Below, piece by piece: positions 1-64,000 of a DNA stretch of 64,000 bases. Position numbers and translations under genes: made by a program. The DNA is from an uncultured Pelagibacteraceae bacterium. GTDB taxonomy: Bacteria; Pseudomonadota; Alphaproteobacteria; Pelagibacterales; Pelagibacteraceae. The notes beneath the pieces are model-generated. The model saw only the letters and a program-made list of their open reading frames with translations, ran no database searches and was not told where the DNA came from. Each line of letters begins with the position of its first letter. Positions within the stretch are counted from its first letter, which is position 1. Where the stretch lies: NCBI GenBank assembly GCA_902521675.1, contig CABYSP010000002.1:32259-96258 (forward strand), in the 5' to 3' direction.

Positions 1-203
1 TTTATTATTCCTGTTTTTGCAATTTTCATCAACTCAGAGTTTAACTTTGGTAGAAATTTAAGGGCTTCATCTTTCTTTTTACCATCAATTAGAAGGTTCA
101 TTTTCTTAAGAGCGTTTCTAAATCTGCTCTTTCTAGCTTTATTTACCGCTGTTTGTTTAGAAATTCTTCTAATTCTTTTGATTGCTGATTTTGTGTTTGC
201 CAT
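1..203 (-). CDS. rpsT: 30S ribosomal protein S20 (3' end truncated by window edge)
   Basis: Reverse-strand translation MANTKSAIKRIRRISKQTAVNKARKSRFRNALKKMNLLI..., typical S20 N-terminus; not in the ORF track. Confidence 0.93.
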   Translation of the reverse strand, partial: MANTKSAIKRIRRISKQTAVNKARKSRFRNALKKMNLLIDGKKKDEALKFLPKLNSELMKIAKTGII

Positions 204-253
204 CTGCGCAGGGGTATAGCTTGAGAATTTAAAGTGGTCAACTAAATATTTAA

Positions 254-1117
254 CTATTTTTGACAAGAAATACAAAAAAAAGTTGATCTATTTGATGTTA
301 TTTTTTTTTTTATAATACCCTTGCAATGCTTACGCTTACAACCAGTACCGTCTTGCTGATAAACTTTAAACTCTTTTTGGAAGTTACCTTTGTTACCTGA
401 AATATCTTTAAAATCTCTTATACTTGAACCTCCCTTATTAATTGCCTGTTGAAGTATTTTCTTAGAATTTAAAATAATATTTAAACATTCATTTTTGTTA
501 AGTCTTTTTGCCTTTTTAAATGGATTTATTTTACTAGCGAAAAGAATTTCACTTGCATAAATATTACCTATTCCAGAAACAAATCTCTGATCAATTAAGA
601 AACTTTTTATATCCTTATTTTTTTTCTTAAAATAATTAACTACATAATTTAAGTTAAATTTGTCACTAAATGGTTCAGGGCCCATTGATTTAAATCTTCT
701 CTGTAGATCTTGATAATTTTTAATTATTTCAAAAAATCCAAAACGTCTTGGATCATTATAAATTACTTTCAAGCTATCAAATATAAACTCTGCATGATTG
801 TGTTTTTTAGGTAAAAAGGGTGAATGATAAAAACTAGTATTCGTAAATTTTAGAGGCTTTTTCTTATCAAGAATATGAATGGTTCCTGACATTCCTAAAT
901 GGATTAAACAATAATCTTCATTTTGAAAATGGATAATCAAATATTTAGAAAATCTACTAACTTCAATTATTTTTTTATTTTTAAGAAAACTTTCAAAATC
1001 ACTTGGTATTTTAAACCTTAAATTCCTGTTTCTGATTATTACTTTTTTTATGCTTTTTTTTTTGATCTTTTTATGAAGGGATTGTCTAACAATTTCTACT
1101 TCTGGTAATTCTGGCAT
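254..1117 (-). CDS. mutM: Formamidopyrimidine-DNA glycosylase
   Basis: MPELPEVEIVRQSL N-terminus, C-terminal zinc finger (CKRKHC...CISCQ). Confidence 0.97.
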   Translation of the reverse strand: MPELPEVEIVRQSLHKKIKKKSIKKVIIRNRNLRFKIPSDFESFLKNKKIIEVSRFSKYLIIHFQNEDYCLIHLGMSGTIHILDKKKPLKFTNTSFYHSPFLPKKHNHAEFIFDSLKVIYNDPRRFGFFEIIKNYQDLQRRFKSMGPEPFSDKFNLNYVVNYFKKKNKDIKSFLIDQRFVSGIGNIYASEILFASKINPFKKAKRLNKNECLNIILNSKKILQQAINKGGSSIRDFKDISGNKGNFQKEFKVYQQDGTGCKRKHCKGIIKKKITSNRSTFFCISCQK

Positions 1118-1146
1118 TTGATACTATATTCAATATATATTTTTTT

Positions 1147-1851
1147 ATGCAACAAAATCTTCAAAATAAAAAAGGACTTGTAGAAAATGTATTTAATCAG
1201 GTCTACAACAAATATGACTTGATGAATGACTTTATGTCTATGGGTGTACATAGATATTGGAAAAAAAGTTTAATCAATATGATGAATCCGAGAGTTAATA
1301 GAAAATTAATAGATGTTGCAAGTGGGACGGGGGATGTTGGAAAGTTATTTTTAGATAGCACAAATAAAGAGGCTGAAATTACTTGTGTAGACCCTAATAA
1401 AGGAATGATTAGTCAAGGAAAGCAAAAATTATCAAATTACAAAAATGTAAAATGGGTTATTTCTCAAGCAGAAAAATTACCAATAACAGAAAATTCATTT
1501 GATTATTACACTATTAGCTTTGGGCTAAGAAATACAAAAAATTTAAATAAAGCACTTTCAGAAGCCTATAGAGTTTTAAAGCCTGGTGGACGCTATCTGT
1601 GTCTAGAATTTTCTAAAATTCAAAACTCAAATCTTGATTTTGTATATAAAAATTATTCAAAACTCATTCCTATTATTGGTCAGTTTGTAGTTGGAGAAAA
1701 AGAACCTTACGAATATTTAATCAAAAGTATTGAACAATTTATTAATCAAGATGAATTAATAGAGTTGATGGAAAAAAATAATTTTCATAAATGTTCTTAT
1801 AGAAATCTTTCTGGTGGTATTGTTTCAATTCATAGTGGTTGGAAAATTTGA
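1147..1851 (+). CDS. ubiE: Ubiquinone/menaquinone biosynthesis C-methyltransferase
   Basis: VFNQVYNKYDLMNDFMSMGVHRYWK and DVASGTGD SAM motif. Confidence 0.96.
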   Translation: MQQNLQNKKGLVENVFNQVYNKYDLMNDFMSMGVHRYWKKSLINMMNPRVNRKLIDVASGTGDVGKLFLDSTNKEAEITCVDPNKGMISQGKQKLSNYKNVKWVISQAEKLPITENSFDYYTISFGLRNTKNLNKALSEAYRVLKPGGRYLCLEFSKIQNSNLDFVYKNYSKLIPIIGQFVVGEKEPYEYLIKSIEQFINQDELIELMEKNNFHKCSYRNLSGGIVSIHSGWKI

Positions 1852-3419
1852 TGATTAAAAGACTTATTACTTTATTTAAATTGGGTAGAAAAATTGCAAA
1901 ATCAGATATTTTAAAAATTTCATCAAAATTTAAAAAACCTCCTTTAGCTATAACAATATTGTTCCAAATTTTATCCATTTCATTTGAAAAAAAAGAGCAA
2001 AATAATTTAATTGAAGATGATGGAGAAAGACTATCTAGGTCATTAGAATCTATGGGTACAACTTTCATCAAACTTGGACAATTTCTTGCTACTAGACCTG
2101 ATATAATTGGAGAAGAATTATCTTTAAAGCTAGAAAAACTTCAAGATCGATTGCCCCCTTTTTCAATTCATGAAGCAAAAGAAATTATTAAAGAAGATCT
2201 CGGAATCGATGCGTTTAATTCTATAATTGATTTAAGTGAACCAGTTGCCGCTGCTTCGATTGCACAAGTTCATAAAGCAAAAATAAATGACAATGGAACT
2301 ATTAAAGATGTAGCAATAAAAATTTTAAGACCAAATATAAAAAAAATATTCAATGAAGAAATAGATGCGATGATGCTATTTGCATTTATTATTGAGTCAT
2401 TTGTAAAAAAAACAAAAAGATTAAAACTTGTTGAAGTTGTTTTTTTACTTAAAGAAATAACTAATCTTGAAATGGATTTAAGATTCGAAGCTGCTGCAGC
2501 AAATGAATATGCAGAAAATACAAAAAATGATGCTGGATTTAAAGTTCCTGAGATTTATTGGAATTTTACAAGTGAAAATGTAATGACTTTGGATTGGATA
2601 GATGGAATTTCAATAAGAGAAGCTGAGGAGCTTAAGAAAAGAAATTTGGATACTAATAAAATAGCTGAAGATATTATCCAACATTTTTTGAGACATGCTG
2701 TAAGAGATGGTTTTTTTCATGCAGACATGCATCAAGGAAATATTTTTGTTGATAATAGTGGCCAGATTGTCCCTATAGATTTTGGGATTATGGGTAGATT
2801 AGATAAACTTAGTAAAAGGTTTTTAGCAGAAATTTTATTTGGATTTATTCAAAGAGATTATCGCAAAGTAGCTGAAGTTCACTTGGTTGCTGGATTAGTT
2901 CCTAAAGAAGTGCCAATCGATGATTTAGCTCAAGCTTTGAGATCTATTGGTGAACCTATATTTGGTCAAGAGGTAAAAGATATTTCAGGAGGTAAATTAC
3001 TCAAACAATTGTTTGATGTAACAGAAAAGTTTAATATGCAAACTCAACCTCAATTGTTAATGTTGCAAAAAACTATGGTTGTTGTTGAAGGTGTAGCAAG
3101 AAAATTAAATCCAAACACAAATATTTGGACAACTTCAAGGCCTGTACTAGAAAATTGGCTTAAAGAAACAAAAGACCCAATTAATAATTTAAATGAAACT
3201 TTAAAAAATACATCTGAAGTTATTAAACGTTTGCCAGAATTTCCTGAGATTATGGATAAAGCAAATCAAGCATTAACATTTTTAGCTAGTGGTCAAATTC
3301 CACAAAACTCAAATTCTTATACCGCTCTGAATGATAAGAAATCAGAAATGATAGCATTTAGAAATCAATCTATTATTGGTTTATTACTTCTTGTAATTTT
3401 TGGTCTTATAGTATTTTAA
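1851..3419 (+). CDS. ubiB: Ubiquinone biosynthesis kinase-like protein UbiB (ABC1 family)
   Basis: KxGQ motif (FIKLGQFLATRPD), HADMHQGN, PIDFGIMGRL; ATG at 1851 overlaps the ubiE stop, preferred over the TTG at 1839. Confidence 0.95.
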   Translation: MIKRLITLFKLGRKIAKSDILKISSKFKKPPLAITILFQILSISFEKKEQNNLIEDDGERLSRSLESMGTTFIKLGQFLATRPDIIGEELSLKLEKLQDRLPPFSIHEAKEIIKEDLGIDAFNSIIDLSEPVAAASIAQVHKAKINDNGTIKDVAIKILRPNIKKIFNEEIDAMMLFAFIIESFVKKTKRLKLVEVVFLLKEITNLEMDLRFEAAAANEYAENTKNDAGFKVPEIYWNFTSENVMTLDWIDGISIREAEELKKRNLDTNKIAEDIIQHFLRHAVRDGFFHADMHQGNIFVDNSGQIVPIDFGIMGRLDKLSKRFLAEILFGFIQRDYRKVAEVHLVAGLVPKEVPIDDLAQALRSIGEPIFGQEVKDISGGKLLKQLFDVTEKFNMQTQPQLLMLQKTMVVVEGVARKLNPNTNIWTTSRPVLENWLKETKDPINNLNETLKNTSEVIKRLPEFPEIMDKANQALTFLASGQIPQNSNSYTALNDKKSEMIAFRNQSIIGLLLLVIFGLIVF

Positions 3420-3427
3420 TTCTGCAA

Positions 3428-4633
3428 ATGAAAAATTTGTTAAATAAAAATATACTATTTATTATCTGTGGAGGAATATCTGCTTATAAAAGTCTTGAAA
3501 CAATTAGGCTTTTTAAAAAGAATGGTGCAGAAATAAAGACAATTCTTACAACAAGTGCAAAAGAGTTTGTAACTCCGCTTTCAATAACGTCACTTTCTCA
3601 AGGTAAAGTTTATAGTGATTTATTTAGTGTAGAAAATGAGGCTGAAATGGATCATATTTCACTTTCAAGATGGGCAGATATAATTGTAATTGCACCTGCA
3701 ACGGCAAATACAATTTCGAAACTGGCTCAAGGAACAACTGATGATTTAGCATCCACTGTTGTTTTGGCATCAGATAAAGACATTATTTTAGCACCAGCAA
3801 TGAATGTAAGAATGTGGGAGCATCCAAGTACTAAAACAAATATAAAAAAATTAAAAGGATTTGGATATAAACTAATAGGTCCAGATGTTGGTGATATGGC
3901 ATGTGGTGAATATGGAGAGGGTAAAATGTCAGACCCATCAGTAATTGCTGAAGAAGTTGATAAATATTTCTTAACTCAAAAAAATAGTAAAAAATTTAAA
4001 GCATTAGTTACAGCAGGTCCAACTAATGAGTACATAGATCCAGTTCGTTTTATTACAAATAAATCAAGTGGCAAACAAGGATATGAATTAGCAAAATCAT
4101 TATCCAAAAAAGGTTTTGATACAACATTAATATCAGGTCCAACTAATCTAGAAATAACTAAGGATATTAATCTTATAAAAGTTGAAACAGCAGATGAAAT
4201 GTTAGTTGCTACTCAAGAAAATTTACCTGTTGATGTAGTAATTTTTTCTGCTGCAGTAGCTGATTTTAAGATTAACAAAAAGTATAAAAATAAAATTAAA
4301 AAGCAAGAGAACTTAAACTTAAATTTAGAAAAGAATGTAGACATACTTCATTATGTGTCTAACCATAACTCTATGAGACCTGAACTTGTAATAGGATTTG
4401 CAGCAGAAACTAATCAGATCGATAAAAATGCAGAGGAAAAATTAAACAAGAAAAATTGTGACTGGATAATTTCTAATGATGTATCAAATAAAGATATAGG
4501 ATTTAATTCTGATTATAATGAAGTAACAATTCATTATAAAAACAAAGATGTTAAAAAAGAAAAACTTTCATATAAAAAAAAATCTGGAATTTCTGATGAA
4601 ATAGTTGATAGAATAATTGATCAATTAAATTAA
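3428..4633 (+). CDS. coaBC: Bifunctional phosphopantothenoylcysteine decarboxylase/synthetase
   Basis: GGISAYKS, PAMNVRMWEHP, TAGPTNEYIDPVRFITNKSSGKQGY. Confidence 0.97.
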   Translation: MKNLLNKNILFIICGGISAYKSLETIRLFKKNGAEIKTILTTSAKEFVTPLSITSLSQGKVYSDLFSVENEAEMDHISLSRWADIIVIAPATANTISKLAQGTTDDLASTVVLASDKDIILAPAMNVRMWEHPSTKTNIKKLKGFGYKLIGPDVGDMACGEYGEGKMSDPSVIAEEVDKYFLTQKNSKKFKALVTAGPTNEYIDPVRFITNKSSGKQGYELAKSLSKKGFDTTLISGPTNLEITKDINLIKVETADEMLVATQENLPVDVVIFSAAVADFKINKKYKNKIKKQENLNLNLEKNVDILHYVSNHNSMRPELVIGFAAETNQIDKNAEEKLNKKNCDWIISNDVSNKDIGFNSDYNEVTIHYKNKDVKKEKLSYKKKSGISDEIVDRIIDQLN

Positions 4634-5070
4634 TGGCAAAAGTTCTTATCAAAAAGTTAGACCCTGCGGTTGAATTACCTGCTTACAAAACAGAAGGTGC
4701 ATCTGGCATGGATTTGATGGCATTAGTAAAAGAACCCATCAATCTTAAACCAAACTCATCATGTTTAGTTCCAACAGGGCTTGCTGTTGCATTTTCAAGT
4801 GATTTCGAAATCCAAATAAGACCAAGATCTGGTTTAGCTGCAAAAAACAGTATAAGTGTTTTAAATACACCTGGAACTATTGATAGTGATTACAGGGGAG
4901 AAATAAAAGTAATCCTTTTTAATCACGGGAAAAATAGTTTCTTGATAAATAATAAGGATAGAATAGCACAAATGATTTTAACTCCTGTAATCAAAATGGA
5001 TCTTGAGGAAACTAATGATCTACCAGAAACAATTAGAGGAGAAGGTGGTTTTGGCTCTACTGGAAAATGA
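4633..5070 (+). CDS. dut: dUTP diphosphatase
   Basis: GASGMDL, RPRSGLA, GTIDSDYRGE, GGFGSTGK dUTPase motifs. Confidence 0.97.
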   Translation: MAKVLIKKLDPAVELPAYKTEGASGMDLMALVKEPINLKPNSSCLVPTGLAVAFSSDFEIQIRPRSGLAAKNSISVLNTPGTIDSDYRGEIKVILFNHGKNSFLINNKDRIAQMILTPVIKMDLEETNDLPETIRGEGGFGSTGK

Positions 5071-5834
5071 GCAAAAATTTAAGCAAAAAAGAAATAAATA
5101 AATTTTCTAGACAAATAATTTTAAAAAACATAGGTCCACTAGGACAAAAAAAAATCCTAGACTCAAAGGTTTTAATAATTGGGATGGGTGGTCTAGGATG
5201 TCCAGCAGCTGATTTTTTGACCCGATCTGGCATTGGGAAACTAGGAATTGTTGATCATGACATCGTTAGCCTATCAAATATTCATAGACAAAGTTTATAT
5301 GATGAAAAAGATTTAAATCACTCAAAAGTTATAATTGCAAAAAAAAAACTAAATAGAATAAACCCAAAAACAAAAATAAATCTTTATAACTTTAAAATTG
5401 ATAGAGTAAAATTTGAAAAAATAATAAAAAATTATGACTTCATTATTGATGGTACTGACAATTTTGAAAGTAAATTTTTAATAAATGATTTAAGTTTAAA
5501 ATATAAAAAATTTCTTGTGACTGGAGCAATTAGTAAATTTGATGGCCATATTTTTACTTTTGATTTTGTAGATAAAAATACTCCTTCTTTACGAGACTTC
5601 TATCAAGAGGAAGTTATTACTGATGAAATATTAAACTGTGAATATGAAGGAATATTGGGACCAGTAGCAGGAACAATTGGAACATTGCTAGCTAATGAAG
5701 TTTTAAAAAAAATATTAAAAATTGGTCAAAATTTAAATGGATTTATTCTTATTATAGATTTATTAAATTTAAACTTTAGAAAAGTTAAATTAAATAAAAC
5801 AAAGAAAAGTGAAAATAAAAAATCTAATATATAA
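5067..5834 (+). CDS. HesA/MoeB/ThiF family adenylyltransferase
   Basis: GMGGLGCPAADFLTRSGIGKLGIVDHD, DGTDNFESKFLIND. Confidence 0.9.
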   Translation: MSKNLSKKEINKFSRQIILKNIGPLGQKKILDSKVLIIGMGGLGCPAADFLTRSGIGKLGIVDHDIVSLSNIHRQSLYDEKDLNHSKVIIAKKKLNRINPKTKINLYNFKIDRVKFEKIIKNYDFIIDGTDNFESKFLINDLSLKYKKFLVTGAISKFDGHIFTFDFVDKNTPSLRDFYQEEVITDEILNCEYEGILGPVAGTIGTLLANEVLKKILKIGQNLNGFILIIDLLNLNFRKVKLNKTKKSENKKSNI

Positions 5835-6264
5835 TATTTTTATATTCTCTCTTTTAATATTCTTTATTACCTCAAGTAATGCAGGAGAAATATTCGTTTC
5901 TCTTAAAAAAAATAAGGTGAACGTACGCTATGGACCAAGTTTTGAATCTGACATCAAGTATGTTTATAAGAAAATAAATTTACCTTTAAAACAAATCGAT
6001 AAAAAGGAAAATTTTAGACGAATCATTGATTTTAAAAATAACAACGGATGGATTCATATTTCACAATTAAAAAAAAGTAATTCAGTAATAGCCGCAAAAG
6101 ATAAAGTTTTATTTAAAAAACCTACATCTTTTGCTAAACCAGTTGCTCAAATAAAAAAAGGAAGATTACTAATTATAGAAAAGTGTGAACAAAACTGGTG
6201 CAAAATTACATCAGAAGAATTTGAAGGTTGGATTAAAAGAGATAATATTTGGGGTCTAAATTAA
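5809..6264 (+). CDS. Secreted SH3-domain protein
   Basis: Signal peptide then SH3 repeats (VNVRYGPSFESD, WCKITSEEFEGWIKRDNIWG). Confidence 0.8.
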   Translation: MKIKNLIYNIFIFSLLIFFITSSNAGEIFVSLKKNKVNVRYGPSFESDIKYVYKKINLPLKQIDKKENFRRIIDFKNNNGWIHISQLKKSNSVIAAKDKVLFKKPTSFAKPVAQIKKGRLLIIEKCEQNWCKITSEEFEGWIKRDNIWGLN

Positions 6265-6860
6265 TTAAAATCAGCGGATAATGAGGCTATATTTTCTTTA
6301 GATAATTTTGTGCTATGAGAATATTCTTTATGATCAATTCCAAGCTCAATTTCTGAGCTATTGGATTGGAATTTTTCTATTTGATCATCAGTAAAACTAA
6401 AATGAATAAATTGTACTGATGAAGCTTTTCCTTCAGAAGAAGTTCTATCAACATCTTCTTCAGGAACTGCTTTAATTTTCTCACCATTTATTTTCATAAA
6501 TACTGTTTCTTCAATTCCACCAACTTTTCCAAGAAACGCAGCTCTTGAAATAGGGTTATCTATTTCAAACATTAAAGTTGCAGTTAGTTCTTTACCATTA
6601 GGTATTAAGGGATTGTAGGCAGATAGCTCATCCTGAAGTTGCTCATCGCCGCCTTTTTCAATATATAGCATTTCTTGTACTTGAGCTAACATTGTTTCAT
6701 AACTTTCAAAATAAAAAGTGGCATAAGGTCCTAAAGCAACTCTTCTATTTTTTTTATAGTCAACAATATTTTTTCTTAATTCACGTCTCTTTTCTATATA
6801 AACATCTAAAGGTATGATGTCTTCTTTTTGAATTTCTCTTTTTTCTCTCGGCATGATCAT
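6261..6860 (-). CDS. DUF3501 family protein
   Basis: RRELRKNIVDYKKNRRVALGPYATFYFESYETM; adjacent to Fe-S oxidoreductase and rubrerythrin as in other alphaproteobacteria. Confidence 0.8.
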   Translation of the reverse strand: MIMPREKREIQKEDIIPLDVYIEKRRELRKNIVDYKKNRRVALGPYATFYFESYETMLAQVQEMLYIEKGGDEQLQDELSAYNPLIPNGKELTATLMFEIDNPISRAAFLGKVGGIEETVFMKINGEKIKAVPEEDVDRTSSEGKASSVQFIHFSFTDDQIEKFQSNSSEIELGIDHKEYSHSTKLSKENIASLSADFN

Positions 6861-8188
6861 AAGTTATAACTTTTTGCCATCAATTCGATAGGATGTAGTG
6901 CCTCATCATTAGATATATTTGTGTCAACTTCTAACTGTTTTAAATGTTTACCAGCTAAAGGACAATCAGAAGCCATATACTTATTATTTTTATTTTTTAT
7001 TTGTCTAACTGTAGGTCTTCCAACTTTATTTGCTAAATCATGAGTTTCTTTCATTACTCCAAAAGTTCCTCCATGACCTGCACATCTTTCAACTACATCA
7101 ATTTTAACGTTTGGTATTAGTTTTAACATATCTCTTGCTTTGATACCCATATTCTGTGCCCTAGCATGACAAGCATGATGCACAGTTACTCCCCCATCAA
7201 TCTCATTTAATCCTTCTGCTAATCCCTCATTATTTGCAATATCCACAACATACTCATCAATATCCATTACATTTACAGATAATTTTTTTATTTTTTCATC
7301 GTTTGGTAATAACAAAGGCCATTCGAATTTTAACATCAATCCACAACTAGCTGTTAAGGTTACTACTTTATATCCTTTATCAATCCATTCGATCAAATCC
7401 TTAGAAACTTTTTTCGCTTGTTCGACAACTTTTGGCAGATCTGCTTGTTCTAAAAATGGCATCCCACAACAACCAGGATAAGCTTCTTGAACCTCTACAC
7501 CATTTTTTTTCAAAACTTTTAAAGCAGCAACACCCGTATTTTTTTTGTTAAAATTTACAAAACAAGTTGAATAAATAACTACTTTTCTATCTTTAGAAGG
7601 TGTTAGATAATTTATCTTATCTTTATTTTTTTTAAAAAAATTTGAAAAAGTTTCTGAGTTATATTTTGGTAGTTGAACTCTTTTATCTATTCCTGCAATA
7701 AGTTCCAATATTTTTCTAATTAATTTATTTTTAACATTTGATGCCCAGTTAATTATTTTTGAGAACATTACACCAATTTTGGCGTTTCGGTCTATTTGGG
7801 CTAATTGTGTTGGTACCCTTGGTAATTTACCTAATTTTTTTTGAGCTGTTCTATATCGCAACATTAAATGTGGAAAATCTAAATCAAACTCATGAGGTGG
7901 AACATATGGGCATTTAGTCATAAAACACATATCACACAAAGTGCATGCATCAACAACAGGGGCAAATTGATCGCTAGATAAGCTTTCAACATCCTCATTT
8001 TTAGATTCATCTATCATATCAAATAGCTTTGGAAATGAATCGCAAAGATTAAAACATCTTCTACATCCATGACAAATATCAAATACTCTTCTCATTTCAG
8101 TATCTAATTTTTCAGGATTTAAAAAATCAGGATGCTCAAAATCTATAGGATGTCGTATAGGTGCACCTAAACTTCCTTCTTTGCTCAT
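6857..8188 (-). CDS. Heterodisulfide reductase/GlpC-like Fe-S oxidoreductase
   Basis: Two 4Fe-4S clusters (CHGCRRCFNLC, CTLCDMCFMTKCP) and CCG-type domains (YPGCCGMPFLE, ERCAGHGGTFG). Confidence 0.9.
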   Translation of the reverse strand: MSKEGSLGAPIRHPIDFEHPDFLNPEKLDTEMRRVFDICHGCRRCFNLCDSFPKLFDMIDESKNEDVESLSSDQFAPVVDACTLCDMCFMTKCPYVPPHEFDLDFPHLMLRYRTAQKKLGKLPRVPTQLAQIDRNAKIGVMFSKIINWASNVKNKLIRKILELIAGIDKRVQLPKYNSETFSNFFKKNKDKINYLTPSKDRKVVIYSTCFVNFNKKNTGVAALKVLKKNGVEVQEAYPGCCGMPFLEQADLPKVVEQAKKVSKDLIEWIDKGYKVVTLTASCGLMLKFEWPLLLPNDEKIKKLSVNVMDIDEYVVDIANNEGLAEGLNEIDGGVTVHHACHARAQNMGIKARDMLKLIPNVKIDVVERCAGHGGTFGVMKETHDLANKVGRPTVRQIKNKNNKYMASDCPLAGKHLKQLEVDTNISNDEALHPIELMAKSYNL

Positions 8189-8219
8189 ATAATAAGTTTT
8201 TTTGAAATTTGAATTGTTT

Positions 8220-8244
8220 TTAGTGGGCGTTAGTCGCCCACTAA
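8220..8244 (-). terminator. Perfect 10-bp-stem hairpin after rubrerythrin; possible attenuator (no U-tract)
   Basis: TTAGTGGGCG-ttagt-CGCCCACTAA; lacks a poly-U tail on the minus strand. Confidence 0.5.
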
Positions 8245-8253
8245 GAAATTTGA

Positions 8254-8670
8254 TTAGCTAATAGATTCTAAAGTTTTTTGAAATTTACCAGCGTGTGATT
8301 TTTCAGCTTTAGCTAAAGTTTCAAACCAGTCAGCAATTTCTTCAAAACCTTCTTCTCTAGCTGTTTTAGCCATACCAGGGTACATATCAGTATACTCATG
8401 AGTTTCGCCTTGTACTGCTGAAGCTAAATTTGCTTTTGTTTCACCAATTGGCATTCCAGTCCCTGGATCACCAACTTCTTCTAGATACTCCAAATGACCA
8501 TGTGCGTGACCAGTTTCACCTTCGGCTGTTGATCTAAAAACTGCAGCTACATCATTGTAACCTTCTATGTCAGCTTTTTGTGCAAAATAAAGATATCTTC
8601 TGTTTGCTTGACTTTCACCAGCAAACGCTTCTTTTAAATTTTCCTCTGTTTTACTTCCTTTTAAAGACAT
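8254..8670 (-). CDS. Rubrerythrin family protein
   Basis: [16 protein letters not shown], [24 protein letters not shown] di-iron motifs. Confidence 0.95.
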
Positions 8671-8710
8671 TTTTTCTCCTTTTTAATGATTAGCAGATCA
8701 TATAATGCAT

Positions 8711-8727
8711 ATTGACATTATGTCAAT
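8711..8727. promoter_or_regulatory. 17-bp palindromic candidate operator upstream of rubrerythrin
   Basis: ATTGACA-tta-TGTCAAT perfect inverted repeat. Confidence 0.5.
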
Positions 8728-8729
8728 AG

Positions 8730-8746
8730 TTTAGAATTATTATAAT
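8730..8746. promoter_or_regulatory. ICE-like (Irr) box upstream of rubrerythrin
   Basis: TTTAGAA-TTA-TTATAAT; 2 mismatches to TTTAGAA-N3-TTCTAAA. Confidence 0.5.
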
Positions 8747-8775
8747 GTAGATTTTAAGTGTATGATTTAATTGAA

Positions 8776-9204
8776 TTATTTTTGAGTTTGATTATCACTC
8801 GCAACTCTAACCAACACTTCAACAGAATTTATTTTTTTTCCTGTAATATTTTTTTTAATATTTATTTTGTCTATATCACTCTCATCACAATCAATTAGCT
8901 CGTGTGTATCTTCATCAAAAAAATGATGATGAGATGATGTGTTTGTATCAAAATAACTTTTGTGACTATCGATTGAAATTTCTTTTAAATATCCTTTTTT
9001 TTCAAATGCATGAACTGTGTTATAAACTGTGGCTAGAGATATCTTTTCATTCATTTTTTCAGATATCATTTTAACAAGATCGTTGATTGTGAAATGGAAA
9101 GTTTTTTCTCTATTATACAAAACTTCACAAATTTTTATTCTTTGCTTGGTCGGTCTAAGCCCAACTTCTCTTAATTTTTCAATAAAATTGCAGTTTTTTG
9201 GCAT
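8776..9204 (-). CDS. irr: Fur-family iron response regulator Irr
   Basis: GLRPTKQR, SLATVYNTVHAFEKKGYLKEI, KSYFDTNTSSHHHFF typical of Irr; next to fabA-fabB-fabI. Confidence 0.88.
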   Translation of the reverse strand: MPKNCNFIEKLREVGLRPTKQRIKICEVLYNREKTFHFTINDLVKMISEKMNEKISLATVYNTVHAFEKKGYLKEISIDSHKSYFDTNTSSHHHFFDEDTHELIDCDESDIDKINIKKNITGKKINSVEVLVRVASDNQTQK

Positions 9205-9209
9205 TGTTT

Positions 9210-9226
9210 TTTATAATTATTCTAAA
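9210..9226. promoter_or_regulatory. ICE-like (Irr) box in the irr/fabA intergenic region
   Basis: TTTATAA-TTA-TTCTAAA; 1 mismatch to TTTAGAA-N3-TTCTAAA. Confidence 0.55.
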
Positions 9227-9296
9227 GTATGAATAAAAATATACTGTTTTATTATATTATATTGGGATTAAATCAAGTATTAAGGGAGCTCAAATT

Positions 9297-9797
9297 ATGA
9301 AAAAAAACGCATATTCCTATGATGATCTTATAACTTGTGGAAATGGTAAACTTTTTGGTCCTGGTAATGCTAAATTACCCCTCCCACCAATGCTTATGTT
9401 TGACAGAATAACTGAAATCAATGAAAATAATGGTGCATTTAATAAAGGCTCTTTAAAAGCTGAATTAGACATTAAAGATGATCTTTGGTTTTTTGATTGT
9501 CATTTTAAAAAAGATCCGGTTATGCCAGGGTGCTTAGGTTTAGATGCCATGTGGCAACTGGTAGGTTTTTTTCTAGGTTGGCTAGGAAATCCCGGGAAAG
9601 GAAGAGCTTTAGGAGTGGGTACTGTAAAATTTACAGGTGAAGTTTTGCAGAGTGTAAAAAATGTAAGATATGAAATAGATATGAAGAAAATTATGTCTCC
9701 TGGAGGAACAACTGTAGGACTTGCAAATGGAATTGTTCTTGCAGATAATAAAAAAATATATTCAGCAGAAGGTTTAAAAGTAGGGTTATTTAAATAA
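9297..9797 (+). CDS. fabA: 3-hydroxydecanoyl-ACP dehydratase
   Basis: [27 protein letters not shown]. Confidence 0.97.
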
Positions 9798-11008
9798 TGA
9801 GAAGGGTAGTTATTACTGGTTTAGGAGTAGTTTCTTGCTTAGGAAATAATCAAGAAGAAGTTCATCAATCTTTATTAAATTCAAAATCAGGAATTTCTTA
9901 TGCTGAGGAATACAAGGAGCACAATTTAAAAAGCCATGTTCATGGTAAGCCAAATATTAAACTTGAAGATCATATCGATAGAAAAACAATTAGGTTTATG
10001 GGTTCAGGCTCAGCTTATAATTATATTGCAATGAAAGAAGCTATTGAAGACTCTGGATTAGAAGAAAGTGAAGTAAGTAATTTTAAAACTGGAATTGTGA
10101 TGGGCTCAGGGGGACCTTCTATAGAAAATGTAATTTTAGCTGCAGATAAAACTAGAGCTAAGACACCAAAATTAATGGGACCTTTTATTGTTCCAAGAAC
10201 TATGGCCAGTACTGCCTCAGCAACACTTGCCGTACCATTTAAAATTAAAGGAACTAACTACACAATGAGTTCTGCATGTGCAACAAGTGGTCATTGCATA
10301 GGAAATTCTATGGAATTAATTCAAATGGGTAAACAGGATGTTGTTTTTGCAGGTGGAAGTGAAGAAATTCATTGGGCAATGACAGCAATGTTTGATGCTA
10401 TGACAGCTTTATCATCAAAATACAATGATACTCCACAATCTGCGTCTAGAGCTTATGATAAAACTAGAGATGGTTTTGTAATTGCAGGTGGTGCAGGTGT
10501 GTTAGTACTTGAAGAGTACGAGCATGCTAAAGCAAGAGGTGCTAAAATATACGCAGAATTAACTGGTTATGGCGCAACTTCGGATGGATATGATATGGTA
10601 GCTCCATCAGGTGAAGGTGCTGTTAGATGTATGAAAATGGCAATGGCAACTACTAAAAATAAAATTGATTACATTAATACTCATGGAACATCTACACCAG
10701 TTGGAGATATAACTGAGCTTAATGCTATTAAAGAAACTTTTGGAGAGGATATTCCAAAAATAAGTTCAACAAAATCTTTATCAGGTCACCCTTTGGGAGC
10801 GGCTTCTGTTCATGAAGCAATTTATTGTTTAATAATGATGAAAAATAATTTCATTACAGGCTCTGCAAATATCACTGAGATGGATGAAGATGCTAAAAAA
10901 TTTCCAATTGTTGCAAAAACTGAAACAGGTGCAACTTTAAATACAGTAATGTCAAATAGCTTTGGTTTTGGTGGAACCAATGCGGCTTTAATTTTTGAAA
11001 AGGTTTAG
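9797..11008 (+). CDS. fabB: Beta-ketoacyl-ACP synthase I
   Basis: [33 protein letters not shown]. Confidence 0.97.
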
Positions 11009-11011
11009 TTT

Positions 11012-11797
11012 ATGAGTCTGATGAAAGGTAAAAAAGGATTAATCATGGGTGTTGCTAATGAAAGATCTATTGCCTGGGGTATATCTCAAAAACTTTCAGA
11101 AGCTGGAGCGGAGCTAGCATTTACATATTTGGGTGACGCTTTAAAAAAAAGAGTAGTTCCTTTAGCAGAAAAATTAAATTCAAACACCACATTCAGTTGT
11201 GATGTTGAAAAAAAAGAAGAAGTAGTAAAACTATTTGAGGATATCAAATCTCAATGGGGTGAAATTGATTTTGTAGTGCATGCAGTTGCTTTCTCTGATA
11301 AATCAGAGTTATCAGGTGAATATTTAAATACGACTAGAGAAAACTTTTTAAGAAGTATGTTAATTTCATGCTTTTCATTTACTGAAGTCGCAAAAGAAGC
11401 TTCAAAGGTAATGAGACAAGGTGGAAGTTTATTAACTTTAACTTACGAATCTACTAAAGCAATCCCAAATTATAATGTAATGGGTGTTTGTAAATCTGCT
11501 TTAGAGGCCAGTGTTAAATACTTAGCTAGAGATTTGGGTGCTAAAGGCATGAGAGTAAATGCTATAAGTGCAGGACCTATCAAGACATTGGCTGCCTCTG
11601 CAATTGGGGACGCAAAATTCCTATATAAATGGAATGAAGACCATTCTTTTCTTAAGAGAAATGTAGATATCCATGATGTTGGTAATTCAGCATTATATCT
11701 ACTAAGTGACCTTGCAAATGGAGTTACTGGTGAAATTCACTACGTAGATGCTGGATATAACAAGGTTGGAATGCCAGATCCTAAAAATATAACCTAA
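11012..11797 (+). CDS. fabI: Enoyl-ACP reductase (NADH)
   Basis: KKGLIMGVANERSIAWGI, YNVMGVCKSALEASVKYLA. Confidence 0.96.
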   Translation: MSLMKGKKGLIMGVANERSIAWGISQKLSEAGAELAFTYLGDALKKRVVPLAEKLNSNTTFSCDVEKKEEVVKLFEDIKSQWGEIDFVVHAVAFSDKSELSGEYLNTTRENFLRSMLISCFSFTEVAKEASKVMRQGGSLLTLTYESTKAIPNYNVMGVCKSALEASVKYLARDLGAKGMRVNAISAGPIKTLAASAIGDAKFLYKWNEDHSFLKRNVDIHDVGNSALYLLSDLANGVTGEIHYVDAGYNKVGMPDPKNIT

Positions 11798-11824
11798 AAT
11801 TTAGTTAAATTTTGTTAAAAATAC

Positions 11825-12031
11825 ATGAAGGGATACAGATTTATTACTGATGATGATACAGCAAAATTTTGTAATCGAGTAACTGAGGCATTATCGAATG
11901 GATGGAAATTATATGGTGAACCCAAAATGACATTTGATAAAAAACGAGGAATAATGCGTTGTGGCCAAGCAGTTATAAAAAATGTTCCAAATAAAAAATA
12001 CTCAAAAAAAATAAATTTATCTTCAATATAA
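11825..12031 (+). CDS. Small DUF1737-like protein
   Basis: KGYRFITDDDTAKFCNRVTEALSNGWKLYGEPKM. Confidence 0.75.
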   Translation: MKGYRFITDDDTAKFCNRVTEALSNGWKLYGEPKMTFDKKRGIMRCGQAVIKNVPNKKYSKKINLSSI

Positions 12032-12032
12032 A

Positions 12033-12062
12033 AAACCCCCAGAACTCTCATTCCAGGGGTTT
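12033..12062. terminator. Terminator between convergent DUF1737 gene and pnp
   Basis: AAACCCC...GGGGTTT stem between convergent genes. Confidence 0.75.
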
Positions 12063-12085
12063 AAAATTATAATTTAAGTTATAAA

Positions 12086-14158
12086 TTATTCAGCAGCTTG
12101 TTTCATAGAAAGTTTAACTTTACCTCTATCGAAACCAATCACTTTAACTTTTACTTCGTCACCTTCTTTGACAACATCAGTAACTTTAGCTACTCTTTTA
12201 TCTGCAAGTTCTGAGATATGAACTAGTCCATCTTGTTTTCCTAAGAAATTAACAAATGCACCAAACTCCATAATCTTCATTACTTTACCTGAATAAATTT
12301 TGTTTAATTCAGCTTTTGCAGTGATGTCTTTAATCATTTGCATTGCGATGTTTCTAGACTCTTCATCAGGAGCAGCAACTGTTACTACACCTTCGTCATT
12401 TACATCTACTTTTGCACCTGATTTTTCAACAATCTCTCTAATCGTTGCTCCACCTTTTCCAATCACAGCTGCAATGTCTTTTTTATCAACATTAACTTGT
12501 TCCATTTTTGGAGTGTGTTTTCCAACATCTTCTCTTGAAGCTGATAATGCTTTATTCATTTCACCTAAGATATGAACTCTTCCATCTTTAGCTTGGCTTA
12601 ATGCCTGTTCCATAATTTCAAAAGTAATACCTGTAATTTTGATATCCATTTGAAGAGAAGTAATTCCATCTTTAGTTCCAGCAACTTTAAAGTCCATGTC
12701 ACCAAGATGATCTTCATCACCTAGGATGTCTGAAAGGACGCTGAAATCGTCACCTTCTTTAATTAATCCCATTGCAATACCAGCAACTGGTTCTTTAATG
12801 GGTACTCCTGCATCCATTAATGCTAAAGAAGTTCCACAAACAGTAGCCATTGAAGAAGAACCATTAGACTCAGTAATTTCTGAAACTACTCTAAAAGTAT
12901 ATGGAAATGCTTCTTTTGTGGGTAATGAGGAATTAATTGCTCTCCATGCTAATTTACCATGACCAATTTCTCTTCTACCTGTTCCAATTCTACCAGTTTC
13001 TCCAACTGAAAAAGGAGGAAAATTGTAGTGAAGCATAAATCGTTCCCTTTGAAGTCCATCTAAACTTTCAATTCTTTGCTCGTCATCAGATGTTCCTAAA
13101 GTTGCTACAACAATCGCTTGAGTTTCTCCTCTAGTAAATAATGCAGAACCATGAGCTCTTGGTAGAACACCCACTTCACATTCAATAGGTCTTACGTCAG
13201 ATAAACCCCTTCCGTCAATTCTATTTTTATTTTTTAGAATGTCTGTTCTAACAATTGATTTTTCAAGATTTTTTAACTGACTGTTAACATCAAGATCAGT
13301 ATAGTTTTCATCTTCCTCATAAAGTTTTTTAGCTTTATCAGTAATCTCTGAAATTTGATTTGATCTATCTTGTTTATCTCTTGTTGCAAAAGCTTTCTTA
13401 AGATCTTCTGTGAAAGTTTCCTCTAATTTTTTCTTAACTTCTGATAGATCTTTCTTTTCAACAGTCCACTCAGGTTTTCTGCATTCTTTTGCAAGTTCCT
13501 CAATCATCTCAATCACTGGAACAAATCCCTCATGCCCAAATTTAACTGCGTTTAACATTTCTTCTTCTGTTAAGCCATTTGCTTCAGACTCAACCATAAG
13601 CACAGCATCTTTTGTACCTGCTACAACTAAATCTAATTTTGATTTTTCTAGTTCTGTTTTAGATGGGTTTAAAACATATTTTCCATCTATAAAACCAACT
13701 CTTGAAGCTCCCACAGGTCCCATGAATGGCATTCCTGATATAGCTAATGCAGCTGATGAAGCAGTGATTGATAAAATATCTGGTTCATTTTCTTTATCAT
13801 ATGAAATTACTGTTGGTAATAACTGTACTTCATTTTTAAATTCATCTGGAAACAAAGGTCTAATTGGTCTGTCAATTAATCTAGAGATTAATGTTTCACT
13901 CTCAGTTGGTCTTGCTTCTCTTTTAAAATATCCACCTGGAATTTTTCCAGCTGCATAATATTTTTCTTGGTAATTTACAGATAATGGAAAGTAATCCATA
14001 TCAGGATTTACTTTTTTTGCTCCTACTACTGTTGCTAGTACGACTGTCTCACCACATGTTGCAATTATTGCACCGTCCGCCTGTCTTGCTACTTTACCTG
14101 TTTCTAAACTTATCTTCTTTCCCGCTACTTCAATTTCCTTCTTGTATACTTTAAACAT
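12086..14158 (-). CDS. pnp: Polyribonucleotide nucleotidyltransferase
   Basis: Two RNase PH domains, KH ([12 protein letters not shown]) and S1 ([19 protein letters not shown]). Confidence 0.98.
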
Positions 14159-14170
14159 TTCATTTCCATT

Positions 14171-14188
14171 TCGTTTCGTTCGTTTCGT
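14171..14188. repeat. Tandem 9-mer (tcgtttcgt x2) in the pnp leader
   Basis: Exact 9-bp tandem duplication in a pyrimidine-rich (+ strand) tract. Confidence 0.7.
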
Positions 14189-14215
14189 TCCATTCCGTTC
14201 TATCTATCTTGACTT

Positions 14216-14464
14216 CTATTTTCTTAAATTCAATTTCGACAGTACATTTTTGTAAGAATCCATTTTATTTTTCTTTAGGTATTCTAACAATTTCTTTCTT
14301 CTATTTACCGCTCTCAACAATCCAACTGATGAATGTTTGTCTTTTTTGAATTGCTTAATGTGCTTAGAGAGAGTTTCAATTTTCTCTGTTAACAAAGCGA
14401 TCTGTATCTCTGAAGATCCAGTATCTTTATCGTGCATTGCTAATTCTTGTGCCTTTTTATTCAT
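14216..14464 (-). CDS. rpsO: 30S ribosomal protein S15
   Basis: DTGSSEIQIALLTEKIETLSKHIKQFKKDKHSSVGLL. Confidence 0.96.
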   Translation of the reverse strand: MNKKAQELAMHDKDTGSSEIQIALLTEKIETLSKHIKQFKKDKHSSVGLLRAVNRRKKLLEYLKKNKMDSYKNVLSKLNLRK

Positions 14465-14476
14465 GCCTCTTTCTTC

Positions 14477-14845
14477 CTATTTATTTGTTTGTTTTATTAA
14501 GTTTTCTATTTTTTCCGCATACTCAAAAGATTCATCTTTTCTAAAAAGTAATTTTGGTAAAAATTTCATAACCACTTTTTGTGATAAAATTTTTCTAATT
14601 AAAAACGAGTATTGTTTTAAAACATTAATTGTTTCCTCCGCATCTTTTCCTCCTAATGGAAGAACATATGCTTTAGCAATTTTTAAATCTGGACTCATTC
14701 TAACCTCAGTAACAGTTATTGTATTCGTTTCTAAATTGGGCACCTTAGCCTCATTTCTTATAAAAATCATGCTTAAAGACTGTTTGATCATTTCTCCTAC
14801 TCTAAGCTGTCTTTGAGATACCGGTTTTCCTATTCTATCTGCCAT
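14477..14845 (-). CDS. rbfA: Ribosome-binding factor A
   Basis: SQRQLRVGEMIKQSLS; VTEVRMSPDLKIAKAYVLPL. Confidence 0.94.
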   Translation of the reverse strand: MADRIGKPVSQRQLRVGEMIKQSLSMIFIRNEAKVPNLETNTITVTEVRMSPDLKIAKAYVLPLGGKDAEETINVLKQYSFLIRKILSQKVVMKFLPKLLFRKDESFEYAEKIENLIKQTNK

Positions 14846-17064
14846 TAAATTGACCTCTCTGTAGATGTAACACTAAAAGCTTCTATTGTGTCATTTTTTT
14901 GGAAATCCATATAATCTTTGACTGTAATTCCACATTCTTGACCACCACTTACCTGTTTTACTTGATTTTTTTCCCTAAATATTGATGAAACTTTTCCAGT
15001 ATAAATAATAGCACCGTCCCTAATAATTCTAACATCTGAAGTACTATTAATTTCTCCTTCGGTTACTTTTGAACCTGCAACTTTTCCAGCACCTGAAACT
15101 TTAAATATTTCCAAGATTTGTGCTGTACCAGTAATTGTTTCTTGGACATCAGGTGCCAATAATCCTGACATTCTTTGTTTAATATAATCTAAAACCTCAT
15201 AAATAATATTGTATGAGGATATTTTTATTTTTTCATTTTCAGCAAGTTTTTTTGCTTCTTTACTTGGTTTAACATTAAAAGCTATTAATACTGCATTTGA
15301 AGCTTTAGCTAATGTAACATCTGTTTCTGTTACCATTCCAATATCTGCTAAAATTATTTTAGGTTTGACTTCATCATGCTTAATTTGGCTAATTGCATTT
15401 TTAATTGCTTCTGATGATCCATGTACATCAGATTTAATAATTAAATTTAATTCTTCTGTGGATTTATCTGAGAAAGCAGAATCTTGAGTTGCAAAAGTTA
15501 GTGGATTTTTTCCATCTTTACTTTCTTGAGCTCTATTTTCACTCAATGTTTTAGCTTCTTTTTCGGTATCTAGAACAATAAAATCATCTCCAGCTTTTGC
15601 TGCACCATTAATACCTAAAATTTCAACAGGAGTTGAAGGTAAGGCTTCATTAATATTTTGTCCTTTATCATTAATAATTGCTCTAACTTTTCCCCATTTT
15701 AAACCACTTACAAAAAAATCACCTTTCTTAAGTGTTCCAGTGGTAATAATTATATTTGCAACTGGACCCCTACCAACATCAATTTTTGACTCTAAAACTA
15801 CACCTGTAGCTTTAGATTCATAATCTGTTTTGAGGTCTAAAATCTCTGCTTGAAGTATTATAGACTCAACTAATTTATCTAAGTTTTGTTTCGTTTTAGT
15901 TGAAATTTCAATCATTAAAGTATCACCAGATAAATCTTCAGCGATCAATTCGTGTTCTAATAATTGATTTTTTATTTTCTGTGGATCTGCCTCTGGTAGA
16001 TCGCATTTATTTATTGCTACAACTATTGGAACATTTGCAACTTTAGCATGTTTAATAGACTCAACTGTTTGAGGTTTAACCCCATCATCAGCAGCGACTA
16101 CTAAAACAACTACGTCTGTTAATTTTGATCCTCTTGCTCTCATCTCTGTAAAAGCAGCGTGGCCTGGTGTATCAATAAATGTTAATTTATTATTTTGGCT
16201 CTCAATTTGATAAGCTCCAATATGTTGAGTTATTCCACCAAATTCTCCTGAAACTACGTTTGCACTTCTGAGTACATCTAGCACTGAGGTTTTACCGTGA
16301 TCAACATGACCCATGACGGTAACTATTGGGGGTCGATTTTTTAAATTTTCAGTTCTCGAAGCTTTTATTTTTTGAATTATTTCTTCTGCTTTCTCTTCTC
16401 TAATTGGATTATGACCAAATTCTTTAACTAAATATTCTGCAGTATCTGCAGCTAATGTTTGATTGATAGTCACAGTAACACCCATGCCGAACAAATGCTT
16501 AATTACATTGCTTGATTGTTCAGCCATTCTATTTGCAAGTTCTCTTACTGTGATTGCTTCAGGAATATTAACATCTCTTTTAATCTGTTTTAAATTTTCT
16601 TGAGAATCATCTTTTGTGGCATTTTTAATTTCTTTTTGTCTTGCTCTCTTAACTGATGCTAAACTTCTTTGTTTTGCATCAATCTCATCACTCAGTGCTC
16701 TTGATACAGTTAACTTTAACTCTCTCTTCTTTGTTCCAGCTTTTAAAGTCTTTCTATCTTTGTTTTCACTATCTCCTTTAAGTCTTTTGGTAGCCCTTTG
16801 TTCTGCTAGTTTTCTCTTTTCAAAATTGTTTGTTATAGAGGGTGTTTTAGGATTGAATGAAGGTTTTGGCGGAACTCCTCTGTTGAAAGTTGAGGATGTT
16901 CTCGACTTATTTGTACTAGTTCTAAATGATCCGCCTCTACTTGAGAGTTTTCCAGTTTGTTTTTCAATTACTACAGAATTTTTTCCTTGAGATTTAGCTA
17001 TCTCAATGTTCTTGATTGATTTTTTGGCTGAGCCTGAAATTGTTAATTTTGTTTTTTTCTCCAT
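14845..17064 (-). CDS. infB: Translation initiation factor IF-2
   Basis: [40 protein letters not shown]. Confidence 0.98.
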
Positions 17065-17074
17065 AGCTCATCAC

Positions 17075-18628
17075 TCAATCTTTATAAACAATGTTTCGCG
17101 CAGACATAATTAGTTCATCCGCTTCTTCTTTTGATAGAGCAAAATCTTCCAGATAACCTTGAATTTTTACTCTCTCACCTTTAACCACATCATATCCGCC
17201 GGTTAATTCATCAGATGCTAAGTCTGCAAAATCTTCTAAACTTAAAATTTTTTGTTCACCGAGTGTAACTAACATCCCTGGAGTTAATCCCTTTAAATTA
17301 ATTAAGTCATCTTGAAGACCTAATTCTTTTATTCTCTGAGAAATGTCCTCCTGATCCTTTTCATGAAACTCTTTAGCTCTTTCAATTAAAGCTTTAGCAG
17401 TATCTTCTTCTATCCCTTCTATCTTCATTAAATTTTCAACTGAACTATCTTTGATATCGTCGATAGTTGAAAAACCTTCGGCCACTAGTAACTGGCCCAA
17501 TGTTTCATCTAACTCTAAATTTTTTACAAAATTCTCTGTTTTTTCTTTAAATTCCAATTGTCTTCGTTCAGAATCTTCTGCATCAGTCATTATATTAATT
17601 TCATAATTTAAGAGTTTTGTTGCAAGTCTGACGTTTTGACCTCTTCTTCCAATTGCTTTACTTAAGTTTTCTTCCGTCAGAATTACATCAAGTTTTTTTC
17701 TTTCACTATCAACATTGACTCTTTGTACCTCGGCAGGGGATAATGCATTTGAAACTAAAATAGCAGGATCTTCAGACCAATTAACTATATCAATTTTCTC
17801 TCCTTGAAGTTCATTTACAACAGCTTGTACTCTTGAACCTCTCATACCTACACAAGCACCAACCGGGTCTAAAGATGTATCAACTGCTTTAACACATATT
17901 TTTGCTCTACTTCCAGGATCCCTTGAAGAAGACTTGATTTCTATTAATCCATCATAAATTTCTGGGACTTCTTGAACAAAAAGCTTTTCCATAAATTTAG
18001 GATGAGCTCTAGAAAGAAATATTTGTTGTCCTCTAGGCTCTCTTCTAACATCATAGCAATAAGCTTTTATACGATCACCTGCTTTAATATTTTCACGTGG
18101 AATTAATTCATTTTTTTGAATTATTGCTTCAGTTCTTCCTAAATCAACAATTACATTCCCAAATTCTAATCTCTTTACAATTCCACTTAAAATAGAGTCT
18201 TTCTTATCAATAAAGTCATTAAATTGTCTTTCTCTCTCAGCTTCTCTTACATTAAAACTAATCACCTGCTTTGCGGTTTGCGCAGCTATTCTCCCAAAAT
18301 CAAATGAAGGGAGTGGCTGTAATACTTCGTCACCAATAGACTTGTCTTTATTTAATTCATTTAAATTAATTGCATCCTCTAATTTTATCTCTGTATTTGC
18401 ATTTTCAGGATTTTCAGCGATTATCAATTTTCTAAAAAGCTCAATATCTCCGTTTTCTCTATTAATAGAAACTTTAATTTCATTTTCCTGTCCAAATTTT
18501 GATTTTGCAGCTTTAGCAATACCAGTTTCCATGGAGCTTATAATTAGTTCTTTATCAATTGATTTTTCTAAAGCTACAGCTTCAGCAATTCTTAATAATT
18601 CAAGTTTATCTGCTCTTTTATTCAACAT
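17075..18628 (-). CDS. nusA: Transcription termination/antitermination protein NusA
   Basis: DPVGACVGMRGSRVQAVVNELQGEKIDIV; S1 and KH domains. Confidence 0.98.
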   Translation of the reverse strand: MLNKRADKLELLRIAEAVALEKSIDKELIISSMETGIAKAAKSKFGQENEIKVSINRENGDIELFRKLIIAENPENANTEIKLEDAINLNELNKDKSIGDEVLQPLPSFDFGRIAAQTAKQVISFNVREAERERQFNDFIDKKDSILSGIVKRLEFGNVIVDLGRTEAIIQKNELIPRENIKAGDRIKAYCYDVRREPRGQQIFLSRAHPKFMEKLFVQEVPEIYDGLIEIKSSSRDPGSRAKICVKAVDTSLDPVGACVGMRGSRVQAVVNELQGEKIDIVNWSEDPAILVSNALSPAEVQRVNVDSERKKLDVILTEENLSKAIGRRGQNVRLATKLLNYEINIMTDAEDSERRQLEFKEKTENFVKNLELDETLGQLLVAEGFSTIDDIKDSSVENLMKIEGIEEDTAKALIERAKEFHEKDQEDISQRIKELGLQDDLINLKGLTPGMLVTLGEQKILSLEDFADLASDELTGGYDVVKGERVKIQGYLEDFALSKEEADELIMSARNIVYKD

Positions 18629-18642
18629 AATTTTGTATGCTC

Positions 18643-18671
18643 CAAAAAAAAAATGGGCTTAAGCCCATTTT
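18643..18671 (-). terminator. Intrinsic terminator after metK
   Basis: AAAATGGGCTT|AAGCCCATTTT perfect inverted repeat followed on the minus strand by a U-tract. Confidence 0.85.
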
Positions 18672-18728
18672 GTAAAGTTTAATAATGTAGCTGCAATATA
18701 TTAAAGTTTTTTTTTAATTCAATAGAAA

Positions 18729-19898
18729 CTATTTAGAAAAAACATTAATTTTATCAGTTTTTTCCCATGAAAATGAACCATTTTCTTCAGGTGCTCTCCC
18801 AAAATGGCCGTAAGCAGATGTTTTTTCATAAATTGGTTTATTTAAATTTAACATTTCTCTAATACCTCTAGGGCTCAAATCAAAATTTTCTTTAATCTTT
18901 TCTACAACAAATTTATTTTTATCTAGATCGTTATCAAATAAATCCACATAAATAGACAATGGTTTTGATACACCAATCGCATAAGCTAATTGAATTAAAC
19001 ATTTGTCTGCAATTTTTGAACCAACTACGTTCTTTGCTATAAACCTTGCAGCGTAAGCTGCTGACCTATCAACTTTAGTTGGATCTTTTCCGGAAAAAGC
19101 ACCACCACCATGAGGTGCAGCTCCACCATAAGTATCAACAATAATTTTTCTACCAGTCAAACCACAATCTCCATCAGGACCACCAATCACAAAATTACCT
19201 GTTGGATTTACATAAAACTCATCTTCATTGAAACCATTAAGAAAATTCTCAGGAATAGATTTTAACATATAAGGTCTTAATAAATCTCTTACTTGAGCTT
19301 GATTAACATCAGCTGAATGTTGTGAAGATATTACCACTGATTTAACTTTTGAAGGTTTTCCTTCAACATATTCAAATGTTACTTGGCTTTTTGAGTCTGG
19401 TTCAATATTTTTTAACTTTCCTGACTTTCTATCTTCCGCCATCATTCTTAAAATTTTATGAGAATAATGAATTGGTGCTGGCATTAAAACATCTGTTTCA
19501 TTACATGCGTATCCAAACATAATACCTTGATCTCCAGCTCCTTCATCTTTATTTCCTGATGAGTCCACTCCCATAGCAATATCAGCTGATTGTGAATGTA
19601 AATGACTTTCGATTTTTGTAGCTTCTTTCCAAGTAAATCCTTCTTGGTCATAACCAATATCTTTTATACAATTTCTTACTTTTTCAATTAATTCATCTTT
19701 TTTAATTTCTGGTCCTCTTACCTCTCCAGCTAAAACCACTTTATTTGTCGTAGTTAGTGTTTCGCAAGCAACTCTAGAATATGGATCTTCAGAAATATAA
19801 CTATCAACAACCATATCTGAAATCCTATCAGACACTTTATCTGGATGGCCTTCTGAAACTGACTCACTTGTGAAAAGATAATTTCTTAAATTACTCAT
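18729..19898 (-). CDS. metK: S-adenosylmethionine synthetase
   Basis: [32 protein letters not shown]. Confidence 0.98.
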
Positions 19899-21435
19899 TT
19901 CTAAGTTTCTTAAATGAAAATATTAAAAAAATATACAATAAAATTACAAATCCAAAAATTTTATTTCCAAATTTTGCAAATAGGGTTGGCTCTATTTTTC
20001 TTGTCTCACTTAAATCTATGTAACCTGATTTATTTATATCAACTTTTTGCTCTATAACTCCAAGTGGATTAATAATTGCTGATGTACCATTATTTGCTGA
20101 TCTTAAAACATATTTTCCACTCTCTATCGCTCTAAAAATACTATGAGTTAAATGTTGCTCTGGTCCAATTGATTTACCAAACCAACCATCTTCAGAAATA
20201 TTTACAATATAATCAAACTTGCTGTTTGAGAAAATTTTGCCAGAGTAAATTATCTCATAACAAATGAGAGGTAATATTTTCACTGATAAATTACTATATT
20301 TCAGATCAATTATGTTTCTTTCTGCACCTTTTGAATATGATTGGTACTCATTAGTAATTGTTTTTAAACCAATACTTTTTAATATTTTTTCAAAAGGTAA
20401 AAATTCGCCAAAAGGAACAAGATTAATTTTCTTATATGAATTGATTATATTTAGATTGTGATCATAAATAGATAATGAATTAAAATGTTTGATAGTTTTA
20501 TTATCATCTTCTTTGCTATTAATTCCTATTGCTAACAAATGATTTTCATTGAATTCATTTTCAAACAACCATTTGTATTCTTTTAGTTGATCTTGTGAAA
20601 TACCTGGAATTATACCTTCTGGCCAAATAAAAATTATTTTTTCATTTTTTTTAGTTGAGCTGATTTCAATTAGCTCTTCTATTGCTGTTATAGGGTCAAT
20701 ATTATTATAAAATCTATCTATGCCTATATTTGAACTTAAAATTCTTATTTTATAATCAAGCTTTTTTAATTGTTGATTATTAAATTTTTCTAAATTTTGT
20801 GAACCAAGTATATAAAATGACATCGTTGTAACAAGAAATGCAATACAAATACTAATATCTTTTTTATTTTCTCTTAAAATGAATATTGATGGGCTTGTGA
20901 ATAATGAAATACAGAAAAGATTAAAGCTATAAGTGCCTATGATTGATGTGATGTTTAAAATTTCTATTTGATTATAGAAACTATAAGCAATTAAATTCCA
21001 AGGAAAACCAGTGAGTATTGATCCTCTTAGAAATTCTACTATTCCAAATATTAAAGAAAAGAGAAAAAATGAACTCAAATTTTCTTTTGGTTTTAAAACT
21101 ACAAATAAGTAAGCGACTAAAGCGTAAAATAAAGCCAGTAAACCAGGTATTAAAACTATTGTTAAAGGTATTAAAAATTTTAAATTTTGATCAAAGGTTA
21201 ATGATATTGATATCCAATATAAATTACTTACAAAATAACCAAACCCGAATAACCATCCATAAAGAAAAAATATTTTTTTATTTTTATAAAACTCAATTTT
21301 CTTTACTAAAAATATATAGAATAAACTGAAAGTTAAAAAATTAATTACAACATAATTAAAGGGAGGTAAACTTAAGGAAGTAAGAGCCCCTAATAAAATT
21401 AAATAAATTAATTCAATATAAAATTTATTTTTCAA
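19891..21435 (-). CDS. lnt: Apolipoprotein N-acyltransferase
   Basis: Multi-TM N-terminus plus nitrilase domain ([25 protein letters not shown]). Confidence 0.94.
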
Positions 21436-21436
21436 T

Positions 21437-21898
21437 TTAATTTATTTTTGATTGCACAGATTTATATAATAGATTTTCCTCTTTTAACATTTTCGAATAG
21501 TCTTTATTTTTTTTATGATCAAATCCTAAAAGATGAAGAAAACCATGTATGAATATTTTAGTAACTTTTTCTTTAAATGATTTTAAATCTTGTGATCTTG
21601 GTTTGTCTAGATAATTATAGCTGATGATGATGTCTCCAAGATAAGTATTATTTGAAATTTTTAAATTTTTATTTAATGGAAAAGATAAAATATCGGTAGA
21701 TTTATTTTTTTTTCTAAAAATCTTATTTAAATTTTTTATATTCTTATTGTTTGAAAGTAATAATGTGAAAGTTACCTTTTTATTTAAAAATTTATATTTT
21801 TTTGGAAAAGCTTTACATATTTTTTTAAAAAAAATATCCTTGTTTTTTAGCCTTTTTGACCAAGCCTTCTCCTCAGAGAAGACATTAATATTAATCAT
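21437..21898 (-). CDS. ybeY: Endoribonuclease YbeY
   Basis: KSTDILSFP and HGFLHLLGFDH. Confidence 0.95.
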   Translation of the reverse strand: MININVFSEEKAWSKRLKNKDIFFKKICKAFPKKYKFLNKKVTFTLLLSNNKNIKNLNKIFRKKNKSTDILSFPLNKNLKISNNTYLGDIIISYNYLDKPRSQDLKSFKEKVTKIFIHGFLHLLGFDHKKNKDYSKMLKEENLLYKSVQSKIN

Positions 21899-22886
21899 TA
21901 TTTGAGTATGCTTTTACTATTTTAGAAACTAGTGGATGTCTTACTACATCGGAGTGATCAAAATCAACTATGGATATTTCCTTTAAATGTCCAAGTAACT
22001 CTTTTGATCGGACTAATCCTGACATACTTTTATTTGGTAAATCAATTTGAGAAGGATCTCCATTGACTACTATTTTTGAATTTTCTCCAATACGTGTTAG
22101 AAACATTTTAATTTGAGTATCTGTAGCATTTTGTGCCTCGTCTAAAATTGCAAAGGAATTTTTAAGAGTTCTGCCTCTCATAAAAGCTAAAGGTGCAATC
22201 TCTATATCTCCAATCTCAATCATTCTTTGTATTTTTTCAAAGTCAAAGAGATCATATAAAGAATCATACAAGGGTCTAAGATAAGGATCTACTTTTTCCT
22301 TCATATCACCAGGTAAAAATCCTAAACGCTCACCTGCTTCTACAGCGGGTCTTGAAAGAATAATTCTCTCAATCTTTTTTTCTAAAAGCATTGTTAAACC
22401 TACAGCAACTGCCAAAAAAGTTTTTCCTGTTCCTGCTGGTCCGGCTGAAATTACAATATCACTCTCCCTCAAAGCTCTCACATAACTTTTTTGTTTTTCA
22501 GATCTAGGAATTATAGATTTCTTGGGAGTTTTGATAATGTCTGTGATATTATTATTTTTTACTTTTTCATTAATCATAAAATTATCAACTGATGAAATTA
22601 TATCTTTATTCTCTATACTTCCATTATTAATAAACTGATTTGCCAAAAACTGAATAGCGTTTTTAATCTTTTCATTCTTTTCAGGTGTTGATTTTATTAA
22701 AATTGAATTTCCCCTTGAATATAAGCTACAACTTGTGATTTTTTCCAATTCTTGTAAATTTTTATTAAATTCCCCAACAACACCCATTAACAAGTTGTTG
22801 TCATGAAATATAACACTTAGAGAATTGTTGTCTGAATAAACAAATTTTAAAGACTGATCGATATTTTTTTTTGTTATTTCGCTCAA
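21891..22886 (-). CDS. ybeZ: PhoH family protein (YbeZ)
   Basis: SAGPAGTGKTFLAVAVG, LDEAQNAT. Confidence 0.95.
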   Translation of the reverse strand: MSEITKKNIDQSLKFVYSDNNSLSVIFHDNNLLMGVVGEFNKNLQELEKITSCSLYSRGNSILIKSTPEKNEKIKNAIQFLANQFINNGSIENKDIISSVDNFMINEKVKNNNITDIIKTPKKSIIPRSEKQKSYVRALRESDIVISAGPAGTGKTFLAVAVGLTMLLEKKIERIILSRPAVEAGERLGFLPGDMKEKVDPYLRPLYDSLYDLFDFEKIQRMIEIGDIEIAPLAFMRGRTLKNSFAILDEAQNATDTQIKMFLTRIGENSKIVVNGDPSQIDLPNKSMSGLVRSKELLGHLKEISIVDFDHSDVVRHPLVSKIVKAYSNND

Positions 22887-22889
22887 ATT

Positions 22890-24245
22890 CTATGCAACCT
22901 TCTTGTCTGAATTAGTTATAGCTTCACCGAATAAAGTATTTCTATTGCTATCTTTAATTCTCACTTGAACTATTTTTCCAATATCGTTCTTTTTACCATT
23001 AAAAATTACAGATGTCATATACTCAGATCTACCAAAAGCTTTATTTTTATCTTCGGTTAAATTTTCAACCAATACATCAATAACTTTACCCTCCAATGAT
23101 TTATTCATTCCTATTTGATTTTCGAATAAAATATTCTGAATTTTTTCTAATCTTTCAATAGAAATTTTTTTTTCGATTAATTCTAAATTTTCAGCTACTG
23201 TTCCAGGTCTTGGACTAAAGATAAATGAGTAAGAGTTTATAAATTTAATCCTTTCAATTAATCTTATAGTATCCTTAAAATCCTGATCTTCTTCGCCAGG
23301 ATAACCTATAATAAAATCACTTGAAAATTCTATATTTGGATTAATTTCTTTTAATTTATCAAAAGTGCTTAAATATTCCTCAATGCTATGTTTTCTATTC
23401 ATTGATGCTAAAATTTTATTAGATCCACTTTGAACAGGTAAATGTACAAGTGGCATTAACTTTTTAGAAGTTTTATACGCTTCAATCAAATCCTCTGTCA
23501 TATCTTTTGGGTGAGATGTTGTATATCTAACTCTCTTAATTTCGGATAATTTTTCAATATTTAAAATCAAATCAGATAGTCTGTATCTGTCATTATCATA
23601 AGCATTTACATTTTGACCAAGTAAAATTATTTCTCTTGCACCATTATCAGCTAAATATTTTGCTTCATCTAAAATTTGATTAAATGGACGGGAATATTCT
23701 GGTCCTCTTGTATATGGGACTACACAAAAATGACAAAACTTATCGCACCCTTCCTGAATAGTTAAGAAGGATGAAACTTTTCCAGCTTCATTTTTTATTT
23801 TACTTAAATATTTAAATTTAGAAACTGCATCAAACTCTGTCTCTTCTATTTTTTTATTTTTTTTAGTATAATTTAAAATTGTATCATTAATTTTATGATA
23901 AGCTTGAGGACCAATAACCAAATCTATATAAGGTTCTCTTTTAAGCATTTCCTGATTTTCTGCTTGAGCTACACAACCTGCAATAATTACCAATGGCTTT
24001 TTTTTAGATCTAAAAATTTTTTTTACTCTACCTATTTCTGAGTAAACTTTTTCTTTTGCTTTGTCTCTAATGTGGCATGTATTTAAGAGATAACAATTTG
24101 CTTCTTCATATTTTTCTGTTTTTTCATAACCAATTTTTTTAACTGAATCATATATTCTATTTGTGTCATACTCATTCATTTGACATCCAAAAGTTTTGAT
24201 AAATATTTTCTGATTCATATTATTGGGATTTTTTCTTAACCCCAT
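22890..24245 (-). CDS. miaB: tRNA-2-methylthio-N6-dimethylallyladenosine synthase
   Basis: KTFGCQMNEYD, CDKFCHFCVVPYTRG; start probably at the internal MNQKIFIK methionine. Confidence 0.97.
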   Translation of the reverse strand: MGLRKNPNNMNQKIFIKTFGCQMNEYDTNRIYDSVKKIGYEKTEKYEEANCYLLNTCHIRDKAKEKVYSEIGRVKKIFRSKKKPLVIIAGCVAQAENQEMLKREPYIDLVIGPQAYHKINDTILNYTKKNKKIEETEFDAVSKFKYLSKIKNEAGKVSSFLTIQEGCDKFCHFCVVPYTRGPEYSRPFNQILDEAKYLADNGAREIILLGQNVNAYDNDRYRLSDLILNIEKLSEIKRVRYTTSHPKDMTEDLIEAYKTSKKLMPLVHLPVQSGSNKILASMNRKHSIEEYLSTFDKLKEINPNIEFSSDFIIGYPGEEDQDFKDTIRLIERIKFINSYSFIFSPRPGTVAENLELIEKKISIERLEKIQNILFENQIGMNKSLEGKVIDVLVENLTEDKNKAFGRSEYMTSVIFNGKKNDIGKIVQVRIKDSNRNTLFGEAITNSDKKVA

Positions 24246-24633
24246 ATAATTCTAATTTATGGTCTACTAGAGTATATCCATATTTCTCTGCAACTTTTTT
24301 TTGAAGCTTTTCAATTTCTTCATCTACAAATTCGATAATTTCGCCAGTTTTCACATCAATTAAATGGTCATGATGACCTTCATTTAATTCCTCATATCTA
24401 GCTTTTCCACCTTTAAACTCGTGCTTTGTTAAAATTCCTGTCTCTTCAAATAATTTCACTGTTCTATAAACAGTTGCAATACTTATTTTTGAATCAATTT
24501 TAGACACTCTATTATAAAGCTCATCTACGTCCGGATGATCAGAAGACTCGGACATTACTTGTGCAATTACTCTTCTTTGATCGGTTAATTTAACCCCTTT
24601 TGCTATACATTTTTGTTCTATTGTTTCTGACAT
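24220..24633 (-). CDS. Fur-family transcriptional regulator (Fur/Mur type)
   Basis: KLTDQRRVIAQVM, SIATVYRTVKLFEETGILTKHEF, HHDHLIDVKTGEIIEF. Confidence 0.93.
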   Translation of the reverse strand: MSETIEQKCIAKGVKLTDQRRVIAQVMSESSDHPDVDELYNRVSKIDSKISIATVYRTVKLFEETGILTKHEFKGGKARYEELNEGHHDHLIDVKTGEIIEFVDEEIEKLQKKVAEKYGYTLVDHKLELYGVKKKSQ

Positions 24634-24642
24634 AAAATAATT

Positions 24643-25029
24643 TTAACTTAAATAAATAGGGTTAATCAAATTTTTTTTAATATTAAATTTATCGCACAAA
24701 TCAGGGATATTTTCGTATTTTATGTCTTTTTCACCTTTAAAATCTTGAATGCTATAACAATAATAATCAATATTATTAGTTAAATTAAATGCTTTAACTA
24801 TAGATAACGAATTTCGAATTCCCGCAAAACTTCCAGGTCCTCTATTTAAATAAATTGTAGTAATATCTTTCAAGTTTAATTGATGGGACTTTAAAAAATC
24901 ATTAATAATCAAAGTTAATTTTTCATAATTAATTTTAGTATTCTCTTTGGTAATATTATAAATATCATTACTAGTAATGATCATTAAAAAAATTTTTTCA
25001 CTGGCTACATCAATTATCAGTTTATTCAT
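24643..25029 (-). CDS. tsaB: Short TsaB (t6A biosynthesis, TsaB/YeaZ family)
   Basis: MNKLIIDVASEK..., LNRGPGSFAGIRNSLSIVKA; about 128 aa from the likely ATG at 25029. Confidence 0.85.
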   Translation of the reverse strand: MNKLIIDVASEKIFLMIITSNDIYNITKENTKINYEKLTLIINDFLKSHQLNLKDITTIYLNRGPGSFAGIRNSLSIVKAFNLTNNIDYYCYSIQDFKGEKDIKYENIPDLCDKFNIKKNLINPIYLS

Positions 25030-26038
25030 AATTATTTTATTTTCTAATACCAGTTCTAAATCAGATGAAAATAATATCAAATACTATTCCAATGATGAAG
25101 GAATTCTATCAATTATGTATCATCGTTTTAATGAGAATAAGTACCCTTCTACCAATATTAAAATGGATATATTTGAGGAACATATAAATATTATTAAGAA
25201 CTCAGATTTTAGTTTTCATAATCCAAATAATTTTGATGAACAGTTTAAAAAACCAAAACAAAAAAAAGAAATTCTTATAACTATAGATGATGCTTTTGAA
25301 TCTTTTTATACTGAAGCATGGCCTTATCTAAAAGAAAATAAAATTCCGTTTATTTTATTTGTTTCAACTGAACCAGTGGGAAAAAGAGGTTATATGACTT
25401 GGGAGCAAATTAAAGAGGTTGAGGGTAAAGAATTTGCAAATATAGGACATCATTCTCATACTCATGAATATCTCATAGATGTAAGTAATGAAGAGTTTAT
25501 CTTAGATATTGAAACAGCTAATAAAATTTTCCTAAGAGAGCTTGGTTATGTACCTAGTCTATTTTCATATCCATTTGGTGAGTACTCTAAATTTATGAAA
25601 AATTATATATCTAGAAATTTCAAATATGCTTTTGGTCAACATTCTGGTGTAATTGATTTAAATAAAGACAAATTTGAATTACCTAGATTTCCAATTAATG
25701 AAAAATACGGAGAGTTAAAAAGATTTAAATCAATAATAAATTATTTCCCACTTGAGTATAAAAGAATACTTCCTGAGGAAAAACAATTATTCAAAAATAC
25801 AAACCCTCCAAATTTTAAAGTTGAATTTTTCAAGGAGCAAAAAAATTTATCTAATATTAATTGTTATTCTAATGAGGGAGATGTATGGGAGAAATCAAAA
25901 ACAAACTTTGTTAACAACACTTTAACAATTGAATTTAGAGAACCATTCAAACCAAGAAGAGGTCGAATTAATTGTTCTCTGAATGATAATGGAAAATGGA
26001 GATGGTTTGGTGTTCAATTTCCTATAAAAAGTAAATGA
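24977..26038 (+). CDS. Secreted polysaccharide deacetylase family protein
   Basis: Signal peptide; ILITIDDAFESF, GHHSHTHEYL, SYPFGEY NodB motifs. Confidence 0.9.
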   Translation: MIIKKIFSLATSIISLFIIILFSNTSSKSDENNIKYYSNDEGILSIMYHRFNENKYPSTNIKMDIFEEHINIIKNSDFSFHNPNNFDEQFKKPKQKKEILITIDDAFESFYTEAWPYLKENKIPFILFVSTEPVGKRGYMTWEQIKEVEGKEFANIGHHSHTHEYLIDVSNEEFILDIETANKIFLRELGYVPSLFSYPFGEYSKFMKNYISRNFKYAFGQHSGVIDLNKDKFELPRFPINEKYGELKRFKSIINYFPLEYKRILPEEKQLFKNTNPPNFKVEFFKEQKNLSNINCYSNEGDVWEKSKTNFVNNTLTIEFREPFKPRRGRINCSLNDNGKWRWFGVQFPIKSK

Positions 26039-26041
26039 AAA

Positions 26042-27106
26042 TTAAATTAAACTTTCTAAATCTTTACTTGAAGGCAGCAATCTCGCCTCATCAAAATCTT
26101 TTAAGTTATTCTGTTTAATAATTTTTTCTAAAACCTCTATATATTTGCTTCCTGTTTCCGCGTATTTATCTAAATGTTTAGCTAAGATTATACTATCTAA
26201 GGCTTTATTTTGATTTCTAAGGTTTGTTCTAGCTTTTCTCAAATTCTTGTATGAGGAATGAGTATTTAAATTTCTCAAATATGCTCTTACAGAAAGCTGT
26301 AAACTATTAAATTTCATAACTTTATGTTCTTTACCTTCGTCTGCGTTTTTAGGTTTTAAACCTTCTCCTGACCATGTCCATTGGCCAAATAAAGCATTTC
26401 CCTTTAATGCAAATCTTGAAGTACCCCAACCGGTTTCTTTAGCAGCTTGAGCAATTGCCAATGAAACTGGTATTTCATCCATTCTTACTTTCAAAGTAGA
26501 TAAATCATTTTTTCTTACACCGTATTGTTTATATTTTTTTTCTAACCATTTTTTTTCAATATCAGTATTGCCATTTTTATTTAAAATTGTGAATAATCTT
26601 TTTCTGTCAACTCTAATTTTATTGTTTTCCTTAACTATTAAAGGAAGAACAATTTTTATAAAGATATCTTTTCTTTTTTTACTATTTCCAATATTTTTAA
26701 TTTCATTTGGTAAAAGACCAATATCTATTGGTTTTACTAATTTTGTATCTCTTACATCTTTTAAATTATAATTAACCTCTTGAAACAATGATTCAATCTC
26801 AGATGTTGTATATCTGACTAGATTAATTTCAGAATTATTTTCTTCTAAAATATCGTATAATAAATCTCTTTCATCAAGATCTGCTTTTGTATCTTCCTTA
26901 ATTAATCTATCTCTACTTAGAGTGTTATTTAAAATATTTTTTGAATTATTTGTAAATTCTTTATTATTAAAATTTTTATCTGTAAAATTAATAATTATTG
27001 GTGCCACATAAAAAAAAGAAATTATAATAAAAGAACTTAAAAAAAATCGTGAAACTATATTTAAGCTTTTATTTTTTAAAAAACCTGATTTTTTATATTT
27101 TCTCAT
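26042..27106 (-). CDS. Bax-like glucosaminidase-domain protein
   Basis: SLAIAQAAKETGWGTSRFALKGNALFGQWTW; N-terminal TM. Confidence 0.85.
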   Translation of the reverse strand: MRKYKKSGFLKNKSLNIVSRFFLSSFIIISFFYVAPIIINFTDKNFNNKEFTNNSKNILNNTLSRDRLIKEDTKADLDERDLLYDILEENNSEINLVRYTTSEIESLFQEVNYNLKDVRDTKLVKPIDIGLLPNEIKNIGNSKKRKDIFIKIVLPLIVKENNKIRVDRKRLFTILNKNGNTDIEKKWLEKKYKQYGVRKNDLSTLKVRMDEIPVSLAIAQAAKETGWGTSRFALKGNALFGQWTWSGEGLKPKNADEGKEHKVMKFNSLQLSVRAYLRNLNTHSSYKNLRKARTNLRNQNKALDSIILAKHLDKYAETGSKYIEVLEKIIKQNNLKDFDEARLLPSSKDLESLI

Positions 27107-27112
27107 AATTAA

Positions 27113-27655
27113 TTATTGTATAGCAACAACCTCTTTTACTTCTGGTAAATAATGACATAAAAGATTTTTAACACCTTGTTTTAAAGTCATTGTTGAACTA
27201 GGACAACCTGAACAACTGCCTTGTAATTGTACCTTAACAATTCCGTCCTTAAACTCTTTAAATTTTATATCTCCACCATCTCTAGCAACAGCAGGTCTTA
27301 TTTTCTCCTCAAGAATTTTTACAATTTTTGACTCAATTTCACTTAAATCTAAATCTTCCTCTTTTATATTTTCATCAATTACAAACTCTTTACCATCTGC
27401 ATAAAAATCATTTATTAGAGAAATTACGATATGTTTTATTTCGTCCCACTTAATGTTTTCTTTCTTATTTACCGAAATAAAATCATGACCTAAAAAAATA
27501 CCCTCAACACCGTTTATTGACAAAATATTTCTCACCAATTCATTTTGCATATCTTCTTTATTTGTAATTTCATAAGGACCACTGTTTGAAACTTTCTTCC
27601 CAGGAAGAAATTTTAAAGAATTTGGATTTGGTGTTACTTCAATTTGAACGAACAT
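27113..27655 (-). CDS. NifU family Fe-S scaffold protein
   Basis: RDGGDIKF, CSGCPSSTMTLKQGVKNLL; Nfu N-terminal domain TPNPNSLKFLPG. Confidence 0.95.
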   Translation of the reverse strand: MFVQIEVTPNPNSLKFLPGKKVSNSGPYEITNKEDMQNELVRNILSINGVEGIFLGHDFISVNKKENIKWDEIKHIVISLINDFYADGKEFVIDENIKEEDLDLSEIESKIVKILEEKIRPAVARDGGDIKFKEFKDGIVKVQLQGSCSGCPSSTMTLKQGVKNLLCHYLPEVKEVVAIQ

Positions 27656-27707
27656 AAATTATATATAGTGAATATTTTAAAAATTAAAACTTGATAATAA
27701 ATTTTTA

Positions 27708-28709
27708 TTAAAAACCTACTATTTCTTTAATTCTTTCAATCTTTTTAGATGCAATTAGATTGGCTTTTTCAACTCCATCTAGAAGAATTTTATCTAAATA
27801 ACTTTTATCTCCTAAAAGTTTTTTTATCTCATTAGAAATAGGTTCAATTTTATTCACAAGTTCTTCTGTTAATTGTTCTTTAAAATCTGAAAAGTTTTTA
27901 CCTGCAAAATTTTTTACTGAGTTTTCTAATGTAGAATTAGTTAAACTTGAATATATTCCTAAAAGATTTTTTGCTTCTAATCTTTCATCAAGCTCCTTTG
28001 AGTCTTGCGGCATAGGCAAAGGATCAGTTTTCGCTTTTTTGATTTTGTTTATTATTTGATCTTTGTTATCTGTTAAATTTATTCTACTTAAATCTGATAA
28101 CTCTGATTTACTCATTTTTTTTGATCCATCTTTTAAACTCATTATTCTTGAAAATTCTTTTTGAATTAAAGGTTCAGGGACTTGAAGAAAATTTTCTACT
28201 TCAAAATCTTTATTAAATTTTTGAGCTATATCTCTACATAATTCCAAATGTTGTTTTTGATCATCACCAACGGGAACATGGGTAGCATCGTATAAAAGAA
28301 TATCGGCTGCCATTAAAACTGGATAAGAGTACAATCCTATGCTGGCTTTTTCTTTATCTTTTCCGGCTTTCTCCTTAAATTGAGTCATTCTATTCAACCA
28401 GCCCATTCTAGCAACACAGCTTAATATCCATGCTCCTTCCGAATGAGCAGCTACTCTAGATTGATTAAAAATTATACTTTTTTTTGGATCTATCCCACTA
28501 GCTATAAAAGTTGCAACAGTTTCCCGGATATTATTTTTTAATTCTTTAGGATCTTGCTTTACTGTAATGGCATGTAGATCAACTACACAAAAAATACATT
28601 TGTTATCTTTATCATTATTTAAATCTATAAAGTTTTTTATGGCACCTAAATAATTTCCAAGATGAAGATTGCCTGTAGGCTGAACACCAGAGAATATTTT
28701 TTTACCCAT
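27708..28709 (-). CDS. trpS: Tryptophanyl-tRNA synthetase
   Basis: [24 protein letters not shown]. Confidence 0.97.
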
Positions 28710-28713
28710 AAAA

Positions 28714-30243
28714 TTAATACTTTAATTTAATATCATTCATTTGAAAAGCTTTGATGAAATAACACACAATTAGATAAAACAATAATCCTAATATAACAGA
28801 TAAAACTAAATAAAAAGATTTAATTGCTTGATTAAATGCTAATTCGTTTTGAAAAAAATTTAACAAAAAGTTAAAAAATAAACCCATCATAATTGATGCA
28901 AAAGTTATTTTTATAAATTTAATAAAAAATATTTGATTAAAATAAAATAATTGTCGATTTTTTAAAAATAAAAATAGCAATATTGAATTAAACCAAGATG
29001 AGATAGATGTAGCTATTGGAATTATTATAAAACCAATTTCACTAAAATAATACAAACTAATAAAAATATTAACCAATACTGAAATCAAAGAAATGTAAAA
29101 TGGAGTTTTAGTATCATGATTTGCAAAGAAAAAACTTGAAAAAACTTTTATCAAGGCAAAAGCAGGCAGACCTAATGCAAAATAATATAAAGCTAAACTT
29201 GAATTGCTCACCGAATTTTCATTGAAAGACCCATAGCCAAATAAAGCTGAAATAATTTGTTCTGATCCTATGATTAAAGCTATAGTCGCTGGAAGACTTA
29301 GGAATAAACTTAATTCAAGAGCTTTATTTTGTATAAGCAAAATCTTATTTTTTTTTCTAGATTGAACATGTTTTGAAAGCTGAGGGAGTATTACAACACC
29401 AATCGCAATACCAGCTATAGCTAGGTTAATTTGATAAATTCTATCAGCATAATATAAATAAGAAACTGCGCTTGCTTGAAATGATGCAATGATTGTACCT
29501 ACTAAAATATTAATTTGAGTAACTCCAGAGGAAAAGATACTTGGTAAAAGTTTTTTAAAAAAGAATTTAACTTTATTGCTTACTTTTAATTCAAAACTAA
29601 ATTGAAGTGAGTAATATTTTGATACATATTTATATAAAAATACTAATTGTAAAAAACCAGCAAAAGAAACACCATAAGATAAATAGTAAACCAGTTGATC
29701 ACCTAAAGATTTAGAAAAAATCAAGACTAAAATTAAAACAATATTTAAAATTATTGGGGCTGCTGCTGCAACCGCAAACTTATTATGTGAATTTAAAATT
29801 GCAGAAAAAAAGGAGGCTAAACAAATAAAAAATAAAAAAGGAAAAGTAATTCTTGTTAAATTTATAGCTACATCCATTTTTTCTAAATCACCCACAAATC
29901 CTGGAGCAATAATTGAAACAAATGCAGGCATAAAAATTTCAATTATTATAGTAAAAAATAACAACCCTAAAAAAAGAAGATTAAAAATATCGTTAGCAAA
30001 TTTGTTGGATTGTTTTTTTCCCTTAGTTATTTCTGATGAATAACTTGGAACGAACGCAGCATTAAAAGTGCCTTCTGCAAATAATCTTCTAAAAGTATTT
30101 GGGATTCTAAATGCTACAAAAAAGGCATCCGCCAACATCCCTGTTCCAAGAAAAATTGCAATTAAAATATCTCTTAAATAACCAAGCAATCTACTAATGA
30201 TAGTATAAAAACCAAATGTACCTGTTGACTTAAGTAAGTTCAT
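28714..30243 (-). CDS. murJ: Lipid II flippase MurJ
   Basis: [49 protein letters not shown]. Confidence 0.97.
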
Positions 30244-30295
30244 AAATCATATTAGTCTTAATTTTACCCCAATTGTACACTTATTGTTATCGGAA

Positions 30296-32581
30296 ATGAA
30301 AAAAACAAAAATCGATCATTACACAGATAAAGAAGCTTTAGATTTTCATAATGACAAAAAACCTGGCAAGATTGAGATTATTTCTTCAAAAAATATGACA
30401 ACAAAGCGAGATCTCGCTTTAGCATATTCACCTGGAGTTGCTGCTCCTGTAAAAAAGATCAGTGAAAACCCTGAAGCAGCTTATGATTACACAAGTAAAG
30501 GAAACCTTGTAGCTGTAATAAGCAATGGTTCTGCAATACTAGGGATGGGAAATTTAGGTGCTCTTGCATCAAAGCCTGTGATGGAAGGAAAGGCAGTATT
30601 ATTTAAAAGATTTGCAGATATTGATTCGATTGATTTAGAGATTGATTGTAAAGATACAAAAGAAATCATAAATTCAATTAAAAATTTTGCACCTAGCTTT
30701 GGCGGAATAAATTTAGAAGACATAGCAGCCCCAGATTGTTTTATAATAGAACAGAAATTAAAAGAAATATTGGATATTCCAGTTTTTCATGATGACCAAC
30801 ATGGAACAGCAATTATAACTACCGCAGCATTAATTAATGCCTTAGATATTTGTGGTAAATCAATAAAAAAAATTAAAGTTGTAGTTAATGGGGCTGGAGC
30901 TTCAGCACAAGCTTGTACCGAGTTATTTAAAAATTCAGGAGTAAAATCTGAAAATATAATTATGCTTGACAGAAAGGGCGTTATTTACGAAGGAAGAACT
31001 GAGGGAATTGATCAATGGAAATCCAGATATTCAATTAAAACCAAACATAGAACTTTAAAGGATGCTATTAAAGGCGCAGATGTTTTTTTAGGATTATCAG
31101 CAAAAGGTGTTCTAAAAAAAGAGATGGTTAAATCTATGGCAAAAAATCCAATTATATTTGCTTGTGCTAATCCTGATCCAGAAATTGCCCCAGAGGAAAT
31201 TAGTGAGGTTAGAAATGACGCAATTGTTGCAACAGGGAGATCAGACTACCCTAATCAAGTAAATAATTTAATTGGGTTTCCTTATATCTTTAGAGGAGCT
31301 TTAGATGTGAGATCTAAAACAATAAATGAAGAAATGAAGGTTGCTGCAGCTAATGCAATAGCTAAGCTTGCAAGAGAAGATGTTCCTGATGAAGTTGTTG
31401 CAGCTATGGGAGGAGAAAGACCTCATTATGGAAAAGATTATATTATTCCATCTACATTTGATCCAAGATTAATTAGTGTAATACCAGCAGCTGTAGCAAA
31501 AGCAGCTATAGATAGTGGAGCAGCTAGAAAAAATATAGATGATTTTGAAGTTTATAAAGATCAACTAAAACAAAGACTAGACCCAACCGTTACTATCATG
31601 CAGGGTATTAATTCATTTATTAAGAAAAATCAGAAAAGAATAGTTTTTGCAGATGGTGAAGATGAAAATACTTTAAAAGCCGCTATAGCATTCAAAAATT
31701 CAAAATTAGGTATTCCAATCTTGGTTGGTAAAGAAAGTAAAATTAAAGAACAGATTAAAAATATTGGTTACAGTGAAAATTTTGACATTGAGATTGTTAA
31801 TTCAAAAGACGAAGAAAAAAGAAAAAGATACGTAAAACATTTATTTGAAAAATTGCAAAGAGAACAAGGATTATTAGAACGAGATTGTGACAGAATGATT
31901 AGAAATGATAGGGTTGTCTGGGCTACTAGTATGGTTGCCTGCGGTGATGCTGATGGTGCTGTAACAGGCAATACAAGACGATTTGGTGCTTCACTTGAAA
32001 AAATTAAGCAAGTTGTTGATGTAAGAAAAGGTGAGATTATGTTTGGTTTAAACATGATCGTCCATAAAGGGAGAACTATTTTTGTTGGTGATACAAGTGT
32101 CCATGAATATCCAACTTCTGAACAAATGGCTGAAATGGCGATATCTACAGCAAGAGTGGTTAGACTTTTTGGATTTGATCCTAAAGTTGCTTTTGTATCC
32201 CACTCTACATTTGGACAACCTCTTACTAGTAGAACAAAACATATTCGAAACGCGGTTGAGATATTAAAAGAAAGAAAAGTAGACTTTGAATTTGATGGAG
32301 ATATGCAGCCTGATGTTGCTCTTAATCCAGAGTATGAAGAACTTTATCCTTTTGCAAAGATAGTTGGTAAAGCAAATATTTTAATAATGCCTGGACAACA
32401 TAGTGCAGCAATTTCTTACAAATTAATGAAAACTATAGGTGAAACAAAAGTAATTGGACCATTATTAATTGGACTTGGGCTTCCGATAGAAATTGCACCT
32501 TTAAGATCATCAACTTCTGAGATACTTAATTTAGCATCGATTGCTGCTTATTCTTCCCAAGTGATTGATTACAACAAATAA
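30296..32581 (+). CDS. maeB: NADP-dependent malic enzyme with C-terminal phosphotransacetylase-like domain
   Basis: TTKRDLALAYSPGVAAP, VFHDDQHGTAI; PTA-like C-terminus; ATG at 30296 preferred over TTG at 30284. Confidence 0.95.
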   Translation: MKKTKIDHYTDKEALDFHNDKKPGKIEIISSKNMTTKRDLALAYSPGVAAPVKKISENPEAAYDYTSKGNLVAVISNGSAILGMGNLGALASKPVMEGKAVLFKRFADIDSIDLEIDCKDTKEIINSIKNFAPSFGGINLEDIAAPDCFIIEQKLKEILDIPVFHDDQHGTAIITTAALINALDICGKSIKKIKVVVNGAGASAQACTELFKNSGVKSENIIMLDRKGVIYEGRTEGIDQWKSRYSIKTKHRTLKDAIKGADVFLGLSAKGVLKKEMVKSMAKNPIIFACANPDPEIAPEEISEVRNDAIVATGRSDYPNQVNNLIGFPYIFRGALDVRSKTINEEMKVAAANAIAKLAREDVPDEVVAAMGGERPHYGKDYIIPSTFDPRLISVIPAAVAKAAIDSGAARKNIDDFEVYKDQLKQRLDPTVTIMQGINSFIKKNQKRIVFADGEDENTLKAAIAFKNSKLGIPILVGKESKIKEQIKNIGYSENFDIEIVNSKDEEKRKRYVKHLFEKLQREQGLLERDCDRMIRNDRVVWATSMVACGDADGAVTGNTRRFGASLEKIKQVVDVRKGEIMFGLNMIVHKGRTIFVGDTSVHEYPTSEQMAEMAISTARVVRLFGFDPKVAFVSHSTFGQPLTSRTKHIRNAVEILKERKVDFEFDGDMQPDVALNPEYEELYPFAKIVGKANILIMPGQHSAAISYKLMKTIGETKVIGPLLIGLGLPIEIAPLRSSTSEILNLASIAAYSSQVIDYNK

Positions 32582-33175
32582 TTATTCTCTTTGAATTCTT
32601 AAATCTTCAACAAGAATAATACTGGCAATTACATCTTCGACATCAAGTATTTCTTTTGCTTCACTTATAACTAAATCCTTTTCTTCTGAAGTTAAGGCAA
32701 TTCCATAAATATAAATTTTCTTTTTATAGGTATCTATTTGATAGTTAGTTGCCTTAATATTTTTATTGACAATTATAGCTGTTCTAAGTTGAGAAGTAAT
32801 TAAAACGTCTTTTGCGGACTGTTTAAAATTAAATTCTTCTTTAATTTTGATATCATTTCTTACAGATCTAGCACCTTTCGTTTCCCAGGCTAGTTTTGTT
32901 ATTAATAGTTTTTCTTCTGGGCTATCTACTTTTCCAGTTATAAAAATTCGACCATCTAAAACTTTTGTTTTGACTGAAATAAGATATTTTTTATCTTTAG
33001 CTAATATTTTAGCACTAATAGTTTTTTGCATTATAGAATCATCTATTTGAGTTCCAACTGTTCTAGGATCTAATGCAACAGAAACACCAGTTCCAAAAAG
33101 ACCTTTAGAACCAACCCCAACACATCCGGTTAAAATAAAACTTATTAAAACAAAAATTAATATTTTATTTTTCAT
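32582..33175 (-). CDS. dolP: BON-domain lipoprotein, DolP (YraP)-like
   Basis: Lipobox LTGC; DPRTVGTQIDD and two BON domains; next to rsmI. Confidence 0.82.
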   Translation of the reverse strand: MKNKILIFVLISFILTGCVGVGSKGLFGTGVSVALDPRTVGTQIDDSIMQKTISAKILAKDKKYLISVKTKVLDGRIFITGKVDSPEEKLLITKLAWETKGARSVRNDIKIKEEFNFKQSAKDVLITSQLRTAIIVNKNIKATNYQIDTYKKKIYIYGIALTSEEKDLVISEAKEILDVEDVIASIILVEDLRIQRE

Positions 33176-34028
33176 TTTTAAGTTCTAAGCAATAATTGTA
33201 TATTTCTTTTTTAGATACGTTAGTACTTTGACTAAAAATATCTGTAATTTCTTTCGTAGAAAATTTATTAATCATTTTTTTAATCATATTCATATCTGAT
33301 TCACTTAATTTTGGAGATAGTTTTTTGGGTATTTTTTTTTCAGAAACAACAACAGTTAACTCACCTTTTGGTTCTTTTTCAAATAATTCTAATTCATCAA
33401 CATTTTTTCTAATAAATTCTTCGTATATTTTTGTAATTTCTCTACAAAAAACTATCTTTCTTCCTGCAAAATTCTTTTTAATTTCAGGTATGATTTTATT
33501 AATTTTTTTTGGAGAAATAAAAAAAACTAAGGAATTTTCAAATTCTGAGAATTTTTTTAATTCATTAGATAATTGCTGTTTTTTATCTGGGAAAAAACCA
33601 CAAAACAAAAATTTATCTGAAAAACCACTTATTGAAACAGCTGCGGCAACAGCCGAGGGCCCTGGAATGGGAAATATTTTAATCTCGTTATTAATACACT
33701 CATTAACTAAAATTGAACCAGGATCAGAAATACTAGGCGTACCAGCATCTGATATCAAAGAAATTATTTTTCCAGATTTTAAATATTCAACAATTTTTAC
33801 TACATTTTTTTTTTCATTAAATTTATGATTTGAAATTAATTTTGATTTTATTTGATATTTATTTAAAAGATTTTTTGAAACACGAGTGTCTTCACATAAA
33901 ATATAATGAGACTTCTGCAAAATTTCAATCGCTCTTAATGTTATATCTTTTAGATTTCCTAAAGGAGTTGACACCAAATAAAGACCATTTTCGTATTCTT
34001 TTAATTTAAATTGTGGTTTTATGATCAT
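33165..34028 (-). CDS. rsmI: 16S rRNA (cytidine1402-2'-O)-methyltransferase
   Basis: GLYLVSTPLGNLKDITLRAIEIL, CEDTRVS, SDAGTPSISDPG. Confidence 0.97.
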   Translation of the reverse strand: MIIKPQFKLKEYENGLYLVSTPLGNLKDITLRAIEILQKSHYILCEDTRVSKNLLNKYQIKSKLISNHKFNEKKNVVKIVEYLKSGKIISLISDAGTPSISDPGSILVNECINNEIKIFPIPGPSAVAAAVSISGFSDKFLFCGFFPDKKQQLSNELKKFSEFENSLVFFISPKKINKIIPEIKKNFAGRKIVFCREITKIYEEFIRKNVDELELFEKEPKGELTVVVSEKKIPKKLSPKLSESDMNMIKKMINKFSTKEITDIFSQSTNVSKKEIYNYCLELKNEK

Positions 34029-34062
34029 AATTTAGCTTAAAAAATATTATATTAGCATCAAA

Positions 34063-35217
34063 ATGATTAAATTAATTAAAATTTTTTATTTTATTATTTT
34101 AAGTTTTTATTTTCTGTTTTTTCCAAATGTTAATGCTCAAGAAAAAATCAAAATAGGATTATTGGTGCCTATGACAGGAGAAAATAAGGAGATTGGAGAG
34201 TCGATAATTAAAGCAGTTGGATTAGCGGTCAAAGATATTGATAATGATCTGATAGAAATCTATCCAAAAGATACGGCAACTAAAGCTAACCAAACTTTAA
34301 AATCAGCATTTGAATTAAGTGAAATGGGGATAAAAATTGTTATAGGCCCTGTGTTCTATGAAAGTTTAACTTATTTAGATGAAATGAAGCATTTAACTTT
34401 TTTATCATTAACAAATAAAACTTTAGATCTTCCAAAAAATGTAATCTCTGCTGGAATTAATTCTACATCACAATTTAATACAATAAAAAAATTTTTAGAA
34501 ACTAATCAAATACAAAGAACTATTTTTTTAACACCAATTCAAGATTATGAATTTGAAGTTAAAAAAGGAATGAAAAATTCAAAAATTAAAATTTATAAAG
34601 ATTACGAATATAATATAGAGCCTACAAAACTGACAAAACAAATAGAAGAAATTACAAACTACAAAATAAGAAAGCAAAATTTAGAGGATGAAATAAATAG
34701 GATAAAAAATTCAAATGATCCAAATAAAGAAAAAAAAATAAAAAGACTTGAAAAAAGATACACTTTGGGTGGTTTAAATTTTGACGCTGTTGTAATTGCA
34801 GATTTTGATGAAAGCCTAAAAAGTGTATCTACATCACTTTTATATACTGACGTACTTCCAAAAAATAAATATTTTATAACTTTAAATCAATGGTTTGATG
34901 AAAGTTTGTTAAATGAAACTGATATCCAACCTTTATATTATCCATCAATAAATAAAGAAAATTTTGATAGCTACAAAATAAAGTACTATAACGCATTTAA
35001 CGAAGATCCAACTCATTTGTCTTTATTAAGTTATGACCTTATTGGCTTAGTTTATTATTTATCAATGAATTCAAAAATAGAAAACTTAAATAAAATTTTT
35101 AAGAAAAAAAATTCATTCAAAGGAAAAATAGGAATTTTTGATATTAAAAATAATAAAATTTATCACAGACTTAATTTTTATAAAATTGAAGATCAAAAAC
35201 TTATAGAAATTTTCTAA
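34063..35217 (+). CDS. LpoA-like penicillin-binding protein activator / periplasmic binding protein
   Basis: Signal peptide; KIGLLVPMTGENKEIGESIIKAVGLAV; divergent from rsmI as lpoA is. Confidence 0.82.
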   Translation: MIKLIKIFYFIILSFYFLFFPNVNAQEKIKIGLLVPMTGENKEIGESIIKAVGLAVKDIDNDLIEIYPKDTATKANQTLKSAFELSEMGIKIVIGPVFYESLTYLDEMKHLTFLSLTNKTLDLPKNVISAGINSTSQFNTIKKFLETNQIQRTIFLTPIQDYEFEVKKGMKNSKIKIYKDYEYNIEPTKLTKQIEEITNYKIRKQNLEDEINRIKNSNDPNKEKKIKRLEKRYTLGGLNFDAVVIADFDESLKSVSTSLLYTDVLPKNKYFITLNQWFDESLLNETDIQPLYYPSINKENFDSYKIKYYNAFNEDPTHLSLLSYDLIGLVYYLSMNSKIENLNKIFKKKNSFKGKIGIFDIKNNKIYHRLNFYKIEDQKLIEIF

Positions 35218-35803
35218 TTTTTTTAAAAGCTTGATATCTATGATCCATTTTATACTTTTGAGATGGCTTCATTTCTCCAAAAGTTTTTCTTTTTCTTAAA
35301 GGAATAAAAATTGGATCATAACCAAATCCATTTTTTCCTTTTGCTTCATGTGAAATATGACCTTCAACTTTACCTATGACACAAGCAATTTTTTTATTTA
35401 AGTATGAAATAGAAAGTGCACAAACAAATCTTGCTTTTATTTTTTTGTTTTTCCAATTTTTGTCTTTTTTATTTAATTCTCTATAAACTCTTTTTATGGC
35501 TTTACTAAAGTCCCCATACTTTCCTCCCCACCTTGCAGAATAAATTCCAGGACTTTTATTTAAAAAATCTATTTCCAAACCAGAGTCGTCAGCTAAACAC
35601 AACAATCCTGTTTTTTTTGAAAAATATTTAGATTTGATCAGTGAGTTTTCTTTAAAAGTCTTACCATTTTCAACTGGGCTTCTAAGATTAAATGTAGATG
35701 TAGAATAAATTTTAATTTTTTTAGACAATAAACTCTTGATTTCACGTAATTTACCCTTGTTATTAGTACCTATTAATAATTTATTAATTTTTTGTTTATA
35801 CAT
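35201..35803 (-). CDS. rdgB: XTP/dITP diphosphatase
   Basis: LLIGTNNKGKLREIKSLL, ADDSGLEIDFL, GFGYDPIF. Confidence 0.95.
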   Translation of the reverse strand: MYKQKINKLLIGTNNKGKLREIKSLLSKKIKIYSTSTFNLRSPVENGKTFKENSLIKSKYFSKKTGLLCLADDSGLEIDFLNKSPGIYSARWGGKYGDFSKAIKRVYRELNKKDKNWKNKKIKARFVCALSISYLNKKIACVIGKVEGHISHEAKGKNGFGYDPIFIPLRKRKTFGEMKPSQKYKMDHRYQAFKKIRKFL

Positions 35804-35839
35804 CTAGAAATTAAGAAAATGCTTACCATATAAGGTACT

Positions 35840-36493
35840 ATGGAAAAAGAGGAAATACAAAATAACACTTCTGCAGATCAAAACGAAGATACTGTAAAAG
35901 AAAATGAGAAACCTGAAGATAATCTAGCCGAAGAAAATAAACAGGAAATAAAGCAAGAAGTTAAAGAAGAAATTAAAGAGCCAACTCCAGAAGAAAAAAT
36001 TGCTGAACTAGAAGATAAAGTGGCAAGAACTTTTGCTGAAATGGAAAATCAAAGAAGAAGATTTGAAAAAGAAAAAGAAGATGCTTTTGAATATGGTGGT
36101 TATAGTTTTGCAAAAGAAGCATTAAATTTGATTGATAACTTAGATCGATCCAAACATGTTCTTGAAAGCGACGACAAATTAAAAGAAACTGAAGCATTAA
36201 AAAAGACGCTAGAGCATTTAGATATTATTAAAAAGGATTTAATCTCAATATTTGAAAAAAATAACATTAAACCAATTGATAGCCTTAACAAAAAACTAGA
36301 TCCAAACTTTCATCAAGCAATGATAGAAATTGAGGATGATACGAAAGAACCTGGAACAATAATTCAAGAAATTCAAAAAGGCTTTACTATAAAAGACAGA
36401 TTACTTAGACCCTCATTAGTAGGAGTGTCAAAAAAAGTTACAATTAAAGAAGAAAAAACCGAGGAAAATCAGGAAAATCCAGAAAATAAATAA
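35840..36493 (+). CDS. grpE: Nucleotide exchange factor GrpE
   Basis: Acidic N-terminus; MENQRRRFEKEKEDA; DPNFHQAMIEIED. Confidence 0.95.
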   Translation: MEKEEIQNNTSADQNEDTVKENEKPEDNLAEENKQEIKQEVKEEIKEPTPEEKIAELEDKVARTFAEMENQRRRFEKEKEDAFEYGGYSFAKEALNLIDNLDRSKHVLESDDKLKETEALKKTLEHLDIIKKDLISIFEKNNIKPIDSLNKKLDPNFHQAMIEIEDDTKEPGTIIQEIQKGFTIKDRLLRPSLVGVSKKVTIKEEKTEENQENPENK

Positions 36494-36505
36494 TTATGAG
36501 ATCAA

Positions 36506-36533
36506 CTTGTAGTTTCACATTTAAACCCTATAT
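36506..36533 (+). promoter_or_regulatory. Predicted RpoH (sigma-32-type) promoter for dnaK
   Basis: CTTGTAG-N13-CCCTATAT in the grpE-dnaK gap. Confidence 0.6.
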
Positions 36534-36556
36534 GACGAAAGAGAGACATTTATATT

Positions 36557-38482
36557 ATGAGTAAAATTATTGGAATAGACTTAGGAACAACAAATTCATG
36601 TGTTGCCATAATGGAAGGAACACAAGCTAAGGTTTTAGAAAATACTGAAGGAGCAAGAACTACTCCATCAGTTGTTGCATTTACAGATGAGAACGAAAAA
36701 TTAATTGGACAACCAGCAAAAAGACAAGCTGTTACAAATCCAGAAAATACTATTTTTGCAGTAAAAAGGCTAATTGGAAGAAATTTTGACGACCCAACGG
36801 TAAAAAAAGATGTAGAAGCTGCACCTTTTAAAATAATTAATTCTGAAAAAGGTGATGCTTGGATTGAAGCTAAAGGTGAAAAATATTCACCTTCTCAAAT
36901 ATCAGCATTCATTTTACAAAAAATGAAAGAAACAGCAGAAAAATATTTAGGTCAGGCTGTAACAAAAGCTGTAATTACTGTTCCAGCATACTTTAATGAT
37001 GCACAAAGACAAGCAACAAAAGACGCAGGAAAAATTGCTGGATTAGAAGTTTTAAGAATTATTAATGAACCAACTGCTGCATCATTAGCCTATGGTTTGG
37101 ATAAAAAACAAAATAAAAAAATTGCTGTATATGATTTAGGTGGAGGAACATTTGATGTATCTATCCTAGAATTGGGTGATGGTGTATTTGAAGTTAAATC
37201 AACTAATGGTGATACTTTTTTAGGTGGTGAAGATTTTGATAATGCTGTTGTTGATTACTTAATTTCTGAATTTAAGAAAGATAATGGAATTGATCTTAAG
37301 TCAGATAAACTTGCTTTACAAAGATTAAAAGAAGCTGCCGAAAAAGCAAAAATAGAATTGTCATCTGCAGAACAAACAGATATAAACTTACCTTTCATCA
37401 CTGCAGATAAAACAGGTCCAAAACATATTAATTTAAAAATGACTAGAGCAAAACTCGAAGCTTTAGTTGAGGAACTAATTGCCAGAACTATGCCTCCATG
37501 TAAGACTGCTCTAAAAGATGCTGGTATTACTGCTAGCGAAATTGATGAAGTAGTTATGGTTGGTGGTATGACTAGAATGCCAAAAGTAATTGAGGAAGTA
37601 AAAAGCTTTTTTGGAAAAGACCCTAATAAAAGTGTAAACCCTGATGAAGTAGTTGCAATGGGTGCTGCTATTCAAGCAGGAGTATTACAGGGTGATGTTA
37701 AAGATGTACTTCTATTAGATGTAACTCCATTGTCGCTTGGTATTGAGACACTTGGGGGAGTTTCAACAAAATTAATTGATAAAAATACAACAATCCCAAC
37801 TAAAAAAAGCCAAGTTTTCTCAACTGCTGAAGACAATCAGCCTGCAGTATCTATTAGAGTTCTACAGGGTGAAAGAGAAATGGCAGCTGATAATAAAGCC
37901 CTAGGTAACTTTGAATTAGTGGGTATTGCGCCAGCACCAAGAGGAGTTCCTCAAATTGAAGTTACATTTGATATTGATGCTAATGGTATCGTAAATGTTT
38001 CAGCAAAAGACAAAGGAACTGGTAAAGAGCAAAAAATCCAAATTCAAGCTTCAGGTGGATTAAGTGATGAAGAAATTGAAAAAATGGTTAAAGATGCTGA
38101 AGCTAACAAAGAAGCTGATAAGAAGAAAAGAGAGTCGGTTGATGTTAGAAATCAGGCAGATACTCTAATTCACTCTACTGAAAAGAATTTAAAAGAACAT
38201 GGATCAAAAATTTCTGATGCAGAAAAAAAAGCAATTGAAGATGCATCAACTTCAGTAAAAGACGCATTAAAGGGTGAAGATATTGAAGATATTAAGAAAA
38301 AAACAGAAGCTTTAGTTCAAGCTTCAATGAAACTTGGTGAAGCAATCTATAAATCACAACAAAGTGCAAAACCTGAATCCGGAAAAGATGATGGTGGAGA
38401 TGATGCAGGTAAAAAAGACGAAAATGTTGTTGATGCTGATTTCGAAGAAGTAAAAGACGAGAATAAAGAAAAAAGCGCTTAA
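36557..38482 (+). CDS. dnaK: Chaperone DnaK
   Basis: [19 protein letters not shown]; full-length Hsp70. Confidence 0.99.
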
Positions 38483-38511
38483 ACTGACATTTAATTGTCT
38501 GGGGTAATTTG

Positions 38512-39639
38512 ATGGCTAAAAGAGACTATTACGATGTCCTAGGCGTTAATAAAAGCGCGAGCCCTGAAGAATTAAAATCTGCATACAGAAAGTTAGCTGT
38601 TAAATATCATCCTGATAAAAATCCAGGTGATTCAAAAGCGGAAGAAAAATTCAAAGAGGCTAGTGAAGCATACGGAATACTTTCAGACAAAGAGAAAAAA
38701 CAAAACTATGATAACTTTGGTCATACTGCATTTGAAAATGGTGGCGGAAGACCAGGTGGAGGTTTTGGTGGTTTCAGTGGAGCAGATTTTTCAGATATAT
38801 TTGAAGATTTTTTTGGAGATTTTGGCGGTGGAGGAAGATCAAGGAACAGAAGATCAAACAACAGAGGCTCAGATCTAAGATATGATTTATCTATTTCTTT
38901 AGAGGAAGCTTATCATGGGAAAAAACAAGATATAAAATTTTCTACAACAGAACAATGTGGAACATGTAAAGGTAATGGCTCCAAACCAGGGTATTCACCT
39001 GATAGATGCTCATATTGTGGAGGTAATGGGAGAATAAGATCTAATCAAGGTTTCTTTACTGTTCAACAAACTTGTCCTCAATGTAATGGAAATGGTGAAG
39101 AAATTACTAACCCATGCAATGCTTGTAATGGTCAGGGTAAAAAGCAAACATCAAAGAAAATTTCTGTAACAATTCCTAAAGGAGTAGATGATGGAACAAG
39201 AATTAGATTAGCAGGCAAAGGTGAGGCGGGCACTAGAGGTGGAGTGACAGGAGACTTATATTTATTTATTAATGTTAACTCTCATGAATTATTTAAAAGA
39301 TCCGATGAAAATTTATTTTTTGAATTTCCTATTTCCCTTGCAGACGCTGCATTAGGAACTACTCTTGAAATTCCTACTATTGATGGGGGTAAAGCCAAAA
39401 TCAAAATTCCAGATGGAACTCAAAACGGTAAACAATTTAGATTAAAAGGTAAAGGTATGCCATTTATGAGAAGAGGAGATTTTGGGGATTTATATGTTCA
39501 AATAAGAACAGAGGTGCCAGTATATCTTAATAAAAAACAAAAAGAATTATTGGAACAATTTAGAGAAATTGAAAATGAAAAATCAAATCCAAGTATTAAG
39601 AAATTTTTTCAAAAAGCAAAAAATTTCTGGAAGAATTAG
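38512..39639 (+). CDS. dnaJ: Chaperone DnaJ
   Basis: J-domain with HPD, G/F region, four CxxCxG zinc motifs. Confidence 0.98.
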
Positions 39640-39647
39640 TCAAAAAA

Positions 39648-40517
39648 ATGATAGATAATATTTTTCAAAATATTATCAACAAATATTTATCCAAAAAAAA
39701 TAAAAAAAATTATTATTTATATTTTTCAATATTTAAATTTTTAACAAGATCAGAATTTGTACTAAGTTTTAAAAATTATAAGTTTTATGCATCCTTCGAT
39801 AAAAAAAGTTTGAGTAGATGGATGCTCAAAAATTTAGAACCCTGGGATAATGTAAGTGTTGAAAAAATAATCTATTATATAAAAAAATATAATGGATCAT
39901 TTATTGATTGTGGTTGTAATTTTGGAGCTTATTCAATTCCGATTGCAAAGAAGTTTGGAGATCAAAATATTTATGCATTTGATGCATCCAAAAAAGCTAT
40001 TCAAAAACTCAAACAAAATATAGATCTTAATAAAATTAAAAACATAAATTACTTTAACATTGGGATTGGAGATAAAAATACAGAAGCATATTTTAATGAA
40101 GATATTGATAATCTTAAAAATGATGGGTCATTTAGATTTACCCAAAATAGTAATAATGAAAAAATTAATATTCATAAATTAGATGATGTTTTTAAAAATA
40201 AAAAAATTTCTCTCAAAGAAAATATAATTATAAAACTTGATCTTGAAGGTTTTGATTTTTTAGCTCTGAAGGGACTATCTAATACTATAAAAAAATCAAA
40301 AGTAATAATCTTTATTGAAATATCAAAGATGTTATTAGAAAATTCAGAAAACTTTTCAAATGAGTTCGATTTATTTATTAAAAATAATAAATTGAATATT
40401 TATGATTTAAATCTCAAAAGCAAAAATGTTAATGAAATAATTGTGTCTTTAAATGCAAGAGACAAAAATAAAGAAACTATTGGTGACTATATTATTTCAA
40501 ATCATAAATTATTGTAA
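39648..40517 (+). CDS. FkbM family methyltransferase
   Basis: GSFIDCGCNFGAYSIPIAKKFGDQNIYAFDASKKAIQKLKQNI; IKLDLEGFDFLALKG. Confidence 0.88.
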   Translation: MIDNIFQNIINKYLSKKNKKNYYLYFSIFKFLTRSEFVLSFKNYKFYASFDKKSLSRWMLKNLEPWDNVSVEKIIYYIKKYNGSFIDCGCNFGAYSIPIAKKFGDQNIYAFDASKKAIQKLKQNIDLNKIKNINYFNIGIGDKNTEAYFNEDIDNLKNDGSFRFTQNSNNEKINIHKLDDVFKNKKISLKENIIIKLDLEGFDFLALKGLSNTIKKSKVIIFIEISKMLLENSENFSNEFDLFIKNNKLNIYDLNLKSKNVNEIIVSLNARDKNKETIGDYIISNHKLL

Positions 40518-40555
40518 AAGTTTTATATAAAAGTATAGTCTTCAAGTTATTAGAT

Positions 40556-41332
40556 ATGAAAAAAATTAACTTAGCTATCTCAGGCTGTATGGGACGAATG
40601 GGTCAACAACTGATCAAATCATCCAAAAAAAATAAGGAATTTAAATTAGTTACACTCACAGAAAATAGATTGATAAATAAAAAATTTAATGGTGTTAAGC
40701 TTGAATTAAATTCTGATAAAGCTTTTAAAAAAGCAGATGTGATTATTGATTTTACTGTACCCAAATGCACTCTTGAAATACTTAAAATAGCCTCAAAACT
40801 AAAAAAAAAAGTTGTTATTGGAACAACAGGTTTTAGCAGAAGTGAAGAAAACCATATTAAAAAATATTCCAAAAAAATACCAATTTTAAAGGCTGGCAAT
40901 ATGAGCTTAGGTGTAAATTTGTTAATGTATTTAACTGAAATAGCATCAAAATCATTAAATGATGAATACTTAAGTAAAATATTCGAAGTGCATCATAAAC
41001 ATAAAAAAGACTATCCATCAGGTACAGCTCTAATGCTTGGTAAAGGGATTTCAGATGGAAAGGGTAAAAATTTATATAATTTAATTGGAAAAAAGTTTTT
41101 AAACAAAAAAACCTTTCCTTATGGAAAAAAAATTAATTTTAATTCAATTAGAAAAGGTGAAATTATCGGAGAACATGAAGTGAAATTTTCTAGTGGAAAA
41201 GAAATAATTACATTAAATCATGAAGCATTCGATAGAGCCTTATACTCTGATGGAGCTTTAACGGCGTCTAAATGGTTAATGAAAAAAAAACCAGGTTTAT
41301 ACTCTATGAGAGATTTGCTTAACTTTTCATAA
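40556..41332 (+). CDS. dapB: 4-hydroxy-tetrahydrodipicolinate reductase
   Basis: SGCMGRMGQQLI, DFTVPKCTL, EVHHKHKKDYPSGTAL. Confidence 0.97.
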   Translation: MKKINLAISGCMGRMGQQLIKSSKKNKEFKLVTLTENRLINKKFNGVKLELNSDKAFKKADVIIDFTVPKCTLEILKIASKLKKKVVIGTTGFSRSEENHIKKYSKKIPILKAGNMSLGVNLLMYLTEIASKSLNDEYLSKIFEVHHKHKKDYPSGTALMLGKGISDGKGKNLYNLIGKKFLNKKTFPYGKKINFNSIRKGEIIGEHEVKFSSGKEIITLNHEAFDRALYSDGALTASKWLMKKKPGLYSMRDLLNFS

Positions 41333-41985
41333 TGAATGAGAAAGAAAAAGCAAAAATAATTCTAAAAACATTAAATAAAATTTATCCTAAAGCACCAGTC
41401 CCACTTAAAAGCAAAAATACTTTCACACTATTAATATCTGTACTTCTTTCTGCTCAATGTACTGATTTGAACGTGAACAATGTTACTAAAGATATATATC
41501 CTAAGTACTATAGACCTGAACATTTTGTAAAATTAGGCCGAAAGAGAATTGAAAAACTAATAAAAAAAATCGGTATATTCAGAATTAAAGCTAAAAGTAT
41601 TTATCTTATGTCTAAAAAAATTTTAGAAGAACATAATGGAAAAGTTCCAAAAACCTTTGATCAACTTGAAAAACTACCTGGCGTAGGTCATAAAACAGCT
41701 AGTGTGGTAATGTCTCAAGGTTTTGGATATCCAGCCTTTGCGGTAGACACTCATATTCATAGGCTCGCACAAAGATGGGGATTAACAAACGGAAAAAGCG
41801 TCATCCAAACTGAAAAAGATTTAAAAAGAATTTTCCCAAAAAAAACCTGGTCCAAACTTCATCTTCAAATAATTTTCTATGGAAGAGAATATTGTAAAGC
41901 TAGAGAATGCTATGGTTTAAGATGTAGAATATGTACTAGTTGCTATCCAAATAGAAAAAAACCTGTTATTACAAAAAAAGCATAA
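41332..41985 (+). CDS. nth: Endonuclease III
   Basis: LPGVGHKTASVVM, VDTHIHRLAQRWGL, 4Fe-4S cysteines. Confidence 0.97.
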   Translation: MNEKEKAKIILKTLNKIYPKAPVPLKSKNTFTLLISVLLSAQCTDLNVNNVTKDIYPKYYRPEHFVKLGRKRIEKLIKKIGIFRIKAKSIYLMSKKILEEHNGKVPKTFDQLEKLPGVGHKTASVVMSQGFGYPAFAVDTHIHRLAQRWGLTNGKSVIQTEKDLKRIFPKKTWSKLHLQIIFYGREYCKARECYGLRCRICTSCYPNRKKPVITKKA

Positions 41986-41986
41986 T

Positions 41987-42916
41987 ATGAAAATTTTAGG
42001 AATAGGAAACGCTATAGTAGATGTTATTTGTAAAGTTGATGACAATTTTCTTGTTCAAAATAATCTCATAAAAAGCACAATGAAACTTATTTTTGATGAA
42101 AATGAATTTAATAATTTAATTAAGTCCCTCAAAATAGAGAAAACTGTTTCTGGGGGATCTGTCGCAAACTCAATTGTTGGCTTATCTCAACTTGGAAATA
42201 AAGTAGGTTTTATAGGAAAAGTTACAGATGATGCATTTGGTAGTAAGTATGAAGAAGGACTAAAAAAAGAGAAAGTAGAATATTTTTATTCCAAGAAAAA
42301 AGAGGAGTTACCAACTGGAACATGTCTAATATTAGTAACTCCAGATTCCGAAAGAACAATGTGTACCTTTCTGGGTACTGCTGGAAAGATTAATGAAAAT
42401 GATATTGACTCTGATGTCATTAATAATAGTGAGCTAATTTTTCTAGAAGGTTACTTGTGGGATGAAGGAGAACCAAAAAAAGCTTTTGATAAAGCAATTA
42501 GTACTGCAAACAAAGTTGCCATGTCTTTGTCTGACCAATTTTGTGTTGATAGACATAAACCTCACTTTTTAAATTTAGTACAAAATAATTTAGATATTAC
42601 TTTTGCTAATGAACAAGAAATTATGTCATTAATTAAAGCAAAAGACTTTAAAGAAGTTATAACTTTTTCAAGAGAACTCAAAAAATTGGTGGTTGTTACA
42701 AGAGGAGAAAAAGGAGCAATCGCAGTAAAAGGTGAGGAAATCTATGAATGTGATGTTCAAAACAATCTTAAAATTGTTGACCTTACAGGAGCAGGTGATC
42801 TTTTTGCTGCAGGTTTCCTGCACGGATATATTAATAAAATGTCGATTAGAGAAAGTCTTGAAAAAGGGACTGAGATGTCATCAAAAATAATAGAACAAAT
42901 TGGTGCAAGACTTTAA
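41987..42916 (+). CDS. PfkB family (adenosine/ribokinase-like) kinase
   Basis: GGSVANSIVGLSQLG, DLTGAGDLFAAGFLHG. Confidence 0.93.
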   Translation: MKILGIGNAIVDVICKVDDNFLVQNNLIKSTMKLIFDENEFNNLIKSLKIEKTVSGGSVANSIVGLSQLGNKVGFIGKVTDDAFGSKYEEGLKKEKVEYFYSKKKEELPTGTCLILVTPDSERTMCTFLGTAGKINENDIDSDVINNSELIFLEGYLWDEGEPKKAFDKAISTANKVAMSLSDQFCVDRHKPHFLNLVQNNLDITFANEQEIMSLIKAKDFKEVITFSRELKKLVVVTRGEKGAIAVKGEEIYECDVQNNLKIVDLTGAGDLFAAGFLHGYINKMSIRESLEKGTEMSSKIIEQIGARL

Positions 42917-42918
42917 GA

Positions 42919-43038
42919 TTATTTTTTTTTTCTTTTGAAACTCCCCTTACCTTTTTTTGGTCTAACTATTTTTTGTTTATATTTTTTTGTGTAAAGATCT
43001 TTTGCTATTGGATTTTTTTTACTTAATTTGGTAACCAT
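42919..43038 (-). CDS. arfA: Predicted minimal alternative ribosome-rescue factor A (ArfA), 39 aa
   Basis: MVTKLSKKNPIAKDLYTKKYKQKIVRPKKGKGSFKRKKK*; KKGKGS(Y/F)xRK signature and upstream F/Y-(R/K)-Q-(R/K)-(V/I) pattern of ArfA; below the ORF-track length cutoff. Confidence 0.8.
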   Translation of the reverse strand: MVTKLSKKNPIAKDLYTKKYKQKIVRPKKGKGSFKRKKK

Positions 43039-43600
43039 TTTTTTTACTAACTATAAATTTATTATCATTGAAAAAATTAGAAATTTTTTTTCTTAACCTA
43101 TAAATGTGAGTCTCAACTGTATGAGTCTCAATATCAGATTGATAACTCCAAACTTTTTCTTGTAATTGATTAATATTTACCGGTTTATCTTGTTTTGATA
43201 GATAAGTTATCGTATTAATTTCTTTTTCAGTCAATTTGAGTTTCAAGTTGTTTAATTGTATTTCTCTAGAATTCAAATCAATAACATAATTTTTTATCTG
43301 AACTTTAGATTGGCTGTTAAATTTGACTTTTAAAAATTCAATGTTTATTTTTTCAACTAATTTGAAAATATTGAGTGGAAGATTTTCTAAAATAAAAAGA
43401 TTTTGTATATTTGAATATTTTTTATTTGTTATAATTAAATAATTATTCAAAATTTTTGTTTTTTCATTTAACAAGTTCTCATTTTCTACATATGTAATTT
43501 CAAAATTTAAATCTGAATTAAGTTCTTCAAGAATATGATATAATGAGTTAAATTTGTATATTATAAGATTTTGACTAGTCACAAAAAGAACATATGACAA
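43019..43600 (-). CDS. Winged-helix (OmpR/PhoB-type) DNA-binding protein with a degenerate receiver-like N-terminus
   Basis: C-terminal LTEKEINTITYLSKQDKPVNINQLQEKVWSYQSDIETHTVETHIYRLRKKI; no clear phospho-acceptor Asp context. Confidence 0.82.
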   Translation of the reverse strand: MSYVLFVTSQNLIIYKFNSLYHILEELNSDLNFEITYVENENLLNEKTKILNNYLIITNKKYSNIQNLFILENLPLNIFKLVEKINIEFLKVKFNSQSKVQIKNYVIDLNSREIQLNNLKLKLTEKEINTITYLSKQDKPVNINQLQEKVWSYQSDIETHTVETHIYRLRKKISNFFNDNKFIVSKKNGYQIK

Positions 43601-44088
43601 TTTTTGTAAAAAATAAATACACTCTTCAAGTAGACGATTTTAAGTTTAAATGCTGCATAGGAAAAAAAGGGTCAACTATTAATAAAAAAGAGGGAGATAA
43701 AAAAACACCTAAAGGAATATTTGAACTAGAAAATCTATATTTTAGAAAAGATCGAATAAAAAAACCAATAACATCATTAAAATGCATAGAAATAAAAAGA
43801 AATATGGGATGGTGCGACGATATCAAATTTTCCAAGCAATATAATAAACTTATTAGAATAAACGATAAATCAAAACATGAAAAACTTAAAAGAAAAGATC
43901 ATAAATATGACCTGCTAATTCCAATAAAATATAATTTTAAAAAACCCATACCTGGTCTTGGTAGTTGTATTTTTATTCATTTAACTAAAAATTATAAACC
44001 AACAGCCGGCTGTGTAGCTTTAAAAGAAAAAGATTTTCTAATAATGCTTAAGATAATTAAAAAAAATACAAAAATAAGAATTTTTTAA
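43594..44088 (+). CDS. L,D-transpeptidase (YkuD) family protein
   Basis: GDKKTPKGIFEL, HLTKNYKPTAGCVAL. Confidence 0.88.
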   Translation: MTIFVKNKYTLQVDDFKFKCCIGKKGSTINKKEGDKKTPKGIFELENLYFRKDRIKKPITSLKCIEIKRNMGWCDDIKFSKQYNKLIRINDKSKHEKLKRKDHKYDLLIPIKYNFKKPIPGLGSCIFIHLTKNYKPTAGCVALKEKDFLIMLKIIKKNTKIRIF

Positions 44089-44744
44089 GACCTTTGGCCA
44101 AAAATACTAGATCCTATTCTTACATATGTTGAATTGTTTTTAACTGCCAGCATGTAATCTGAAGACATGCCCATACTTAATTCTGTAAAACCGAATTTTT
44201 CACTTAATTCTTTCATTTCAAAAAAATATTTATTTGGATCAAGGTTCAAAGGAGGTATACACATTAAACCAATTATCTCTAATTGAATATTCTTACAATA
44301 AGAAACGAGTTTACTGATATCACTTTTATTAATACCTGATTTTTGATCCTCTTCACCAATATTAACTTGTAAAAAAATTTTTATATTTTTATTAACTTTT
44401 AATTGCTCATCTGCAATTTTTTTTGCCAGTTTTTCACTGTCAACAGAATGGATATAATCAAATATTTGGACAGCAAATTTAACTTTGTTAGTTTGTAATT
44501 TTCCTATCATATGCAATTTAATTTTACTTTTATCTTTTTTAATTTTTGTCCATTTTTCAACAGCTTCTTGAACTTTATTTTCTCCATAATCAACATGTCC
44601 GTAATCAATAAGTGGTAAAATATTTTCAATACTAAATGTCTTTGAGACCGCTATTACTTTAACAGTTTTTTTTATGTTTGATTTTCTTAAATAAACTTTA
44701 ATATTATTTTCGATGTCTAATAAATTTTTAACAGTATTATGCAT
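44085..44744 (-). CDS. PLP-binding protein YggS/PROSC family
   Basis: AVSKTFSIENI, YGENKVQEAVEKW, HMIGKLQTNK, LSMGMSSDY; start MHNTVKNLL. Confidence 0.94.
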   Translation of the reverse strand: MHNTVKNLLDIENNIKVYLRKSNIKKTVKVIAVSKTFSIENILPLIDYGHVDYGENKVQEAVEKWTKIKKDKSKIKLHMIGKLQTNKVKFAVQIFDYIHSVDSEKLAKKIADEQLKVNKNIKIFLQVNIGEEDQKSGINKSDISKLVSYCKNIQLEIIGLMCIPPLNLDPNKYFFEMKELSEKFGFTELSMGMSSDYMLAVKNNSTYVRIGSSIFGQRS

Positions 44745-45269
44745 ATAAATATGTTTAGAAAATATTACTTTATTAATAAATTTGAAACAAATAATATCAA
44801 TAAACAAGATAAACAAACTGTTATTATCTATAGAAATTATTCTTCAAAAATACCAAATGAAGAGCTTATTTTAAAAATAAAAAAATATTGTAAAAAAAAT
44901 GGAAATAAATTTTATTTATCTAATAACATCAAACTAGCAATCAAACTAAATTTAGATGGTGCATACATTCCTTCTTTCAATAAAACTACTAAACACTTAG
45001 CTTATTCGTTTAAGAAAAATTTTAATGTTGTTGGATCTGCACATAATTTGAAAGAAATAAGAATAAAAGAAAGACAAAATGTTAGTAAAATTTTTTTGTC
45101 TTCCTTATTTAAAAAGAATAATAAATATTTAGGTCTTAATAGATTTGTATCACTAACTAAATACACGAAAAAAGACACTGTAGCTTTAGGTGGAATATCT
45201 AAAAATAATATAAAAAAACTTATATTATTAAAGCAGTTTGAATTTGCGGGAATATCTTATTTTGAATAA
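44739..45269 (+). CDS. Thiamine phosphate synthase/TenI-like protein
   Basis: FYLSNNIKLAIKLNLDGAYIPS, VALGGISKNNIKKLILLKQFEFAGISYF. Confidence 0.75.
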   Translation: MHINMFRKYYFINKFETNNINKQDKQTVIIYRNYSSKIPNEELILKIKKYCKKNGNKFYLSNNIKLAIKLNLDGAYIPSFNKTTKHLAYSFKKNFNVVGSAHNLKEIRIKERQNVSKIFLSSLFKKNNKYLGLNRFVSLTKYTKKDTVALGGISKNNIKKLILLKQFEFAGISYFE

Positions 45270-45270
45270 A

Positions 45271-45300
45271 AAAAAGGCCCCTAAAAAAGGGGCCCTTTTT
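45271..45300. terminator. Bidirectional terminator between thiE-like gene and porin
   Basis: AAAAAGGCCCCT-aaaa-AGGGGCCCTTTTT between convergent genes. Confidence 0.85.
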
Positions 45301-45321
45301 AAATATTTGATCTAAATTAAA

Positions 45322-46296
45322 TTAGAATGCAAATGATGCAGCAACTTCCCACATAGATTTGTCAGCAGTAACAGCTGAGCTGTAGCTCATGTTATCACCG
45401 TTAACCATTTTACCTGAGATAGTCATTCCACCTGCAGTGTATGATGCAGTAACACCATTAACTTCTTGGTCAACATCTCCACTTGCATTTGGTGTAGATT
45501 GATCTGCTACTTTGTAAGCAATAGAAATCTCATCAGTTACAGTGTAAGCAACAGAGTAACCAGTAAAGTCTACATCTGCTGTAGTTGTAGTTGCTTCTGA
45601 ATCGTATTCAGTTTCAGCAAAAGCTACTGTTACTGGACCATAAGCGTATGTTGCATAGTATGTAGAAACATCTGCTTCTGAACCTTTAGTAGTTTTGTTT
45701 TCACCTGAAGCAAAACCAATTGTTAAACCTTCAACGCCTGTGTACGCAACAGCCCAGTCAAAAGTACCTTCGTACTGTGTACTAGTATGTGGAACGTATG
45801 ATACGTTTACTGCTAAACCATCCATTAAAGAAGGTAGAGAGTAAGACATCATGTTGTCTGAAGTTGATGAAGTTGGAGCAGCAGCATGACCCATACCGTT
45901 ATCCCAAATATCACCAGTTGCCATATCGTCTACAGCTGATTGAGCCGAACTTCCACCGTGTCCAGAGAAAGTTAAAGTTCCAACAGCATCACTTCCAATT
46001 GATAGAGAGTGACTGTCAAAAGGCTTACCAGTATCTGTAGTTGATGTTACACCAGCACCAGCACCTTGATCTAATTCAAATGATACAGATGCAGTTAAAC
46101 CGTTATCTAGTTCACCTGAACCAGTAAAAGTTACACTGTTACCCATAGACCAAGCTTTACCAGCGTTAGCAGCACCACCGTTTACGTGTTGTACTTCAAA
46201 ACTAGCACCACCAGAAACACTTAGAGAACCAGCAAATGCTGAAGTTGCAACAAGTGAACCTGCTAATGCAGTTAAACCTATTTTTTTAATGTTCAT
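45322..46296 (-). CDS. Outer-membrane porin (general porin-like)
   Basis: Signal peptide ending SAFAG; alternating beta-barrel pattern, terminal ...VAASFAF; strong AAGGAG upstream. Confidence 0.88.
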   Translation of the reverse strand: MNIKKIGLTALAGSLVATSAFAGSLSVSGGASFEVQHVNGGAANAGKAWSMGNSVTFTGSGELDNGLTASVSFELDQGAGAGVTSTTDTGKPFDSHSLSIGSDAVGTLTFSGHGGSSAQSAVDDMATGDIWDNGMGHAAAPTSSTSDNMMSYSLPSLMDGLAVNVSYVPHTSTQYEGTFDWAVAYTGVEGLTIGFASGENKTTKGSEADVSTYYATYAYGPVTVAFAETEYDSEATTTTADVDFTGYSVAYTVTDEISIAYKVADQSTPNASGDVDQEVNGVTASYTAGGMTISGKMVNGDNMSYSSAVTADKSMWEVAASFAF

Positions 46297-46402
46297 ATTA
46301 ATTACTCCTTGTTTAATTGTTATTATTAATAATAAACGTTACTTTCTTATCACCTAAATCGCTGTAATTTTGCTAAATTGGCTTATTTTATTATATTTTT
46401 AT

Positions 46403-46428
46403 AAAGTGTTGCATTTTTGCATCACTTT
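46403..46428. repeat. Imperfect inverted repeat upstream of porin
   Basis: AAAGTGTTGCA-tttt-TGCATCACTTT, one mismatch. Confidence 0.6.
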
Positions 46429-46497
46429 TTAATGCTTATTTATATATATAATTTAAATATTTTGGGTTTATGTTGTAAATATAATTTTTAAATCTAC

Positions 46498-47091
46498 ATG
46501 AAAATTTCTATATTACTTAAAAAAGCAGTTTTTATATTAATCTTACCAATATTCATGATTTCTTGTAAGGGTCCTGATGGTAAATTTAAATTACCTGGAA
46601 GTGACGCAAGAAAATTCCCAGCTGACCCCAAAAAAAGAGTTGAGCAAAACATTAAAGAGGGAAGAGGATTTAGATTAAGCGGCGAAGATGGTTTGTTTTC
46701 AGGTCGAAGTGGCGGAACATTCGAATTTGCTTCCTCTAATGAATTATGGAGAGCCTCTCTAGATACAATTGATTTCATGCCGCTTGTATCGGTAAATTAT
46801 AGCGGGGGCATAATAATAACTGATTGGTATAGTAATAATCAAAATCCAAATGAAAGTATAAAAATATCTATCAGATTTTTAACCAATGAAATTAGGTCTG
46901 ATGCTTTAGATATTAAAGTTTTTACAAAAAAATGTTCTGACAACTTTAACTGTCAAACTTATGAAACAAATGAATCTTTGGCACCTGAACTAACAAGACA
47001 GATTTTAAAAACTGCAGCAATTTATCAAAAAGAAAAAGTAGATAAAACCAAGAAAAAAAATAAAGACTACAAATATCCTAATCTGGATTAA
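46498..47091 (+). CDS. DUF3576-like lipoprotein
   Basis: Lipobox [47 protein letters not shown]; upstream of leuS-lptE-holA as in other alphaproteobacteria. Confidence 0.82.
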
Positions 47092-47098
47092 TAATATA

Positions 47099-49633
47099 GT
47101 GGACCGTTATAACTTTAAAAGTATAGAAGAGAAGTGGCAAAAGATTTGGGAAGACAAAAAAATTTTTTCAAGCAAAGTCGATAAAAATAAAAAAAAATTT
47201 TATTGTTTGGAAATGTTTCCTTATCCATCGGGAAAGATTCATATGGGTCATGTAAGAAATTACACAATTGGTGATGTTTTGGCTCGCTACAAAATATTAC
47301 AAGGTTTTAATGTTTTACATCCTATGGGATGGGATTCTTTTGGAATGCCAGCAGAAAACGCAGCAAAACAAAATAATTTAGACCCCAAAACATGGACTGA
47401 AAGCAACATTTCAACAATGAAAGCACAATTAAAAAAACTTGGTCTTTCTATTGATTGGGATAGAGAAATTTCAACTTGTTCAGAAGAATACTATAAACAT
47501 CAGCAAAAATTTTTCTTAGAATTATATGAAAAAAAACTAGTTTATAGAAAAGAAAACTATGTTAACTGGGATCCAGTAGATGAAACTGTTTTAGCTAATG
47601 AACAAGTTGTAGATGGAAAAGGTTGGAGATCAGGCGCAACTGTTGAAAGAAAAAAATTAAGTCAATGGTTTTTTAATATTTCTAAATTTTCAGAAGAGTT
47701 ATTAGAGGGATTAGACAAATTAAAAAATTGGCCAAATAAAGTTAAGACAATGCAAAAAAATTGGATTGGAAAATCTTTTGGTTGCGAAATAGCTTTTAAA
47801 ATAGAGGGTAATTTACCTGTAGAAAATATCAAGTGTTTTACAACAAGACCTGACACTTTATTCGGTTTTTCCTTTTTGGCTTTATCAATCGATCATGAAA
47901 TCTCAAAATATTATGAAGGTAATGAGGATTTTAAAAAATTTAAATCTGAATGTTCTAAAACTGGAACTACAGAAGAAGCTATAGCTGTCGCAGAAAAAAT
48001 TGGTTTTAAAACTGATCTTTTAGCTATTAATCCTCTCGATCCAAATCATAAAGTACCAGTATATTTTGCTAACTTTGTTTTAGCAGATTATGGCTTCGGT
48101 GCTGTTTTTGGATGTCCAGCTCATGATCAAAGAGATTATGATTTTGCAAAAAAATACGATTTAGAAATTAAAACTGTTGTTAAACCAAAAGAAGAAAATG
48201 ATGATTTTAAAGTTAGTAAGGAAGCTTACGCAGGACCAGGTTTAATAATAAATTCTAAATTTCTAAACGGATTAAGTGCACCTGAGAATTCTGTTTTAGA
48301 AACAATAAAGATTTTAGAAGAAAAAAATTTAGGTAAAAAACAAATTAATTTCAGATTAAAAGACTGGGGTGTATCAAGACAAAGATATTGGGGTTGTCCA
48401 ATACCAATATTATATGATGAAAAAGGAGAAGTTCATCCTGTTCCTAAAGAAATGCTACCAGTAAGACTACCTGAAAATGTTGATCTTAATGTTAAGGGGA
48501 ATCCTCTTGATAGCAAAAAAGAATGGAAAGAAATTGAAGTTAATGGAAAAAAACTATTTAGAGAAACAGATACATTGGATACATTTGTATGTTCATCTTG
48601 GTATTATTTAAGATTTTGCTCACCAAACAATTCACTTTACGGATTTAATAAGGAGGAAATTGATTATTGGATGCCAGTGGATCAGTATATTGGTGGAGTT
48701 GAACATGCAATTTTACATTTACTTTATTCAAGATTTTTTATGAAAGCTTTATCGTACAATAATGAAAAACTAAATATATCTGAACCTTTTGAGGGATTAT
48801 TTACACAGGGCATGGTTTGTCATGAGACTTATAAGGATCCTGACAATAATTGGGTTAGTCCCGAAGAAATAGAAACTATAGAAGGTCAGAAATATTTAAA
48901 AAATAATCATTCAAAAAAAATTACAGTAGGACCCTCAGAGTCAATGTCAAAATCAAAAAAGAATACAATTGATCCAGAGAATATAATTAAAAGTTATGGA
49001 GCAGATGCAGCAAGGTTATTCATTCTATCTGATAGCCCACCTGAAAAAGACGTCCAGTGGTCAGAAGAAGGAATTATTTCATCTTATAAATTTATACAAA
49101 AACTTTGGGGCTTAAATGCAAAAATTATAAATAAAATGAATGAAAATCATGATGATGATCATGATGAAGAATTAAAAAAAGAAACAAACAAATTTTTAAA
49201 AAAAATAACTGAAAATCTTGAAAACTTTAGTTATAACAAAATAATAGCTAATCTTTACGAAATTTATAGTTTTCTTATTAAAAAAATAGAACACAATTAT
49301 AAAAAGCAAACAATTGTTGAAAACTATGAAAAAATATTAATAGCAATAATGCCAATTATTCCTCATTTTTCAAATGAATGTCTGGAGATAATTAAAACAA
49401 AAAATTTTGAATGGCCAGCTTATGATGTATCTTTATTAAAAAATGAAAATATAATTATTGTTGTTCAAATTAACGGAAAAAAAAGAGGTCTTGTTGAAAC
49501 AAAAACAAATATTTCTGAAGATGATGTAGTAGATAAAGTTATGTCAGATATAAATCTTACTAAATACATAGAAAATAAAAAAATAAAAAAAAAGATATTT
49601 GTTCAAGATAAACTTATTAATTTTATTATTTAA
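47099..49633 (+). CDS. leuS: Leucyl-tRNA synthetase (GTG start)
   Basis: [34 protein letters not shown]. Confidence 0.98.
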
Positions 49634-50088
49634 TGAAAAAAATTATTTTTAATATTTTTGTTTTTTTTTTCCTGAGTAATTGTGGCTTCTCTCCAATTTA
49701 TCTTCAAGAAAATAATATGGATTATAATGTTCAAATAGAAAATGTTGAAGGGGATAGACAAATTAATAGTTTAATTGTTTCGCAATTAAACATAAACAAT
49801 AATGAAAAATCAATAAATGAAATTAAAATTAATATTAACACAGAATATAAAAAAACAATTAACTCAAAAGACGCTACTGGAGCTGCAGCAAGTTATGAGT
49901 TATTTTCTAAAACTTTGCTAGATATTACAAAAAACAACAAAACTGAGAGATTGGAAGTGACTAAAAAATTCATTATGGATAAAAACGACAATGCATTTGA
50001 TCAAGATAACTACGAAAAAACTGTAAAAGAGAATTTTGCTTCATCGATAGTTGAACAATTAAGATATAAACTTAATTCTTTAGAATGA
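49633..50088 (+). CDS. lptE: LPS-assembly lipoprotein LptE
   Basis: Lipobox LSNCGFSPIY; between leuS and holA. Confidence 0.85.
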   Translation: MKKIIFNIFVFFFLSNCGFSPIYLQENNMDYNVQIENVEGDRQINSLIVSQLNINNNEKSINEIKININTEYKKTINSKDATGAAASYELFSKTLLDITKNNKTERLEVTKKFIMDKNDNAFDQDNYEKTVKENFASSIVEQLRYKLNSLE

Positions 50089-51062
50089 TTATTAAATCTT
50101 TCGAAATAAGAAAAATAAATCAAAATAAGTCAAATATAATATTAATATACGGTGATAACGAAGGTCTAAAAAATAATATATTAGAAAATTTAATCAATGA
50201 TAAAGAGAATATATTTAAGTACGAAGAAAAAGAGATACTAGATAATAACAATAAGTTTTTCGAAAGTATCTTTTCTAAATCATTATTTGATAATAAAAAA
50301 AATGTAATTATTAAAAGAGCTACTGATAAAATTTTAAAAACGATAGAAGAGATTCTGGAAAAAAAAATAGAAGATCTAAACTTAATAATTAATTGTAAAA
50401 ATCTTGAGAAAAGATCCAAATTGAGATCTTTTTTTGAAAAAAATAAAGACTTAATTTGTATACCGGTTTATGCAGATAATTTGCAAACGATGGCAAAGTT
50501 AGCTTATGATTTTTTCAAAGATAAAAACATTTCTATTTCTCAATCGAATATTAATTTGATAACTACTAAATCTAATGGTGATAGAGAAATCTTGTTTAAT
50601 CAATTAAATAAAATTGAGTATTATTGTGTTAATGGAAAAAAATTAAATGAAGAAATTATTCAAAAGTTAATTAACTTGTCAAAAGATTATGATATTTCAG
50701 AACTTGTAGATAATTGTTTGGCAAAAAATAAAAAGAAAATCATAAGTATTTTTAACGAAAATAACTTTAATGATAGTGATTGTATAATTATTATTAGGAC
50801 ACTGCTGGGTAAATCAAAAAGACTTCTCGCACTCGCACAAGAATACAAGGATAACAAAAATATAGATATGACAATTGCATCAGCTAAGCCACCTATTTTT
50901 TGGAAAGATAAAGAAATAACTAAACAACAATTATTAAGATGGAAAGCGGAAAATATTCAAAAATTAATATATAAAATAACTGAAATAGAACTTTCAATTA
51001 AGAAGAATTTGAACAAATCTCTTAATATAACTACTGATTTCATTATTCACCAATCAACTTAG
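50085..51062 (+). CDS. holA: DNA polymerase III subunit delta
   Basis: IILIYGDNEGLKNNILENLI; C-terminal delta domain; position after lptE. Confidence 0.88.
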   Translation: MIIKSFEIRKINQNKSNIILIYGDNEGLKNNILENLINDKENIFKYEEKEILDNNNKFFESIFSKSLFDNKKNVIIKRATDKILKTIEEILEKKIEDLNLIINCKNLEKRSKLRSFFEKNKDLICIPVYADNLQTMAKLAYDFFKDKNISISQSNINLITTKSNGDREILFNQLNKIEYYCVNGKKLNEEIIQKLINLSKDYDISELVDNCLAKNKKKIISIFNENNFNDSDCIIIIRTLLGKSKRLLALAQEYKDNKNIDMTIASAKPPIFWKDKEITKQQLLRWKAENIQKLIYKITEIELSIKKNLNKSLNITTDFIIHQST

Positions 51063-51064
51063 AC

Positions 51065-51907
51065 TTAGTAATTAGATTTGATTATATCTATAATTTTATT
51101 TAATTGATCTAAATCTTTATATTCAAAGCTTATTTTACCCTTATTTCTTTTATTATTTTGAATATCAACATTTAGACCAATTTTATTTGAAATTGATAAT
51201 TCTAATGCAATAATATTTGTATCTTTAGAATTACTTGTTTTTCGTTTTTTGTTTTTAAATATTCTAACAAAATTTTCAGCTTGTCTTACAGATAGTTTTT
51301 TTTCAATAATTTTAGTTGCAACAAAACTTGCATTTTCTAGACCAACTAAAATTTTAGCATGACCAGCCGTCAGTTTTTGGGTTTCAATTAATTTTATTAC
51401 ATCACTTGGCAAAGTGAGTAGTCTTAATGAGTTAGTTATATGACTTCTACTTTTACCAATAAATTTTGATACTTTCTCTTGATCGTAAGAAAAATCATCT
51501 ATCAAACGTTTATAACCCTGTGCTTCCTCAAGAGGGTTAAGATCATGCCTCTGAACATTTTCAACAATTGCAAATTCCAAAGATTTTAAATCATCTGCCT
51601 CTGTTATTACTACTGGAACATCATGGAGACCAGCTCTTTGTGCTGCTAGCCATCTTCTCTCACCTGCTATTATTTCAAATTTGGAAATATCCTCAGCAGA
51701 TTTTCGGACGATGATAGGTTGGATCATTCCTCTTTCTCTAATAGAATTGGTTAAATCCTCTAAATTATTTTCATCAAAAATTTTTCTTGGCTGGTATTTA
51801 TTTGGTACTAAGTCGCTAATTGATAATTGATTTTTTTGAGACTCTACTTTCGTTTCACCTATCAGTGACGACAGGCCTCTGCCCAATCCTTTTTTTATTT
51901 TATCCAT
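51065..51907 (-). CDS. parB: Chromosome partitioning protein ParB
   Basis: GRGLSSLIGE, NKYQPRK, IAGERRWLAAQRAG. Confidence 0.97.
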   Translation of the reverse strand: MDKIKKGLGRGLSSLIGETKVESQKNQLSISDLVPNKYQPRKIFDENNLEDLTNSIRERGMIQPIIVRKSAEDISKFEIIAGERRWLAAQRAGLHDVPVVITEADDLKSLEFAIVENVQRHDLNPLEEAQGYKRLIDDFSYDQEKVSKFIGKSRSHITNSLRLLTLPSDVIKLIETQKLTAGHAKILVGLENASFVATKIIEKKLSVRQAENFVRIFKNKKRKTSNSKDTNIIALELSISNKIGLNVDIQNNKRNKGKISFEYKDLDQLNKIIDIIKSNY

Positions 51908-52701
51908 TAAACAGTACTCCCTATTGTCGACTCTTGATTAATAAATTCATCTGTGAAACTAAAATATGATTTACTGCCAGGGCAAGACTTGTCATAAATC
52001 AAAACTGGCATTCCATGTGACGGTGCCTCAGACAATCTTACATTTCTTGGGATCACAGTTGAATAGACTTTTTCAGTGAAATAATCTCTCGCTTCTTTTT
52101 CAACTTGAGATGATAGCTTATTTCTTTTGTCGTACATTGTTAGCAGTATACCCCTAATTTTTAAATCTGGATTTAAACTTACTTTTATCCTTTCTATTGT
52201 TTTCATTAGCTGAGTTAAACCCTCCAAAGCAAAAAATTCTGTCTGAAGTGGTACCAATAGTGAGTTTGAGCTTACAAGGGCCATTACTGTCAACAAGCTC
52301 AACGAAGGCGGACAATCGATTAAAACATAATCGTATTGTCCTCTAGAATTGTTTAAATATGCGGCTAATTTAGTCTTTAGTATAAATGCCCTATTACTAT
52401 CATCAGCCGTCTCTACTTCTAAGCCTGATAGATCTACATTAGACGTGATCATATCTAAATTTTCAAACTGTGTTTTTTTAATTACCTCACTAATTTCTTT
52501 AGTTCCATTCAATACTCCATAAATCGTATCACTTGAGTTATCCATATTAGATAATCCCAGACCTGTTGTGGCGTTGCCTTGAGGATCTAGGTCAATAACT
52601 AAAATTTTTTTATCTATTTGAGATAACCCTGCAGCAAGATTTATCACCGTTGTAGTTTTTCCGACCCCACCCTTTTGATTTATGACTGAAATAATTTGCA
52701 T
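51907..52701 (-). CDS. parA: Chromosome partitioning ATPase ParA
   Basis: INQKGGVGKTTTVINLAAGL, DLDPQGNATTGLG. Confidence 0.98.
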   Translation of the reverse strand: MQIISVINQKGGVGKTTTVINLAAGLSQIDKKILVIDLDPQGNATTGLGLSNMDNSSDTIYGVLNGTKEISEVIKKTQFENLDMITSNVDLSGLEVETADDSNRAFILKTKLAAYLNNSRGQYDYVLIDCPPSLSLLTVMALVSSNSLLVPLQTEFFALEGLTQLMKTIERIKVSLNPDLKIRGILLTMYDKRNKLSSQVEKEARDYFTEKVYSTVIPRNVRLSEAPSHGMPVLIYDKSCPGSKSYFSFTDEFINQESTIGSTV

Positions 52702-52723
52702 TTAAATTTTTTTACAATTTTTT

Positions 52724-53371
52724 TTAATTTTTTTTTTTAATTTTTTTAATATTTATCAAAAATGAATCTTCACTTGTTAAACTTTTTTTTTCTATATACT
52801 CCAGCTCCCAAATTTTTTTAGAACTTTCAAAAATTTTTTTTCCACTCTTACCCATAAAAAAAATTAAATTTTTATATTTTGAAAAATTTTCATATACTAA
52901 ATCTAAAACCACTGGCATTGGTTTGAATGCTCTTGACATTATTGTTCCTGTTTCTAAATTTTTTATTTCAAAAATATTTTTTTGAAAAATCTTTGTGTTT
53001 AAATTTAATTTTTCTGAAACTTCTTTCAAAAAATGGCTTTTATGATAGCTTTTTTCATAAAGATGGACATTCATATTATTTTTCATGTTTTTTAGCATAA
53101 TTGCCACGATTATTCCTGGCATACCACCTCCTGAACCTATATCTGTGGTTGTATCGCTATTTAAGTCAACAAAATCAATAATTTGTGCAGAATCAACGAT
53201 ATGACGGTCAATTATTGATTTTTTCGACGCCGTATTTTGGCTAATTATGTTGATTTTTTTATTTTTTTCAAGAATCATAGATATATAGTTTTCAAAGTCC
53301 AAAAATGTTTCACGTGAAACATTTAAGTGATTGATTCTAGAATAAGAATTTAAAATTTCATGATCCATCAA
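52724..53371 (-). CDS. rsmG: 16S rRNA (guanine527-N7)-methyltransferase
   Basis: [22 protein letters not shown]; between mnmG and parA. Confidence 0.95.
53306..53321. promoter_or_regulatory. parS: parS centromere site
   Basis: TGTTTCACGTGAAACA, perfect 16-bp palindrome identical to canonical parS. Confidence 0.95.
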
Positions 53372-55239
53372 GCTATATGCTTAATAGACTTTCTTTTGAC
53401 ATGTGACAACAAAATATATACAGCGGCAGGAGTTATTCCGTCAATTCTTAGAGCTTGACCCATTGTTTTGGGCTTAATTTCTTTAAATTTTGCTTTTACC
53501 TCATTAGATAAACCTGATAGCCCGTCATAATTGATTTTATCTGGAATAATTAGGTTTTCGTCCCTCTTAAATGCTAAAATATCAGCTTTTTGCTTCTTCA
53601 AATATCCTCTGTAATGAGCGTTAATTTCCACTTGTTCATCAATATCTTTGCTAAAAAAAGGTATATCAGACCATATTTCCCTAATTTTACTCATATTTAC
53701 ACTTTTTTGAGTTAAAACTTCGCTAGATGATCTCAATATTCCGTCTTTTGCTATTTTTATTCCAAATTGCTCAGCCTTAGAGGGTGAAATCATTGAATTT
53801 CTCATTTTTAAATTTATTTGACTAATTTGCTCAAATTTACTCAAATATACTGCTTTTCTCTCATTGCTTATTAGACCAATTTCTATTCCCTTTGCAGTTA
53901 ATCTTTGATCAGCATTATCAGATCTCAAACTCAATCGGTATTCTGCTCTTGATGTAAACATACGGTATGGCTCTGCCACTCCTTTAGTCACCAGATCATC
54001 GATCATTACTCCAATGTAAGCGTCAGATCTATCAAGTATAAATGGTTCCAATTTTTTAACAGACAAGGCGGCATTTATTCCAGCTATAAGGCCTTGTGCA
54101 GCAGCTTCCTCATATCCAGTTGTCCCGTTAATTTGACCGGCAAGATAAAGATTGCTTATCTTCTTGGTTTCAAGAGTTAGGAATAGTTCACGTGGATCTA
54201 TATAATCATATTCTATCGCGTATCCTGGTCTTAATATAGTAACATTATTTAAACCATTGATATTGTTGCATATTTCTTGTTGTATCTCAGCTGGAAGTGA
54301 TGTGGAGATACCATTTGGGTAAATTGTGTGGTCATTTAGACCTTCTGGTTCTAAAAATATCTGGTGACGAACTTTATCTGCAAATTTTACTATCTTATCT
54401 TCTATAGAAGGACAATATCTTGGGCCCACTCCTTTTATACTTCCTGAATACATAGCACTCTTAGATAAATTCTTTTCTATAATTTTATGAACCTTCTCAT
54501 TTGTATAAGTCATTCGGCATGAAACTTGTTTGTTCAAATTTTTTTTTGTTAAGAATGAGAAAAAATAAGGATCGTTATCTGCAAATTGTTCCTCTAGATT
54601 TTCAAAGTTAATTGTTCTTGCGTCCAGCCTTGGTGGTGTTCCAGTTTTTAATCTTCCTATTTTAAAATCATATTTAGCCAATTGTTCAGTTAAACCTGTA
54701 GAAGGTTTTTCATCGTACCTACCAGCAGGAGTTTTTTCATCACCTATATGTATCAAACCATTCAAAAAAGTCCCTGTTGTAAGTATTATCTTATTAGAAA
54801 GAACTTTCTTTCCTTCTTTAGTTTCAAATCCACTTATTGAATTTTTATTAAAAATAAACCTTATAACAGGATCAGAAAAAATGCTTAAATTACAATAGTT
54901 TAGCAATTTTTCTTGCATATATTTACGATATAGTGATCTATCCGATTGAGTTCTTGGTCCTCTGACTGCTGGCCCTCTACTTCTATTTAACAATCTAAAT
55001 TGTATACCTGACTTATCTGCTACATCTCCCATAACACCATCAAGAGCATCTATTTCTCTAACTAAATGACCTTTACCCAAACCTCCTATTGCCGGATTAC
55101 AAGACATCTCACCGATAGTTTCTATTTTATGAGTAAATAGGGCAGTGCTCACTCCTAGACGAGCAGAAGCTGCTGCAGCTTCACATCCAGCGTGACCTCC
55201 TCCAATTACAACGACATCAAATGACAAATCATTTTTCAT
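53368..55239 (-). CDS. mnmG: tRNA uridine-5-carboxymethylaminomethyl modification enzyme MnmG
   Basis: [46 protein letters not shown]. Confidence 0.98.
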
Positions 55240-55356
55240 AATCCAAATCTATATGTGATTATATAATTTACAAGATAGGCTTATTTTTTTGTTAATAAAC
55301 CCTATTTTTCAACGTTTTTTGAAAAAAAAAGTGTAAAAAACCAGTAAAGAAGGGTA

Positions 55357-56688
55357 TTACTTGCCTATACAAAAATCGTTGAAAATACTACCCAATATCT
55401 CCTCTACATCAACTTTTCCGACTATCATACCTAAATGTCTTGTAGCTAATCTTAAATCTTCTGCAGCTTTATCGAAATCTTCGATTTCTTTTTTTTGATT
55501 AAAGTTATTTAGATAATCCAAACACTGTTGCAGATGTTGCCTGTGTCTCTCTCTTGTAATTAAAATATCATCAGTTGTAATAAATTTGTTTTTTAAATTG
55601 TTTTTTATTTTTAAAATCAATTCTTCAATGTTTTTATTTTCTTTTATTGAAATTAAAACATGATTTGTTTTTTTAATTTCTGGATCAATATCCTTTTCTA
55701 AAAGATCAGACTTATTTATTACTAAAATTGCATTTTCATGTAACAAATCCTTCAAAAGATCAGTAAAATTAAGGCTTTTTGCGTCAACCACAACAAGCTT
55801 TAAATCTGCTTCTTCAGCTCTATTTAGGGATAATTTAATACCTTTTTTCTCTATCTCATCTTTTGAATCTCTTATTCCAGCGGTGTCAGAAATTATAACT
55901 GGGTAACCATCTATATTAAGATGGGTTTCAATTACGTCTCTAGTTGTACCAGCAATTTCAGAAACTATTGCTACTTCTCGATTAGATAGATGATTCATTA
56001 AGCTAGATTTACCAGCATTAGTTGGTCCTAAAATAGCAATTTTAAAACCTTCTCTAATTCTTTCTCCAACTTTTTGATCGTTTAATATTTTTTTAATTTT
56101 ATTTATTACTTCATCTGAACTATTTTTGATTTCATCTAAAATATTATTAGGCAGATCTTCCTCAGGAAAATCAATTTTAGCTTCAACATGCGATAGAATT
56201 TTTAAAAGTTTTTCCCTAAGAAAATTAAATGTATCTGCTGACTTGCCATTCATGATTTTAATAGCTTGTTGTCTTTGGATTTCAGTTTCTGATGAAATCA
56301 AATCAGCAATACTTTCTGCTTTAAGTAAATTTATTTTTCCATTTTGAAATGCTAGTTTTGTAAATTCACCTGGCTCAGCTAATCTACAATTTTCTATATC
56401 TGAAAGAGAGGAGTGTAAGGCATCCACAACAGCTTTGCTGCCATGAACTTGAATTTCAGCCATATCTTCGCCTGTGTAGCTCTCAGGGCCAGGAAACCAA
56501 AGGATTAATCCCTCATCAATCAGCTCAGAAGTGTTGATTTTATTGATTTTTCTTAATGTTGCTACTCTTGGCTTAGGGGGCTCCTTGCCAGTTAAAAGAT
56601 TTATTACTTTTGAGGTTTCTTGCCCCGAGAGTCTTATAACAGCCACTCCTGATATTCCAGGTCCCGATGAAAGAGCATATATTGTCAT
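55357..56688 (-). CDS. mnmE: tRNA modification GTPase MnmE
   Basis: GPTNAGKSSLMNHL, DTAGIRDS, C-terminal CIGK. Confidence 0.98.
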   Translation of the reverse strand: MTIYALSSGPGISGVAVIRLSGQETSKVINLLTGKEPPKPRVATLRKINKINTSELIDEGLILWFPGPESYTGEDMAEIQVHGSKAVVDALHSSLSDIENCRLAEPGEFTKLAFQNGKINLLKAESIADLISSETEIQRQQAIKIMNGKSADTFNFLREKLLKILSHVEAKIDFPEEDLPNNILDEIKNSSDEVINKIKKILNDQKVGERIREGFKIAILGPTNAGKSSLMNHLSNREVAIVSEIAGTTRDVIETHLNIDGYPVIISDTAGIRDSKDEIEKKGIKLSLNRAEEADLKLVVVDAKSLNFTDLLKDLLHENAILVINKSDLLEKDIDPEIKKTNHVLISIKENKNIEELILKIKNNLKNKFITTDDILITRERHRQHLQQCLDYLNNFNQKKEIEDFDKAAEDLRLATRHLGMIVGKVDVEEILGSIFNDFCIGK

Positions 56689-56737
56689 AAATAATTATTA
56701 TAGCTTTGTATTTCTTGAAATTATATAATTTTTTCAA

Positions 56738-57583
56738 ATGATTATATGGCTAGCCTCATACCCCAAAAGTGGGAACACTTGGGTAAGATCAATGATAGCT
56801 GCTTTAATTCATTCGAATGATGGGGTTTTTAATTTTGAACTTTTAAAAAATATCCAACAGTTCCCCGAAAAAAAATTTTTTAAAGATATTATAAATGATT
56901 TTAGTAATTTTGATGAAATAAAACAAAATTGGATAGAGGCTCAAGAAAGAATTAACTTAAATAATCAAATTAATTTATTTAAAACTCACCAGGGTAAATA
57001 TACGGTAGGTGAGCACAACTTTACAAATAATGATAACACACTTGGGGTAATTTATGTTGTTAGAGACCCAAGAAACCTGATTAAATCTATCTCAAATCAT
57101 TTTACACTTGATTTAGAAAAATCTTATAATTTTTTAACATCGCCTGAAATTATTGGTAATGGTAAAAGTTGGTCTGAAAGGCAAGATGGTATGTATAATT
57201 TATTAGGAAGATGGAATGATCATTATAGATCATGGACAAGGGTCAAAGATAATCTTTTATTAGTCAAATATGAAAATTTGATTTTAGATCCAAAAAATGA
57301 ATTAGTAAAAATAATTAAATTTTTAAAAAAATTTATAAATTTTGAAACTAATGAAAACAAAAATAATAAAATTTTAGAGACAACTTCTTTTGAAAATTTG
57401 AAAAAGATGGAAAATAAAGGTCTTTTCAAAGAAAATGTATTAAACAAACAAACAAAGAGTAAGGTGAATTTTTTTCACTTAGGACCAGAGAATAACTGGC
57501 AGAATTTATTAGATGAAAAAATGACTAAGGATATTGAAAAAAAATTTAAAAATGAAATGAAAGAGTTAGATTATATTAATTAA
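56738..57583 (+). CDS. Sulfotransferase-domain protein
   Basis: [20 protein letters not shown] (PAPS-binding), [19 protein letters not shown]. Confidence 0.9.
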
Positions 57584-58848
57584 GCAGGTTTATTCATTGA
57601 ATTAAAAAACTCTGCATTATTTTTAGTATCTTTTAATTTTGAGTTAATAAACTCAATTGCATCCATGGTCCCCATTGGAGCAATTATTCTTCTAAGAACA
57701 TTCATTTTTTGTAAGTCATTTTTATCAAATAAAAGCTCTTCTCTTCTTGTTCCTGATTTTGTTATATCAATGGCTGGATAAATTCTCTTATCTGCAATTT
57801 TTCTATCTAATATTGTTTCACTATTTCCTGTTCCCTTAAATTCTTCGAAAATTACTTCATCCATTCTGCTTCCTGTATCAATTAAAGCTGTAGAAATAAT
57901 TGTTAATGAACCACCTTCTTCAATATTTCTTGCTGCACCAAAAAATCTTTTAGGTCTCTGAAGTGCATTTGCGTCAACACCACCAGTTAAAACTTTTCCC
58001 GAACTAGGAATCACTGCATTATAGGCTCTTCCCAGTCTGGTTATAGAATCTAATAAAATTATAACATCTTTTTTATGTTCAGTTAATCTTTTGGCTTTTT
58101 CAATAACCATTTCAGCCACTGCAACGTGCCTTTGAGCTGGTTCGTCAAAAGTAGAGCTAATTACTTCGCCTTTTACAGTTCTTTGCATGTCGGTTACTTC
58201 CTCTGGACGTTCATCAATTAACAAAACCATAAGGTAGCATTCTGGGTAATTTTTAGCTATCGAGTTTGCAATACTTTGCAAAATCATTGTTTTTCCAGCT
58301 TTAGGTGGAGAAATAATTATAGATCTTTGTCCTTTGCCGATTGGGCTAACAAGGTCTATCAATCTTGGAGTTAAATCCTGTTTTTTTTCAACTTTTGTAG
58401 TTTCAACCTCCATCACCAATTGTTTATCTGGATATAGTGGGGTTAAATTATCAAATGCGATTTTGTGTCTTGCTTTTTCTGGTTCCTCAAAATTTATCTT
58501 ACTAACTTGCAATAATGCAAAATATCTTTCTCCTTCTTTAGGGGCCCTTACAGGCCCTTCAACTGTATCTCCTGTTCTTAAACCAAATTTTCTAATTTGA
58601 CTTGGGCTCACATATATATCATCTGGTCCTGGAAGATAATTTGACTCCATTGCTCTCAAAAAACCAAAGCCGTCTTGTAGTAACTGTAAAACACCTACAC
58701 CAGTAATTTCCTCTTTTTCAGCAACCTTTTTAAGAATTGCGAAAAGTATTTCCTGTTTTCTGAGTGTGCTAGCATTCTCAATACCAAGCTCTTCTGCTTG
58801 AGTAATAAGCTGTTCAGATGATTTTAGTTTTAGTTCTTGAATATTCAT
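57580..58848 (-). CDS. rho: Transcription termination factor Rho
   Basis: [32 protein letters not shown]. Confidence 0.98.
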
Positions 58849-58859
58849 GATTAATTTTT

Positions 58860-58875
58860 TGATAAGGACTTATCA
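58860..58875. repeat. Inverted repeat in rho leader
   Basis: TGATAAG-ga-CTTATCA perfect 7-bp arms just upstream of the rho start. Confidence 0.5.
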
Positions 58876-58914
58876 GATGATGTTAATATATATACTGCTG
58901 TTATTTTTTCAACC

Positions 58915-59349
58915 CTAGATTGGCTTAAAAATAGCTAAGAATACAACGAAAATTAAGATAACCGTGGGTATTTCATTAATAATTCTATAAAATTTTGCAG
59001 ATTTTGTGTTTGTAGAGTTTTTTAGAGCAACAAGACATTTTCCTAAATAGTCATTATATGCAGATAACAAAATCACCATGACAATCTTTATTTGAAACCA
59101 TAATTGAGAAAAAATGTCTATTCCATTTAGATAAATTAATACTAATCCGAAAACCCAAGTAAAAATCATCGCAGGTCGCATTATGTAAAAAAACAATCTT
59201 TTTTCCATAACCTCAAATATGTCTGTTGCTTCTTTTTTCTCTTTATTTTCAACATGGTAAACAAAAATTCTAGGAAGGTACAAAAGACCAGCCATCCAAG
59301 AAACAACCGCAATCAAATGTAAAGATTTAAATAATAAATACGAATTCAT
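58915..59349 (-). CDS. hemJ: Protoporphyrinogen oxidase HemJ
   Basis: LHLIAVVSWMAGLLYLPRIFVYH; MRPAMIFTWVFGL. Confidence 0.93.
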   Translation of the reverse strand: MNSYLLFKSLHLIAVVSWMAGLLYLPRIFVYHVENKEKKEATDIFEVMEKRLFFYIMRPAMIFTWVFGLVLIYLNGIDIFSQLWFQIKIVMVILLSAYNDYLGKCLVALKNSTNTKSAKFYRIINEIPTVILIFVVFLAIFKPI

Positions 59350-59352
59350 ATA

Positions 59353-60348
59353 TCAGGTATTTCTTTCAATTAAGGACTTTAGTAAAGTGATATGATCATT
59401 ATTGTCATTTAAACAGGGGACCATATCAAAATTTTCTCCTCCGGAATTTAAAAAACTTTCTTTAGCTTGAATTTGTATTTCTTCTAAGGTCTCTACACAA
59501 TCAGAGGCAAAACCTGGACAGATTGTAAGAACATTTTTCACACCCTCATTGGGAAGATTTTCTAAAGTCTTATCAGTATATGGTTGAAGCCATTCTTGCG
59601 GACCAAATCTTGACTGAAATGTAGTTTTGATTTTAATTGAACTAAATTTTTCTGAAATTAGTCTTGTTGTTTTGTGACAATAACAATGATAGGGATCACC
59701 TTTGTCAAAATATTTTTTAGGTATCCCGTGATAAGAAGCTATAATTAGATCTGGTTTCCAACTAATTTCATTTATTTTTTTATTAATCGAATTAACAATT
59801 GCATCAATATAAAATGGATCAGATTCATAATGAGGAATTATTTTTAAAGAAGGTTGCCACCTCATTTTCATTAAGGTTCTGTATACTTCATCACAAACAG
59901 TTGCTGTTGTAGCCGCAGCATATTGCGGGTAAAGAGGAAGTATGACTAAATTTTCACAACCCATTTCATGAAGTTTGTGAATCTTACTCTTAATACTAGG
60001 ATTTCCATATCTCATCGCAAAATCCAAAATGATGTTTTCTTTTGATAGTGCCTTTGAAATTTTCTCACTTTGTTTTTTAGTATAATAAAGAAGTGGTGAC
60101 ATATTTTCGTCTTTCATCCAAATTTCTTTATAAGCTTTAGCAGTTTTTGAGGGTCTGAAATTTAAAATAAACAAATTCAAAATAATTTGCCAAACTAACG
60201 GATTTACCTCAATAACCCTTCTATCGGAAAGAAATTCTCTTAAATATTTTCTTATATCAAACCAACTAGTAGAATCTGGCGTGCCTAAATTAATTATAAG
60301 TACGCCTGTTTTTCCAAATTTTATAGGAGGATGATTTTTTTCAATCAT
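59353..60348 (-). CDS. hemH: Ferrochelatase
   Basis: GVLIINLGTPDS, ASYHGIPKKYFDKGDPYHCYCHKT. Confidence 0.97.
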   Translation of the reverse strand: MIEKNHPPIKFGKTGVLIINLGTPDSTSWFDIRKYLREFLSDRRVIEVNPLVWQIILNLFILNFRPSKTAKAYKEIWMKDENMSPLLYYTKKQSEKISKALSKENIILDFAMRYGNPSIKSKIHKLHEMGCENLVILPLYPQYAAATTATVCDEVYRTLMKMRWQPSLKIIPHYESDPFYIDAIVNSINKKINEISWKPDLIIASYHGIPKKYFDKGDPYHCYCHKTTRLISEKFSSIKIKTTFQSRFGPQEWLQPYTDKTLENLPNEGVKNVLTICPGFASDCVETLEEIQIQAKESFLNSGGENFDMVPCLNDNNDHITLLKSLIERNT

Positions 60349-61349
60349 TTAAAATCTCTTACAGTTTTAATTAAATTTTCTACCATTTCTGGATTAGTCT
60401 CAGGCAAAATACCATGTCCAAGATTAAATATATAAGGATGATCTTTAAAGATTTCCAAATAATTAGAGGCTTCCTTTTTCAAAGTTTCTTTATCTGTTAA
60501 TAAAATTTTAGGGTCTAAACCGCCTTGAATAGGTATTTTAATATCTCTAAGTATTTTTTTAGGATCTACATTATAATCAATACTGACAGCGTCAGGTTTA
60601 ACAATGTCGCAAAATTCCTTATAATTTTTTACTTCTCTAGGGAAACATATCACTGGCACATTGAAAGATTTTACATAATTTACCAAATTTAAAGTTGGAG
60701 AATATACATAATTAGGCAAATCTTTTTCCTCTAACAAGCCTGCCCAACTATCAAAGATCTGAATTATATTTGCACCATTTTCAATTTGATTTTTTATGTG
60801 GGTCTTTAGAAATTTTTCAATAATTAATAAAATTCTATTTATTAGATACTCATCTTTAAAAAAATCTTTTTTCAAGTTTTTTTTTGGAGATTGTTGATTG
60901 ATCATATAAACCAATAATGTCCATGGAGCACCAACGAAACCTATGGTGTTTTTTTTGTTTAAAATATTGTCTGAACTAACTTTTTTTATTGCCTTATATA
61001 CTCGATGTATTTTTTCTACAAAATCAATTTCATCAATCTTGGTAATTTCATTTAGATTTAGTTCTCCTAATTTTGGTCCAAAATTTTTCTCAAACTCTAC
61101 TTTTTGACCCAAACCATATGGGAGCATTAAAATGTCTGAAAATATTATTGCAGCATCAAGATCAAATCTCTTCAAAGGTTGTAGAGTTATTTCAGATGAC
61201 AAATCGTCATTCAAACATAAATTTATAAAGTTGGAATTTTCTTTTCTAATTTCTCTAAATTCTGGTAAGTATCTTCCTGCTTGTCTCATAATCCATATAG
61301 GATTAAATGATGTGTCTTTATTAATTATTATCTTGTTCAAAGGTTTCAT
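60345..61349 (-). CDS. hemE: Uroporphyrinogen decarboxylase
   Basis: PIWIMRQAGRYLPEFRE, GFVGAPWTLLVYM. Confidence 0.98.
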   Translation of the reverse strand: MKPLNKIIINKDTSFNPIWIMRQAGRYLPEFREIRKENSNFINLCLNDDLSSEITLQPLKRFDLDAAIIFSDILMLPYGLGQKVEFEKNFGPKLGELNLNEITKIDEIDFVEKIHRVYKAIKKVSSDNILNKKNTIGFVGAPWTLLVYMINQQSPKKNLKKDFFKDEYLINRILLIIEKFLKTHIKNQIENGANIIQIFDSWAGLLEEKDLPNYVYSPTLNLVNYVKSFNVPVICFPREVKNYKEFCDIVKPDAVSIDYNVDPKKILRDIKIPIQGGLDPKILLTDKETLKKEASNYLEIFKDHPYIFNLGHGILPETNPEMVENLIKTVRDFK

Positions 61350-61615
61350 AAATAAGTATTATTAATTATTGTAGTTGTAATATATCATGTGAATAAAGGT
61401 GATTATTTTTTATAAACATTATATTCACAATTTACTAACATCTTATGATGTTAAAACTGTTTAAAATGAAGCTTTTTTATCATATTAATTTTTGTGAATT
61501 GTTTTACCCTGTTTATTATTAATGTTAATAAATAACAGTTTTTACAAGGTAGTTTTAAAAAATTTTAAATTATGTAATTAAATTAAAATAATACAAATTT
61601 ATTAACAATCTATTC
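61350..61615. other. Predicted chromosomal replication origin (oriC)
   Basis: Largest intergenic gap in the window, divergent hemE|ppsR, DnaA-box TGTGAATAA (61388-61396, = TTATTCACA) and ATATTCACA (61421-61429), AT-rich right side. Confidence 0.75.
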
Positions 61616-62443
61616 ATGAACAATACATTTCAAATATATCTAATCTCAGATTCAACTGGCGAGACTTTAGACAGAATATTCTTAGCATTAAAAGCTCAAT
61701 TTCTAAATATAGAATACAAAGTTCATTCTTACTCTTTTACGCGGACAGAAAATCAAATTTTAAAAATTTTGGAAGATGCAGAAAAAAATTCAAACGCAAT
61801 AATTTTATATACTATTGTCGATAATAACTTAGCTAAATATTTAGCAAATGTAAGCCAGGATAAAAAAATCCCATGTTTTGGTGTTCTTGGAAATTTGATT
61901 TTGAATTTTTCAAAAATTCTTAACCAAAAGGCCACTCATGAACCAAGTGGTCAACATATTTTAAACGAAGAATATTATGATAGAATTGAAGCAATTCAGT
62001 TTACAATGAATCATGATGATGGAAATTTAATAAATGAAGTACATAAATCAGACATTATTCTTGTGGGTGTAAGCAGAACTAGCAAAACCCCTACATCAAT
62101 TTATTTGGCCAATAAAGGATTTAAAACATCAAACATTCCTTTAGTAAATGAAAACTCATTGCCAGACACCCTTAAAAAAGATCCTAAAATGGTATGTGTA
62201 GTAGGATTAAGTACTGAACCAGAAAGATTAGCAGACTTAAGAAAGAACAGAATGAACTCTTTAAAAGAAACAGAAAATATTCAATATACAGATTTAGAAA
62301 ATATTAAAAAAGAGGTTTTGGAAGCAAAGAAAACATTTCAAAAATACAAATGGCCCCTAATAGATGTAACACGAAAGTCTGTAGAGGAAACAGCGGCCTC
62401 TATTATTAAAATTCACGAAATATATTCAAATAATGCTAAATAG
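61616..62443 (+). CDS. ppsR: PEP synthase/PPDK regulatory protein (kinase/pyrophosphorylase family)
   Basis: YLISDSTGETLDRIFLALKAQF, GVSRTSKTPTSIYLANKG. Confidence 0.97.
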   Translation: MNNTFQIYLISDSTGETLDRIFLALKAQFLNIEYKVHSYSFTRTENQILKILEDAEKNSNAIILYTIVDNNLAKYLANVSQDKKIPCFGVLGNLILNFSKILNQKATHEPSGQHILNEEYYDRIEAIQFTMNHDDGNLINEVHKSDIILVGVSRTSKTPTSIYLANKGFKTSNIPLVNENSLPDTLKKDPKMVCVVGLSTEPERLADLRKNRMNSLKETENIQYTDLENIKKEVLEAKKTFQKYKWPLIDVTRKSVEETAASIIKIHEIYSNNAK

Positions 62444-63017
62444 AATTATTCTTGCTTCAAAAAGTAAGGTTAGAAAAGAAATTTTAGATAAAAATAACAT
62501 TAAAAGCGATGTCATACCATCAAATGTTGATGAAGATATAGTTAAAAATAGTTTATTAAAAGAAAAAGCAAGTCCAGAAATTATATCTAAAAATTTAGCA
62601 GAATTAAAAGCAAATAAAGTGAGTTTAAAAAAAACCGATGAAATAGTTTTGGGGGCGGATAGTGTAATAGATCTAAACGGTGAATTAATATCAAAGCCAG
62701 AAACAAGAGAAGAGGCGTTGACAATATTAAAAAAGCTTAATGGAAAATCACATTTTTTAATTAGCTCAGTTTGTTTATCTAAAAATGGATCAATGATTTG
62801 GAATTATACCGATAAAGCTTCATTAACAATGAAAAATTTCTCTAATGAAGAATTAAAAAATTATTTATCTAAAATATCAGACGAAACGCTTTATGCGTAT
62901 AATGTTTATCAAATAGAAGGAGAAGGAAGAAATCTTTTTGCAACCATAGAAGGTGATGAGGATACAATTATGGGACTGCCTGTTAAAAAAATAAAGGAAT
63001 ACATGGAATCATTATAA
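62433..63017 (+). CDS. maf: Maf-like nucleotide pyrophosphatase
   Basis: ILASKSKVRKEIL, VLGADSVIDLNGE, GDEDTIMGLP. Confidence 0.94.
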   Translation: MLNRIILASKSKVRKEILDKNNIKSDVIPSNVDEDIVKNSLLKEKASPEIISKNLAELKANKVSLKKTDEIVLGADSVIDLNGELISKPETREEALTILKKLNGKSHFLISSVCLSKNGSMIWNYTDKASLTMKNFSNEELKNYLSKISDETLYAYNVYQIEGEGRNLFATIEGDEDTIMGLPVKKIKEYMESL

Positions 63018-63811
63018 TGAAAAAATATTTAGTTATTGGAAATCCCATTAATCATTCACTTTCCCCAAAACTTCATAATTATTGGTTAAAGCAAAATAAT
63101 ATTAATGCGACCTATGATAAAATAAAATTAGAAGAAAATGAAATTGAAACAACTATTCAAGATATAAAAAAACAAAAAATTGCTGGGTGCAATGTAACTG
63201 TTCCATTTAAAAAAATGGTAATTCCTTTTTTAGATAAATTGAGCTTGGAAGCAGAACAAACTCAGTCAGTAAATACAATTTTATTTAATAATGGAGATTT
63301 AATCGGACACAACACCGATATTGAGGGATTTTATAAAGCAATTGAAACTTTAAGATTCCCTTTAAAAAATAAAAAAGTTTTAATTATAGGTGCTGGCGGT
63401 GTTGTTCCTTCAATAATCTTTGCTTTAAAAAAAATGCACGTTTCTGAAATAAGTATTACAAATAGAACTGAAAAAAAAGCAGAGGACATAAAAAACCAAT
63501 TTAATAATATCATACTTACAAAATGGGGCGACTTACCTGAATTTGATATGGTGATAAATGCTACAAGTTTGGGATTAAATAATGAAAGCATAAAATTAAA
63601 TTTTTCTAAAGTTGGAAAAAATAAACTATTTTATGATGTAATTTATAATCCATCAGAAACAAGTTTTTTAAAAGAGGGCAAAAGATTGGGAAATATTGGT
63701 GAAAATGGCAAACTAATGTTTATATATCAGGCAATGGAAGCTTTTTATTTATGGCATGGTTTTAAACCAAAAGTTGATAATGAAATAATTGAACTTTTGA
63801 GAAATGATTAG
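63017..63811 (+). CDS. aroE: Shikimate dehydrogenase
   Basis: VIGNPINHSLSPKLHNYWL, CNVTVPFK, GAGGVVPSII. Confidence 0.97.
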   Translation: MKKYLVIGNPINHSLSPKLHNYWLKQNNINATYDKIKLEENEIETTIQDIKKQKIAGCNVTVPFKKMVIPFLDKLSLEAEQTQSVNTILFNNGDLIGHNTDIEGFYKAIETLRFPLKNKKVLIIGAGGVVPSIIFALKKMHVSEISITNRTEKKAEDIKNQFNNIILTKWGDLPEFDMVINATSLGLNNESIKLNFSKVGKNKLFYDVIYNPSETSFLKEGKRLGNIGENGKLMFIYQAMEAFYLWHGFKPKVDNEIIELLRND

Positions 63812-64000
63812 AATTGGAATTTTAGGAGTCATAGGATCTGGAAAAAGTTTTGTCGCAAAAAAATTTGGTTATCCTGTTTTTAATGCTGATTTTGAAGTTT
63901 CTGAACTGTATAAAAAAAATAAAAAATTATTTAATAATTTAAAACAAGTATTACCAAATCACATTTACTCTTTTCCTATAAATAAAAACGAAATTACTAA
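63804..64000 (+). CDS. coaE: Dephospho-CoA kinase (3' truncated by window end)
   Basis: MIRIGILGVIGSGKSFVAKKFGYPVFNAD P-loop; follows aroE as in other alphaproteobacteria. Confidence 0.92.
   Translation, partial: MIRIGILGVIGSGKSFVAKKFGYPVFNADFEVSELYKKNKKLFNNLKQVLPNHIYSFPINKNEIT

Follow-up and report, generated by a model that had tools for sequence, protein, structure and literature searches.

A reduced ArfA-like protein of SAR11 bacteria is a probable ribosome-rescue factor with no visible non-stop switch

SAR11 bacteria make up one of the most abundant lineages of ocean cells. The window analyzed here, a stretch of 64,000 nucleotides from an uncultured Pelagibacteraceae bacterium, contains at positions 42919-43038 of the minus strand a short open reading frame (ORF) that was originally predicted to encode a minimal ArfA-like ribosome-rescue factor. 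The question raised by this locus is whether so short an ORF is a gene, whether its product belongs to the ArfA family, and how such a factor would be expressed and act in SAR11. The ORF runs from ATG to TAA as predicted, and its exact translation is the 39-residue protein MVTKLSKKNPIAKDLYTKKYKQKIVRPKKGKGSFKRKKK followed by the stop codon. Its neighbors, assigned by Pfam and synteny, are given as context only. Upstream lies a gene (43019-43600, minus strand) for a 193-residue protein with a Trans_reg_C DNA-binding domain, the 3' end of which overlaps the arfA-like start by 20 bases; downstream lies a convergent gene (41987-42916, plus strand) for a PfkB-family kinase, the stop codon of which is two bases from that of the arfA-like gene. 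The order pfkB-arfA-regulator-YkuD is kept in most of the 30 loci examined, with other DNA in the pfkB/arfA interval at a few of them. The regulator has a recognizable C-terminal DNA-binding domain and no receiver-domain match in Pfam, its homologs (39-75% identity) are far more variable than the adjoining kinase, and its gene is retained also by genomes without arfA.

The ORF is a real gene and not a chance reading frame. A protein search of 61 whole genomes covered 36 others from its genus, of which many are incomplete, and 29 of these 36 encode the ORF at 61-82% identity; the named relatives that carry it are SAR11, uncultured Pelagibacteraceae and Candidatus Pelagibacter ubique, and the SAR11 proteins are 35-42 residues long. 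Codon variation in 130 distinct copies from cells is concentrated at the third position, which is about three times as variable as the first and second (summed entropies of 10.8, 9.7 and 31.0 at positions 1, 2 and 3). Across these copies an N, an L, the KKGKGS block and an R are invariant. The median dN/dS is 0.13, an approximate value, since it was calculated on a 30-codon core from those pairs whose dS is below 1.5. Two of the checks proposed with the original prediction, namely whether the gene is conserved in relatives and whether it is under purifying selection, thus came out in its favor.

The sole Pfam match of the window protein is ArfA (PF03889, E=1.1e-5), as the prediction anticipated, though at 25.3 bits it falls 0.2 bits under the cut-off of 25.5 in hmmscan; scored in the genome search it reaches 25.7 bits, above the cut-off. 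All 29 aligned genus members match the same model, and the window protein has no match in NCBIfam. A profile built from the genus members and compared with the whole PDB retrieved six sequences, all of them Escherichia coli ArfA (YhdL), with a best E-value of 7.9e-6. The gapless alignment of about 30 residues claimed at the outset was recovered by HMMER over 32 residues; N14, L20, Q27, an aromatic residue at position 25 and a number of basic residues are shared. The claimed common block KKGKGS(F/Y)xRK is present as well, its invariant KKGKGS part lying at 42940-42957 (minus strand), the equivalent by homology of the mRNA-channel tail of ArfA. We conclude that the ORF very probably encodes a member of the ArfA family by homology, cut down to its working core.

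ArfA of E. coli places its basic KGKGS tail in the vacant mRNA channel and uses residues 15-31 to bind and open RF2 (PMC6299226, PMC5378476). We propose that the basic KKGKGSFKRKKK tail of the SAR11 protein would likewise enter the channel left empty when a ribosome stalls on a stop-less message, that the N-terminal NPIAK-L----YK segment would recruit and open RF2, and that RF2 would then free the nascent chain. In the gapless alignment, the segment N9-V25 (42964-43014, minus strand), with conserved N, K, L and Y/F, is equivalent to residues 14-30 of E. coli ArfA, which contact RF2 there (PMC5378476, PMC6299226), and a similar role is presumed here. Of the E. coli contact residues L19, P23, L24 and F25, only F25 is retained, as Y, a position occupied by Y or F across the family; because L19, P23 and L24 are replaced by D, K and K, the predicted RF2 contact must differ in detail from that in E. 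coli. E. coli ArfA loses its activity when A18 is mutated to T, and the window protein has K at this position. E. coli ArfA is reported to work still when cut at Asn47 and to be inactive when shorter (PMC5378476), and the last residue of the window protein corresponds to residue 44, about three residues below this shortest working truncation; selection across the family argues that the 39-residue length works in its own setting. The free peptide is expected to be disordered. RF2 with the features needed by ArfA is present in SAR11: the RF2 of five relatives has SPF and IGWGHQ. Since SAR11 RF2 keeps SPF, GGQ and the equivalents of W319 and F217, and RF1 is without the tryptophan, RF2 dependence is likely; the predicted rescue activity is likewise probable.

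E. coli arfA encodes 72 residues, of which about 55 form the active protein, whereas the SAR11 gene has a native stop codon (TAA, 42919-42921, minus strand) immediately 3' of the core. This difference, part of the original prediction, holds among relatives, in which the stop lies seven residues past KGKG in 100 of 140 copies and within 13 residues in all. The predicted contrast with the non-stop truncation of the E. coli gene also found support: at the 3' end of the window gene, predicted folding is no more stable than in shuffled sequences (z=+1.3), and neither a hairpin nor a terminator-like site was found at the gene. About 38% of copies have 8-10 consecutive A near the stop, on which slippage could occur; the terminal A-run was considered as a truncation signal and dropped, since it is not conserved. 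A basis for the E. coli non-stop switch is thus not visible in the SAR11 gene. Because its own stop directly follows the core and no truncation signal is visible, the active protein should be produced directly from ordinary mRNA. It would then act in parallel with tmRNA/SmpB, unlike E. coli ArfA, which is made from a non-stop message only upon failure of trans-translation. A precedent is ArfT of Francisella, a 40-residue factor that is not regulated by truncation (PMC6299226).

A KGKGS-type gene is found in 187 of 248 Pelagibacterales genomes (strong matches, E at or below about 1e-9). The window's own genome has an alpha-type tmRNA (contig C5, 51539-51837), and tmRNA together with SmpB is present in 18 of 18 good genomes tested, so the arfA-like factor coexists with trans-translation; the window's own assembly, 81% complete, yielded neither SmpB nor RF2. 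None of 118 Pelagibacterales genomes reaches the ArfB cut-off, the RF-1 domain matches in 61 genomes being, apart from pieces, full-length RF1 or RF2; GGQ, of the ArfB catalytic domain, is absent from the 39 residues. Because ArfB is absent, the arfA-like protein is probably the main alternative rescue factor of the clade, and it would stand in for the ArfB of most other Alphaproteobacteria. In a published survey of 15,259 genomes, arfB was recorded in 2,022 and arfA in none of 2,376 Alphaproteobacteria (PMC11633108); the SAR11 proteins may have been missed there because, being short, they score near the PF03889 cut-off. In our data, PF03889 matches occur in nine of 386 genomes of the class, three of them in Pelagibacteraceae. 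The others are scattered in six genomes, possibly in prophages, and one of these has a core very near that of E. coli ArfA, RTPTFRQRKIRPKKGRGSYSR.

The reading that we favor, with considerable confidence, is a directly expressed, RF2-dependent rescue factor of the ArfA type, in which ribosome binding, RF2 dependence and direct expression are the parts that we infer. One rival is a basic peptide with some other ribosome- or RNA-binding role that resembles ArfA through composition; the window protein is indeed 44% lysine plus arginine, and an AT-rich genome favors lysine codons. Scored with the family profile, however, the core of E. coli ArfA reaches 29.2 bits, whereas 20,000 shuffled versions of it peak at 14.4 bits. 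In a set of about 12,400 SAR11 background ORFs, the highest-scoring unrelated one has 8.0 bits, a figure that excludes the one true member in that set (52 bits). The resemblance to E. coli ArfA therefore exceeds what lysine richness can produce. Moreover, only ArfA was returned from the PDB, phage relatives score above the window protein in Pfam ArfA (up to 39.7 bits, well over the cut-off) and yield a profile that reaches E. coli ArfA at E=1.6e-9, and the clade is without ArfB, all of which makes this rival highly improbable. BrfA of Bacillus subtilis is likewise an RF2-dependent rescue factor with a basic tail (PMC6881298), but it has other N-terminal helices, 72 codons, an internal terminator and no KGKGS. 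Rescue systems of this kind are species-specific (PMC6881298).

Action like that of ArfT from Francisella tularensis, with RF1 recruited as well as RF2 and the RF2-specific hydrophobic contacts partly missing, would suit the polar residues that replace L19 and L24. ArfT is also of similar length (40 residues against 39), ends at its own stop codon without truncation and has a basic C-terminal tail (PMC6299226). It is reported only from Francisella, however, and lacks F25, which the SAR11 family keeps as Y or F; its tail reads KKGGSTNKK in place of the canonical KGKGS block, and the family profile retrieves ArfA. We thus regard this mode of action as unlikely, though the most probable of the rivals. 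Less probable again is that the protein is ArfA by descent with an expression that still depends on trans-translation, either because RNase III cleaves the overlap with convergent pfkB transcripts or because of slippage on the terminal A-run. The closeness of the convergent pfkB stop, at a distance of two bases, and the terminal A-runs of some family members would fit; the missing hairpin and terminator, the lack of conservation of the A-run, and those relatives that have other DNA instead of pfkB beside arfA speak against it.

The KGKGS-type gene is not universal in the order, and the genomes that lack it point to a second protein. Of the 61 Pelagibacterales genomes in which the KGKGS gene is missing, 40 encode a sister protein elsewhere in the genome; it has 35-48 residues, starts with NPxAKxLRTPK(F/Y)K or nearly so and ends in a tail such as KKKYNRKK. 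The carriers comprise 17 of 18 genomes in family f2, 3 of 3 in genus g6 and 20 of the 38 g1 genomes that lack the KGKGS gene. Examples are found at L304 (1446-1623, minus strand) and L301 (1473-1614, plus strand), and some of the copies among loci L295-L324 score as DUF7230. None of the 248 genomes has strong matches to both types at separate places, and within g1 the mutual exclusion gives 8e-17 in Fisher's test, with counts made by hand from tables and shared ancestry ignored. The sister genes occupy at least four unrelated neighborhoods, so replacement happened more than once, and at least five arfA-less genomes have pfkB directly next to the regulator gene, with nothing between the two. 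Purifying selection on the sister copies of g1 is strong (dN/dS 0.06). Profile comparison links the KGKGS and sister types at 97-98% probability, and the sister profile, which has no KGKGS, ranks E. coli ArfA first in the PDB, weakly (E=0.03). Since the sister protein occurs in 40 of the 61 genomes and no genome has both, the sequences suggest two interchangeable types of rescue factor. Neither type was found in 21 of the 248 genomes, some of them complete; a combined profile of both types gave nothing convincing in these 21, and ArfB was also not detected. In such genomes, tmRNA may be the only rescue system, or there may be a factor that escaped detection.

DUF7230 (PF23876) shares with the SAR11 proteins the start NPxAKxLRxPxxRxxVVxNKK; it differs in having no GKGS and a tail like KKxYNRKK or KKTYSRKxKH. 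The g6 sister copies pass its cut-off (best E=2.8e-6), and one sister copy weakly matches both DUF7230 and ArfA. To equate all sister proteins with DUF7230 would go too far, since the g1 copies do not match it; the window ORF has no DUF7230 match at E up to 10. DUF7230 was also rejected as a general answer, being rare overall (2 of 398 genomes of the phylum), and no mention of it was found in the literature searched. A wider scheme, to which we give an even chance, is that ArfA and the KGKGS-less sisters, DUF7230 included, would form one superfamily of release-factor-dependent rescue proteins with exchangeable mRNA-channel tails, and that SAR11 would swap types by acquiring such genes repeatedly, with a large pool carried by phages as the probable source.

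Relatives of the ORF are encoded by at least 234 viral contigs in a viral contig scan, and the carriers are of several types, including T4-like, HTVC010P-like and HMO-2011/CRP-like phages. In T4-like contigs (L098, 3001-3114, and L109), with translations judged by eye, arfA lies between clamp loader genes resembling gp44 and gp62, near regA and gp43. In two HTVC010P-like contigs (L086 and L090), a host-like arfA stands beside an endolysin gene whose product is 94% identical to that of HTVC010P; because no KGKGS ORF was seen in the region read of HTVC010P itself, recent capture of arfA by contigs of this type is suggested. In seven HMO-2011/CRP-like contigs (for example L125, 3001-3117), arfA is overprinted inside another conserved ORF in a different frame; 16 of the 31 variable sites are third codon positions of arfA, so that the arfA frame seems to be selected. 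Published ArfA annotations exist for the phages HTVC027P (PMC12753301) and Citromicrobium phage RXM (PMC8953757), and our literature search found no paper on a chromosomal arfA-like gene of SAR11. HTVC027P gp30, annotated as ArfA (PMC12753301), shares the NPVAKEVRTPKYKSQIIKPKKGRGSFKR core; it differs in its 58 residues with an N-terminal extension, and it is phage-borne and highly expressed in infection. Despite this clear relative, tblastn searches of GenBank phages with the window ORF and with one phage relative yielded weak matches or none because short lysine-rich queries fail there, and PHROGs matches were weak and without function.

The SAR11 gene, as read from its sequence, is a reduced ArfA variant, new in a class for which the large survey listed arfA in none of its 2,376 genomes (PMC11633108), and would add to SAR11 a previously unlisted back-up to trans-translation. 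If this is true, a near-minimal ArfA without a non-stop switch is widespread in streamlined cells, in the place usually held by ArfB, and many marine phages carry it as well. A more novel lead than the reduced ArfA itself is its putative interchange with the KGKGS-less type. If the superfamily is real, DUF7230 would be an undescribed rescue factor, and the one-or-other pattern would offer a direct handle on the function of an uncharacterized protein family.
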